A DNA stretch of 64,000 bases from Hemileia vastatrix (lineage: Eukaryota; Basidiomycota; Pucciniomycetes; Pucciniales; Zaghouaniaceae): positions 5,815,001-5,879,000 of the forward strand of contig JASXTE010000015.1 of NCBI GenBank assembly GCA_030280995.1, read 5' to 3'. The notes beneath the pieces were generated by a model. The model was not told where the DNA came from and made no database searches. It saw only the letters and a list, made by a program, of their open reading frames with translations. Both the position numbers and the translations under genes were made by a program. The first letter of the stretch is position 1. Every line of letters begins with the position of its first letter. This document shows positions 1 to 64,000 of the stretch, piece by piece.

Positions 1-32
1 CTATCAAATGCTCCTTGACCTTTTAAAAGTGT

Positions 33-1106
33 TGTGAAAAATCCTATAGTACTAGCTATAGGCCTTGACCAATGGAGTTGGAGTAAAACTGGAGAGAAAA
101 CCCCTGTCCCTTTCAGAAATACCAGGTGAGATTTAATTTCTACAAAAAATTAGAGACTGTTACTATACACCTTCCAACACACTTCTTGACAGCTTAAAAA
201 TTCAAGAAAGTAGCCTAGATAGACCACAGACCAAAGAGAACCTGAATTGCAGAAAGATCCACACCAGAAAACCAAAACACTTTGGACTTGTTGCACAAAA
301 AATAGCAATAATACTTGATGCAGGTTGCATAGCTACACCAGGGAAATCAGTTTCCAAAGTTGAGTTAAATCAAGAACTGAAATTTCAGCAAAAACTGCCA
401 ATTGTGGCCAAAAAAAATGTGAAAACTGAGTGAGAAACAATGATATAATTACCAGATGGTTTTATGATAATTAAAGTTGCCCCAAACTGTCTAATTCAGT
501 ATGTACACACAGACCACAATCTAAAAAATTCATTCACAGCAATGAATTTGGCACTTTTGGAAGCCAAATTGAATAAAAACCCTCTAGAAGCACTCTCAAG
601 CCTTCTATAACCAAGGCAGGCAACCTGACTAGAATTGGCCAGACTTCCCTGAAACCAGAAAGCCTCTAAAAACCTCCAATAAATCCCAAAATACTTACAA
701 AAATCCTGCACCACTACCAAAACCCTTTAAATACAAAGTTAAGCTATGACAACATTGTGACATAAGATATAGAGCCAAATTAGCTCTACTTTATGGTACT
801 AAGCACTTAACCCTAAGACTTAAGGTTAGCCTGTAAAACACAAAAAACAAAATTAAACAGCTATCTTTTAGAAATGAAAAGTGAGCAAATGACCCTTTTA
901 AACTTAGAATATAAAAAATATTATCAGGACATAAAATATGGAGAAAAACCAGTGCTATCTTATGGTAGTGCCAAAATACCAATACTCCCAATATTCACTG
1001 AATAAAACCATGAAAATATTCAATTATTCAGCCAATGTCAATTAAGAAATACCAATACAGCGCCAAACAGATCAACAAAGGCCTCTTTTAATGTTGGAAG
1101 ACCACA
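33..1106 (-). repeat. LTR of element A (minus orientation)
   Basis: This is the reverse complement of the long terminal repeat at 18445-19535. Shared landmarks are the RNA-start-side end reading TGTGGTCTTCCAA (here ending ...GGAAGACCACA at 1106) and the distal end with AGCTATAGGCCTTGACC near 52-72. It is roughly 1.07 kb. Bases 1-32 are flanking sequence. Compared with the B copy, GC-rich CpG-containing parts are degraded to TG/CA (for example around 625-660), so this copy is older or more mutated. It carries no convincing ORF; short open frames at 496-991 are chance. Confidence 0.85.
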
Positions 1107-1871
1107 TCTTCTCTCCAATTGAGAATTTTCTCATTCTCCTTCACAAAAACCACCATGTCACACATTTGTCAAAATCCATCTCTGAAATGGGTCCCTATCA
1201 ATACTGTATTGACCATAACCTCATCTGTACCACAGCACCACCAATTCATCCATACTAAACTGCTTGTGATGCCTGCTATTCCAGAAAGAAATCTTTCTCC
1301 AGACCTGGTACATTATCATCTGAAATAGATTCACCTCCCTTCTCAACCTGGTCCATCTTCCACCAAAACCAAAAGATCTAGGCCTTCCATCTTGATACCC
1401 AGATTAATCAACAAGTTACATCCTTCCAAAAATAGTGCCAACACCACTAAAACCACTAGCTCTACCATACCTAGTCTTTCAGATGGTAAAACCAATGCTT
1501 CTCCATACTTAAATTTAAGCTGATGAATTTCCAGTTCATTTCCATCCAGACAGTGATGATGAAAATGTGGGAACCATGGAAACACAACCACCCAATCAAT
1601 TGCCCACCATGAAGAACAAATCCCAAAAACACTCTTCTAAACAAAAAATCTCATTCTAAACTACTTCCAATCTACTCCTGCCAAAGATACACAGGAAATT
1701 TAGAAAGGAAGAAACCTCATCCACAAGCTCAAGACTAATGCTGAAAACTTTGTTTCATCTCTTGATTTTCCTATGTAATTTATTCTTGTATGTAATTCTT
1801 GACTTAGAAATATAAAAATTGACCACTTTCCAGACTTTCTAAATGTAGCCAACTATAAAAAAATTCTTCAG

Positions 1872-2270
1872 TTTAAAGACTTGGGGGACTCATTGTCAGT
1901 TTTAAGTCTTGGGGGACTAACAGCCCTCATTTTATAGTCTTTGGGGATTTAATGCCTAAATCATAAAGACAGAACCAGAGATAAAACCATTAAAGACTAA
2001 ATAAAAAAACTAAAATTCTAGGGTAACTGTTCTACAGAGAATCCAGCTCATCTGTTACCCCCACACTTGCCTTAACTAAATTCAGAGACTCCCCCTTTGA
2101 ATTCCCTCTGTCAGAATTACACCAACATCACATTATCATTTTATAGTCCTGAAGGACTCAACCATAAAACCATAATAATTTTATAGTATTGGGGAACTAT
2201 ACCATTATTCATTTTAAAGTCTTGATGGAATGACCGTAGCGTTCAGTTTAAAGTCTTGAAGGACTTTCCA
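1872..2270 (+). repeat. Iterated motif CAGTTTAAAGTCTTGGGGGACT, 7 degenerate copies
   Basis: Degenerate copies of a roughly 22-base motif (core TTTAAAGTCTTGGGGGACT) lie near 1872, 1893, 1928, 2137, 2182, 2208 and 2249, upstream of the antisense gene at 2502. The same motif in reverse complement occurs ten times in element B (17162-17700). Irregular spacing with conserved sequence suggests a binding site rather than a simple tandem satellite; that is inference. Confidence 0.75.
2021..2061. other. Conserved stem-loop (GGGTAAC...GTTACCC)
   Basis: Inverted arms GGGTAAC and GTTACCC enclose about 26 bases. Element B has the equivalent with a longer stem at 17501-17542, and a half copy at 16551-16583. 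Retention of the pairing in diverged copies suggests a functional structure in the parent element. Confidence 0.55.
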
Positions 2271-2501
2271 CACTTTTCATAAAAAGACAGAGCCAATTCC
2301 ATGAACAATACTCCCCAACCACTCTACTGAACTTCTACTTTATCTTCATCATCTACACATCTCTGATAAAAATTTTCTATTATCTCTTTTCTCTTCATTG
2401 TTTTCACATCACAGATAATAGCTGGATCCCCAGATTTTGACCCATAAGACCTTCCTTTTTTCACTGCTCCCAAGGAATATGCTTTCAATCATTGTATCCA
2501 C

Positions 2502-3718
2502 ATGTTCAGACCTTGTACCTTCACTCTTCCATCTCCTGAAGCCAAACTCTACAACAGGGCCTGTGATTCTTGCAACTCAAAAAAGAAAACGTGTGACAGA
2601 GACCCCAATTATCTTATACCACCACCTTCAACTTCACAAAAATATGTCTCTAGATCTCCTGCTAGATCACCAGAACTAGGTCCTGCTACCTCTTATCTAT
2701 CTTTAGCTCCATCCAGAAGTTCATGTCCCTCCTTCCCCAAAACACTCTATAAAAGACCTGCCTTATCATCTTATGAAACAGCATTTATCTCAGAAAATTC
2801 AGCTAAAACATCTTCAAAATCAGCTCACAGTCTGCTAGACCCTTTTCAGGTGGCCCACCTGCCTTGCTGGAAAGTGAAAATCAGGCTCAAAACCTTCAAA
2901 TTCAATTAGAAAACATTCACATTGCACCAGTAACCATTAACAACTCCACACAATCCCAGAGAAATTCACACAAAAGTTTCTCCATCAAAAAAATCAAAAA
3001 CTTCTAGAAGACCTGCCAGAGGACCTCAAGAAAACACCAGAGCACCAAACACTGCTCCCAGAAAAAAATAACCCTCTCAAACAAGAGGAAATATCTACAT
3101 CTCTCCTTTTCCAGCCAATCACTCATTTGACATTTCCATTTCTTCCAGATCTTCATCCAGAAGATCCCAATCAGCTTCCAGATCACCTTCTCTAGGTCCA
3201 TCCTATAACCACCCTGGTACTTCACCACTGGCATCCAACCAAACTGAGTTAAGCAACAATACTAACAACAACAACAACAGCCCTACTTCTCCAACCAGGC
3301 CACAGGAAAATTCTTCTTCTAGTTCATATTCTCAACACCATTTAGAGAATGACCATGAAAATCCATGCCTCCATCTGGTTGATCCTCCTACTACATCCAT
3401 TTAAAATCCTTCAACAGTCCAGATTACCGCCACTTACAAATTTGATGAGCTTCCAATCTGTAAGTACAAAAAAATAAAAACAATTTCTTCAACAGATCAC
3501 AATTAATTATACAATTCTTCTGTTTAGTTGGAACCCAACCTCCTAAACCTTCTATTGGGATTGGCCAACCTCTAGAAACCACATTAACACTGGATTACAC
3601 CGACATGAAGTAAAATCTAAGTATGATGTGTTCAAACATGCTTAAAGCCTTTGCTCTTCATGTTCGGTTGAATGAATTTGAAAAGAATCTGAGGAAACTT
3701 CTTCTTGATGACCACTAG
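2502..3718 (+). pseudogene. Antisense gene of element A: cysteine-motif, Ser/Pro-rich protein (broken)
   Basis: The frame opened by the ATG at 2502 begins MFRPCTFTLP and reaches a CX2CX6C motif (ACDSC..KKK.CDRD). A long Ser/Pro/Arg-rich disordered stretch (SRSPARSPELGP type) follows. Element B has a homologue split into two pieces (16586-16930 minus; 14640-15524 plus). A 68-base intron (3460-3527, GTAAGT..TTTAG) lies at the same place and has the same length as in B. The last exon in B ends in KKRLLDDH-stop; the A counterpart ends at 3716-3718. Stops at 2907-2909 and near 3067 and 3402, plus frame changes, show it is dead here. The CX2CX6C motif resembles half of a fungal Zn2Cys6 cluster, but the second half is not visible, so I do not call it a transcription factor. 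It runs opposite to the LTR. Confidence 0.6.
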
Positions 3719-3721
3719 AAG

Positions 3722-3955
3722 ATGTCTAGAATAATCTGGAAAACATTCCAATGCTCCATCCCAACATCTTCTACTTATTCCCAAAAATTACCTTCTAATC
3801 TGGTTCATGACAATTACAATCCATATACTCTTTCCAGATGCCTAGACCACAAAGAACACATCTCTTCCTCCAACCCTAACAAAAAGCAAAAACATAAACA
3901 TGATCTGGACCGACCGCCAATGGCTTCTTCTTACAACATTAAACAAAAAAAATAA
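3722..3955 (+). CDS. Small basic ORF following the antisense gene (element A copy)
   Basis: This 77-codon frame begins MSRIIWKTFQCSIP and contains YNPYTLSR and a basic NPNKKQKHKH stretch resembling a nuclear localisation signal. Element B has an open counterpart (15528-15749) with the same MSRII start, YNPYNLSS and NPNKKQKRHH. In both elements the ATG is 3-4 bases after the stop of the upstream gene. Conservation of the open frame across strongly diverged copies is unusual in this decayed region. Function is unknown. It could also be an alternative C-terminal exon of the upstream gene. Confidence 0.45.
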   Translation: MSRIIWKTFQCSIPTSSTYSQKLPSNLVHDNYNPYTLSRCLDHKEHISSSNPNKKQKHKHDLDRPPMASSYNIKQKK

Positions 3956-4012
3956 TAATAATTAACTAAATAGAGAGAACAATATTAATTGGCAGATATT
4001 TGTAAAAATTTG

Positions 4013-5469
4013 CTTTATTTTTATTTTTATTTTTATTTTTATTTTTATTTTTATTTTTATTTTTATTTTTATTTTTATTTTTATTTTTATTTTTATTTTT
4101 ATTTTTATTTTTATTTTTATTTTTATTTTTATTTTTATTTTTATTTTTATTTTTATTTTTATTTTTATTTTTATTTTTATTTTTATTTTTATTTTTATTT
4201 TTATTTTTATTTTTATTTTTATTTTTATTTTTATTTTTATTTTTATTTTTATTTTTATTTTTATTTTTATTTTTATTTTTATTTTTATTTTTATTTTTAT
4301 TTTTATTTTTATTTTTATTTTTATTTTTATTTTTATTTTTATTTTTATTTTTATTTTTATTTTTATTTTTATTTTTATTTTTATTTTTATTTTTATTTTT
4401 ATTTTTATTTTTATTTTTATTTTTATTTTTATTTTTATTTTTATTTTTATTTTTATTTTTATTTTTATTTTTATTTTTATTTTTATTTTTATTTTTATTT
4501 TTATTTTTATTTTTATTTTTATTTTTATTTTTATTTTTATTTTTATTTTTATTTTTATTTTTATTTTTATTTTTATTTTTATTTTTATTTTTATTTTTAT
4601 TTTTATTTTTATTTTTATTTTTATTTTTATTTTTATTTTTATTTTTATTTTTATTTTTATTTTTATTTTTATTTTTATTTTTATTTTTATTTTTATTTTT
4701 ATTTTTATTTTTATTTTTATTTTTATTTTTATTTTTATTTTTATTTTTATTTTTATTTTTATTTTTATTTTTATTTTTATTTTTATTTTTATTTTTATTT
4801 TTATTTTTATTTTTATTTTTATTTTTATTTTTATTTTTATTTTTATTTTTATTTTTATTTTTATTTTTATTTTTATTTTTATTTTTATTTTTATTTTTAT
4901 TTTTATTTTTATTTTTATTTTTATTTTTATTTTTATTTTTATTTTTATTTTTATTTTTATTTTTATTTTTATTTTTATTTTTATTTTTATTTTTATTTTT
5001 ATTTTTATTTTTATTTTTATTTTTATTTTTATTTTTATTTTTATTTTTATTTTTATTTTTATTTTTATTTTTATTTTTATTTTTATTTTTATTTTTATTT
5101 TTATTTTTATTTTTATTTTTATTTTTATTTTTATTTTTATTTTTATTTTTATTTTTATTTTTATTTTTATTTTTATTTTTATTTTTATTTTTATTTTTAT
5201 TTTTATTTTTATTTTTATTTTTATTTTTATTTTTATTTTTATTTTTATTTTTATTTTTATTTTTATTTTTATTTTTATTTTTTTTTTATTTTTATTTTTA
5301 TTTTTATTTTTATTTTTATTTTTATTTTTATTTTTATTTTTATTTTTTTATTTAGTTTTTTATTTATTTTTTTATTTATTATTTTTTTTTATTTTTATTT
5401 ATTTTTATTTATTTATTTTTTTTTTATTATTTTTTTTATTTTTTATTTTTATTTTTATTTTTATTTTTA
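4013..5469. repeat. (TTTTTA)n hexanucleotide microsatellite, about 1.46 kb
   Basis: About 210 uninterrupted TTTTTA units run to near 5279, then interrupted variants (TTTTTTTA, TTTA, TTTTTAG) to 5469. The open frame through it (alternating Phe-Tyr) is an artefact. The corresponding position in element B (about 15800-15835) has only a short AT tract with 18 T, so the expansion happened in this copy after divergence. The true length may differ from the assembly. Confidence 0.97.
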
Positions 5470-5593
5470 CTTAAACTACTAACATACTAAAAAAACTTGA
5501 AATTAATTAAACAAAATTACCCAAAAACTATGAGAGCTGAGAAATTAAAATGAAATGAATTATAATAAGATGAGATAAATAATAATTACAAAT

Positions 5594-5665
5594 GGTATCC
5601 CCCAGCCGATTGATGAGCTGATCCCCTGATACCTTAGCTACATCCAAGTGTACCTTGATGAGGAT
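5594..5665. other. Conserved tandem stem-loops of elements A/B (A copy)
   Basis: The first structure runs from GGTATC (5594) to GATACC (5633), with inner CAGC/GCTG pairing. The second covers CATCCAAGTGTACCTTGATG, a near palindrome. Element B has the same pair at 15923-15992 with a better second palindrome, and a third related copy at 16121-16183. High conservation against AT-rich degraded flanks suggests a structural or protein-binding role in the element. Confidence 0.6.
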
Positions 5666-5784
5666 ACACCTTTAAATAGATTTTAAATTAATTGAGATAA
5701 AAAATAAATGAAGAAAATAATATCAATAAAGTAAAGATAGAATGAATAGAAATCAAATAAAATAATAAAAAATGAGATAGAGAT

Positions 5785-6568
5785 TATCAGGAGCTCCTTT
5801 TTGTGTAGAAAACTTTTGGTGGAGGTTAACGGTTTTGGAAGTTAGATTTTAAAGGTTTCAAAGGCAAGGTAAATATGTTTTATCTTTTATAATATTTTAC
5901 TCAATTTAAAGAGGTATATTATAATCAATGATTTAGAATTACGTAGAAGTAAATATTAAGACCAATAACTAATAATAATAAATATTTGTTGTAATGATAA
6001 TTTAATAAAGTAAGTAAGTAATGAATAAAATAACACAAAAGGGAAGGCCTCTACAGGCAAAAGTAGAGAAAGAACACACGGAGTTAACACCTACATACAG
6101 GATTGTAAGAGAAAGACACTTCCAAAAACAAGAAATTGCAAATAACCAAAGTGTGCTATAAGGATGCCTCAATAAAATAATTTTTATTATATATCAAATT
6201 ATTTGATATAGTTTAGAGTTAGCTTTTAAAGGTCACACTTAGTATAAAATAATTTTAATTAAATTTTTGTATTAATAGAGTTTTAAACTTATAAATAAAG
6301 GAATTTTAATTCTTAAAATTTAGTATTAATAAATTTTTATTTTTCTTCAAACCTGTTATTGAGCATGGTGTTAGAAAAAAAAATATGAGGGACATTATTA
6401 TTAATATTAAATATTTATTAAATTTACTTATTTTAATTAGTTAGTTAATTGCAAGGAATAATAAAGTAAATATAATATAATTAATAATATCATAAGAAAT
6501 AAAAGCATGGCTTCTTCCCAGTAAATAATTAATTATTTTACAAGGTAAGTATAGTATCCTGGCTGACA
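5785..6568 (-). repeat. Gypsy-family LTR (minus orientation)
   Basis: It aligns with the gypsy LTRs at 27904-28706 (plus) and 62391-63213 (minus). Its right end reads CCTGGCTGACA directly before the polypurine-tract complement CTCCCTCACTCT. The left end TATCAGGAGCTCC corresponds to TGTCAAGGGGTCC in other copies. It is the 3' LTR of the fragment at 6569-7745. Confidence 0.85.
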
Positions 6569-7745
6569 CTCCCTCACTCTAAAAAAAAAATATAAAAAAT
6601 TCTATGATTCTCTCTTTTTATATTTCTTTATCAGAGTAGGAAGATTAAATATTTCCTTTGCAGGTATTTAAGAATCATATTCAGATAATTAATTCTTGAA
6701 TCTCAATAAGTTTTATGTACCTTTTTCAGAAGTAACTATTATGTCATTTAGAATCTTATCAATTTCTGATGTTTCAGTGATTTCATTAGGGGTTCTCTTT
6801 GGTCTTCCCCTCCTTTTGGGAAATAAATCACTATTGGATGTGTAAGGTTTCAAAAGAGATATTGGAAAAAAAGGATGTTTTCTGTCATTTGGAGCATACA
6901 AGATTAATTCAACTGCATTATCACCAACCATTCTTCTGACAAAAAATGGGCCTACAAATGGGCCTTCAATTTATTATTTCTTCGTAAATTGAAGTGGACT
7001 GTAGAAATCAGTACTTCATCACCATTTTTAAAAGTTTATTCTTTATGGGATTTGTACCATCTCATCTTCTATTATTCAAAGGACTTTTCAATATGTTTTT
7101 GAGAATGACTTCTGCAAAGTTGTTGCATTTTTAGAAAATATTTAACACCAGGATGTAAATCCAATTTAGGTATTTTATTATTGAGAATTTGGGCAGAGTA
7201 TTTAGAAAATATCCAAGCCAGAGCTCAAAAGGCTTTTTCTGAGTAACAGAATAAAGAGTGCTATAATAAGAAAATTCTAAACCTGGAAGTAAGGTAACCC
7301 AATCATGAGTAAGTCTTTCATTGTCTTTGTACTCAAGGCAAAAGGCACAATACCTTCTTATCATGTCCTTCAAAGTCTTAATTATTCTTTCAGATAATCC
7401 ATCAGTTTGGGGGTGATGGGCAGTGCAAAGTTTCTGATCACAGCCACAAACATCCATCAAAGACATGCAGAATTTAAAAATAAATTTAGGGTCTCTATCA
7501 GAGATTATGGATTTAGAAAATCCAGCAGTATTAAACATATGATACCACCATAAGAAGACTAATTCTTTAGTGGAAGCATCTTTGTGTGTGGGGATAAATT
7601 TACACATTTTTGTGAATTTATCCACAATAACCTAAAAAGAGTTATAAGTGTCTTTCCCAGAGATGGGTAATCCTATTACTGAGTCCATGTTTATTATCTG
7701 TAATGGTGCATCAGGAGGTTCAATATGCTTCATTTATACAGCTCT
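6569..7745 (-). pseudogene. Gypsy integrase and pol C-terminus (broken)
   Basis: Two open segments remain. Bases 7131-7625 encode an integrase core with VDKFTKMCKF, the second catalytic Asp in IISDRDPKF, and the Glu in GLSERIIKTL, so the Glu lost in the plus copy is kept here. Bases 6713-6931 encode the region after the core (MVGDNAVELILY...SLLKPYTSNSDLFPKRRGRPKRTPNE), leading into a chromodomain-like end that is frameshifted near 6713. Frameshifts at 6932-7130 and a stop near 7627 break the frame. Confidence 0.85.
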
Positions 7746-9779
7746 TTTATGATTTAATTATATAATATAATTTTTGAAACAATAAATGATGTATTCAATA
7801 AAAATTATACATCTTACAATCAAGATAGAAGTATTAATTAAGCAACTCTAACAACTTTGAAAATAAAACAAGAAAAAAATAATTAGTAAAATGAATAATT
7901 TATTTATAGAATTTAAGGAAACTTTATAGCTCTACCTGTAAACTAGCCTTAAATCAGGTTTATATTTAACTTGTTGAAATTCATACATAGTACCCTTGCA
8001 TCATGAGAGAAGAATAAAAATGATGTAGTTTTAATTTATTAATTTATAATAGTATTTTTATTTTTGGCTTTTTCATTAGTATAAATATATATTCTTTAAC
8101 TATTTTGTTTTTCAGAACATAAGTTCAAAGCTACCCATCACTACTTCAAGTAGAAGTTCCATATGATGTAATAAATAATAATATATTATAATAAATTTTT
8201 CTAGAGACTTTTCAAAAATGGTGATTAAAAATACTTATTATAATTATTTTTAATTTTTATTATTAATCTATCTCTTGAAAGGAGATAGCCATATCTCAAT
8301 TTAATTAGTTTTTCCTCAGAAAAATTTATATTTGATCTAAATAAAATTGCATCACTATAAACTAGATGTTATTAAAAAATTTTACCAATTTTTTTATCTG
8401 AACATAGCTGAAAGTATGTATAAATTAAAGTGTTTCAACATAGTTTTACTATTATCCCACCATTTATTTCACATTTAGATTTCATTATAATTGTAAAAAA
8501 AGTTTTTCAATAATATTAATAATTCCTTAATATTTAGTAATTTAGACACATAGTAGATTTTTTATACTTTTTTTTATATGAGGCTTATTATACAAACACC
8601 ACTTTTAGATTTTTTCCATTTTGAAGTCTGATAATTTTATTTTCATTTAACCACCCAAATTATATCAAAAAAAATTCAAAGTATATGTTTTTAATGTACT
8701 CTTTTTGATAAAGTTATCATTTCTTATAGCTTATTCTTCAACTATTTATTGTAATTAATTACCCACTCATTTATGGTCTTTTATTGTTGTTAATTTCATC
8801 CAGAAAAAATAAGGATACTCTCATATTATATTTGAGTTTTAAATTAAAAACAAAATACTAGAAGCTGGTATTAAATATGAAGTTGTTATAACTAAGTTGA
8901 CGAATAATTAATGATTAAATGGCATTGTATATTACAAATTTTCTTGAGTTTATATAAAAATAAAATTCAAGAAATATATATAAGATTACATATAACCATT
9001 GAATATCAAAAATGAAGTACTTATCAACATGGTCTTTTTTAATGATTTTCAAATTTACTTAAAGAGACATTAATATTACCAACTCAAATTTTATATCAAA
9101 TATAACAATATTATTATTTCAATTTTAATTATTTTACAAAAAATTTGAATTAAAAAGTAATTTAATTCAGTATTTAATGTACGTTTTTGAAAATTATTTG
9201 CAAAAATGGTAATAACCCCTCACAAAAAAAATATAATTTTTTTTACTTAAAATTTTCAAAGTATTTCTAGCCTTAAAATATTGGTATTCCTCTAACAAAA
9301 ATATTTTTTTAATAAATTTAAAATTTTCTTCATTATTTAATTAATAAATGTCAAATTTATAATTTATTTTACCTTACTAAAAAATTTTGTTGAAAATTTA
9401 ATTTTGGATTTCCAAAAAATTAACTTTGAAGTCAAAAATCAAAAAACAAAATTATAAATATAATTATGAAAAAGGGCTATATTAAATTTATGATATTAAT
9501 ATATTTTATGGTGTTTGAATTTTAAATTTAATGTTTTAAAAAAATTATTATTAAATAACCAAGTCAAGTGAAATTGAAGTGGGTTTTTGGTATCACTAGC
9601 ACTTATTTTTTCTCTTATACTCACTTTTTAATTTTTTTTGTTTTTTTTCTACCTTTCTTGTTTTTTTTTATGATTTTTAATGTTTTTAAGACCAAAGTTG
9701 CTTTCAAACAACTTCTGTCTAACTTGTCTCTCACTTCCCCACCAGATTGCGCCTGATGAGGAAAATCACTTTCATTTTA
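7746..9779. other. AT-rich region without recognisable genes
   Basis: The sequence is very AT-rich with many homopolymer runs. No frame longer than about 60 codons has any recognisable feature. I see no repeats shared with the rest of the window. Confidence 0.7.
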
Positions 9780-10120
9780 GAAACCAAAGTCCCTTGCCGG
9801 GACTTTGGTTTCTCTGTGTGCATTGCACAGCCAGTTTTTTTCTGGCTGTGCAATGCACTGCATGCAGCACATGCAATGGGCATTGCTGCTGAAAGCAACA
9901 CTCATTGCATGCAACATGCATTGCATGTGCTGTTCATATCTCATGCAGCTGATTTCAAGCCAGCTGCATGAAATATGGAAGCAAGTGTGCAACACGCGTT
10001 ACTTGCAGCAGCAACGCGTGTTGCATACAGATTTGGCCACCTCCCGGCCTAGTGAATTGGCTGGGAGGGTGGAAAATATAAAAGCGAGCAACCAAAGTTG
10101 CTTTTAGTAACTTTGGCTGC
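9780..10120. repeat. Cluster of seven adjacent hairpins
   Basis: Seven separate inverted repeats follow each other: 9780-9812 (14-bp perfect stem, 5-nt loop); 9818-9858 (17-bp perfect stem, 7-nt loop); 9865-9932 (14-bp stem, long loop); 9943-9969 (9-bp stem); 9989-10024 (12-bp stem); 10037-10072 (about 14 bp with wobble pairs); 10088-10120 (12 bp with one mismatch). The patch is GC-richer than its surroundings. Several overlapping short ORFs here are by-products of the palindromes. The ACCAAAGTTGC...AACTTTGG arms recur at 48355-48970. Confidence 0.9.
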
Positions 10121-10125
10121 CTGAA

Positions 10126-11968
10126 AGCAACACTTCAAGCTAGGTGAAACCTGGCTGGAAGTACCAAATTGAAATGTAAGGGACCCAAGCCAATTTTAAA
10201 GGATTGGGTCATAAATTAAGGTTTCCAAAAAGCAGCCAGTAGTAATCTTCCTGCAAGAAAAAGTAAAATTTCTAATTAAAATACATAAATAAATAAAAAC
10301 GTGTTCAAATAAGATATACAATGCACTGAAGCCAGTTAGAAATTATCTTCTATTGTTACACATATAAACAAAATCAAATGTTACTTTCAGAAACATTGGC
10401 CATGTTTTGATATTTCAAGCCAAGTATGATCAGGAAAAAGGTCAAGGCAAAAAAATTTCACAATTAAAAATCTACCAATTTAATATGGTGGGGAGGTTCA
10501 TATTTTAGAAATAGGTGGGGTGCATTATAGTTCCCTTTAAAAAAATTTGAAATTGATATAATTTTGATGCAATGTAAATTTAAATGTGATGAGTGTATGT
10601 TTTTTAGTTACATGAAACATGGTAGCTAGAATTATGTGGCATCAATTTTTTTTTGGATGTGAAATTCAGAGTTCCACAAACCTTCATCTGTACAACATTC
10701 AGCCAAGTAATTTCTAGCTGGAATTAGTATATGCATAGAAAAAAATTATCATGATGTGTACAGTGCCTTGGCAACAATATTCTTGGAATTTAGATGAATT
10801 TTAACATATGACTGGGAGAGCTGCATTTTTATGAAAAAGAGATCATTGAAGATTCATGATATCCACATCTGTTTTCCACCAAATTTATTTTTCCTTTCTC
10901 TGTCTCACTTACCAGTTTCAAAAATTATTGATCATATTTCTGCTTTATCATTTTGAATTATTGGTACTATTTTCTTGACCTTATCTGATTACCAGTAAGT
11001 AAATTTTTCTTTCTATTGCATTTCATATCATTTTGGTTTGTTACTCTTTTCTACACCTTTCACAAGTTAATTTAATGATTCTAATTTTTGGAATTTCTTT
11101 TTAAGGTAGTTTTTACTGTACCCTTTCAAATCATTATCAAAAAATTCTTTTTTAGTTAACTTAAAGTTTTTTTATTTGTTTGTCAATTTACTTTTCTTTA
11201 TTCCTTATCAGAAATGTTCAATTTTTTTAAAAAACTATTTATTTTTTAAAACAGTGATTATAAAGTAAACTTTATAATTAATTTTGATCAATCAGCTACA
11301 AATGAAAGAAGATTTTATAGACATGTAAGCTCATGTTTTGCTTATCATTTTTCTATATTTATTTAATACTATCTCAAACATTATATTATTAATATGAAAA
11401 GTAAAGCATCATCTTGTACTTTCTGAAAGCATACAGAATAATGTTTTGTTTTTCATAATAATAATTAGATTGTTTGTACCTTACTCTTAATTTATTGATT
11501 TTTAAGTTGTTTCAAAGTCTTGTACATGCTGAAAGCATACAGGACAATGCTACAATTTAAAAATTAATAATTTATTGAAGTATAACTTTCTAAGTCAATA
11601 TATCGGTCAGAGAAATATTTTTCATTTTATAAATTTGGATATGATAATTCTGTAAATTTTTAATATTACTAGTGTATTGGAGTTATATTTCATTATATTA
11701 TTAATATTAAGTTTAGAGCCAAATTTCATACTTTCTGAATGCATACAGGATAAAGCTATACTCTTTATATGTATAATTTAATAAAGTATACTTTTGAAAC
11801 ACTTTCTTAATATTTGAAATAAATTAAAAGTATATAAATTTACTAATATGTAGATATGCTAATTTTATATTTCTAATGTTGGAGGTATGATAAAGTTAAA
11901 GTTATCATTGACTGATAATTGAAATTCTGTTACTATTTTCTACTTTTTTTTTCTATTTTAAATCAAAA
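10126..11968. other. Noncoding AT-rich region with a threefold degenerate repeat
   Basis: No coding region is supported. A motif like TTTCTGAAAGCATACAGRAT recurs near 11418, 11525 and 11728, followed by AATAATTTATTGAAGTATA-type sequence, a degenerate tandem repeat. It lies immediately upstream of Tet-like gene 1 and could include its upstream exons or promoter, which I cannot resolve. Confidence 0.5.
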
Positions 11969-13216
11969 TTGAATTCTCTTAGGATCGAACCATCAATGAG
12001 TAACAATTTGAAAAAAAAACGGCCAGGGAAGAACTCTAACAATAGTTGGGCTAAAGACATTTCTACCAGAATGAAACTTGTAAATGCTCTTGGAATGGAT
12101 ACAAACAGGAAGAATCCACATTTCTATGCACGATCCTATGTAAATAATATGACAGATTGCAATAATTATTACAATTTTTTTCCTGGTTGTAGTATTTATA
12201 AACCAAAAGGTTTCTTAATACCTAATGTTCTTGTCCAGTTTTTTAAAATTCATGAGCTTAAAGAACTAGATATGTTAGAAGCTACAGCTCAATGCATTAA
12301 GGATCTTTCTTACTGAAAACATGAAATTAAAAATAATGGTTATCATCAAAGAGCTGGTGGTTTTGGAAAAAATTTTGGTTGTGGCTTTATTTTAGATAGG
12401 AAGAAATCTTTATATATTTGTAAGTATCACTTTTTTTAATTTAAATACTGAATTTTTGAATGCTTTTCTTGCAGATGAATAGACTGATGATATTGTACAC
12501 ACCAATAAATATAAAAAACTTATGAAGAGGATCAAAATTCACTTTGTATTTTTTTTATAAAAAATATCATATGTAAAGTACAACAAGGAAACTAATCTTT
12601 GTGCAAAACTTGGTATTCCTGGATTTTCAAAACTTTCTAATGAAGAAGAGGGTGTACCTTTTTCTAGTAATTTAACTTGGACATCTGGAGCAAATTGTAA
12701 TGTGTTCTCCAATGAGGTTCATCTTGATAAGGATGCAAAAGAGTATACTTTAGGAATATTAGTTTAGGAATATTTTTTCCTAAAGATACAGAAAACAATA
12801 CCGTTTATATGAAGTAAAATAAGACCCAACAAAGACAAACAGGTGGAGAACTTATGTTTCCCAAAATTGGAAGTAAAATTAACTTTGAAGCAACTAATGG
12901 AATAACAGTGACTTTATGGCCTTCCAATAAACTGAGGCATTTTATCTCAAGATGTCACAAAATTCCTGGTTTCACAAGGATAGGTTCTTCTATTCAAATT
13001 AGCACTAGACTTTTTCATGCTATAGAAAAGCTTCATGTTTTTGATATTGATATTTCAGAATACTTGGAAATTAAAGAAGAAAAAGATAGGTTTGATTATT
13101 TGATTAGTGCTTTGAGAGATTTTTTGAAAAGAGATGACTTAATAGAGGAAGAAATAGAATCAGCAAAGTATTATTTATCTAATGTTAAGAAAAATCTAAA
13201 AAAATTAGATATTTAA
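11969..13216 (+). pseudogene. Tet-like 2OG-Fe(II) dioxygenase 1 (broken)
   Basis: This is a broken gene resembling the fungal Tet-like 2OG-Fe(II) oxygenase family (TET/JBP related; known members oxidise 5-methylcytosine). An N-terminal open segment (11969-12314) and a C-terminal one (12854-13216) flank a decayed middle with a likely intron at 12420-12474 (GTAAGT..TGCAG). The core has LTWTSG, then the iron-binding HxD in VHLDKD (12720-12728), the strand GGELMFPKIG, a distal His in LRHFIS (12938-12940) and TRIGSSIQIS with the 2-oxoglutarate-type Arg. All putative ligands survive, but there are stops at 12314-12316 and 12765-12767 and near 12816. The stop at 12765 follows a 13-base tandem duplication. 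It aligns along its length with the minus-strand copy at 46828-47960. Confidence 0.75.
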
Positions 13217-13733
13217 ATATTAAAAATTTATATCATATATACACAACTTGATGTAAAATTAAACATGATAAATACTGGGAGTAGCTGTAACATTTTCAGT
13301 TGTGATGATTATAGTATTATCAATTTTTTTTATTTTTGAAATAGATAAATTTTTTTCATAATATTATAAGAAAATTTGATTTACTTTTGAGGAAATATAT
13401 AAGTTGTGAAATCTTTAAATGTCATTTTTATTAAATTGGTAGCAAAGGTTCTAAAATAAAAAAACTATAATAAAGAATTTGAAATATTTTAGCAATAAAA
13501 ATGTGCTTTTAATGCTACCAAATAAAATGTATAGTATTATAGGTCACACAGGCTTATTAATAAAAACTTTAATAATAAAGAGTTGATGAAAGAATTTTGA
13601 ATCAATAATAGATTAAAATTTATTTTTTTAAAAAAACACTCATTTAATTATTTATGTTGTTCTACTTCTGATTAAAAATTTTATAATCAATGAAAAAAAT
13701 TGTAAAAATTAATAGATTATTCAATATTAAATG
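13217..13733. other. Short noncoding spacer left of the gypsy insertion
   Basis: AT-rich sequence between Tet-like gene 1 and the gypsy target site. I see no gene. Before the gypsy insertion it was continuous with 28712 onward. Confidence 0.6.
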
Positions 13734-13738
13734 TAAAG
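13734..13738. other. Target-site duplication TAAAG (left)
   Basis: TAAAG here directly precedes the 5' LTR (TGTCAG) and is repeated at 28707-28711 directly after the 3' LTR (...CCGACA). The match defines the limits of the gypsy insertion. Confidence 0.93.
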
Positions 13739-14143
13739 TGTCAGCCATGCTACTAGACTTACCTGGTAAAATAAGTAATTATTTTACTGAGGTGAAGCTA
13801 CACAATTCTTTTAAAAATACTTATTAATAATTAATTATTTAACATTTACTTATATATTACTTACAACCAACTAAGCAAATTATATTAAGTAGTGTAAATT
13901 ATTAATTTAAGTAAGTTTCCCATACATTTTTACTCCCTAACACCGTGCTCAATAGCTCAGTTGATTGGGAATAAAAATTAATAATAAAATTATAATAAAA
14001 ACCTTTAAATTATTATATTACTTCATTGAGAGATCTGGAATTCTGTAAAATCAATATAATTAACTTAAATGTGTTGCAATTAATTGTGACATTCCAAGGG
14101 AACTCATAATTTATTACCAATAAAATTGATGCCTTGTTGACGT
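13739..14143 (+). repeat. Gypsy 5' LTR, first half
   Basis: It matches 27904-28310 of the 3' LTR, including CTACTAGACTTACCTGGTAA and TTCATTGAGAGATCTGGAAT. It is interrupted at 14143 by element B and continues at 19540. Confidence 0.93.
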
Positions 14144-14645
14144 TGTGGTCTTCCAACATTGGCAGGGGCCTTTGTTGTGTGATTTGGCGCTGTTTGTGCA
14201 TGTCTTAATTGACATCTGTTAAGGAATTTGGTATTTTTCTGGTTTTATTTTGTGGATATTGGGTCTGCGGGTATGTGGGTACTATCATTGGATAGCCCTG
14301 GCTTTTCTCTATATTTTATGTCTTGAAGACATTTTTTATATTCTGAGTTTCAAGGGGTCATTTCCTCATTTTTCATTTATAAAAGATTGCTGTTTAACTT
14401 TGTTTTTCGTGTTTTACGGGCTAACCTTAGGTCTTAGGGTTAAGTGCTTAGTACCATTTGATAGAGCTAATTTTTCTCTATATTTAATGTCCCAATGTTG
14501 TTATAGTGAAATTCCGTGTTTTAAAGGTTTTATAAGTTGTAGCTAATTTTTCTAAGTAGATTAGTGGTTTTTATTGGTTTTCTGGCTTCAGGGAGGCCGG
14601 GACGCTTCAGGCGGCATCTCCGACGTTGGGCGGCCCGCCCGCCTC
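14144..14645 (+). repeat. Truncated left LTR of element B
   Basis: It is close to identical to 18445-18945, from TGTGGTCTTCC to the GC-rich GGCGGCCCGCC stretch, then changes abruptly into the middle of the antisense gene at about 14640-14646. The junction falls in a short GC-rich stretch (GGCGGCCCGCCTGCCT-like) that the LTR and the gene partly share, which suggests microhomology-driven recombination. Confidence 0.85.
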
Positions 14646-15524
14646 ACCAAACAGCGAAAATCAGGGCCAAAACCTCCAAAAATGGCCAGAAAATAGCCAA
14701 ATTCATCCAGATAACAATAACAACTCAACCCAACTACCTCCTACTGCTCTCAGAGCAATGCAATCCACCCTTCCAAAATCCAAAAACACCAAAATTTCCC
14801 AGATTTCTAAGAGAACTGCCAGAGAACCCCAAGAAGAAATCAGAACACCACACACTGCTCCACAATAACAACTTTGTCCCTAACTAAGACAAAGAAACTA
14901 CACCTCTCCTCTGTCAGCCAAATACTCTTCTGACAGTTCCATCTCTTCAAATTCTCCATCCAGAAAAGAGCGGTCTGCTTCCAAATCCCCCTCTCCTGCT
15001 CCATCCTTTAACAACCCTGGTACTCCATCACCAGCACCTCCTCCAGCTGAATCCAACAGAAATAACAACCACAACAACAACAACAATCTCACTGCTCCAA
15101 CTAGGCCCCAGGAACATCAGCATCCCAGTTCACCTTCTCAGGATCCTTCAGAGGAAGACCATAAAAAAACATATCTTTCCCTAGTTGATCCACCCACTAT
15201 GACCATAACAAAATCATCAGAGATCCACATCCCAGCTGCTTACAGATTTGATGAGCTTCCAATCTGTAAGTACCAAATTAATTATTCCATTTCTTCAACA
15301 AAAATAATTACTGATCCAATTCTTCTTGTCTAGTTGGCACCCCTCCTCCTGAATCTATTATTGGAGTTGGCCAAGCTCTTGAAACTTCTTTGACCCTGGA
15401 TTATGGAGACATGAAGAAACACCTAAGCACCATGTGTTCCAATATGCTAAAAGCCTTTGCCCTCCATGGACCCTTGAATGAATTTGAAAAATCCCTGAAA
15501 AAGCGCCTACTGGACGACCACTGA
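14640..15524 (+). pseudogene. C-terminal half of the A/B antisense gene, two exons
   Basis: This segment is in the same orientation as the LTR, inverted relative to its partner at 16586-16930. Exon 1 encodes Asn/Ser/Pro-rich sequence (SISSNSPSRKERSASK, PSPAPSFNNPGTP) leading to YRFDELPI. A 68-base intron (15266-15333, GTAAGT..TCTAG) follows. Exon 2 continues GTPPPESIIGVGQALETSL and ends at the TGA 15522-15524. Splicing restores an open frame of about 65 codons, which supports the intron. The helical exon-2 segment (LTLDYGDMKKHLSTMC) is the most conserved part against element A. Stops near 14866 and 14884 break exon 1. Confidence 0.65.
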
Positions 15525-15527
15525 AAA

Positions 15528-15749
15528 ATGTCTAGGATCATTAAGCACACCCTCCAGCACTCCATTCCTGCATCTTCTTCTTCCTCCTCTGAACTTCCCT
15601 CTAATACAATCCCTGATTATTACAATCCCTATAATCTCTCCAGCAGGATGCACTTCAAAGAACACAGTGCTTCCCACAATCCCAACAAAAAACAAAAACG
15701 TCATCACAATCCGGACAAGACTCCAGAAGCTTCCTCATCCAGAAAATGA
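15528..15749 (+). CDS. Small basic ORF following the antisense gene (element B copy)
   Basis: This 73-codon open frame begins MSRIIKHTLQHSIPASS, has a Ser-rich stretch, YNPYNLSSRMHFKEH, and a basic NPNKKQKRHHNPDK cluster. Its ATG is three bases after the TGA of the upstream gene, the same arrangement as at 3722-3955. It is unbroken in both copies. No known family is recognised. A nuclear or nucleic-acid-binding role would fit the basic cluster but is only a guess. Confidence 0.5.
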   Translation: MSRIIKHTLQHSIPASSSSSSELPSNTIPDYYNPYNLSSRMHFKEHSASHNPNKKQKRHHNPDKTPEASSSRK

Positions 15750-15922
15750 GCTCCTGAAAAAGATTAGAAACATAAAAATAATATAAAAAAAATAATAAAA
15801 ATAATTTCAGAATTTTTTTTTTTTTTTTTACAGTCTACTGATATACTAAAATAAAAATTAATAATTAAAATGAAATAAAATAACATAAATGAAATAAAAT
15901 AAATATAAAAAATAATACAAAT

Positions 15923-16183
15923 GGTATCCCCCAGCCAATTGATGAGCTGAACCCCTGATACCTTACCCACATCCAAGTGCACCTTGATGTGGATACACAA
16001 TTAAATCTTTTAAATGATTAACAGAAAAAAAACAAAAATTTAGAAATTCAGAAGATAATAAAAAATAATGAAACACAGAAACACATGAAATAAATAATAT
16101 ATAAAAATAAAATAGCATTGCCCGGCCAATTGATGAGCCTTTCCCCACCAATGCTTGCCCACATCCAGGTGACCCTCATGTGG
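15923..16183. other. Conserved stem-loop group of element B
   Basis: Three structures are seen: GGTATC..GATACC at 15923-15962 with inner CAGC/GCTG arms; the near-palindrome CACATCCAAGTGCACCTTG at 15967-15992; and a diverged repeat of the pair at 16121-16183 with palindrome CCACATCCAGGTGACC...CATGTGG. The first two recur in element A at 5594-5665. Confidence 0.6.
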
Positions 16184-16585
16184 TAACACCCTATATTTTT
16201 TATTTTATAATTTTAACAACCCCCATAAAAAAATTAAAAGAAAAAAAATAAAAAATAAAATAATCTAAAACTACTATCTAGAAAAAACATAACTGCCAAA
16301 TCAAAGAAAGTCCAGCTCCATAGATGGTCCAATAAGGGAAAGTCCGGTCCATAGAAATGATCACTGGGTGGGCTCCCTCCAATAAGTAAAAATGACGGGA
16401 GACCACCAGTGATCCACCACCAATCTGAATAACCAAAGATAAAGAAGCCAGTCCCAAACCAGTTTAAAGTCATAGCGGACTTGAAACCTGAATAATAAAC
16501 AACAGAACTAGAATTCAACTAGGAAAAAACAAAAGACTTGAAACAGACATTCTGGGGTAACTGTTCTACAGAGCAGCCAGCTCGG

Positions 16586-16930
16586 ACGCGGTCTAGAAGC
16601 CTAGGGGTTGATTTTGAAGCTTTTGGAGCTAATTTAGCAGTGATAAAAGCAGTTTCTTGAGAAGCTAAGGCTGGTCTTTTTGGAAGAGTGCGGGAAGCTG
16701 AGCTTCTGGATCTTCTGGAAGGAGCTGAAGATAGAGAGGAAGAGGATGGACCAAGTTCTAGAGACCTGGTAGGGGATCTGGAGATGTACTTGTGAGAAGG
16801 AGAAGGCAGAGGAATAGGATAGTGGGAATCTCTGTCACATTTCTTTTTTTTTGGAATAGCAAGAGTCACAAGCCCTGTTGTAGAATTTGGCTTCTGGATT
16901 TGGAAGAGTGAATGTGCAAGGTCTGCACAT
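16586..16930 (-). pseudogene. N-terminal half of the A/B antisense gene
   Basis: On the minus strand the ATG at 16930 opens MCRPCTFTLPNPEAKFYNRA, then CDSC..KKK, a frameshift in an A-run, CDRDSH and the Ser/Arg/Pro-rich part (SHKYISRSPTRS, SRRSRSSASRTLPKR). Combining frames gives cysteine spacing CX2C, 15 residues, CX2CX6C. The copy in element A has lost the first Cys (Phe instead). The piece ends at an inversion breakpoint near 16585, next to a half copy of the GGGTAAC stem-loop. It is antisense to the LTR, as in element A. Confidence 0.6.
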
Positions 16931-17159
16931 GTGGATGCACTGTTTTTCAGGCATAGTCCCTTGGAGCAGTGAATCAAGGAAGAGTAGAGGAGTCAACAGC
17001 AGGGGATCCAGACATGATTTGTGGTGTGAAAAGTGATGAAAAGGATAAGAGAAGATTTTGTCAGTGATGAGTAGAAGATGAAGTGAAGGTGGACACTCTG
17101 TGGGTCTAGCTGTGTGTGTATTGCATGAAATTGGCTGGGTCAGATTCATGCAAGATTCT

Positions 17160-17700
17160 TACAGTCCTCTATGACTCTAAACTGGAAATTTTATCAGTCC
17201 ATCAAGACTCTAAACTGAAAAAGCTATGGTATCAAGACAGTCCATCAAGACTTTAAACTGAAATCTGGTTTCTGTTAGTCCTCCATGACTTTAAACTGGT
17301 TGGTTTCAAGATTTTGTCAAGAAGTAGTCCGTCAAGACTTTAAACTGAATTCTGTGTTAGTCCCCCAAGACTTTAAAATGAGGGTTGTAAGTCCCCCAAG
17401 ACTATAAACTGAGGGAAAAGTTTTTGTTGTTGGAGTTGTTTTGAAAGATTGGTGGAGGGTATCCACAGGGGGAGCCTCCAAATTTAGCAAAGGCAAGTTT
17501 GGGGGTAATTGATGGGCTAGCTGCTCTATTCACAATTACCCCAGAATGTTAGTTTTTTCTCTGTGTCTTAATGTGGTTGATCTCTGGTTCTGGGTTTATG
17601 ATTTAGGTTTTTGAGTCCCCCAAGACTTTAAACTGAGGGTTTTTGAGTCCCCCAAGACTATAAAATGAGGATGGTCCCCCAAGACTTAAAACTGAGGGTT
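17160..17700 (+). repeat. Iterated motif AGTCCCCCAAGACTTTAAAC, 10 copies
   Basis: Copies lie near 17162, 17195, 17238, 17276, 17326, 17354, 17391, 17615, 17646 and 17673, all in one direction. They vary at the CCC/CAT/CGT position and at TTT/CTA/TAT. Element A has seven reverse-complement copies at the homologous place. The array lies between the 5' end of the antisense gene and the 3' LTR, so it may act as its promoter or enhancer. A stem-loop (17501-17542) splits the array. Confidence 0.8.
17501..17542. other. Conserved stem-loop (GGGGTAATTG...CAATTACCCC)
   Basis: Arms of about 10 bp enclose about 21 bases. The homologue in element A is at 2021-2061, and a half copy lies at 16551-16583, exactly at the inversion breakpoint, so this structure may have promoted the rearrangement. 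Confidence 0.55.
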
Positions 17701-18444
17701 GTTTGTGGCTACATCCTATAGAGGGTGTGGTCAATTTTTCTTCTCTGAATCAGACTCAAGTATTAGTGGAATTACAGAGGGAATCAAGAGATGAAATGAA
17801 GTGTTCAGAATTAGCCTTGAACTGGTGAATGAGGTGTCTTCTGTTCTCAATGTCCTGTGGATCTCTAGCAGGAGTGAATTGGAAATAGTGAAGCAGAAGT
17901 TGTTTCTGTTGAGATGTGTGTTGTTGGAACTTGGCCTTGATAGTGGGCAAGTGTGTTGGTGTTGGTGGTGCAATGGATCCTACATTGTTATCATCACTAT
18001 CATAAGAGGAAGGAACTGAGAAGTTATCAGTTTTAAAGTTGAAGGAAGAAATGAATATTCTTTACCATCAGATGGACCAGGGATGGGGGAACTAGTTGCT
18101 TTATGGGTTGTGGCACTTTTCTGGGAAGGGTGGAGCCTTTTGATTAATCTGGGTATCTGGATGGATGGCCTAGATCTTTTGGTGCTGGCAGAAGAAGGAC
18201 CAGGTTGAGGCAGAGGTGAATCTGTTGTAGAAGAAAGTGGACCAGGTCTGTGGCAGGTCTTCTTTCTGGAGTGGCAGACATCTCAGGACGTTCTGTATGG
18301 ATGAACAGGTGGTGTTATGGCGCAGAATAAATTATTGTTGATGAAGTATTGGCAGGGGCCCATTTCAGAGGCAGATTTGGAAAGGAGGTTGAACATGGTG
18401 GTTGGATGAAGAAAGAATGCGGACATTCTCAATTGAAGGGAGGA

Positions 18445-19535
18445 TGTGGTCTTCCAAAATTGGCAGGGGCCTTTGTTGTGTGATTTGGCGCTGTTTGTGC
18501 ATGTCTTAATTGACATCTGTTAAGGAATTTGGTATTTTTCTGGTTTTATTCCGTGGATATTGGGTCTGCAGGTATGTGGGTACTATCATTAGATAGCTCT
18601 GGATTTTCTCTATGTTTTATGTCTTGAGATTTTTTTTATATTCTGAGTTTTAAGGGGTCATTTCCTCATTTTTCATTTATAAAAGATTGCTGTTTAATTT
18701 TGTTTTTCGTGTTTTATGGGCTAACCTTAAGTCTTAGGGTTAAGTGCTTAGTACCATTTGATAGAGCTAATCTTTCTATATATTTCATGTCCCAATGTTG
18801 TTATAGTGAAATTCCGTGTTTTAAAGGTTTTATTAGTTGTAGCTAATTTTTCTAAGTAGATTAGTGGTTTTTATTGGTTTTCTGGCTTCAGGGAGGCCGG
18901 CCGCTTCAGGCGGCATCTCCGACGTCGGGCGGCCCGCCTGCCTCTGTTTTAGGAGGTTGGGGAGCGCTCCAGGAGGGTTTTTTATGCAATCTGGCAGGTA
19001 CAGGCGCAAGATTGGTGGGTGCGCATGGGCTCTTAGTTAGTGGTCTGTGTGTAAATAGTGAATAAGACAAATTGGGGCAACCTTAATCATCATACAACCA
19101 TCCGGAGGTGATCTCATTGTTCCTCACTCAGTTTTCACTGTTTTCTGGCCACAATTGTCTGTGTTTGTTGCAAGTGAGCTCTTCATTTAACTTAACTTTG
19201 GCAACTGTTTTCTCTGATATAGTCTTGCAAGCTATAGCAAGTATTATTGCTGTATCTAGTGTGGATTTGCAGCCTACATCAAGTATCTTTGCTGTCTCTG
19301 GTGTGGACTTTGTTCTACATTTCAGTTCTTTGGTCTGGTAGTCTATCTGGGGACTACTTTCTTGGCTCATCAAGCAGTCAAGTGTGTTGAAAAGGAGCTT
19401 TAGCAAAACAGGAACCAACTTACTTTAGCAAGTAAATCTCACTCTATTTTTCTAAAGGGACAGGGGATTTTCTCTCTGGTTTTTCTCCAACTCTTTTGGT
19501 CAAGGCCTATAGCTAGTACAATAGGATTGTCTACA
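18445..19535 (+). repeat. 3' LTR of element B (complete, 1091 bp)
   Basis: TG..CA ends and the ACGT duplication define it. It contains a GC-rich CpG-bearing block (18895-18945) that is eroded in element A. A fragment of this LTR type (GCATGGGCTCTTAG, AACCTTAAT.ATCATACAAC) also occurs at 62305-62390, where a gypsy element has inserted into it. Confidence 0.9.
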
Positions 19536-19539
19536 ACGT

Positions 19540-19937
19540 ACCAATTAATTCATTTTTCTTATGTCATATATATACTCCTTTTAGTCATCTTTTTTCTTAC
19601 ATTCTTACAGTAGATGGTGTAAATTCTGTGTCTTTATTTCCCTCATGTTTTGCCTATAAAAGGCCCTCACTTTTGTGCTTTTCAAAACATTCCTTACTTA
19701 CTTACTTTACTATAACTACTAACAATAACTATTTATTATTTTTTTAGTATTTACATTTACAACATAATTCTAAACTTTTAAATATAATAGAAATATTCCC
19801 TTTACCTCTTATTAATTGAGTAAAAAGTCTTTAAAAGATAAGGAAAATAGGTACAAAGTTTGAATTCCTCTTGAACCCAGTGTTTCCGTCCTTGGATCTC
19901 CTTTAGAAATCTTCTAGACTTGAAGGACCACCCAACT
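19540..19937 (+). repeat. Gypsy 5' LTR, second half
   Basis: It continues the LTR interrupted at 14143 (ACCAATTAATTCATTTTTCT onward) and matches 28311-28706. It includes GCCTATAAAAGGCCCTCAC, a TATA-type promoter sequence, and ends near GACCACCCAACT. Confidence 0.9.
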
Positions 19938-21830
19938 ATTGAAGGCCTTTCCAAATCGTTGACGGCGCATCATTACTTGAGGCCGGAGAACGTGGGGACC
20001 ATCACCATTTGAGGTATCTATAAGGACGAGTGAACGGTGTGGTAGCCTAAAGTTTAGTATGGCACCTAAGTACGTAAATGGAGTTATTACGGCGTGCAAG
20101 ATTGGCGTTATTATTTTTATATAAGGGTTTTATTTAATTTATTGGAGTTTAAAATATGAAGAAATTGGTCACGAGAGAATTCCTAAACAAATACAATTTA
20201 TTTTACGGAGAAAACTTATTTTTACGGTCTGAAAAATTTATAAGTATCAAGTCAAGTCACTCAAGAACCTTGGAAAATTTTCCCAGAATTTTTACTATTT
20301 TTCTTATATTTTTAAATGAATTTTAAAGTTTTATAGAAATATTTACGTTTTCAAAAATTACTTAACTTTGATGAATTTTCACGGGGTAATTAGAGCTGCG
20401 CAGACTACGAAAATTAAAAGGGGAAGTAGCTCTATTATGTGTAATTTTTCTAGATTTTTTATTATAGTTTTAAGGTTCTAATTGAGTCCGGAAGTCTGGA
20501 CGGACTCCGTACGGGCTCCGGATTGACTCTGGAAGAGCTCTGGAGGGGAAAACTTAGGCACATGACTAGGAATACTTAAGCGCTTCTCAAACTCGAAATT
20601 GAGAGGGGGGACAGATCATACAGCTTAATCATTGACCACCACAGTCTCATTTTTTATTACTCAACAAATCAAATAAATTGTAATACCCTATAACTTTATA
20701 TTTTATATATAACATTTTAGAAATACTACACAACAATTTAATTCACACTTCAAACAGGGTATCTTTAGAAAGGTCTTCGTCACTGGGACTTGATTATTGC
20801 TGTCTCATAAAAACTCAAATTATAATAAAAACATAAAAGTCAATCTTTACAGATCTTTCACTGGTACACCTTAATTGTTGTTATCAGTATTTCTTTCTCA
20901 ACAGCCACTTACTTTAAATCTCAAAAAGCATTAATTACTTTAGAGTTTCATTATTTTTAATCAATCAGATCCAAGTAGACTGGTTAGCTTAGTGATTTAG
21001 AATTCCCATTTTGTTATTTTATTGGAAGGACAGGGTTTTCAGCTAAATCCACATATCTCCTCCGGATTCTGCTTACAGCAAGGCGACTGTAAGAGTTTAC
21101 CTTACCATAACGGCAAAAACAACAAAAGTCATATATTACGTGACTAAAATTTTTTCTGTGAATGGGAATTGAACCGTGCTCCAAAACTTAGGTTCATATA
21201 TTGAATAAATGTCTTATATTTCGTGGTTATTATTGAAATTACTATTTATGGGTCACTTTGCACTCTCCACTCTCTACGTATTTCCTTTTACTCAGCACTC
21301 TGTAAGTGGCATTAATTTGCTCATTTAACAGGGGGAGGTTTCTAGTAACTTGGAAAATTGGAATTATTTTTTTTATTTTTTTTTCCTAGTTAACAATGAT
21401 AGAGCAATTTTGTTCTTAGTCCTAGAAGTAATAAATTAAATTTTTTTTTTAAAAGAAAATTATTCATTATAATTTTTCAGTTGACTTTTGTCCTGATAAA
21501 TTAAAACTTTATTTGTTCCAGTTGACAAATTGTCCTGACAATAAAATTTTTAAATTCATATTTAATATTTCAGTAGACCTTAATTCCTGTTAATTACTTT
21601 TTTTTCAGTTGAGTTAAAATCCTGATAATAATTATCATAAAATTGTTAATAAAAAAATTAAATTTAATTCTTCAGTTGATTATTTTATAATCCTGGTTTT
21701 AAATTGTTTTGAAATAATAAATTTATTATTATTTTAGTTGTATTATCCTGAAGAATTTAATTAATATTTTTCTTTTAAATAAAAGTAAAAAATACAAACT
21801 AATTCATCTTATTGTCTCCCTCCCTCATTT
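19938..21830 (+). other. Gypsy leader region, no ORF
   Basis: About 1.9 kb between the 5' LTR and the first gag-like frame, without a supported gene. It keeps more CpG than surrounding elements in places (19960-20100, 20485-20525). It has small hairpins (GAGTCCG..CGGACTC at 20484-20507; CTTACAG..CTGTAAG near 21071-21092). It may hold the primer-binding and packaging signals, which I could not pinpoint. Confidence 0.5.
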
Positions 21831-21832
21831 CA

Positions 21833-24090
21833 GTTAAATTTAAAAAAATTACTGATCAAGGTGTTTCTTCTGAGAATAAAGAGGAATTGGATTTAATTGA
21901 TTATGATGAGGCTAATTCTGTGAGTTCCCATTTAACATGAAAATTAACTCAAATTAATCAATCATTGCCCCAATCAAGATGTGGAGATGGAGGAAGTAGT
22001 AATTCTGGTAGAAACAACTCAGGAACAGAAACCTGTAATAAACCCCCCAGAAGAACTTCCAAAAGGCTTCAAAATAAAAAAGATGCCACTAACTCAACAA
22101 TTAAAGAACCTTTTAACACACATAAAAGAATTAAGGACAGAAAAATTGAGATTGAGGTCAAGAGTAGATGCTCTAGAGGAAAAGGTAAGATAGATAGATG
22201 CTTTACTTCAAGAGAAGAGGAGACCTCCTCCCCCCAGGGATCTTCATCGATTGGCTCCCCAGCAGCCAGAGAAAGCTGAAGTATCCAAATGGAACTGGGA
22301 TTGGCTGAACACTCAGTGGGATTTTCTGTCTCAAAATCAACAGGTTCAATTGCCCCAAGCAGGTCCATCAAGACCCAGCCAAGTTCACCCCACACCTCCT
22401 CACCCCTATCAAGGAGAAAGAAGAAGAAAAAACAATATGATCTTGCCCAGAAAACCTTGGTAAGCACCTCTATTGATTCTCATGTACCATTCCTTGCAAC
22501 TAATTCAGTTCTTTCAGGTAATTCTGGAAGAGGAGATGAGACTGTGGGACCTGGAGAGGCTGAGAACAGTAGACAAATCGCTCAAATTTCAAATGTATCT
22601 AATCCTTTAGTTATAATTGCTCCTTCAATGATAAAAACTGATATGGCTATTATTGATGAAACACTTGAACCTGAGTTTTATGAGAATCTGGAAAGTTACT
22701 CTGTTTCCTTATTGAGAAACACTCCAGATGTAGCTAACATTAATGATGAATATTTGAGGGATAATATTTCAAAACAAAATTATACAATGAAAAACATGCA
22801 ATTGACTCATAAATATAATAGTTTTTAACTGAACAGGGTTATCAAGAATTAAGGAGTGAATTACAGAGATTTTCTGATGATTTTTTTCATGACAAGGCAA
22901 CCCATGAAAAGAAAGATGCTTTATGGCAAAATATAAAAATTATTTGTCTAAACTGAGAGATACTGTATCTGCATGCTTCCAGGAGCTGGAGATAGATAAG
23001 ATGAATCTGAAAATATTGAATGACCATTATTCATCTTTTCAAAATAAATATCATTTATATTTTGCAATAATCAAACGAAGTTTATCTAGTCTCCAAGAGT
23101 GAAAAACAGACTAACAACCATTGAGGAGAAATTGAACTCAATGTTTAATGATAATAAATATTCTGAAATTTCTTTAACGGAACATATAGTACAGGATGCT
23201 CCAAGGTTGCCTGTGGCTAGTTCATCTAAAGAAAAATTAGTTCCAGAAATACCTTTTGATACCACTAATTTTCCATCAAAAATTGATGATGCACCAGGAT
23301 CTTCAACAGAGGAATTAAACAATGTGATTACTGCACAATTAGAGAAGTTACAGCTGCTCCTTACTCAGAAACAAGCTGGTACTAAGGAGACTCCTTCAAA
23401 TCAAAAGAATTGGCCAAAACTTGACCAGTACCCAACATTTGATGGTGATTCTTCTTCTGATTGGCAGAAATTTATTTGCAGAATTGATAACTTAAAAAAT
23501 TCTTACAAACTCCCAGATGAGGAAATTGTGTCTTATTTAATTTCTTTGTTTACCAATTTTGCCCTAATGTTGTATGAATTTTTTCTCCTGGATGGGAATG
23601 ACTACTCATGGGAAGATTGAAAAAAATTGATTAAAGCACAATTTGGTGGCTCCAAGTTCAGAATGGATCAACAAAGGCAGTATGAGGAAACTAGATATAG
23701 CTCTTCCACTGATAAACCTATTGAGTTCTTAATAAAACTTGTAAAAATCTTGAGGGAAATAGACCCAAATATGGAGTTTGAGTTATGGAAGGACAGGATC
23801 CTCTATAAATTGCCAATGTCTCTGAGAGATTTGATAGTGGCTAGGACTGATTTCTCCAGAGAACCTTCTTCTTTCATTAATACTTGCAATGAAATCCTTC
23901 TAATACAAGTATGATTCCAGAAGATTCATTCCTAGAACCCCTTTGGAGAAATCCTCCACTTACCAACAGAAACCTCTGGAAAAGGTTGGTAAAACTTCTG
24001 CCCCTGTTGCACCTAGAAAGTATGCAAAAAACACTTGCTTCAAGTTCAACAAGCCTTGGCAGAAAGGCCATATTTGTGTCAAGAGGATAA
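21833..24090 (+). pseudogene. Gypsy gag (broken)
   Basis: Successive frames give a coiled-coil start (PLTQQLKNLLTHIKELRTEK...RSRVDALEEK), a Pro-rich stretch, and a capsid-like segment from about 23410 (WPKLDQYPTFDGDSSSDWQK ... LYKLPMSLRDLI). A degenerate zinc knuckle at 24033-24084 reads NTCFKFNKPWQKGHICVKR, where the second Cys of the usual CX2C is Phe. Gag packages element RNA. Frameshifts near 22195 and 22465, stops at 22826-22828 and through 22860-23100, and TGA at 23618-23620 make it nonfunctional. Confidence 0.85.
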
Positions 24091-24770
24091 ATATTGTTGA
24101 AAAAACTGAGGAGAAGGCTGATGACAAAATAGAACTTGATGATACTTCAAGTGCTTGTGCCAGCAATACTTCATATGAATCTCAACAATTAGTCTTGATG
24201 CTGAAAGAAGATATTCATTATTTAAATACTATTGATATTGATAACAATGATTTATCTACAGTTAAGGATGCTGATATCATAAGGAACATTGAGGATAGCT
24301 CAATTATAATTGCCCCTCTCAAAGCACCAGTCTTGATAAATGGAACCAGTATGGAAGTTGTTCTAGATTCTTGAGCTGGAGGAAGTGTAGTATCTGAAAA
24401 AGCACTTGCTTCAGTGGATCAAGACTATAAATCAAAACTGATGCCTATCACTTCTGAAAATAGGAGAGGTTATTGCTCTGTTTTGTCCCCCATTGGTAAA
24501 TACAAAGCAATAGTATTTTTTAAATATAACCATGGTTTTGTAAGAGCTATTTGTGATTTTGTTGTCATGAAAAATGATAATTTAAGCAGTTGGTTTATCA
24601 TAGGAAATGACATTTTAACCAAATATGGCATAAAATTAGATCCTTCAAACCAATGCTTCACAATGGGGATAAATGGGAAGGGAAAATTTAAGGTTTCCTC
24701 CCCCAAAAAATTATTAAAACCAGAATTGAACACATGTAATTCTGTGGTTCAATATAAAGGAAGATCTACA
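24091..24770 (+). pseudogene. Gypsy aspartic protease (stop in active site)
   Basis: The linker is followed by APVLINGTSMEVVLDS-stop-AGGSVVS. The expected active-site triad Asp-Ser/Thr-Gly has its Gly codon replaced by TGA at 24372-24374. The downstream fold continues with FFKYNHGFVRAICDFVVMK and FIIGNDILTKYGIKLD, the flap and the conserved Ile-Gly-Asn-Asp near the end of retropepsin-like domains. It would release mature gag and pol products. It is inactive here. Confidence 0.85.
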
Positions 24771-26218
24771 AAAGAAATGCATGCCCTTATGTCTGAAATT
24801 GACAATGTCTCTTTTGGAGAACAATTTTCTGGTGAGGATAAAGATTCGATCATTAACTTGATAAAGTCTTTTCCTATGGCCTTTGCTTATGGGTCTCATG
24901 AACTGGGATTAGTCAAAGAGGAAATGAATCTTTCATTGTCTTGTCCATTAACTGATATACCACCTAGTTCAAAGAAAAAGCCTATCCTTCTTCTCCCACA
25001 AAGAGAAAAGATATTGAAGACAATATCTCAACCCTTTTAAAAATGAATATTATTGAAAAGGTAGTTGAAACACCTAAATATTGTGTTATCTCACCTGTCC
25101 TTATTTCTTATGAGAAAGATAAATCCAGGTTATGTGGTGATTATAGAGCACTAAATACTTATACTGTTTATGATATCTATCCTTTACCTTGAATTAGCTC
25201 TATACATGCTACCTTACAGGGTGCTAAATATATCAGCTGTTTGGATGGTAATAAAGGATATCACCAGGTACCTGTTGAGAAAAATTCTCAGAATTTTCTG
25301 ATGATTGCTACTCATATGGGTATCTATAAGTATTCTTGAATGCCATTTAGCCCTAAAAATGCTCCTTCAGTTTTTTAAAAAGTTATGGATAACACATTCC
25401 ATCAGGAGATAATTGAAGGATGGCTGATGGTTTATATTGTTGATATCGTCATATTCTCAAAAACATTTGAGGAACATCTTCAACACCTGTGTAAAGTGTT
25501 CCACAAAATGGATGAAATAAATATGACACTTACTTTGAAGAAATGTAAATTTGGTTTTCCTTCCTTAAAAGTGCTTAGTCATTTTGTTTCAAGGTTACAG
25601 ATATGTGTTGACCAAAACAAAGTGGTATCCATACAGCAGGTGAACGCTCCTATCACAGTTAGAAAGCTCCAGAGTCTTTTGGGAATGTGTGGATACTATA
25701 GACTGTATATTAAAAATTACCAAGTCATAGTTTTACCCCTTACCCAATTAACTAGAAATGATTTTGCTTTTTTCTGGAATAGTGAAAGACAAAGAGCCTT
25801 TGACACTATGAAACACTGTTTGATGTCAGCACCTATTCTTGCTTTAACTGACTTTAATCAACCATTTGTTTTACATACTGATGCCAGTTTTATTGGTCTG
25901 GGTGCTGCCCTCCATCAAAAACAAGTGATGAATGATAAAGTATCAGAAGTAGTAATTTGTTATATTTCAAGATTCTTGAGAAATAGTGAGTTGAAATATG
26001 GTGTTACTCAATTGGAATTTTTAGCTGTAGTGTGGGCTCTTAAAAAGCTACATTATTACCTAGATGACCAGAAATTCGAACTTGTCACTGACTGCAGTGC
26101 AGTTAAATACCTTTTAAACTATAAAACACCTAACAGAAATATGTTCAGATGGAAGTTAGCTGTTCAGGAATACAGAGGGAGAATGAAAATTATTCATAGA
26201 GCTGGTATTGTTCACTAA
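24771..26218 (+). pseudogene. Gypsy reverse transcriptase and RNase H (broken)
   Basis: RT motifs appear in order: NIIEKVVETPKYCVISPVL, SRLCGDYRALNTYTVYDIYP, LDGNKGYHQVPV, MPFSPKNAPSVF, and the polymerase box at about 25430-25450 reading VYIVDIVIFS where YxDD is expected, so one catalytic Asp is Val. Stops occur at 25037-25039, 25190-25192, 25337-25339 and 25375-25377. The frame from 25385 to 26215 is open. RNase H is well preserved: VLHTDASFIGLGA (Asp), TQLEFLAVVWAL (Glu), ELVTDCSAVKYLL (Asp), then RWKLAVQEYRGRMKIIHRAG. Confidence 0.93.
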
Positions 26219-27310
26219 AATTTGGATATTTTATCAAGGTTACCTTTACCAAATGATGACTCTAATCCTGCTTATGATCCTGAGATGAAATTATTCATAT
26301 TCATGGGATATATATGGTTGATATGGAGGAAGAGCTATTACAGATTATTCTGGATTCATATGATAAGGACACTGACTTAAAAATTTTATGTACCATATTA
26401 AATGATCCAAAGAATGCTTCAATACAAGCATTAATAAAACCTTCCAACAAAGTACCAGAAGGCTTCTGAGAAAGGTAAATTTTCAATTGATGAAGGATAT
26501 ATATATTATAGAAGAAAGTTGAGTAATGTCATTTTTATTCCTCCTTCTATGAATGAAATCATCTTGAAAATTTGTCATGATGACATATTAGCTCGACATT
26601 TTGATCATGAAAAAACAATGATCAGAATTAAAAACACTGCTTGGTGGGTTAATATGTCTGAAGACACCAAATTATATGTTGAATCTTGTGATTCTTGCCA
26701 AAAATTAAAAAGATTGTCTGGTAAAAGAGCTGGATTAATGCAAAATATTGAACCTCCTGATGCACCATGGCAGATAATAAACATTAATTTTGTAACAGGA
26801 TTATCTATTGCTGGAAAATACAGTTATAAATCTTGTTGGGTTATTGTGGACATATTCACTAAAATGTGTAAATTTATCCCTACTCACAAGGATTTTTCCA
26901 CTAAGTAATTAGCTTTCTTATGGTGGTTTCATATGTTCAATACTGCTGGTTTTCCTAAAGCCATAATCTCTGACAGAGACCCTAAATTTACTTCTGAATT
27001 TTGGATGTCTCTGATGGATGTTTGTGGTTGTGATCTGAAACTATTTACTGTCCATCACCCTCAGACTGATGGATTAGCTGATAGAATGATTCATACTCTA
27101 GAGGACATGATAAGAAGTTACTGTGCCTTTGGCCTTGAGTATAAAGATAATTACAGATTCACTCATGATTAGGTCACCTTAATTCCTGGGTTAGAATTTG
27201 CCTATAATAGCACTGTTCATTCTGTTACTCAAAGAAAGCTTTTTGAGCTCTGGCTTGGATATGTTCCAAATACTCCTGCCAAAATCTCAATAATAAAAAA
27301 CCTAAATTGG
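26219..27310 (+). pseudogene. Gypsy integrase core (broken)
   Basis: The zinc-binding HHCC domain is visible in ICHDDILARHFDHEKTMIRI and VESCDSCQKLK. Catalytic core motifs are CWVIVDIFTKMCKFIPTHKD (Asp 1), KAIISDRDPKFTSEFW (Asp 2) and DGLADRMIHTLEDMI, in which the catalytic Glu is Asp; the fragment at 7131 keeps Glu. Stops lie at 26216-26218, 26906-26908 and 27170-27172, and the frame shifts after about 27300. Confidence 0.93.
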
Positions 27311-27870
27311 ATTTACATCCTGGTGTAAAGTCTTTTCTTCAAATGCAACAACTTTGCAGAAATCATGCTCAAATATGTATTTAAAAATCATTTGAATATG
27401 AGAAGAAGAGATGGGACAAATCCCTTAAAGAATACACTTTTAAAAATGGTGATGAAGTGTTGATTTCTACAGTCCACTTCAATTTACAAGGAAATAACAA
27501 ATTAAAAGACCCAATTGTTGGTCTATTTTTTGTCAGAAGAATGATTGGAGAAAATGCAGTTGAGGTTATTTTGTATTCTCCATATGACAGAAAACATCCT
27601 GTTTTTCCAATATCTCTTCTGAAACCTTACACATCTAATAGTGATTTATTTCTAAAAAGGAGGGGAAGACCAAAGAAAACCTTAAATGAAATCACTGAAA
27701 CAGCAGAAATTGAAAAAACTCTGAATGACAGAATAGTCACTGCTGAAAAATGTACAGAATACTTATTGAGATCCAAGAATAAATCATCTGAATATGATTC
27801 TTGGATACCTGGGAAGGATATATCTAATCTTTCTACTCTACTAAAAAAGTATAAAAAGAAAAAATCATAG
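27311..27870 (+). pseudogene. Gypsy integrase C-terminus with chromodomain
   Basis: The open frame from 27457 covers the post-core domain (RRMIGENAVEVILYSPYDRK..FPISLLKPYTSNSDLF), a basic RRGRPKK segment with an AT-hook-like GRP, and a chromodomain-like end: EIEKTLNDRIVTAEK, EYLLRSKNKSSEYDSWIPGK, LLKKYKKKKS-stop at 27868-27870. Chromodomains of chromoviruses direct integration to methylated-histone chromatin. The same domain is intact in the element at 63248-63811. Confidence 0.85.
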
Positions 27871-27903
27871 CATTTTGTTTATTGTTTTTTTAGAGTGAGG
27901 GAG

Positions 27904-28706
27904 TGTCAGCTGAGCTACTAGACTTACCTGGTAAAATAATTAATTATTTTACTGAGGTGAATCCACAACTTTTTTTAAAAATACTTATAAATAATTAATT
28001 ATTTAACATTTACTTATATATTTCTTACAACCAACTAAGCTAATTAAATTAAATAGTGTAAATAATTAATTTTAGTAACTGTCCCAAACACTTTTACTCC
28101 CTAACACCATGCTCAATAGTGCAGTTGATTGGGAATAAAAATTAATAATAAAATTATAATGAAAACCCTTTAAATTATTATATTACTTCATTGAGAGATC
28201 TGGAATTCCATGAAATCAATATAATTAACATAAATATGTTGTAATTAATTGTGACAGTCCAAGGGAACTCATACTTTATTACGAATACAATTGATGCCCT
28301 TTTTGACAAACCAATTAATGTATTTTTCTTATGTCATATATATACTCCTTTTAGTCATCTTTTTTCTCAAATTTTTACAGTATATGGTGTAAATTCTGTG
28401 TCTTTATTTCCCTCATGTTTTGCCTATAAAAAGCCCTCACTTTTGTGCTTTACAAAACATTCCTTACTTACTTACTCTACTATAACTACTTACAATAACT
28501 ATTTATTATTATTTTATTATTTACATTAACACTGTAATTCCAAACTTTTAAATATAATGGAAATATTCCCTTTACCTCTTATTAATTGAGTAAAAAGTTT
28601 TAAAATATAAGGAAATTACGTACAAAGTTTTAATTCCTCTTGAACCCAGTGTTTCTGTCCTTGGATCTCTTTGAGAAATCCTCTAGACTTGAAGGACCAC
28701 CCGACA
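27904..28706 (+). repeat. Gypsy 3' LTR (803 bp)
   Basis: It starts TGTCAGCTGAGC after a purine-rich tract and ends ACCACCCGACA; TAAAG follows. TATA-like GCCTATAAAAAGCCC near 28421 is probably the LTR promoter. Confidence 0.95.
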
Positions 28707-28711
28707 TAAAG
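28707..28711. other. Target-site duplication TAAAG (right)
   Basis: It matches 13734-13738. Confidence 0.93.
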
Positions 28712-28985
28712 TAACGAAACTAGAGCAGTTATCATATTTTTATATAAACAATAAAATATTTAAGAATTTAATAAAAGTATTTGAAATCATATAAGTAGAT
28801 TTTAAATTCTTTGTTATTGCTGGACTTACAATGATTTTTTTAATAATTAATTTAGAAAATCATGTCAAAGGTTTTTTAATAAATTTCAAAGATGGTCACA
28901 TGTTTGACGTATTTGAAGGAAAATAACTTGAATTATACAAGATAAATCATATACACAGAACTTTATCTATTTACATGTTGGAATA

Positions 28986-31389
28986 TTAATTTATTGAAAG
29001 GCTATGTTTAGCAAAAAAATGTGATACTGGCTGAATAGAGCTCCAGTGATTAATAAAATCTACAGATATAGCCCTAGCAATTCCTGGAGGACTTGGGGTA
29101 TCAAATTTTAAAGGAAATGGATCACACTTTCCTATAAAAGGTTTTATTAATGTTAAAATATAGTTATTTAAATTTTTCCAAATTATTTCTTCCATCAAAT
29201 GATTTTTTTTTCATGTAAATTAAGAAACTTAATTTCTGATATCACCCCCAAGAAATCAGCTGCTGAAGCCAATCTATGATCTTGAGAGCTTAGAAATAAA
29301 CCAAGGAAACCATCAATTATATAGAATGTGAAATATTAATATTGGTGGTGGGAGTATTCAGATTTTATCTTGTTTAGTGCAGCCTTTTTTTTCTGTTCCA
29401 TTATAGTAAGTTGAGTATTTTCGTTTTTCTGACTCAATATTTGAGATTCCCTAGTCTTTCTACTTGATATTGTTGCAGCACAATATTTTGATTTAATAAT
29501 AATTATTGACATAATTGTATCAATGATAATTTTGCTGATTTGAAGAAGAGTTGACATTGATATATCACAGGTTTGAAGTGTAGTGGGACCAACTTCTAAG
29601 CCATCAGGAATCGGCCTCTTCAGATTTGAAAGGTGAGCTAGATGCTGAAGACCACATTTAATTGGAAAATCTGAGTTAATGTTTTGATGTGATGGAAGCT
29701 GGCTGAATTCATGTGCCTTCAGATAAAGTGAAGATGATATAAAAGATACCCATGAAGAAGGGCAGTGATCACTTGGGATCATTAATCTCATGAGCATTTG
29801 GATAAGATTGGATTCAGAGTGATCCGTTTTCTTTGTTGAGGAAAGAATTTCAGTATTTAAAGCATCAGGATCACATAAATCTTCCATTTTTTTGAAATCA
29901 ATATTATCAAGTACCCATAGCTGTGAGCTATCAATCTCTAAAGAAATATTTGCTACAAAGGAAAAAAAATTAAGACTAAAATTTATGGTAACTTACATAA
30001 CTCAGTAAGTTTATAATTCTTAATTTCTCCACAATATTTTTTCCAATGAAAAGTAAACATTGGAATATTTAACAAGGGTTCTCAGGAAGAAGTAGAAGAG
30101 CATAATTCAAGAAGAGTAACAATTTCCAACCACTATCAAGGACCTTTGCTGTGCTGATTCTACCTTTATAAAAATTATAAATTTTACAGAATTCCTCCTG
30201 AAAATCAGACTCTTTTAGAACTGAGGGTGAATAAGTTATTTTTTGTTTGATATCTTTATTGGAGTTGATTTCATTGGTAGAGAAGCTTTCAAAGAGGTCA
30301 AAGTTGGTAATTTAGGAGGTGATGGGTATTGATTCTTAGATATTAAGGAATTCAGTGATGAGCTGTTTGAATCATCATCTTTATCAAACATATTGTCATG
30401 TCTTGGAGAAGATTTTAAAGTTTGCTTGTTTTGATGAGAAATCATAGCTTCATATTCTGACATTTCATCATTGCTATTTTCACTGTTCTTTTGATCATCT
30501 TCATCAGAGAGAGGGCATTTATGGAATTAACATGCTACAGTAGGTGATTTTCTGGTACAAAATATCAAAAGAAAGATAAAAAGTACAATATGTAAGCAAT
30601 AAAGAGATATATGATAGAATTTTTAAAATAAAATAATAACAATAAAAAAAAGGAAACCAGAATATACTCATTACTAAAGCCTTTGCTTTTTTTTGAGATT
30701 TATTATTTGATACATCAGAAAAATCATTAACAGAAGCTGGTTTAATACATCAAACAAAAGAGGAGCCTTGGGATAATTTCTTTTTCTTGGAGCGGATAAC
30801 AGGTGTTTCAAGATTTTTCTTAGAAGTTGAAGCATGAGTTAAAGCTGATGATTCATCTGTCCCATAATCATCCCTAATGACAATGACATCATCAGGAGAA
30901 ATCACACCCTCCTTGTAAGCTACAAATAAATATGAAGAAAAAGAATATTAATAATCTTATCTACTAATTTAAAAGGAGACAAAAAAGTGAAGAACATACA
31001 TTTTTCGAGGTTTTTCACATATTGGAGCAAGTTGTTACAAGGGTTAGATAAATATGAAGGAGAAGGATTATTGTTAAGGATCTTGACAAGTTCTTCCATT
31101 TTATCTCTAGCTAATTCAAGTAAATCGTGATAGTGAACTGTCTTTTTTTCCTGCCTCTCATTGATAAGTACAGGAGGGTTTTGTGACATTCCATGTGGCA
31201 GCCAGGGTGCAAACTCAAAAGCTCCAAAGCAAGTATCAATCCGAGAGTGGGATGGAAAAAATTCGGGCTCTGAAAAATCAATTTTTCGAAAAAAAAGATA
31301 TAGAACATAAGTTAAATATATAAATTAAGAGAGAGGAACATGATACACATACAAAGTGGAGGTATAGGATTTTGAATACTAGACATATT
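28986..31389 (-). pseudogene. Gene X: unrecognised multi-exon gene (decayed)
   Basis: Reading minus, a possible start at 31389 (MSSIQNPIPPL) leads through an intron to a segment at about 31270-31000 (SRIDTCFGAFEFAPWLPHGM...LLELARDKMEELVKIL). An intron (about 31000-30920, GTATGT..TTGTAG) is followed by a Lys-rich acidic segment (GVISPDDVIVIRDDYGTDES), a Ser/Asp-rich segment at 30460-30236, ESDFQEEFCKIYNFYKGR, an intron ending near 29957, a 183-codon open segment (29336-29887) and an end exon at 28986-29198. Stops near 30744 and 30100 and frame changes show decay. I recognise no family. Its position next to a Tnp2-like transposase and, before the gypsy insertion, next to Tet-like gene 1 suggests transposon cargo. 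Confidence 0.5.
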
Positions 31390-32409
31390 GATTAATGAAT
31401 ATTAAAAAAAAGTATTTGATATCAAAAAATTATGATTTAATATGATGAATAATTATAAGAAACTCTATTCTAGAAAATTGAAGTTGATAATTTAATAGGA
31501 TAAAAAATTGAATAAGATTAAAACTAAAGTGAGGATGGAAGAAACAGAAAACATGAAGAGGGGGATTTTATATTATTTGAGCTTTCTTTAACATATATTA
31601 TTCATAGTGGGGTAGACTAAGTAACATGCTATATCACAATCTGTTTATATTGAAGCAAAATTTGATGTAGCTAACAGAAAATACTAGGAATTCTTTGGGG
31701 ACTTTTAGTGTGAAAAAAAATAATAACAAATGTATATCCCATATGAAAATTGCCACGGGTAAATACAAAATTTTTTAAATTAGAATTTACTCCTAAACAA
31801 TGGAGATACACTTAATTAGTATATTATATGAAAAAAAGGATATTGCTTTAAAACTATTTGTTATATTTACTTTCAGATGAAAATGAGAGATTCATGAATA
31901 TACTGATATGCCTCACCAAACAAGAAATGAATTATAAATATAAAATTGGTAACATTTGAATTTAAGATAAGAATTTGTTTTTCAAGTGACAGGAGGAGGG
32001 TTGGGCTAGGGTGTGGGCTCAGTGACCAAACCATTGATAAACTTGGATACAACTAAGTGAAAAAAATTGAATAGTTTTTTTTTACAATATATCTTAGTCT
32101 GCACAGGATATTGCATTGTTGTCCCTAACTATACCAATATTGTTACTTTTCAAAAATTAAAGGACTACTAGGTTGATAAAATATTATTATGAATCACCAA
32201 ATGAAATACCTTAAGCAACATTCAAAATTATTAAAACTTTAATATTCAATTTGAGATTTGGATTAGATAATTTTTCACAACTTACCACAGTTTTGATTAA
32301 TATAATAAAACTTGAAAAAAATTGTTGAGATAACCTGGAAATTGGTGCAAGAAAATGATGAAACATATGACTCGAAACTTAACTCATACATTATTGATAA
32401 ACTTCATGG
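31390..32409. other. Noncoding AT-rich spacer
   Basis: No supported gene, and no clear repeat except that palindromes begin at the right edge. Confidence 0.6.
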
Positions 32410-35180
32410 ATCCTGATTAATTTCTATTGAAATTAATTTTGAGACTGGCATATTTAATTTTAGCTATGACCAAGTACTGTAAGTGCCATGGTTTGTATTA
32501 TATATATTGCTTTTAAATTTAATTTTGATAGGAATTAACAAGTATCATATGGCACCATGCATGGAACCCTGACAGAAACCACAAAACTTATAGGCAATGA
32601 ACCTCATAATTTCAATCAAAATTAATGTTTACCCCACATGTTGAATACAAGCCATGTTACATGGACTACACAGATATAGATAAAATTTAAAATGAATGGC
32701 TTAAAATTAATTTCAATCAAAATTAACCAAGGCATTTAAACATAAGTTTTTATATGGTGTACTTTATCAAACCAGTTAATCCAACTGCTGAGCTTACTAT
32801 ACTTATTGGAATTAAAGACATAGTCCATGTCCATTTTAATTTCCATTGAAATAAATTTTGACTAATACATAGTTAATACATGCTATGCCACTTACACTTT
32901 CCAGGCATAGCTACCATAAAATATGCCAGTATCAAAAATTAATTTCTATTGAAATTAATGAGCATGATAATCATGAATTTCTGGAGTCAACTTCTTATTT
33001 TTATCCGTGTTGCCTTTCCAACATTAATTTCAATCAAAATTACTTTTGATACTGTCATATAGCATGTAGCTATTCCTGGAAAGTGTAAGTGGCATAGTGT
33101 GTATTCATTATGTATTGGTCAACATGAATTTTGATTGAATTTAATATTGACATTTGCATATTGAACCCAAGCTAGCAAACAACCCAAAAGATTCTTCATA
33201 AAACTTCCCATTAATTTTACCATAAATTAAGGATGACCATATACATATTGAATGGTAGCTATATCTGGTCTGAGGAAGTGGAGATAGCTTATATTCATTA
33301 TGTATTGGTCAACATTAATTTTGATCAAAATTAATGAGCATTTTGATCGTTATCTTTTTTAGTCAGTTATTTGTTTCAATGAATAATGGCATGCGAACAT
33401 TAATTTTGATTAAAATTAATGTTGAAATGATATAATGCTTTTTTGCATGAAATGTAAAGGACAGCAAGTATTCTTAAGTATTGAAATTTACTATACATTT
33501 TGAGGGTAAATATAATATTTACATATCCATATTAATTTCTATAAAAGTTAATTTTGACCAATACGTAATAAATAGCAAATATGCCTGGCTAGTGTAAGTG
33601 GCATAGCTTTTATTTAATCTGCATTTGGCAAAATTATTTTTGATCGAAATTAAGGTTTATGATTATCATCAATTTATGCAGTCAGTTGCTTACTGTTATG
33701 CATGGTAACATGTCAACATTAATTTTAATTAAAATTGAATTTGACATGCCACCAAGCGTTTTTCTGTAAGATGAATGGTAAAGCCATCTATTCTTAAGTA
33801 AACACGTTACAATGCATATTGAGCATGTATATATCATTTACACATTAATATTTATTTCAATCAAAATTACTTTTGATACTGTCATATAGCATGTAGCTAT
33901 GACTGGAAGGTGTTAGTGGCATAGTGTGTATTCATTATGTATTGTTCAACATTAATTTCATTCAAATTTAATATTGACATTTGCATATTGAACCCAAGCC
34001 AGCAAACAACCCAAAAGTTTCTTCAAAAAACTTCCCATTAATTTTGATTGAAATTAAGGCTGACCATATACATATTGATTGGTAGTTATATCTGGTCTGA
34101 GTAAGTGGAGATAGCTTATATTCAATATGTATTGGTCAACATTAATTCTGATCAAAATTAATGAGCATTTTGATCATGAACTTTTTCAATCAGTTAGTTG
34201 TTTCAATGCATAATGGCATGCCAACATTAATTTTGATCAAAATTTATGTTGAAATGATATAATTCTTTTTGCATGACATGTAAAGGACAGCAAGTATTCT
34301 TAAGTATTAAAATTTACTATACATGTTGAGGGTAAATATAATATTTACATATCCATATTAATTTCTATATAAATTAATTTTGACCAATACATTATAAATA
34401 GTAAATATGCCTGGCTAGTGTAATTGGCATAGCTTTTATTTAATCTGCATTTGGCAGCATTAATCTCGATTGAAATCAAGGTTCATTATTATCATCAACT
34501 TATGCTGTCAGTTGGTTACTGATATGCATGGTAACATGTCAACATTAATTTTAATTAAAATTGAATTTGACATGCCAACAAGCATTTTTCTGTAAGATGA
34601 AAAGTAGGGCCCTCTATTCTTAAGTAAACACATTACATTGCATATTGAGCATGTATATATAATTTACACATTAATATCAATTTCAATAAAAATTAATGTT
34701 GACAAATACACATTGAACACATGCTTTACAACTTACAAACACCAGATATAACTACCATTCAATATGTATATGGTCAACCCTAATTTTGATCAAAATTAAT
34801 GAGCAGTTTTATGAAGAATTTTTGGGTTGTTGGCTGGTTTGGATTCAATATTAAAATGTCAATATTAAATTTGAATGAAATTAATGTTCATTAATACATA
34901 ATGAATACACACTATGCCACTTAAACTTTATAGGAATAACCATCATTCAATATTCCAGTATCAAAAATTAATTTTGATGGAAATTAATTTTGGAAAGGCA
35001 CCATGCATAAAAATATTCAGTTGACTCCAGAAATTCATGATTAACATGCTCATTGATTTTGATCAAAATTAAATTTGAAACTGGCATATTTAATGGTAGC
35101 TATTCCTGGCAAGTTTAAGTGGCATAGAATGTATTCACTATGTATTGGTAAACATTAATTTAGATTGAAATTAATATGGA
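32410..35180. repeat. Array of about 29 palindromes ATTAATTTTGATCAAAATTA
   Basis: A 20-24 base palindrome (half-site CATTAATTTTGAT) recurs about every 100 bases; the best copies are at 33313, 33399, 34140, 34225 and 34778. Some copies keep the symmetry while changing the centre (TTTCAATC, TTTCTATTG). Superimposed is a direct duplication of an approximately 827-base unit (33023-33850 against 33851-34675). The last part (34675-35160) is an inverted version of the same sequence. No ORF is present. It resembles an enlarged subterminal repeat region of a CACTA-like element. Confidence 0.85.
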
Positions 35181-35390
35181 TACATAAATGTGACATAAAG
35201 AGGTATGGACCATTTATTTGTTGAAAATACAATTTTATATCTCATACATTTTTTGTTTTTCATAAAAAAAATTTTACTCTCTCTCAATATCACGTTATAA
35301 AATTTACCAAGTTTCTTTGAAAAATAACAGAATACATAAAATTCAATATAAGATAGCTATATTACACAGAAGATCACCGTTATACCCTAG

Positions 35391-37020
35391 TTATGATGAT
35401 GTTGATTCTGTATTAATTAATTCCTGAATCTTTACCAGATCAGTTTCAGCTCCAACCCCAAGTGACTCACGTTCATTCACAGATAATGCTGCCAAAAATG
35501 TTTCTGAATAACAACTCTTGGGGAGGTATTTGGGAACATTCAATATACCATCTTGTGCAACTGTCCTTTCTGATGACCGTGAATATGTTTTTGATGCCAA
35601 TTTTCTTTGAGCTGGTGTATGGGCTGAGTCCTTTGTCATCTTATCCATTTTTTAAACAAATCATTGGGTTAGGATTTTTGCATCAAGGAATAACTTGAAT
35701 GGGTGCTGGTGGTGGGCCTTCCTCAATATCAGAGATGAATCTAGTATAATGAAAAGGCACAACAAAACCTGGCACATCACTGCAGAGATCTCTTGCTAAC
35801 TTGTAGCATGCACTAGCAATCTGAATGCCAATTAAATAAGCTTCATAATAACAAAAATCAAAGTGAAATAAAAACATACCTTGGTCCCATAACAATTTAC
35901 TTCTGCCCTTGACCTCTTTTCCATCTTTTCTCTTTCCACCCTTTCCTCTTCTTACCCAAAAAAACTTATCATCTCATTCCCCTAATTAAATACCCATTTC
36001 TCAATAACACATTGATTGAACTGAAGCTTTGACTGATCTATTGTATTCAAGGTGGTGAGCCACCTGATACAGTGGTTGCAAACTATGCTTCCCATGACTT
36101 GATTCCAAGTTGATTCCGAAAAATCATGGCAAGTCCAATAAAAGGAAAATTTGTGAAAATTTTTTTCTTGAAATTCACGCTCTAAGTTTCTTTTGACAGA
36201 AAGTGGGAGATGTGCTCCTCCTTTTATTCCTCGAGGATCAGGTTCTGGAAAAAAATTGGGTAGTCAAATTTTAGATCTCAAGAAGGCTATAGAATTGGTT
36301 ATCAGAAATTGTCAATCAGATGCAGAATCAGCACGGTTAGAAGATTAGACTTGGGTTAGGACAGTTTGAATTGGTTCCAAGATTTCCAATTTTCAATCTC
36401 CAAAGGTTTTGGGCTCGCAGGATATTTTGCTATTTGTGTTGGCCCCCCAAGACAATACTTCAGAAAGTGGTAAATATTTCTATTTAGACTGTCTGATCTC
36501 CTAGGAACATCATTCCTTCTAACTAAGCCTCTTACAGCCTTAAACACTGTTCACGTTCATGAGACTTTGCTGAATTGAGTCTGTGTTAATCACTGTTGCC
36601 AATGATGATTGAGGGATTCACTTACAATTCAAATCAGTTAATTTAATTGGTTGTTTTTAAATAAAAAATACACTACAAATTTGACTTACCAGCTACACTT
36701 TTGCTTTCTCCTTGGTTAGGCTGAGCATATTATGATTGGTCTCCAAAAAATTCTCTCAATACTTCACTATCCCAGTCTCTTTCTAGCTGATCCGCATGCT
36801 GATCAGCACTTTCAGGAGCAAAAGGATGATTGGGATTAAAATTTCTCAGTTTTTCATGAGACTCTTGGCCTGGATTGGGATTAGATGGTACAGATTGAGA
36901 TGCATCTGGAGGTGGATAAGCAGGGGGTGGTGGTGGAGTATTTCGAGTATTAGTATGTTGAGGTGGAAAAAAATCAGAATCGGTTGGGTCAACAGACATC
37001 CCTTCAAAATTATCATCCAT
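35391..37020 (-). pseudogene. Gene Y: unrecognised multi-exon gene
   Basis: On the minus strand the ATG at 37020 opens a 96-codon acidic Pro-rich segment (MDDNFEGMSVDPTD, NTPPPPPAYPPP, HADQLERDWDSEVLREFF). Further segments follow: 36547-36356 (RNDVPRRSDSLNRNIYHFLK); about 36245-35990 (RGIKGGAHLPLSVKRNLERE, NFHKFSFYWTCHDFSESTWN); 35895-35683 (CYYEAYLIGIQIASACYKLA, DVPGFVVPFHYTRFISDIEE); and an 85-codon end (35648-35391). One stop near 35994 and uncertain joins mean it is probably decayed. The family is not recognised. It is co-oriented with and directly downstream of the Tnp2-like gene, so it may be that transposon's second gene. Confidence 0.45.
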
Positions 37021-37445
37021 AATGAACTGTAATAAAATAAAATAAAATAAAAATAATCAGTCTTTAAAATCTATACCTATCAAAGTTAAAGTAAAGAAAT
37101 ATACTATGTTTATAGTCTTGTTAAGGTGTATGTTCTCTTGGGGAAAAATAAAGTGAATAATATATAGCTATCAGCTAAAGTGGGAAGGTCAAACTATTAA
37201 TAGTAGATAAATGAGCAAGAAGATTATTCATTTAGTAACATTTTTATCATATTTCTAATTATCATGATTTTCTTTCATTCATTCTTACATTTAAGATAAA
37301 AATGACTCATTGAAAGCATGGGTTCTCTTTCCTTAAAAGAAACCAATGTAATTCTTCACTGATTTAAGATAAGGTAAGTCAGATGCATTGAATTTTTAAT
37401 AGAGCATTGAATTGTTTCTTTTACCATTTACAAACATCACCAATC
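37021..37445. other. Spacer between gene Y and the Tnp2-like relic
   Basis: AT-rich, no ORF; likely the promoter region of gene Y on the minus strand. Confidence 0.4.
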
Positions 37446-40400
37446 CTACAAATTTCCCCAATCCCAAATTAACACAAAGATATTAGTCAACAGAAAACAA
37501 ATGTTATTAATTATTTCACTCACTGCTTTCTGCAGTCCAATGGCCATGACAACCTCCTCTTGGATTCCAAAAATTCCTTTTTTGTGCTCAACAGTAGCTA
37601 CATGTCCAATTATTGCATCTTTCTTAATCACAATTTGATTTGCTTTGGCTACTCTTACTAACCAACAATGCACTTGTGGGAAAATCTCATAGAGATCCTT
37701 TGATGTTACTTCTGGACAGAGCTCCTTGAAAGGACTAACTTTTAAATAAATTTGATCATTCTCTTCCTTTGACCTGAAAAGATTATCAATTTTCCCAAAC
37801 TGGCTATCTTTTCCATAGTTGAATTCAATTTTTGAATTAGCAATGTGTGGATGGTAACTAGTAAACCTCTTTCCATTTATTAATATGCTTGCTAGGTTTT
37901 CAACTACCTGATCCCCACTTTTCTCTGATGCTGTCAAAGACCGTCTTGAAGTTTCTTTTCCCATTTGTGCCCTTACCCATTTAGTTAATAATGCCATACT
38001 TAGATGGATGCATTTGTTTTGTTTATCAAGATCAATATGGATATTTTTAGTCTCACATTGATCATTATCTTCAGCTTCACCAAGATCTAATACCCTAGAC
38101 TTCCGATACCAATGTTTGAGCATTGTTAGAGGTATCTCTACTGTGGTCAAAATTAATGAATTAGCACATCTGAGTTTTTAAATCATTTCTTAAAAACATT
38201 ACATACGTGGATTGTGATTGTTTGGAATTTCAGATAATAGGGAGTATCAAAGTTAGAAATCTTCCTTTTCAAAATACCACTTTTTTCCATTAAATCAACA
38301 ATGATTATTTTTTAATATATGGCATATTGTACCCCCAAAACACCTTTCTACTTAGAATTAATTTCAAGTTTGTGGCTTTCTTTTTGTGTTGTGAAATATG
38401 TTTTATATAATTTCAAATTTCTAACTTTGATACCCCCTAATATATGTTTCACCCGCTCTCCAGACCAAGTAGCTGTACCTGATGATGGACCAAGACACTT
38501 TATCATTTCAGGATAATATTGAGTGATATGCAGATTTAGCTTTGCGTTAATATTCTTCGAACCCTCTTCCAGGCACTCACGATACTCTAACAGAAATTGA
38601 TCTATATCTTTAAGCTAATTAGTCTGTATATTTTTTAATTAAAAAAAATTGGTAATTGAGAATAATTTTACAAGTGACTTGAGAAGATAATATTCACTTG
38701 GTTTTTCAGCTGGAGAAGCTATAGATTCAGATTCTTAAAAATTTTCAAACCAAAGAGGTATAAGCAAAAAAGGGAAGTAGAGAGTATACAGCATGTGCCA
38801 TTCTGCTGCCTTGAGGGATCCTGCCTTTTTAGATCCTACTTATTTTGGAACTTGTGTTAGCCAAAAAGGCCTTCTTACTTGATCAATCATCTTCCATACA
38901 ACCTGTAGCTCTGCTGCTGTAATTTTTGGATTACTACTACCTTCATTTTCCTTCTCCTTACCTTTCCTTTTATTTTCCTCATCTCTAGCTGTTTCATTTG
39001 ATGAGTGAGATCCTTAACTCTGTGATATTCTAATGCTCTGTTACATTAAGTTATACAATTAATTCCTACTTCCACTGCTGTGAGACTGTAATGAGGCCGA
39101 ATCGCTATGTGGAGGAATAAATTTGGAGCCAGATGACCTACTCTGGCTTCTTGATCAATTTGTTCCCAATCCTTCACTATCTAGTCCATTATGACTTGAT
39201 GACTGTCTTTAACTTGTAAGTCTTTTCTACTTATGCTGTCTTGTGTGTCCTGTATCATTATCATCATTATTTGTGGTGCTTAATCTACTTCTATGTTTTT
39301 TAGAATGTTTGTGCAGTGAAGTATCAGAAAAGAAATCATCATCTTCTTCTCTTACATGCCAATTTTTATCCTTTTCCAGCTTTCTTTCTAGATCTTTTGC
39401 TGCATTTTGGATTTGAAAATAGTTTAGACTGTGATCTTTTAGGTTGCCAAGCATATATGAATGCATAACATCAATTGAGAAATATTCAGTTGGAAACCAA
39501 TATTCAAGGTTATTCAGCTCACTCCATCATACCCCATCATTCTGAACAATTGACACACACTCCCAATGTGACTTAGAATTTTTCCACCTTGTTGCCCAGC
39601 ACATATGATCCTCATGATTCTGTAATGTGAAAATTTCACACATTCTTTCCACTAATTTTATCTTTAGAGATATTACAGAAAGAGCAGAACATTCTTGCAG
39701 AGTGACTCGAAAAGCCAGCCAATTTTTTAGTTCAGGAATGTCACCTATCAAAGAGAACAATGCAACTTTTAATTTCTGGCCTCGTGGATAAAGATGCATA
39801 TTTTCAATAATCATACCATCCCATAGAGTTTTTAGATCATTAAACAGAGTTTTAGAAGGTAATTAAGCTGTTCACTTGTGGGTTCTGTTGCTCCAGGTAT
39901 AATAGCATACAAAAAAAGATTTTCCATTTTGTATCTATCTTCTTGAGGTAGGTTCATACACTCCATAATAATATTGACTACAGACTTCTGATGACCTTCA
40001 ATACTATTACAACCAGGCCTAAACTAGTCAACATATAAAGTAAACATTAAATTTCCTGAAGCTATTGTATATTCATCATCATTGCCACCCAGAGATGGAG
40101 TGGTAATGGGAAAGTATTTCCAAATTGAACCATCACAAACATCCTTCATCAAATCACACTGTACATCCTCTGCCACAGGGGTGTTCTTCTCAATCAGAAG
40201 CTCAAATTTAAACATTTTTATCTTTTCCTTAAGCCTGTCGATAAAAGAATGGTGATGAAATTTTTTAAGGGATAAGTATTTTACATGTTCTTGATGTTCC
40301 TTCATAAAATACAGCCTTTCATCACACTTAACTACAATTTTTCCTGCCCCAAACATTTTTAAATAGCACTTTGATGATGAAAAAAATGGCTGATTTCAAC

Positions 40401-41027
40401 ATAGTATAGATGGTTGTGATTCAGAGTTATACTCATAAAGAGCAAAGAATTCAGGACAGCATGTTTTATTGTAGAATGATTGATTGAGCTTTAATCGACT
40501 AAAAACCATACCTATTGAGTGTGGGATCAGGGGGACAATGCTATCAGAATACAGTCTTCCACTATAAAATAGAAGTTTGAGCTTTTTAATTTCTTCATCC
40601 AAAAATTGAGTACAACCTTCTTTGCTCAAACAATGAATCAGTTGAAAGCTTTTCTTCCTGCCACAAAATTATTTGGCTATACCGTTCCCCAAGACTTGAG
40701 TTTCTAGAGACTGTTGAAGATCCTTCTGCCCCCAATAGCAACTGCCCCTATATAATAAATTATCAAAACATCATAAAGACTTTTATTCTTACTTTGAACT
40801 ATAGATATACATCTTAATGTTTCTTTGGAGCTGGAACTTCCAATTTTAAGTGGATTTTTTGAAGAAATAACCATCTGGGCCTTCCTATTTCTTTCCTTTT
40901 GATATTTTGCATGAGAATTAGAGCTTTTGAAAGCCATACCAACTTCAAAGAACCCAGAAGAAGTCTGATACTTTCTATTGACACATCCAAGCTCTTGACA
41001 TTGACATACATCGAAAAATGGAGGCAT
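37446..41027 (-). pseudogene. Tnp2-like (CACTA/EnSpm-type) transposase relic
   Basis: The segments in order match basidiomycete Tnp2-family transposases: MPPFFDVCQCQELGC; an intron near 40790-40745; NKTCCPEFFALYEYNSES; KMFKFELLIEKNTPVAEDVQ, then DVCDGSIWKYFP; SGNLMFTLYVD followed by a stop; MNLPQEDRYKMENLFLYAII and GATEPTSEQLNYLL; HLYPRGQKLKVALFSLIGDI; WFPTEYFSIDVMHSYMLGNL; LGPSSGTATWSGERV; then the 234-codon end (37446-38150). A 200-bp MITE (38239-38438) interrupts it after GERV. The protein would cut DNA at the ends of its transposon. Multiple stops (for example near 40028, 40394, 39830) show it is dead. The Tnp2 call rests on recalled family motifs and is not search-verified. Confidence 0.75.
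38239..38438. mobile_element. 200-bp MITE (copy 1) inside the Tnp2-like relic
   Basis: Termini AGGGAGTATCAAAGTTAGAA and the complementary TTCTAACTTTGATACCCCCT form inverted repeats of about 21 bp with one mismatch. AAT is directly repeated at 38236-38238 and 38439-38441. It has the same length as, and opposite orientation to, the copy at 54144-54343. It has no coding capacity. Confidence 0.93.
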
Positions 41028-42719
41028 TGTAGTTGTGATAAATGTAGGAATAAGTTAGCTGTTGAAAGTTACCGATTGAAGGTATTCATTTTTTTGAAAG
41101 GCACTAGCTAATATAAGATATATTTTTTTATCAAAAGAATATGATGGAATATGTCTTGAAATTATTTAAGTTTAAATGTTTACTTTTTAATCAGATAAAT
41201 TACATATTAATTAAAAGCTATGCAGTCTACATTATTTGTATTCTGCATACTCTCTTAATTTGTACAACAATGCATGCATGTTTATCAGAATATTTTCTAT
41301 CATAGAAAAAAATCTATTGTACACACAAGCATCTTATTTATTCTTCTATCAAATCCCTTCTGAATTATATCTAACTACCCTATAATTATTTGATTTTAGT
41401 AAAAAATTTTAGTTATGGACTATAAGAAAAGTAAGCCATAATTTTAACATAATTATTTAAAAAATTACCCCATCATCAAAGTTAAAACCAAAAATAAGGT
41501 TAATATTTTGTAAAAAAAAATCACAAACATATTTCCTTCACTTTGAAAATTGTTCTGTACTAGGTAGAATTTTCCATAAAGAAATAATCAAAAATACTCA
41601 AATAATAGATGCTACAAATGTGTAAACCTTAAAGCATTACAAAAAATCTGAAACCTTGTATAAATTTTCATACATAAATGTGAAGAAGTGACACTCTAGT
41701 CTATTTTTTCAGGTTGAAAAAAATTACTCAATGGAATATGTATTACTATCATATTGGATCAAAAATAATTTTTTGGTAATAAAAAAATGAACATAGCCTC
41801 ACATTTATCAAATTTTTTTTGTGGAAACATTTTTAAGTAAGAATAGTATTTGAAGATAGTGGTTGTTAAAAGATGAATTGAAGCAAAAAATGAATAATCA
41901 GTTTTGAATAAAACAACAAAATAACTTTTTAGCATATGCTACACTAATATCATAAGTCTTTCACATGTATTATTATTATCTTTTAAAAAAATATTGGAAG
42001 TAAATGAATGATAACGGAAATAAATAATATGGCTTAAAAATAAATCTTAAGCCTATAGAGTAAATATGGAATTTTGGAAGAAGAAAAATTTTCTTAATAA
42101 AAATGTGCTTTATTGTCACATTATAATCACAAAATAGAATAATTTCACTCTTATTACACTTATTTATGTTTCTGTTTAATAGTGAAATGCTTTAGATGGC
42201 AGTTCAAAATCAAAATTGAAACTACTACGTAGAACAATGTCTTGATACTAACATACTTTTTTAAGTCTTTAAACAGACACTTATGGTGATCTCAATAATA
42301 TTAAAATTGATTTGAATTGTATTTTTTATCAAATATCTATGTGGTCTAATGTAATAATTGAGATACTACAGTTTAACCTTCTGTTACAAACTTGGCAAGA
42401 AAATATCTGTAAATTTTTTTAGAACAAATATCCAATTTTGCTTTCAACAAGATGGGAAAGTGAATATTATGATATGTTAAGTGATATGTTCAAGCTTTGC
42501 TCAATCTGTGCTCAGCTGAAGATCTAAGTAATCACCAAGCTCCAAGAGACCTGTGATTGAGTTGGGTTAAATCTAGGTCTAACTGATTACCAAATCTTTG
42601 TCCAATTGATTTAAAGCTTGTTTCACAATGAATCCCCACCAGCTTTCCAAAAGCTTTCGAACCACTTCCCAACCCTTTTAAATTAGGGGTATTAATAGCA
42701 ATACTCCCCCAAATTTTTG
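41028..42719. other. AT-rich region without recognisable genes
   Basis: No supported ORF. A less AT-rich stretch at 42480-42720 contains a purine/pyrimidine-balanced sequence of unknown origin joined to the dioxygenase relic to its right. Confidence 0.6.
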
Positions 42720-43125
42720 GTGGTGTATGGTTTGAAAAATATAAGCTCTTTCATTTTGTTTTAGCTGGAGATAGTATTGGTTGGCCAGTTTTCAGATTGA
42801 TATATGAGAAATTTTTAAAAGTAAGATAATTGGCGTCATTCCTATTGATACAAATCTTTTTGTGGAATCCTGAATGAGTAACAATAAAATTTGAAAATAA
42901 CAGATATTGGTTGCTAATGGATATTAAATTTTATTCACACCAATTTGCTATTCCATCTTTGTTAGTAAGTTGATGATTCTTTTTAAAAGATTTATAGCTG
43001 AGTTTTTTGAGGCAAAGAGCAAGAAAAGTATTAAAAGATGGTAAGGTATACCATTAGAAAAAATTGTCATCTTTTTCAGCTTTAAATAATTTTTTAAGTA
43101 AAGAATAAATGCCTATGGAAATAAA
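42720..43125 (-). pseudogene. Tet-like 2OG-Fe(II) dioxygenase 4 (remnant)
   Basis: Reading minus, it parallels the gene at 59360: LPSFNTFLALCLKKLSYKSF, NHQLTNKDGIANWC, LLFSNFIVTHSGFHKKI, then NYLTFKNFSYIN and TGQPILSPAKTK. At the iron-binding HxD position it reads CIN, so the motif is lost. Homology stops just after the TGQP..SPAK segment, before the distal His. Stops occur within. It is a nonfunctional remnant. Confidence 0.7.
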
Positions 43126-44830
43126 ATGAGTGACATGATTTTAAGAATGAAACATATATTATCCAACATACCAAGAGCATAGCCTTTTACAAATCCTGAT
43201 CTAAACAAGAAATAAATTAAATGAAATTTAGAAAAAAGGCTCAACTTTAAAGTTCATTATCTCAGCAAAAACTGAACCAAATTCAAATCCATTTATGGGA
43301 AATAAAAAATAGGCTTTAGAAGAAACTTCAGTCAAAATAGCATAATATTTAAAAAAACATAACCCTAGTTTTGACTGTGATTTTCAAAATTGCAAAAAAA
43401 TTTGAAAATTGATTATTAAAATTCCAACAAGATGGAGATATAAGCCAAGATAATCATCAGACAAGAGTTTCAGAAGCTTTATTCTCTAATTATGAAATAT
43501 AAAAACATAAAATAAATTAAGTAACATTTGTATAAAAAGGCTCAACTTTTAAGGTCAAAATCTCAGCAACCATTGAGCCAATTTCAAACCTGTTTGTGGG
43601 AAATAAAAGATAGGCTTCAGGAGAGCCTTTATTTAAATAAAATGTGATTTAAATAAAACTAACCCTAATTTTTTACATAAAAATTAAAAATAAAATAAAA
43701 TAAATTGGGAAAAAAGGCTCAAATTTAAAGGCCAATATCTCAGCAATTACTGAACCAAATTCAAATCTGTTTGTTAGAAATGAGAGGTAGTATTCAGGAG
43801 AAACTTCAGTTAAAAGAAAATTAGATTTGAATGAACCTAAACCACATTCTGAATCTGATTTTCAAAATTTTACAAAAATTTGAAAAGTGGTAATGGAGAT
43901 GAGAACAAGAAGATTTTATTAATTCCACAGTTATCCAGGTTTCAGTCATGCATATATTTAAGTATGAAATTTTTATATAAGGAAAGAGATATCATTTAGG
44001 GGTAAAAAAAATGATAAAACTTACCTTTATTGAAAAGTAGGAAAAAGAGATTGAGAAGGAATGATGTTGGAATTTAGGGGAACTTGGTTGTGGAGTAAGT
44101 GAAATGCATAAAGAATTTGAATTGTACGGATTTTAATGACATGGAACCAAAAAAAGGAAAAAAGAGGAAAGGGGGATATTGACCATGGAAAGGAGGATTG
44201 ATGAGTAGGTGATGGAGCTAAAAAAGAAAGAGAAATAGGAAGAGACAAAGAATGTTCATTTTACCATAAAAATCAAAAATAACCACTTTCAAAAAAAATT
44301 AAATACAAAAAAGAGATAAAAAACAGGAAAAAATACAAAAGAAATATAATTAGCAATAAAAGGATTAAAAAAATGAATAAAATGACTTACTTGGAGAGAT
44401 GTGATGAGAAAATAAATAAAACCAAATTGTTTGAGAGATTTTTGAGGAGAGGAGGAAAGGATATGAGGGATAAAATGAAAAAATAAACAGTGAAATATTA
44501 TGTGATTTCAGAAAATATGAAATTTCATGTTGAGCTAGTGAATGAAAACAAATAAGAAATTTAAAAAAGAGACATTCAGCATAAATTCAAAATAAAAATT
44601 AATTTGCAAAAAAAACACCAAACCAAGTGAATAAAGCACACAAGTAGAAAATCTGGAGAGTATGAAAAAAAATTAAAAGGGTTGTGTTTCAAAATGTTGG
44701 AAGGTGATTGGCATAATGACAGAGCATATTCTGGTTGAAAGAATGTTTTCTGATTCAAGGGAGGGGAGAGCTGGTTCAGTTTTAGGATTCTCTTCTTCAT
44801 AAAGATCATTGAAAAGTCATATAAGCTAAA
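43126..44830 (-). repeat. Inverted upstream region of a Harbinger/Tet element
   Basis: In reverse complement this matches 58130-59300 of the complete element: ACTTACTCCA...CAATTCCAACATC-like sequence (44030-44115), ATCCCTCATATCC (about 44455) and ACTCTCCGAATG-like sequence (about 44660). It contains three tandem copies (43238, 43545, 43717) of a roughly 70-base motif, CTCAACTTTAAAG...CTCAGCAA..ACTGAACCAA; the complete element has two (about 59000 and 59190). It presumably holds promoter and 5' introns of the dioxygenase gene. Confidence 0.7.
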
Positions 44831-44835
44831 GTGTC

Positions 44836-45520
44836 TTCCAAATCTTAGTCAGAATCATAGTCAGAAGCTAAAGTTAAAGTTATAGCATTCATAGCTGAGT
44901 GAAGTTGCTTCTTATCAGAGAGAAACTTTATTATTGTTGGTAGAAGGTTTAGATGATGAGTGGGAAGTGGGAATTCGACACCAAATGAGAAAGTGGGGTG
45001 TGTAAATAGAAAAAAATGTTATGTGTTCACCACCAAAATTAAGTAGCAAAGAGCGAAGTGACACATATGGATGAGAAAAAAATTTAAATTTTTGCCACCA
45101 AAATTAAGTAGCATATAGTTAAGAGAGACATAAGGATGGCATCTGCAATTGTATGTCATGTTACTTTATTACAAATTAATAATGGATGTGATGAGTTTGG
45201 GATCAGGAATTACAAATGGAAAATGGTGTATAAGAGGTGGGATAATGCATTATTGTGTATTCCTTATCCACTAGCCAAATTCCATCCTTATGTCTCTCTT
45301 CACTCTATGCTACTTAATTTTGGTGGCAAACACTTTACATTTTTTTCTATCTACAAAACCCACCTGCTTATTTGGTTGCAAATTCCCACTTCCCACTTAT
45401 CATATAAACCTTATACTAAAAATAATAAAGTGTCTCTCTACTAGGAAGCCACTTCACTCAGCTATGAATGCTATCACTTTAACTTTAGCTGCTCACTCTG
45501 ATTCTGAATTGGGTTTTGAA
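44836..45520. repeat. Large inverted repeat with about 280-bp arms
   Basis: Arms 44836-45125 and 45245-45520 are reverse complements with moderate divergence (shared GTGGGAAGTGGGAATT, CATTCATAGCTGAGTGAAGT, GCCACCAAAATTAAGTAGCA). Each arm carries the 5' end of a Harbinger-type gene, so two copies meet head to head. The motif CCACCAAAATTAAGTAGCA is also directly repeated within the left arm (45020 and 45087). Confidence 0.75.
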
Positions 45521-46597
45521 GACTCTTTATCTTATATGTCTTATCTTTCCAAAAAGTGTTACATCATTCAAAGGGTACAATATTTACCATGATCCAAGAT
45601 ATGATCTTGCCTATGTTCTTGAAATTCATCATTTAAACTTCACAAAACTTTTTCAAACTTCTCCTGATTCTTTTTTTAAACTTTTTCAACTCATTTTTGA
45701 TAATCCTATCTCCCATAATAATTTCCATAACAAACAGTGTAATCCTGCCTTTCAACTTGCTGTTGCACTAATTGGCTTTGGTTCAAATGTAAGTGGTGCT
45801 ACTGTAACTTGTTTAGATAATTTATTTACAATAAGATATGGTACCATCATATTATAAACCAAGTGCTGTATGATTGCTATCCTTTCTTTCAAGTCTCAAA
45901 CACTTGCTTGGCCAACTCCACAACAGCAACTTGAATCCTCTCAAATAATGTAAGCTGAAGGTTTCCCTGGCTGTGTAGATTTTTTTGATGTTACAGCAAA
46001 ACCTTTGAGCCAAAAGCCTACTCATGATTGAAACCATTCTTTTGATTTCAAAAAAAGGTTTCTTCAAAAATGTTCTCAAATTTTACTTCAAGAGTAACAT
46101 TTTTTCTTCTTTATAGATACTCTATTGATTTTCAACCTGTGTGTAATATTAATAAAATGTCTATTATTTTTCATAGTGGCTACCCAAGCTCATTTAATAA
46201 CTCTTTTGTGTTCAAAAGGATGAATATTTCTCAAAATCCTGACCATTACTTTGACAAATCTCAGTACCTCCTTGAAAACTCAGCATATTCAAGTGGAATA
46301 TATATTATACCTGCATTCTGACGTACAACTTTGGAAAATGACCCAAAAACATCTTTTAATTATCATCTTAAACAATCAAGAGTACTAATTGAGCATGCTA
46401 TTAGAATTTTAAAAGAGTGATTTTCTAGTCTCCAGGAACTCAGAATCAAATTTCAAAAAAAATTGGAAATCACAACTGAAAATCATTTGATAATGACTTG
46501 CATTATACTCCATAATATCTTGGCTTATTTAAAGGATAAGTTATATGATATTTATGAAGAAGATAATCCTGAATCTGCACCAGCTTCCCCCCCTTGA
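45464..46597 (+). pseudogene. Harbinger-like transposase 1 (HARBI1/DDE_4, broken)
   Basis: The ATG at 45464 opens MNAITLTLAAHSDSELGFED, shifts frame near 45555, then FTKLFQTSPDSFFKLFQLIF and QLAVALIGFGSNVSGATV form the helical N-terminal domain. The catalytic region reads AEGFPGCVDFFDVTAKPLSQ (first Asp kept), SGYPSSFNNSFVFKRM (second Asp of the usual HDS replaced by Asn), ENSAYSSGIYIIPAF, then RVLIEHAIRILKE, FSSLQELRIKF and MTCIILHNILAYL, typical of the DDE_4 end. Stops occur at 45855-45857, 45948-45950, 46319-46321 and 46420-46422. It would be about 360 residues, normal for HARBI1-type proteins. It faces the dioxygenase gene at 46828 tail to tail. Confidence 0.85.
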
Positions 46598-46827
46598 ATA
46601 ACAAAACATAATTTCCACTGGGATACGCTCTATCATTATGCCACTCACATCCATTATTTCTCAGCACAACTCCTTTAAATTTTTATTATATTTAATTCTT
46701 TTTTTTTCACCCCTCATATCCTTTTTCCTCCTCTCTTATTGTATCTCTCAATCTATATGTATTTAAGTTTTGCATTCTGATAAAATTAAATGTATTCTTC
46801 TAATGATATACATTCCTTTTGATAATA
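46598..46827. other. Intergenic convergent region
   Basis: AT-rich 230-base gap between two convergent gene ends. It contains TATTTAATTCTTTTTTT-type tracts that could serve as 3' ends. No ORF. Confidence 0.4.
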
Positions 46828-47960
46828 TTAATTATTATTATAAATTTCTAAACAACCAGTATTATCCAATAATTTTTGAAGAAAACTATCATGTAAGTAT
46901 TCTAACTTTTCTTTTTCTTTCATTTTTATATAATCAGAAATAAAAACTTCTGGTATAAGCATTTTAAATGTTTTAATAGATTTTGATAGTCTTTTGCTGA
47001 TTTGAATTGAAGAACCTAGCCTTGTAAGGCTACCAAACTTTTTTAAACGTGTGGTTTGATGATATAGTTTGTTAGAAGGCCATATAAACACCCATATACC
47101 ATCACACCTCTCAAACTCCACGATATACTTGAGCTCTGGAAAGATAAAGTGGCCTCTAATTTGTCTAGGTGTTCCTTCTTTCCAAGAATTATCATCCAAA
47201 AGTACATCACAAATTGTGGCCCACTAAACGCCCAGGATATTATTGCTGACATCCAAATCTTTGTGTGGCACATTTGAAAAGCCTCCAGAAGTCCAAGTTA
47301 AATTGCCTCCAAGAGAATTAAAAGCAACATAGCCAGGAAGATCTAATTCAGTCACCATTTTCAGAGAGTTATTATAGTACTTTGAAGCAAGAAGCTTAAA
47401 GAAAAAGGTGTAAAAAGAAAAGATGAATCTTAAATCTTGCCATACTTTTTCATAATCTATTTTTAAATTTATATTAAGAACTAGAGATTTAATAAGTATA
47501 ATGAAGTTTAAAAATTAATAAATTTAATTACTGATGTTGAATATATGTTGAGTAGCAGCTCTTTCCCCAGCATCATACATATTACCCTCATCACATCCTT
47601 TTTTGTGAGCAGAAGAGGTCTTTATTTTATGCCGCAAATTTCTTAGATATTCACAACATTTCCTGAAATCTTCAAGAATCCCCAAGCTCTTTAATTTTTA
47701 AAGCTCAAAGTACTTCAAAATCACTGGAAGAATTTCATGATTAGAAGTTTGAATCACTTAAGTTTTGGGTGAGAAATGAGCTTTTTGATAGGTCCCAGTG
47801 CTGTAAGAGTAAGACAATGCAGGGATAGGGCCATGAGATGTGACAAACTCCTGAAATGGATATGTTTGGTACCAAATCTCTTCAAAATAAGTTCCCACCT
47901 TATTTCTCCAGGCCTCCCCCTCCATTCTGAAATGAGAGATCTTATTTGGATGTCCATTTC
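46828..47960 (-). pseudogene. Tet-like 2OG-Fe(II) dioxygenase 2 (broken)
   Basis: Minus-strand order: an N-terminal segment (YPFQEFVTSHGPIPALSYSY), ILPVILKYFEL, SLGILEDFRKCCEYLRNLRH, YDAGERAATQHIF, and an intron (GTAATT..TCTAG, about 47533-47483). The core follows: PGYVAFNSLGGNLTWTSGG, VPHKDLD with the HxD at about 47257-47265, GHFIFPELKYIVEFERCDGI, LYHQTTRL with the distal His, LTRLGSSIQISKRL with the Arg, ending at 46828. Stops lie near 47227, 47700 and 47759. The predicted iron and co-substrate residues are all retained, so the parent gene was a plausible active dioxygenase. The closest relative in the window is the gene at 11969. Confidence 0.78.
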
Positions 47961-47999
47961 CTCTTCTTTTAATATTAAATCTGCTTTAAATTAAAAAAA

Positions 48000-48130
48000 C
48001 AATTAAAACCCTAAAAATATCTTTTAAAAAATATTTTTGTTGGTGGGGGGGCTACAACTAATAAACCCCACTTAAGTCCCCAAGAGATATTATTGTTTCT
48101 GGTGGGGCTACAACAAATAAGCCCAACTTG
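48000..48130. repeat. Short direct repeat GTGGGGCTACAACAAATAAGC
   Basis: Two copies of a roughly 65-base unit (GGTGGGG..GCTACAAC.AATAA.CCC.ACTT) at about 48040 and 48100. No gene. Confidence 0.6.
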
Positions 48131-48354
48131 AAACCCCATACAAACCTGAAGGAAGCACATTTGTTGTATTACTTTAAATATTAAAGTGCTTACATTATTA
48201 AATATGAAAGTTCTAAAAATTTAAATTTATGAAAGCCTTAAGTTTAAAAGATAAATCTTCTTTTCCAAAAATAAGGGGATATTTATTTATTTGTTAAAGG
48301 TGAGTCCAGTATTTTTTGTGCTGATTTTTTAATTCTTTTTTTTTCTTTTTTATG

Positions 48355-48970
48355 TGAGAGAACCAAAGTTGCTGCTAATGGCAGTGACTTTGGTAATTTT
48401 TTTAAGGTGTGTGAATTTTTCTTCTTTTCTATTTTCTTTCTTTTTTTTAACTTTATTAATTTTTTATCCTCTCCCATACTGGAAGAACCTGGCTGAGAGA
48501 GAACCAAATTTGCTGCTAGTGGCAGTGACTTTGGTAATTTTTTTAAGGTGTGTGTGTTTTTTTTTCTTTTATTTTTTTAAACTTTTTAAATTTTTGTGCA
48601 TTTTTTTTATACTTTTCAATTTTTCAATTTTTTTAAATTCTTTGTTCTCTCCCAGCCAGAAAGATAATGGCTGGGAGAGAACCAAAGTTTCTGCTAGTGG
48701 CAGCAACTTTGGTCATTATTTTAAAGGTGTGTGGGGTTTTTTTTGTTCTCTCCGAGCCAGGAAGAAAATTTCTTGGAGGGAACCAAAGTTTCTGCTTGTG
48801 GCAGCAACTTCCATCACTTTTTAAAGGTGTTTTTGTGTGTTTTTTTCTTTATTTTTTTTCCTTTTTTTCATTTTTCTAATTTTTTTGTTTTCTCCCAGCC
48901 AGGTTCTTCCTAGCTGGAAGACAAACAAGCTGCAACTAGCAGCAACTTTGGTTGTTTATTTAAGGTAAGT
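48355..48970. repeat. Tandem double-hairpin repeat, about five units
   Basis: Units at about 48358, 48495, 48668, 48778 and 48918 contain a CTCCCAGCCAG..CTGGCTGGGAG type hairpin and an ACCAAAGTTGCTGC..GCAGCAACTTTGGT type hairpin, followed by AAGGTGTGTG and a long T-rich tract. The unit is 110-170 bases because the T-tract varies. Open frames through it are repeat artefacts. The hairpin arms resemble those at 9780-10120. Confidence 0.85.
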
Positions 48971-49014
48971 AGATTTTATTTTTATTTTTTTTCATTTTTG
49001 CTAATTTTTAAAGG

Positions 49015-49140
49015 GCAATTATCTGGAGACAACCTAAACTTCTTATTATAGAAATTAACTGCATATTGTTACCCGGTGTCAACCTAAACTTTTAATTATA
49101 GTTTATATCTGCATATTATATCCTGGAAACAACCTGTTAG
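49015..49140. repeat. Threefold direct repeat (ACAACCTAAACTT)
   Basis: Three units of about 55 bases with TATCTGGAGACAACCTAAACTT, ACCCGGTGTCAACCTAAACTT and ATCCTGGAAACAACCTGTTAG. No gene. 49141-49636 is otherwise featureless. Confidence 0.6.
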
Positions 49141-49636
49141 ACATAAATAAAATAAATATTTTATTCATTGACAATCTTTATCACATAATCTGTGCTATAA
49201 GAAACCATCAATGTACCCTAACCTTAACACTAACCTTAATGCTATCACTAACACTAACATTTACAATGAAAATGATGAAATTCTAACCCTAAAATTTAGG
49301 AATATTGAGAATGAGCAAGTGTTACTGCTAACTTGATTGAGGGAATGATAATGCTAACTTTTTTGAGCAAACAATACTTCTAACTTATCTGAGGGAAAGG
49401 TACTGCTAATGATGTAGATTGTATACTATGCATGGCCAAATACATAGTAGGCTGTGAATGGTCAAAGGTTGTATAATTTTTGTGGAATTTCTATAATTAG
49501 AATTCTAGGCTGCCATACTAGTTAACTTTCATGTGACAAAATTATAACCAAGTGAAATGGGAAATAAAACAAAGAAACTAGTAATCAATCAAAAAATTTC
49601 ATTAAGCATTTAATTTCCTCAACAGATTTATTAGCC

Positions 49637-50815
49637 TTAACACATTCTATCAAGAAAACTTTCTTTTTTGGAACCATCTTCAAGTTGATACTTGTGTTTT
49701 ATCTGATTCAATATGGAATTGTACTTGAGAGCCTTCTCCTCTTTGTTTATCTCAAATTTTTTCTCCTGCAAGGCATGTGACTTCTCATCCTTCTGTAAAG
49801 AAAGCTCAAATTTCTTCTCCTGAAATTCTTGTACTCTCCCATCCCTCTGTAAAGAAATATCAAATTTCTTATCCTCAAAGTCTTGTGCCCTATCCTCCCT
49901 GCATAAAGAGAACTCAGATTTCTTCTCCTTCAAGTCTTGTGCCATATTATCCCTTTGTAAAGAGAACTGATATTGTTGCTTTTGATACTTGGGAGTATCT
50001 CTTGCAAATTAAAATTTACCTATAGTAAAAGGAATATTAAAAAAAGAAAAGAAAAGCTCACTTAATTATTAAGAGGTATGCTATCACTTAATAGACTCAT
50101 GTTTCTCCAAAAAATCATCAATGGAAGAAAATGGGGCTTGGGAAAAGCTATCCCTGTTTTTTTTTCTTTGACTGTTTAAATTCAGAGTAGTTGATGGTAT
50201 TTTCTTTTTTTGCTGGTAAAATTTTTCTCTGCATCATCAATTCTAGCTTCAGAATCACTTGATTTTGGCTCCTGGGTTTTTTCTTTTGCCTTTTTATAAT
50301 TAAGAAAAAGAGATGTAAATAAAAAAATAAAACAACTTGAAAAGAAATAAAAGCTCACTTGAGTGAGATCAAGTTTATTTATATTTTCTTAAGGATCTAT
50401 TGAAGAGAGATCTTGATTTTTGGATGTCCAATGAGGAGAGGCTTGAGTAGAAGAGGAAGGAAAAATATTTCTTTCAACTTCATGTTCAGGGATTTCATCC
50501 TCTCCATCCAGAAAGTTTCCAGGATTAACATCCACTTGCTCTCCAAATATTGAATCTTTCTCTTCAAAGTAAGGAAATAAAAAATCAATCTTATTATATA
50601 TAGAATGTATGCCCTTAGTGACATCAAGATTTTTAATACCAAAACCAGTAGAAGATGAAAGAGTCTTAGCCTTTATTTACTTGTCTCAATAGTGCTTGAA
50701 GTGTTCAGACATCTTTTTAGGAAAAAGATCATTACCTCCCTTTGTGTTTTCTCTTAATTTATTGGCCATTAGAATATATCCATCAAATTTTGATTAAGGG
50801 GGGATGTCCTACTTT
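49637..50815 (-). pseudogene. Possible SANT/Myb-associated protein with coiled coil
   Basis: Minus-strand exons: the start side (50813-50405) reads MANKLRENTKGGNDLFPKKM, SSSTGFGIKNLDVTKGIHSI and FPYFEEKDSIFGEQVDVNPG. This resembles the segment that follows a SANT/Myb helix domain in fungal transposon-linked DNA-binding proteins; the helix domain itself is missing. An intron (about 50358-50288) leads to KEKTQEPKSSDSEARIDDAE. The C-terminus (49980-49637) is a coiled coil with about five 15-residue repeats of the type EKKFELSLQKDEKSH. PIF/Harbinger elements often carry a second Myb-like protein, which would fit the neighbourhood. Stops near 50672, 50396 and 50188 suggest decay. Family assignment is tentative. 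Confidence 0.4.
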
Positions 50816-50868
50816 AATTGAATTCTAAGTACCAAATCAAGAATCATAATTAGCTTTATTTTTTAGTT

Positions 50869-51651
50869 GTCACACGCCACGTGACACTCGAGGCAAAAGC
50901 AGCTCATTAAATCAATAATATTGAGTTCTAAATCTATACTCGAAGCGCAGAAAGCAATTCTCCATAGCAACTGCGATTCCCCTTTGCGTACTTACTATTC
51001 AACTGCGCTAGCCTAAACTCTAAATCTAAATTAGTCAATCTCTCAATAGTGTGCCTTAGTCTCAATTTCAATAAGCGACGCACAGCACTATGATCAAAGT
51101 AATAGTACATTAGTAGTTTTCATTAAAAGTTTGTTAATTAATTAAAAGGGGTAAATTGAGCATGGATGGATATTAGCGAAGAGAGTCTAAGTGTATGTTA
51201 GTAATGGTCTGTGGTATGGGAATGGTGCAATGAGAGGGAGGTCAATGCGAGGAGGAATAAAGGATATAAAAGGGTTGGGTATTTGGTTCAATATTCCTTA
51301 GAATTAAATTATAAAACGTATTTACATTTAATAGTGGTAAAATCTTTAAGTTAAATCATTGTTATTGTATTTTTCTTTTATTTTCTCAATAATCATTTCT
51401 AAATCCTAAATCTTTGATTATTGAGTTTCCAACCCTTCGTGAGATCTTAAGAATTCCTATTACCTTTGAAACTATATTATAATTCTTCTCAAACATACCT
51501 TGAACCTGTAGCTCTTACTTTGAGTGACCTTCGAATCACTTCCTCAAATCATTCCTCTGTGCTTCAAAGAAGTTTCTAAATCCCTCATCTTACTTTCACA
51601 AACATCCTCGACCTTGTGCGTAGGTCGTCCAGTGATATTAGCCAGTTGACA
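50869..51651 (+). repeat. Solo LTR (783 bp)
   Basis: It starts TGTCACACGCCACGTGACAC and ends GCCAGTTGACA, with TATA-like GGATATAAAAGGG near 51261. Its CpG content is higher than its flanks. Only AGT is shared by the immediate flanks (50866-50868 and 51652-51654), so the duplication is not clean. The family differs from the main gypsy LTRs except for the TGTCA..TGACA ends. Confidence 0.75.
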
Positions 51652-53676
51652 AGTATGAGGTGATCATCTTTTTTTAGTTGAACAGTGTTTAATTTCTCAG
51701 CTGAGCGGGGGAAAGAGGGAGTGGTGGGATTTTAAGAAAAACAGGGGGAATCCTGCCTTTGAGAAGATCTATTACAACAAGGCATGTTAAGATATTTGAA
51801 GATAAAAAGGAGAAGAAACAAGCAGATTAAATTGGGAAGGGTTATCAGGAGATAGAATGAATAAAAAGGATGTGATTATGCCAGAAAGTAGTTCAAGATG
51901 TGGTTATGAAAGAATTTCTTCAAGATGTGGTTATGAAAATTAAGGATAAAAATGTTGGATAGAGGTGAACATTGGCATGTGAAAGGTCTAATAACGCAAT
52001 TATTAGCAAAAATAATTGTTGAAGATGATTGGGGTATAATTATTTTTATCCCCAATTAATTTAAATGCAGATTGGTCACCATTGATTCTCCCTATTATGA
52101 TCAAAATATAAAATTTTGCCATATGCATTTAACACATGAGTTTTAACAATACCACAATCATAGATAATAAACTGGTAAGGAGAAGTTCATTCTATTTTTA
52201 TTATGAAAAGAAAATATTATGTTATACACATGGGGAAACAGTGATATCTGAATTTTCATCATTAAGGCCATTAAAATAAATATGATTTAGGAATATATAA
52301 GAGTTGTAAAATAACAATGCTCCATATTTCTTCAAATTTATATTTTAAATTATTTTCTCCATGTAACAGATAGATTGATTAATCAATACATACTCTAGCA
52401 CAAATATAGGTGGGACAAAAATAGATACCCTTCTTTTTCAAAGTATCAAAAACATAATAATATACAAATTAGACCTGTTACAGCCTTTTCTACACTTTAT
52501 GTCACCAACTGGCACAAATATGTTTCTGGACATTAGTGAAGTACTTTCTGGAATCCAGAATCTCAATTAGAATGGTTAAAATGTATCTTGTAAACCAGTC
52601 CACACTATATTTGATGTGGTGTGAAATGATTTGACTTATAATATTTCTAGCAATAACTGGTTTGATATATATAATTCCCTAGGGGAAATTGTCTTATCAG
52701 AAGTCTAGAGATTTTTTAAATAAATTGTTGTTTTCCATTCAGAGTTAACTTGAAATCTGCATTTTTTATACCGTTTGCTGATGGATCAAATATAACATAT
52801 CATGTTTAGGGCATTACTTTGAATGCACAGACTTTATAAATATTATCTATTGTACAAATTACCCAGAAATACTATTTCTGACACACAAAGATTGATAATA
52901 CCATCATTTTCATCTCTAAAAAATTGGTTTATTATTTCCCCACTATCAAATTGTGAAAGAAAAACAATCAGCACCATATATTGTTTTCAAAATATTTTAC
53001 TGTATGTCATGAGCTACTTAAAATATCCATCCATTATCCATCCATCATGTGTGAATATGATTTTATATCAAGACAAATCTTTTTACTGGTATTCACACCA
53101 ATGGTTTACTGATAATTACATGATTAATAAATATGTAAAGTATTTTCAGTGATAACAAGATCCCACATGTCAAAATTCAACTCTGAGCACTGTCAATTAC
53201 TATTATCAACTCTTAATATTATTCAAAGAGTGAGTGACTTGAAGATATTTAAACCCCAATTTTCAGTAATGAGGGCAATATGACAATTAAACCAACCTTC
53301 ACTTATAACAAAAGTGAACAGATACCATCACTACATTTTTTTCTGACTGTAATTAATTTTAATCAGGTAAAGCTGTTTTTCAGTGGTTATAATATAGAGC
53401 CAAAATTAACTTGTACCGGAATCAAATCCTCATAATGGAAAATATTCAATAATTTTAAAGAGTAACATCAATATTGAAATAGGTTCTAGCACAGATAGAT
53501 CAAATACTAAACAACCAAAAGTCATTTTTAATAATCAAAATTATTCAATAACATTTATGAATAATAATAAATTTTGGGCACCTTCCATAATTCTACACTC
53601 ATGATACCCTCTGCTCAATAATGAGTGCACAAATATTTTTTGTGGTTGCTTGACCACTGCTGCCAACCCCCATACT
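51652..53676. other. AT-rich region without recognisable genes
   Basis: No supported coding region. A 109-codon frame at 52823-53149 has no recognisable domain and AT-driven composition. A short direct repeat TTCTTCAAGATGTGGTTATGA occurs twice near 51900. Confidence 0.6.
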
Positions 53677-53915
53677 ACTAGTGAAGAATGAAAATCCATG
53701 ACTGGAATTGCAAATTTTCCTTGCCACTGTTTTCATATTCAATATTTATTTCATATTGCATGTCAACTTTTTTGAATCTCAGTTCTCCCACACTACTAGT
53801 CAAGAATGAAAATTCATTAGTGAAATTGCATATTTTACTTGCCACCATTTACATATGCAATATTCATTTCATATTGCATGCTTACTTTTTTGCATCCCAG
53901 TTCCCCCACACTACT
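53677..53915. repeat. Tandem repeat of about 120 bp (two units; third at 54908)
   Basis: Units share CACTACTAGTCAAGAATGAA, ATTCATTTCATATTGCATG and CTTTTTTGAATCCCAGTT. The third unit continues at 54908-55020 after the inserted LTR, which shows the LTR landed in this array. Confidence 0.85.
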
Positions 53916-54907
53916 TGTTTTCCAGGCTACTAGACTTACCCAGTAAAATAATTAATTATTTACTGGGATGAAGCCACATATTTAAATTTTTATTTGATTA
54001 ATTTTATATTTACTTTATAATTACTTTTGATTAATTAACTAATTACAATAAGTAAATTTAGTAAATATTTAAATTTTAAAATGTCCTTCATATTTTTATT
54101 CCCTAACACTGTCCTCATGACAGATTAGAAGTGAGATAAAAATAGGGGGTATCAAAGTTAGAAATTTGTTATTATTTAAAAGGTATTTCACAACACAAAA
54201 ATAAAGCCACATACTTGACATTAATTCTCAGTACAAGGGTGCTTTATGGGCACAGTATGGAATATTAAAAAAAATAATCTTGGTTTAATTGGTAGAAAAA
54301 AGAGGTATTTTGAAAATGAAGATTTCTAACTTTGATACCCCCTAATATATTGATACTAAAAATTAAAAAATTCAAATTCTTTTATTTAAAATGTTAAAAT
54401 TATATTAATACAAAAATTTAATTCAAATTATTGTATTCTAAGGGTGATATTTACAGTAAACTTTAAAATTTATCAAATAATTTGATATATATAGTAAATA
54501 CATTTTATTGACGCACTCTTTAGAACACTTGTATTATTTGAAATATTTTCTTGTGGAATTTTTATCCTCTCACACTCCTGTATGTAGGCTTCTTAACTCT
54601 GTGAGCTCTCTCTCATTTTCGCCTATAAAAGGCCTTTCCTTTGTGCTGTCTTTATTCATTCCTAATCACTTACAATTTATTATATACAACCAAAAATCAT
54701 TTTTATTACTACTACCTCTGCTTCAGTACTTACTTTTGAGTAAATCTAAATCTCATAAGTAATAATAATATTTTTTTTACCTTTTTCTTGAGTTCTTAAT
54801 CACAAAAGATAAAAATTTACATACCTGCTTTTAAAACCTTGAGTTATCCACCTTCACCACCATTTGGACCACCATAAAACCTTTTAGAACATTAGGAACC
54901 CTTGACA
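53916..54907 (+). repeat. Solo LTR of the gypsy family with nested MITE
   Basis: It begins TGTTTTCCAGGCTACTAGAC (TGTCAGCCAGGC in relatives) and ends CCCTTGACA. CTACT is repeated at 53911-53915 and 54908-54912. It includes GCCTATAAAAGGCC near 54620. Without the 200-bp MITE and its duplication the LTR is about 790 bp. No internal region remains, so it is a solo LTR formed by recombination. Confidence 0.93.
54144..54343. mobile_element. 200-bp MITE (copy 2) inside the solo LTR
   Basis: Terminal inverted repeats AGGGGGTATCAAAGTTAGAA are flanked by AAT at 54141-54143 and 54344-54346. Same length and family as 38239-38438. The ends match the start of the 3.74-kb Harbinger/Tet transposon (AGGGGGTGTCA) at the first seven bases and at ten of eleven. 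Confidence 0.95.
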
Positions 54908-55020
54908 CTACTAGTCAAGAATGGAAATTCATGACTGAAATTTCAAATTTTTCCTGCCACTGATTTCATATGCAATATTCATTTCATATTGCATGCCAAC
55001 TTTTTTGAATCCCCATTGGA

Positions 55021-55474
55021 AATCTCATTTTGCATTTAACACCAAATACACATATCAAATACTACAAATAATTCTTCAACACAATTTGGCACATTGAATT
55101 TAGGGAAAATAGACATGATAAAATATAAATATCTCTTATATATATTTTTTCCTCAAAAGCATTATTCTGGGAATAAAAGTGAGCTGGACAATAAATAAGT
55201 GAACTACTGAGGATTAAAACTTTTTTCATAGAGTCTTTCATATATGAAGCAATATAGATAATGCTAACAGTTAAAATTTACTTTTTAAACTTGATGAAGA
55301 ATTTCTCACCAAGGATATGGGTTTTTTCAATATAGTTTTTAAGGCATATATTTCAACTATATAATGAAAACTAAGGCTTATTTAAAAAATGTTTAAATCA
55401 TCATTCCTTTTTTCTCTTTTCAAAATGATAGGTCACATTACTTATTTTTTATTTTTCTCAGTAAAAGGTTAAAT
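55021..55474. other. AT-rich region, nothing recognised
   Basis: No gene or structured repeat seen. Confidence 0.5.
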
Positions 55475-55800
55475 TTCACATTGTGTATGCATTAATATTA
55501 CATTTTGCATATGCATTATGCATCCACATTTAATATGCAATATACATTATGCAATATTTATTATGAATTATGCAATAAGCATTGTGCATTATGCATTATG
55601 TAATTTGAAATATAAAGGATGCATTATGCATTATGTAATATGCAATATGTATATTGAATATTGAATATTTATTATGCATTATGAATTATTAAATATGTAA
55701 TATGTAATATTTATATTGCATATTTTATATTGAGTATGCATGTGTAACTGGTACTGAATATGTAAGAATTTTCAATATGCATCAATAATGTATTTTGAGT
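55475..55800. repeat. Cryptic simple repeat of ATGCATTATGCA type
   Basis: Imperfect iterations of TGCATTATGCAT, ATATGCAATATG and GAATATTGAATAT over about 325 bases. Rich in short palindromes; no regular period. Confidence 0.75.
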
Positions 55801-56590
55801 AGACATGCATAATGTGTATGTTATATCAATTTTTTCACAATTGGTGCTTAACTAAGGATCCAATTACAGTTTTTTTGGATCAACTTGTGCTGAATGTAGG
55901 GCACACTGGGCCTTAATCAAGGAAAAATCTTAGACTAAATGTGACTCCAATTTGTTCTCAATATGGAATTTATGGTAGGTCTGATACATGGCATAAATTA
56001 GGGTCACCATGGAGTTCAAAGAGTGTGCACTGCTTGCGATTCACCCCCAAATTTCTGTGGTGAGGAGATTTATTAAGAAAAGGGGCACTAGGGGGATTTT
56101 CAGGGGCAGAGGGAGAGTGAGTGGAGGATGAAAATGAATATGCTGGTATAGGGATGAGAGTGGGGGCAGGAGTAATGGAAAAGAGGTGTTGTTGAGTGGA
56201 GGAGCATGTTTTGTGAGAGGTGTGAGATTTGTGATAAATTGGGGGGTCAGTTGGGTCAATACAAATGCTGAAAAGCTCTCAGGTGGATATCACTTAGGAT
56301 TGTTTAATTTTACCAGCACAATGAGGAGGTGCATCTTTTTCAGAAATACACTGGGGGTCCTTCAGCTACAAAAATTCCTAGTGTTTCTAATATTGTGGAG
56401 TTTTTTACTGTTAATGTTTCAATTCCAGCAGGTACAGCCCATAACCTGTAGCAAGTTTTCAGCCTGTAGAACTCTGGAAGAAACTGGAGAACAGGGGATT
56501 CCATGACTACAGACTATATACTTCTATACATAATTAAGTACATAGTAGCTGTTAAATAACATATATGGCTTGATCTGACTATCACTGCAG
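55801..56590. other. Unannotated region
   Basis: Less AT-rich than the flanks (56000-56500) with purine-rich stretches. Short frames at 56041-56259 and 56186-56503 overlap on opposite strands and have no recognisable features. Confidence 0.4.
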
Positions 56591-57012
56591 CACATCACTA
56601 TGCCTTAAGTAAGATATTGCTGATGGGGATATCCAGTTTAGGTTGGGGATATTTTAGTAAGTGACATAAGGTCAGAAAAATAAATGGAAAAAAAGTAAGT
56701 GCAAGAAAAATCATTTGCAACCATGAGAATTTTTTTTATTTCCAAAAAATGAAAAAGGTAAAAAAAAAAGAAAAGTAAAGTAAAAATAAAAAATTAAAAT
56801 AAAAGATCAGTATTTTGAGAAAAAATAAAAAACAAAATTTCCCATGGTTGCAACATATTTTTCTCACACTTATTTTTCACACATATTTTTTTTGCACATA
56901 TTTTCCTTGCAGTTTTTTTTCTCCCACATATGTTTCTTACACATATTTTTCAATCCTTATATCCCTCCCTGCAATATACCCAACTTGCACTGGATATCCC
57001 CATCAGGGATAT
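56591..57012. mobile_element. Foldback (inverted-repeat) element, interrupted copy
   Basis: The left arm contains GATGGGGATATCCAGTTTAG, GGGGATATTTTAGTAAG, then AAGTAAGTGCAAGAAAAATC and CAACCATG. The right arm is its complement: CATGGTTGCAACATATTTTT, TATCCCTCCCTGCAATATAC, GGATATCCCCATCAGGGATA. The arms are about 180 bp with an A/T-rich centre. The element resumes after the solo LTR at 61556. No coding capacity. Confidence 0.75.
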
Positions 57013-57682
57013 TGTCAAGGGGTCCTTTTGGTCTAGAAGTTTATTTGAGGTTATACTAAGATTTTTAGGGTTTTAATGGACTCTCAAAAGTATGGTACAT
57101 ATTTCTTAATCAATTTGATTGTTTTACTCAAATAATAAGAGGTAGTGTTAAATCTTAATATATTTTATAGATTAGAAATAAGTTGATGTAAATACTAATG
57201 TTATAAAGTATAGAAATAATAATTGATTTGTTGTGAATGTAATAAATAAGTAAATAAGGAATGAATCAAAAAGACAAACAGGAAAGGCTTTTATAGGCAA
57301 AATGTGAGAAAATAAAACATGGAATTACCACCCCCTAGTACAAGAGTATGAAAGGAAAAACTTAAATAATGAGAGTATGTGAAGTAATAAGAATAAGTCT
57401 AAATAGTGCGTAAATAAAAGAATTTCTTTTATTTGAAATAAAACTATGAACCATTTAGTCCGTCACATTTTAGTGTAAGAAAATTTGATTTGAAATATAG
57501 AATCAATAAAATCTAATTAAAGGAATTTGAAAAAGAATTTTTTCTTTTTATAATTTTATATATTTTTTTAATACTAATTTTTATTCCCATCTCATCTGTA
57601 TTATTGAGCACGGTGTTTGGGAGTAAAAATATATGTGGGACAATTACTTATTTTTATTAATTAATTACTTAGTGTACTTATT

Positions 57683-57714
57683 AGGGGGTGTCAGTTCTGG
57701 CAAATCCGCACTTA
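57683..57714. repeat. Left terminal inverted repeat (32 bp)
   Basis: Identical to the reverse complement of 61392-61423. Confidence 0.95.
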
Positions 57715-59359
57715 ACTTAAGTGCGGATTTCAAACCAAATCAGCACTTACAAATCAGCACTTAAATTTTGCAAAAAAGTCACTTATTTCAAAAAAGGGTG
57801 TCAGTTATGACCTCAAATCAGCACTTTTTTCCCGTTTTTTTCACAACCACATTTTGGCCACAAAACATCCCTTCCTTTCTTACCCCATCCCTGTCACGTG
57901 TGACACACTGACCTTCCTCGCTACCTACCCATCAATCCTCGGCACACACCCCTTCCTGACATTTTCAATATTTTGACCAGGCATGTTTACATTCTTTTTT
58001 ACTTATTTCTTCTACTTCTTAATCTTTTTTCTATGGGTGTCAGTTCTGACCTCAAATCAGCACTTTTTTCGTGATTTTTTTTTCAAAACCACATGTTGGC
58101 CACATCATCGCTTTCTTTCCCATACCATTTTGTACTCTCCGAATGTCCTCTTTGTGTACTTCATTCACTTGGGTTGGTATTTTGGTTTGTTGCATATTCA
58201 TTTTTTTAGGAATTTACGGTGAATTTTTTTTTTTTGGATGGCTCATTGGTTTTCTTTCACCAGCTCAACATGAAATCGCATATTTTCTGAAATCGCATAT
58301 TTTGTCAGTGATTTTTTTTTTTCATTCATCCCTCATATCCTTTTCCTATTCTCCTCCAACATCCCTCAAACAATTTGGTTTCATTCATTTTGTCATCTCA
58401 TCTCTCCAGGTAAGTCACTTTATTCTTTTTTTTTGATTTTTTGATTACTAATTATAATTTTTTTTTGTTTTTTTCTGTTTATTTTATTTTTTTTATCTAA
58501 ATTTTTTTTGTAAGTGGTTATTTTGGATTTCAATGTTATAATTAACCTTTTTTTTCTCTCCCTCTTTACTTTCTTTTTTAGCTCCATCACCCTACTCTTC
58601 ATCCCTCCTTGGCATGGTCATTATCCCCCCTTTCCCTTATTTCACTTTTTTTTGGCTCCATTTCATTGAAACACATACATTGCACATTCTTTATGCATTT
58701 CACTTACTCCATATTCAATTTCCCCACAATTCCAACATCAATCTTTCTCACTCTATTTTTCCTACTTTTCAATCAAGGTAAGTTTCATCTCCTTTTTTTC
58801 ATGCCTATATGATATCTCATTCCTTTTATGAAAAGTTCATACTTAAATATATGTATGACTCTTTTCTGGATAACAGTGAACTTATAAAACTCCTTTTGAT
58901 CTCATCTTCATTACCACTTTTCAAGTTTTTGTAAAATTTTGAAAATCAGACTCGGAATTAGGGTTAGGTTTATTCAAATCTAATGTTCTTTTTACTAAAG
59001 ATTCTCCTGAAGGCTACCTTTCATTTCCCACAAACAGATTTGAATTTGATTCAGTGGTTGCTGAGATATTGACCATTAAAGTTGAGCCTTTTTTTTCCCA
59101 ATTTAAATTTTTATTTCATTTTTTTATGTAACAAATTAGGGTTAGGTTTATTTAAATCACATGTCCTTTAACTGAAGATTCTACTAAAGCATATCTTTCA
59201 TTTCCCTCAAACAGGTTTGAATTAGGTTCAGTGGTTGCTGAGATTTTGACCTTTGAAGTTGAGCCTTTTTTCCGAATTTCACTTGTCTTATTTCACATTT
59301 TTATATTGCATATTTAGAGGATAAGGATTCTGAAACTCTTATATGATTATTATCTAGGC
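57715..59359 (+). promoter_or_regulatory. Upstream region of the transposon-borne dioxygenase
   Basis: It contains subterminal repeats, pyrimidine-rich tracts, possible splice donors in TCTCCAGGTAAGT (about 58406) and AATCAAGGTAAGTTTCA (about 58773), a splice acceptor ATTATCTAG just before 59360, and two copies of a GTTGAGCC-containing motif with TCAGTGGTTGCTGAGAT (59058 and 59228). Upstream noncoding exons or short coding exons are likely but not certain. The region is conserved in inverted form at 43126-44830. Confidence 0.5.
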
Positions 59360-59944
59360 ATGTATCCGTTGCTCAAGAATATCACTAAATCTCAAAAAGA
59401 TGAAGAATTTTGCTTATGGGACACTCTACCTTCCTTTAACTCTTTTCTTGCTCTTCGACTCAAAAAGCACTGTAATAAAGCATTTGAAAAAAATCATGAA
59501 CTTGCAACCAAAGTTGGAATACCGAATTGGTGTGACTCCGAATGGGAAGATATCAGCCACGAATATCTTTTATTTTCTAATGTTATTATCACTTATTCTG
59601 GATTTCACAATAAAATTCACACTGATACCAAGGACACCAATTTTCTTACTTTTGGTATATTCTCATATATCAAACCGATTACTGGCCAACCAATACCATC
59701 TCCAGCTAAAATCAAATGACATGGTTTATGTTTTCCAGACAACCGGTGCATCATTGATTTTGGTTTGGGAAATGGTATCATCGAAACTATTTGGAATTCT
59801 TCTAAGGATAATCATCAAACGACCAAAGCTCTTCCTGGTTTGGAATCCTGACAACATTTAACACATTTTGGTTGCTCATTTCAAATCAGTCATAAGTTGA
59901 TTCAAAGAATCAATAAGGTAATGAAAGAAGGTAAAGTTAATTGA
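59360..59944 (+). pseudogene. Tet-like 2OG-Fe(II) dioxygenase 3 (in transposon)
   Basis: The frame from ATG 59360 (MYPLLKNITKSQKDEEFCLW) runs through YSGFHNKIHTDTKDTNFLTF, where HxD is 59617-59625, then FSYIKPITGQPIP. After an in-frame TGA at 59717-59719 it continues GLCFPDNRCIIDFGLGNGII, NHQTTKALP with the distal His (59813-59815), a second TGA at 59849-59851, and THFGCSFQISHKLIQRI to 59944. The usual Arg in TRxGxSxQIS is His here. The single frame across two TGA codons shows recent decay. About 195 codons survive; upstream exons may exist. Family function (known): iron and 2-oxoglutarate-dependent oxidation, in relatives of 5-methylcytosine. Substrate here is inferred only. Confidence 0.78.
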
Positions 59945-60298
59945 TTTAAAAAAACTTTATTTAGATCCAAAAAGTATGGGGATTAGAGTTGTCATCAAAA
60001 ATTTTATATTTTTTTGTAAATTTTTAATAAATATTTTTTATGTATCAATTTCCTCAACTAAAGTAATGGGCCCACGACCTTGTGTTGTATAAATGGTAAT
60101 CATGATAACATTTATTTGTTTCATGGGGTTCCTCTAGCCTATACCTGTGGAAAGTCCCAAACTTTTGTTTCTAGATTTGATCTGCATTTTGGCTTAAGGG
60201 ATTGTCATTACTTTAAACTAGGGAAATTGATATATATTGGATATTTATTTAATAATTTACGTAATTATATTAAATTTAGATGACTTCCACCACTTACT

Positions 60299-60465
60299 TC
60301 AATAAAATGCAGGGGGGGGTATTGCCAAATTTTCAAATCTGACATGTGAAATTGATGACTTAGAAAAATTTTGGTGATATCAACCCCTTGCTTCAATAAA
60401 ATGCAGGGGAAAGTATTGCCAATTTTTTAAAACAGATATAGAATTTTTTTGACTTGTAAATATTT
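60299..60465. repeat. Tandem direct repeat, about 87-bp unit
   Basis: CTTCAATAAAATGCAGGGG, GTATTGCCAA and TTTTGGTGA recur at 60299 and 60386. It lies between the two convergent genes, where the C-terminal part of the transposase has been lost. Confidence 0.75.
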
Positions 60466-61115
60466 TGGTGAAAATTTTTGACGAGAATGTGAAAGTAATT
60501 GTTTCCACCTTGAGCAGGTTTCTGGCTCAAAGGAATAGCAGTACCATCAACAAAACCAATACATCCTGGGAAGCCCTCTGCTTGCATAACCTGAGATGAT
60601 TCAAGTCGCTCTTCTTTTGTTGGCCAGGTGAGAAGTTGAGATTACAATGAGTTGATGGCACTGATACATTGTTTGGTATAAGTGTTAATTGAACCATACC
60701 CTAAATCAAAGACATTTTCTAAACGTTTCAAAGCAGCTCCATTACCATTTGAACCCAAATGACATAGTGTGATGGCCAATTGAATTGAAGGATGTTGTTG
60801 TTCTTTTTGAGAATTATTGTGAAATATGGGATGATCCTGAATAAGCTCAAGCAATTTAAGGAAACATTCCTGAGAAGTCCTGAACAGCTCTCTAAAACTG
60901 GGTGTAGATAGTTTAAGAAGTGTTTGGATGGTGTACTTGGGGGTATGAAGTACTTGAGGCTTTCTGGGAAGAAGGTAACGTTTCCTGGCCATTTTTGATA
61001 AAACGACAAAATCTTCTTCTAGATCAGAATCGGAATCAGAGTCCAAGAGCAGTTCAAGAGCCATGAAAGTCATTGCTTTATGTAATTTATCACGATTTGA
61101 AAGTGAGGAAGGCAT
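60466..61115 (-). pseudogene. Harbinger-like transposase 2 (N-terminal half)
   Basis: On the minus strand the ATG at 61115 opens MPSSLSNRDKLHKAMTFMAL, an acidic DSDSDSDLEED patch, LPRKPQVLHTPKYTIQ, and the helical domain SFRELFRTSQECFLKLLELI and QLAITLCHLGSNGNGAALKR. After a TAA at 60642-60644 the frame continues TWPTKEERLESSQVMQAEGF, then PGCIGFVDGTAIPLSQKPAQ with the first catalytic Asp in VDGT. Homology ends after GGNNYFH, so the second catalytic residue, the third and the LHN-type end are deleted. It aligns well with the copy at 45464. It cannot be active. Confidence 0.87.
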
Positions 61116-61391
61116 GACTCTTATATGATATGATATGAAGATGTAAGTGATGTTCGATGTTTTGAGTTATGAAGTGTTATGCTGCGGAGTGCTGCGTATG
61201 AATGGGATGATGCTGACAAATCAGTGAAATGGGACTTGATGGTGAAATCAGCACTTTTGGTTGAGAAAGTGCGGATTTGAGTGAAATAAGTGACTTATTT
61301 CATTTTGAAATCCACCAGTATTGGGGCTAGTGTGTTTTGGAAATCCGCACTTATTTAAGTGCGGATTTGGTCAAATTTAAGTGCCGATTTG

Positions 61392-61423
61392 TAAGTGCGG
61401 ATTTGCCAGAACTGACACCCCCT
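61392..61423. repeat. Right terminal inverted repeat (32 bp)
   Basis: Reverse complement of 57683-57714, with subterminal AAATCCGCACTT copies just inside. Confidence 0.95.
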
Positions 61424-61555
61424 ATTTAGTTATTTGTAATTAATAAATAAGTATTTAATAAATAATTTATTATTAATAAGGATCTAAAAGGCGTGGCTTC
61501 ACCTCAGTAAGATAATTAATTATTTTACTGGGTAAGTCTAGTAGCCTGGCTGACA

Positions 61556-62300
61556 GATATTATAGTTGGTGCATAGTGTGTGGATATCCTGTGCAAGTTG
61601 GGGATATTGTAGGGAGGGGCATTAGGATAGAAAAAAATGTGTAAGTAAAATATGTGCAGGAAAAATATGAGTAAGAAAAATATTTTTGAAAACAATACAC
61701 TATGCACCAAGTAAGATATATCTGATGGGGATATCCAGCACAAGTTAGTGATATTTTAGGGAGGGACATAAGGTCAGAAAAATATATGTAAGAAAAGTAA
61801 GTGTGAGAAAAATAAGTGTGAGAAAATTAAATGTAAGAAAAATCATGTGCAACCATGAGAATGTTTTTTTTTTCAAAAAAAAATTGTAAAAAAAAAAGAA
61901 AAAGATAAAAAATGAAATAAATAATCATTTTTTTGGAAAAAAAAAATTAATTTTTTTTTTTCCCATGGTTTCACAATATTTTTCCTACACTTTCTTTTCT
62001 CACATATTTTTTTCTACATATTTTCCTTACACATATTTTTCTTGCACTTACTTTTCTTACATATATTTTTCTGACCTTACACTATGCACCAAGTGAGATA
62101 TCGCTGATGGAGATATCCAGCCTGTGTTGGGAATATAGTAGGGAGGGACATAAGGATAGAAGAATATCTGTAAAAAAATATTTTTAAGGAAAATATGTGA
62201 AAAAAAAATGTGAGAGAAATATGTGCAAAGAAATGTGAGAAAATAAGTGTAAGAAAAATATCTTGCAACCATGTAAAGAATTTGGAACTCGGAAACTCCA
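61556..62300. mobile_element. Cluster of foldback repeats
   Basis: At least three further copies or half-copies of the family at 56591: around 61590-61690, 61700-61850 paired with 61960-62080 (arms joined by an A/T-rich centre between CAACCATG and CATGGTTT), and 62090-62280. Shared strings are GATATCCAGCACAAGTT, GGGAGGGACATAAGG and AAAATATGTGTAAG. Open frames here are artefacts of the low-complexity arms. Confidence 0.8.
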
Positions 62301-62304
62301 GATT

Positions 62305-62390
62305 TGTTAGTTTGCATGGGCTCTTAGATAGTGGTCTATGTGTATATAGAGAATAAGACAGTCTGGAGCAACCTTAATTATCATACAACC
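62305..62390 (+). repeat. Fragment of an element A/B-type LTR
   Basis: GCATGGGCTCTTAG, AGTGGTCT.TGTGTA and CAACCTTAATTATCATACAA match 19022-19096. The gypsy LTR starts at 62391 within it. Confidence 0.8.
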
Positions 62391-63213
62391 TGTCAAGGTA
62401 TACTTTTAGTCTAGAAGATTTGGTACGTAGTTCTATGAGGATTTAAAAGGCTTAAATGGGTTCTCAACAAATTTGTATGTATTTCTTAATTCAAAGATGA
62501 ATTTTTTACTCAATAAAAGAGGTAGGATTAAAATATTAATATAAATTATAAATTAGAATTACGCTATTGTAAATACTAATAATATAGAATATAAGAATAA
62601 GTGTTTAGTGGGTTATTGTTGTAATAAAATGAGTTGGTAAAATAGAATGATCAAAAGACAACAAAAAGAGAGGCCTTTTATAGGCAAAGGAGAGACAAAG
62701 CACGGAAAACAAATTCTAAAAACAGTAGGAAAAGAGAGAGAAAAAGAACATTCCAGAAAGAGTATTTCAATTAATAAAGTTATTCTAAAAAGAAGGCGTC
62801 AAAAAGATGTATTTGCAGAGTATGTCAGAAATACATCAATATTTTTAATATTTACTGTAAGAGTCAATCCTAAATAAGAAATTTGATTTTTTTGTATATA
62901 TTTAATATTATTTGAATATTTAAATCTTATTTTATCTTTGTATTTTTTTTTTAATATAAAATTTTATTTTTTCCCAACCTGTCAAATGAGCACGGTGTTA
63001 GAGAAAAATATAAGGGACAAAATTATAATTTTAATTTTAATTATTTATTTAATTAATTAATTTAATTTTAACATTGTGTAATTAGTTAATTTATTATAAC
63101 TAATTTTAATGTAACTAAATGATAATTAAATGATAATTAAAAATGATAGGGTGCGGCTTCATCCAGTAAATAATTAATTATTTCACTGGGTAAGTCTAGT
63201 AGCCTGGCTGACA
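62391..63213 (-). repeat. Gypsy 3' LTR (minus orientation, 823 bp)
   Basis: The left end TGTCAAGGTATAC and right end CCTGGCTGACA adjoin the complement of the polypurine tract (CTCCCTCACTCT). It includes the complement of the TATA region (CCTTTTATAGGCAAAGG near 62674). Confidence 0.93.
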
Positions 63214-63247
63214 CTCCCTCACTCTAAAAAAAACAATAAAAAAAATG

Positions 63248-64000
63248 CTATGATTTTTTCTTTTTATACTTTTTTAGTAGAGTAGGAAGATTAGATATCT
63301 CCTTCCCAGGTATCCAAGAATCATATTCAGATGATTTATTCTTGAATCTCAATAAGTATTCTGTACCTTTCTCAGCAGTGACTATTCTGTCATTTAAAAT
63401 TTTTTCAATTTCTGCTGTCTCAGTGATTTCATTTGGGGTTTTCTTTGGTCTACCCCTCCTTCTTGGAAATAAATCACTATTGGATGTGTAAGGTTTCAAA
63501 AGAGATATTGGAAAAACAGGATGTTTTCTGTCATATGGGGAATACAGAATAACTTCAACTGCATTATCTCCAATCATTCTTCTGACAACAAAAGGACCAA
63601 CAAATGGATCTTTTAATTTGTTATTACCTTGTAAGTTGAAGTGGACTGTAGAAATCAACACTTCATCACCCTTTTTAAAAGTGTATTCTTTATGGGATTT
63701 GTCCCATCTTTTCTTCTCATATTCAAATGATTTTTCAATACATTTTTGAGCATGATTTCTGCATAGTTGTTGCATTTGAAGAAAAGATTTTACACCAGGA
63801 TGTATATCCAATTTAGGTATTTTGTTATTGAGAATTTGGGCAGGAGTATTAGGAACATATCCAAGCCAGAGCTCAAAAGGCTTTCTTTGAGTAACAGAAT
63901 GAACAGTGCTATTATAAGCAAATTCTATCCCAGGAAGTAAGGTAACCCAATCATGAGTGAATCTGTCATTATCTTTATACTCAAGGCAAAAGGCACAATA
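63248..64000 (-). CDS. Gypsy integrase end with intact chromodomain (partial)
   Basis: An open frame of 187 codons from ATG 63811 (MDIHPGVKSFLQMQQLCRNH) includes KGDEVLISTVHFNLQGNNKL, VGPFVVRRMIGDNAVEVILY, SLLKPYTSNSDLFPRRRGRP and a full chromodomain: EIEKILNDRIVTAEKGTEYL, LRFKNKSSEYDSWIPGK, ending LLKKYKKKKS at 63248. The integrase core continues upstream (63812-64000, reading GLEFAYNSTVHSVTQR and LGYVPNTPAQILNN), and the same frame appears to read through, so the ATG is internal to pol. This copy shows what the plus copy lost. Confidence 0.9.
   Translation of the reverse strand, partial: YCAFCLEYKDNDRFTHDWVTLLPGIEFAYNSTVHSVTQRKPFELWLGYVPNTPAQILNNKIPKLDIHPGVKSFLQMQQLCRNHAQKCIEKSFEYEKKRWDKSHKEYTFKKGDEVLISTVHFNLQGNNKLKDPFVGPFVVRRMIGDNAVEVILYSPYDRKHPVFPISLLKPYTSNSDLFPRRRGRPKKTPNEITETAEIEKILNDRIVTAEKGTEYLLRFKNKSSEYDSWIPGKEISNLPTLLKKYKKKKS

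What the first reader, a model, noticed from the sequence alone, without database searches (positions are those of the whole stretch)
57683..61423. Complete-ended Harbinger transposon carrying a Tet-like dioxygenase
Seen: 32-bp identical inverted ends, 3-bp ATT duplication, a HARBI1-type transposase (minus) and a 2OG-Fe(II) domain with HxD (HTD) and distal His (plus), tail to tail. Known: TET/JBP-family genes have been reported linked to fungal DNA transposons of the KDZ class. A link with PIF/Harbinger, inside defined ends, is not one I know as described. Inference: the element may use cytosine oxidation to escape methylation silencing.
Basis: partly seen in the sequence, partly recalled or inferred. 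Interest (0 to 1): 0.92.

Follow-up and report, generated by a model that had tools for sequence, protein, structure and literature searches.

The report
Decayed Harbinger transposon carrying TET gene
This is a worn-out copy of a jumping gene, probably from a rust fungus, that carries a broken relative of the TET enzymes acting on DNA methylation marks; the pairing is real, but jumping genes of this kind were described in December 2025.

Summary
The element is real: perfect inverted ends, the first half of a Harbinger-type transposase on the minus strand, and a Tet-like 2OG-Fe(II) oxygenase gene (PF20515, E 5.5e-17) tail to tail with it. The duplication can be read as ATT or TA; TA fits better, because the perfect inverted repeat runs through TA on both sides.

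This copy is dead. The oxygenase frame has two in-frame TGA codons, the first between HTD and the distal His; the transposase has a stop and lacks its second half.

The novelty claim fails. Kojima (PMC12730594, Dec 2025) describes 15 TET-carrying Harbinger families with TA duplications ("PHISTA") from six rusts and proposes the same escape from silencing.

Added here: a second copy of the leader+TET cassette lies in the window beside another Harbinger lineage, in opposite orientation to its transposase. Between the copies the TET frame shows dN/dS 0.35, against 0.87-1.19 in the non-coding leader. So the gene was selected before it decayed, and the cassette seems to move between lineages with its leader. 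The genome-wide copy test did not complete (13 tries).

The parts
57682..57683 (.). left target duplication read as TA (ATT at 57680-57682 is the alternative)
57684..57714 (+). left terminal inverted repeat, 31 bp under the TA reading (32 bp from 57683 under ATT)
57702..58065 (.). left subterminal repeats: 6 copies of AAATCMGCACTT, both strands
57796..57841 (+). internal end-like repeat, first copy
   Evidence: (D13)
58035..58080 (+). internal end-like repeat, second copy
   Evidence: (D13)
58133..59359 (+). leader of the TET gene, shared with copy A; candidate introns 58410-58581 and 58778-59357 by eye only, with a 177-bp tandem duplication at 58956-59304
59360..59716 (+). TET-like dioxygenase, first piece with HTD at 59618-59626; TGA follows at 59717-59719
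   Evidence: PF20515, E 5.5e-17 for 59318-59716
59720..59848 (+). TET-like dioxygenase, second piece with distal His at 59813-59815; TGA follows at 59849-59851
   Evidence: PF20515, E 9e-8
59852..59941 (+). likely C-terminal piece of the dioxygenase (no Pfam hit of its own)
   Evidence: weak match to 47028-46972, E 0.17
59945..60491 (.). unrecognised stretch between the two genes, with a 94-bp tandem repeat at 60289-60471
60492..61115 (-). first half of a Harbinger-type transposase, in-frame stop at 60642-60644
61245..61404 (.). right subterminal repeats: 6 copies of AAATCMGCACTT, one with a mismatch
61392..61422 (-). right terminal inverted repeat
61423..61424 (.). right target duplication read as TA (ATT at 61424-61426 is the alternative)
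42730..44662 (-). copy A of the leader+TET cassette, 1283 of 1601 aligned columns identical, broken
44688..44931 (-). internally deleted transposase remnant next to copy A, same strand
45430..46590 (+). transposase B, both halves present but with stops, of another Harbinger lineage

Best explanation
57682-61424 is one decayed copy of a TET-carrying Harbinger-type DNA transposon of the PHISTA kind, very probably in a rust fungus. Shown: matching ends with subterminal repeats, the first half of a Harbinger-type transposase, and an interrupted Tet-like dioxygenase gene tail to tail with it, inside one pair of ends. Inferred for the family: the transposase binds the terminal and subterminal repeats and cuts and pastes the element at TA sites; the dioxygenase, when intact, oxidises 5-methylcytosine on element DNA and so reduces silencing and C-to-T decay. 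This copy makes neither protein whole and could move only by a transposase from elsewhere. The leader+TET part looks like a cassette that has changed partner between Harbinger lineages (inferred from two copies).
For: Ends perfect over 33 bp with TA on both sides; 12 of the window's 15 subterminal 12-mers (0.98 expected) lie inside the element near its ends; transposase E 3e-65 to P0008, relatives with a named organism being 20 rust of 21 named, of 47; PF20515 E 5.5e-17 and 9e-8; dN/dS 0.35 for TET and 0.26 for the transposase against 0.87-1.19 in the leader; published PHISTA lineage with the same gene content and TA duplications.
Against: Only one copy with these ends was seen; the genome search did not complete. 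The duplication may be ATT, not TA. The third protein of published TET+ Harbinger families was not recognised here. Published end sequences and gene order (figures, supplement) could not be compared. No structure support: PDB searches and the model were uninformative. TET synonymous divergence (0.68) far exceeds leader divergence (about 0.2), so leader and frame may have separate histories.
Confidence: 0.82

Rival explanations
1. The TET gene is a passenger of this one copy: a piece of another TET-carrying element that was inserted or copied into a plain Harbinger element, not a member of its gene set.
For: The same cassette sits in opposite orientation beside another Harbinger lineage, and at least two more PF20515 loci lie in the window. 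The stretch between the genes is unrecognised.
Against: The cassette lies wholly inside the ends, tail to tail; the published lineage carries TET as a regular gene; the TET frame was under selection.
Confidence: 0.13
2. A 3-bp-duplicating (ATT) canonical PIF/Harbinger or Nuwa-type element that took up a TET gene independently of PHISTA.
For: ATT is present on both sides.
Against: The symmetric TA that extends the perfect inverted repeat to 33 bp; no Myb/SANT hit among the pieces scanned; closest named transposases are from rusts, where PHISTA is reported.
Confidence: 0.12
3. The dioxygenase or transposase call is a chance or mistaken match.
For: Both genes are broken; PDB sequence search and the structure model gave no support.
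Against: PF20515 E 5.5e-17 and 9e-8; transposase E 3e-65; codon-like divergence in both genes with wrong-frame and leader controls.
Confidence: 0.02

Closest known systems
PHISTA: TET+ Harbinger transposons of rust fungi (Kojima 2025, PMC12730594)
   Same: Harbinger-type transposase and TET/JBP gene in one element, rust-type relatives, TA on both sides
   Different: This copy is broken in both genes and no third protein was recognised; end sequences and gene order could not be compared because figures and supplements were not available
Canonical Harbinger and Nuwa transposons
   Same: Transposase superfamily, short duplication, inverted ends
   Different: They make 3-bp duplications and Nuwa carries a Myb/SANT protein (PMC12730594); none was found here, and a TET gene is present
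KDZ transposons with TET/JBP genes (Iyer et al., as cited in PMC12730594)
   Same: TET/JBP gene carried by a fungal DNA transposon
   Different: Transposase here is Harbinger-type; Zisupton and Dileera make 8-bp duplications
ESTA, another TET+ rust lineage with TA duplications (PMC12730594)
   Same: TA duplication and a TET gene
   Different: ESTA transposases resemble RAG1 and EnSpm; here the transposase matches DDE_Tnp_4 Harbinger-type proteins

Membership tests
PHISTA (TET+ Harbinger) | Harbinger-type transposase clustering with rust Harbinger families | tested here: inconclusive
   First half matches rust DDE_Tnp_4 proteins; the second half is missing and no tree against the published set could be made
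PHISTA (TET+ Harbinger) | TA target duplication | tested here: inconclusive
   TA is present on both sides, but ATT is an equally valid match of letters
PHISTA (TET+ Harbinger) | TET/JBP dioxygenase gene inside the ends | tested here: met
   PF20515 E 5.5e-17 and 9e-8, broken by two TGA
PHISTA (TET+ Harbinger) | third protein without Myb/SANT domain | tested here: inconclusive
   No third protein recognised; only two further frames, 60396-60641 minus and 60062-60280 plus, were scanned with no hit
PHISTA (TET+ Harbinger) | published end sequences | not testable with these tools
   Figure 1 and supplements of PMC12730594 not available
TET/JBP, PU type | HxD and distal His of the iron site | tested here: inconclusive
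   HTD and a distal His are present in frame but separated by a TGA
TET/JBP, PU type | place in the PU-type tree | not tested
   No TET homologues were returned
KDZ transposons | KDZ transposase and 7-8 bp duplication | tested here: not met
   Harbinger-type transposase; the flanks agree for 2 or 3 bp, not more
Nuwa | Myb/SANT second protein | tested here: inconclusive
   Not found in the six pieces of the element scanned; not every frame was scanned

The most novel reading that the evidence does not exclude
In this genome the TET gene travels as a portable cassette with its own roughly 1.2-kb upstream leader (probably promoter and untranslated exons), exchanged in either orientation between Harbinger lineages whose transposases have diverged to saturation at synonymous sites, and kept by selection as an anti-silencing module not tied to any one transposon family.
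Probability: 0.4. Interest if true: 0.5.

Novelty: new member of a known kind. Interest (0 to 1): 0.3.

Why it matters
It is an independent sequence-level example of a transposon carrying a putative DNA-demethylation gene. The two cassette copies suggest that the gene was under selection while it travelled with Harbinger elements, and that it may take its upstream leader along when it changes transposon. The published comparison found no signature at the ends of TET genes exchanged between superfamilies (PMC12730594).

Tried and rejected
Chance inverted repeat: rejected, 32-33 bp perfect. KDZ element: rejected by the transposase and the flanks. Another 2OG fold family: PF20515 was the only credible Pfam match of the TET pieces; the other row, zf_ZIC, had E 0.15. 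PDB sequence search with the first TET piece: 22 weak rows, best E 0.063, all ferritins but one transferrin-binding protein; with a 4-row alignment: 0. Structure prediction of the first piece with 4 rows: mean pLDDT 36.7, so no fold search was made. Protein search with the first TET piece: 1 candidate, none accepted, so no TET tree. End pattern: 0 in viral contigs; an 18-base core gave 4 bacterial contigs in genome contigs, near the 7 or so that chance would give in 257 billion bases (own estimate), so taken as chance. Rfam: 0. Another end for element B by its own left-end sequence: only the two head-to-head copies. In one search the cut at KKR/EKR fell too early in 3 of 10 relatives (P0002, P0003, P0007), so I count the other 7.

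Full report
Ends. 57683-57714 and 61392-61423 are identical as inverted repeats. The perfect inverted repeat is 33 bp, 57682-57714 / 61392-61424, and so includes TA on each side. TA fits the published lineage and explains the extra symmetric bases; ATT is not excluded. Matches this short are weak evidence (chance p about 0.024 for 3 bp, 0.083 for 2 bp). The 12-mer AAATCMGCACTT, with up to one mismatch, occurs 15 times in the window against 0.98 expected; 12 of the 15 are in the element, six at 57702-58065 and six at 61245-61404. Two longer end-like repeats lie at 57796-57841 and 58035-58080. I read these as transposase binding sites; that is inference.

Transposase. The minus-strand frame 61115-60492 matches Harbinger-type transposases: 55% identity over 208 columns with P0008, E 3e-65. 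A search with the 174-aa frame gave 4 proteins; one with P0003 gave 47, of which 21 carry an organism name: 15 Austropuccinia psidii, 3 Puccinia, 2 Phakopsora, 1 Podila. Some carry PF13359 (DDE_Tnp_4). The frame has an in-frame stop (60642-60644). Its match ends at the Tyr-Phe after GFVDGT, just before the KKR after which P0008, P0009 and P0012 end or diverge, presumably at an intron. Alignments with P0003 and P0027 run on to 60411 and 60363 with low identity. Second halves of relatives were then tried alone: of 10 cut, 3 were cut too early; of the other 7, none matched the element better than E 0.57, while 6 of 7 matched transposase B at 46118-46582 with E 1.2e-6 or better. So the second half, with the later catalytic residues, appears absent.

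Dioxygenase. The plus-strand gene begins at an ATG at 59360, just after a plausible splice acceptor (by eye). Piece 59318-59716 scores PF20515 at E 5.5e-17 (profile 59-159) and piece 59720-59848 at 9e-8 (profile 177-211); 59852-59941 has no hit. TGA codons at 59717-59719 and 59849-59851 break the frame; the first lies between HTD (59618-59626) and the distal His (59813-59815). Profile positions 1-58 have no match. In the last piece a His stands where two other TET-like genes of the window have Arg (aligned by eye). A product ending at the first stop could not hold the iron site. The PDB searches and the structure prediction (pLDDT 36.7) were uninformative.

Other copies in the window. blastn of the element against the window found copy A of the leader and TET gene at 44662-42730, minus strand, 1283 of 1601 aligned columns identical. 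Copy A is more decayed: the HTD position reads CIN and it has its own stops. It lies just downstream of, and on the same strand as, an internally deleted transposase remnant (44931-44688). That remnant is 84% identical over 263 bp to transposase B (45430-46590 plus), which lies head to head with it. B shares 364 of 614 aligned bases with the element's transposase; the remnant and the element share 42% over 36 residues. Two further PF20515 loci lie at 47514-46831 minus (E 2.8e-6 and 3.5e-7) and 12561-13213 plus (E 1.1e-6 and 4.6e-4, the latter below Pfam's cut-off). So the same leader+TET cassette stands beside two diverged Harbinger lineages, in opposite orientation relative to the transposase. 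That the orientation differs because the cassette moved, rather than by inversion, is inference.

Selection and decay. Between the element and copy A the TET frame (119 codons, 2 with a stop dropped) gives dN/dS 0.35, bootstrap 0.21-0.56; the two wrong frames give 0.73 and 1.55, and the three frames of the leader 0.88, 1.19 and 0.87. The transposase against B (203 codons, 4 dropped) gives 0.26 (0.14-0.42 from the 899 of 1000 finite bootstraps), wrong frames 0.71 and 1.58, with dS 1.7, near saturation. Both genes were thus under purifying selection for part of their history. Against a simple story: TET dS (0.68) is well above leader divergence (about 0.2), and nucleotide identity is 74% in the TET gene against 80-84% in the leader parts. 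Separate histories, constraint on the leader, or faster decay of CpG-richer coding sequence are all possible. Both copies read TGA at the position of the first stop, by inheritance or parallel decay. CpG observed/expected is 0.18 in the window, 0.37 in the element, 0.06 in copy A, and 0.10 and 0.24 in the flanks. The element thus keeps more CpG than its flanks, but some other stretches of the window keep more still (up to 28 per 2 kb), and I did not date it. Of 13 element CpGs aligned without gaps, none is CpG in copy A and 8 are CA or TG. TCG is under-represented in the window (134 against 191 expected from dinucleotides), though not in the element itself, where it is the commonest NCG (27 of 80, both strands). 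The window figure fits the TCG-biased decay that PMC12730594 cites for Pucciniomycotina.

Prior work. Of PMC12730594 (Kojima, Biology, 4 Dec 2025) I saw the abstract, the introduction, part 1 of 3 of the Results, section 3.4, part 1 of 2 of the Discussion, figure legends and passages. It reports TET+ transposons of many lineages, among them 15 TET+ Harbinger families with TA duplications from six rust species, named PHISTA, with a third protein; it holds that the genes pass passively between transposons and may counter methylation and C-to-T mutation. In the listings it was the first of 8 papers, the only one holding PHISTA with Harbinger, first of 9 and first of 14; I read no other paper. Figures and supplements were not available.

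Open. Copy number, intact copies, the duplication and the host species need the host assembly, which the search tool did not reach in 13 tries. The host is probably a rust fungus, by its transposase relatives (20 of the 21 with a named organism), but it is not identified here.

Noticed in passing
window 46831-47514 (minus), perhaps starting near 47985: A second, diverged TET-like gene (PF20515 E 2.8e-6 and 3.5e-7) lies tail to tail with transposase B.
   Followed up: partly
window 12561-13213 (plus): A third TET-like locus (PF20515 E 1.1e-6, and 4.6e-4 below the cut-off) in two frame pieces; its transposon was not identified.
   Followed up: partly
window 44811-45545: Two Harbinger copies lie head to head (263-bp arms, 84% complementary), one with its transposase cut down to its first and last few dozen codons, like a deletion derivative.
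   Followed up: partly
window 58133-59716 against 44662-42754: Leader sequence, candidate introns included, is more conserved between the copies (80-84%) than the TET gene (74%); not explained.
   Followed up: partly
window 4014-5469: A 1.45-kb array of the hexamer TTTATT (about 243 copies, 97% match).
   Followed up: no
window 56596-57012 and 61551-62195: AT-rich repeats with a 15-base period, in inverted arrangement, flank the element on both sides; perhaps another repeat family.
   Followed up: no
window 22280-27870: A Gypsy-like retrotransposon, judged from its open frames only, with CpG observed/expected 0.05.
   Followed up: no
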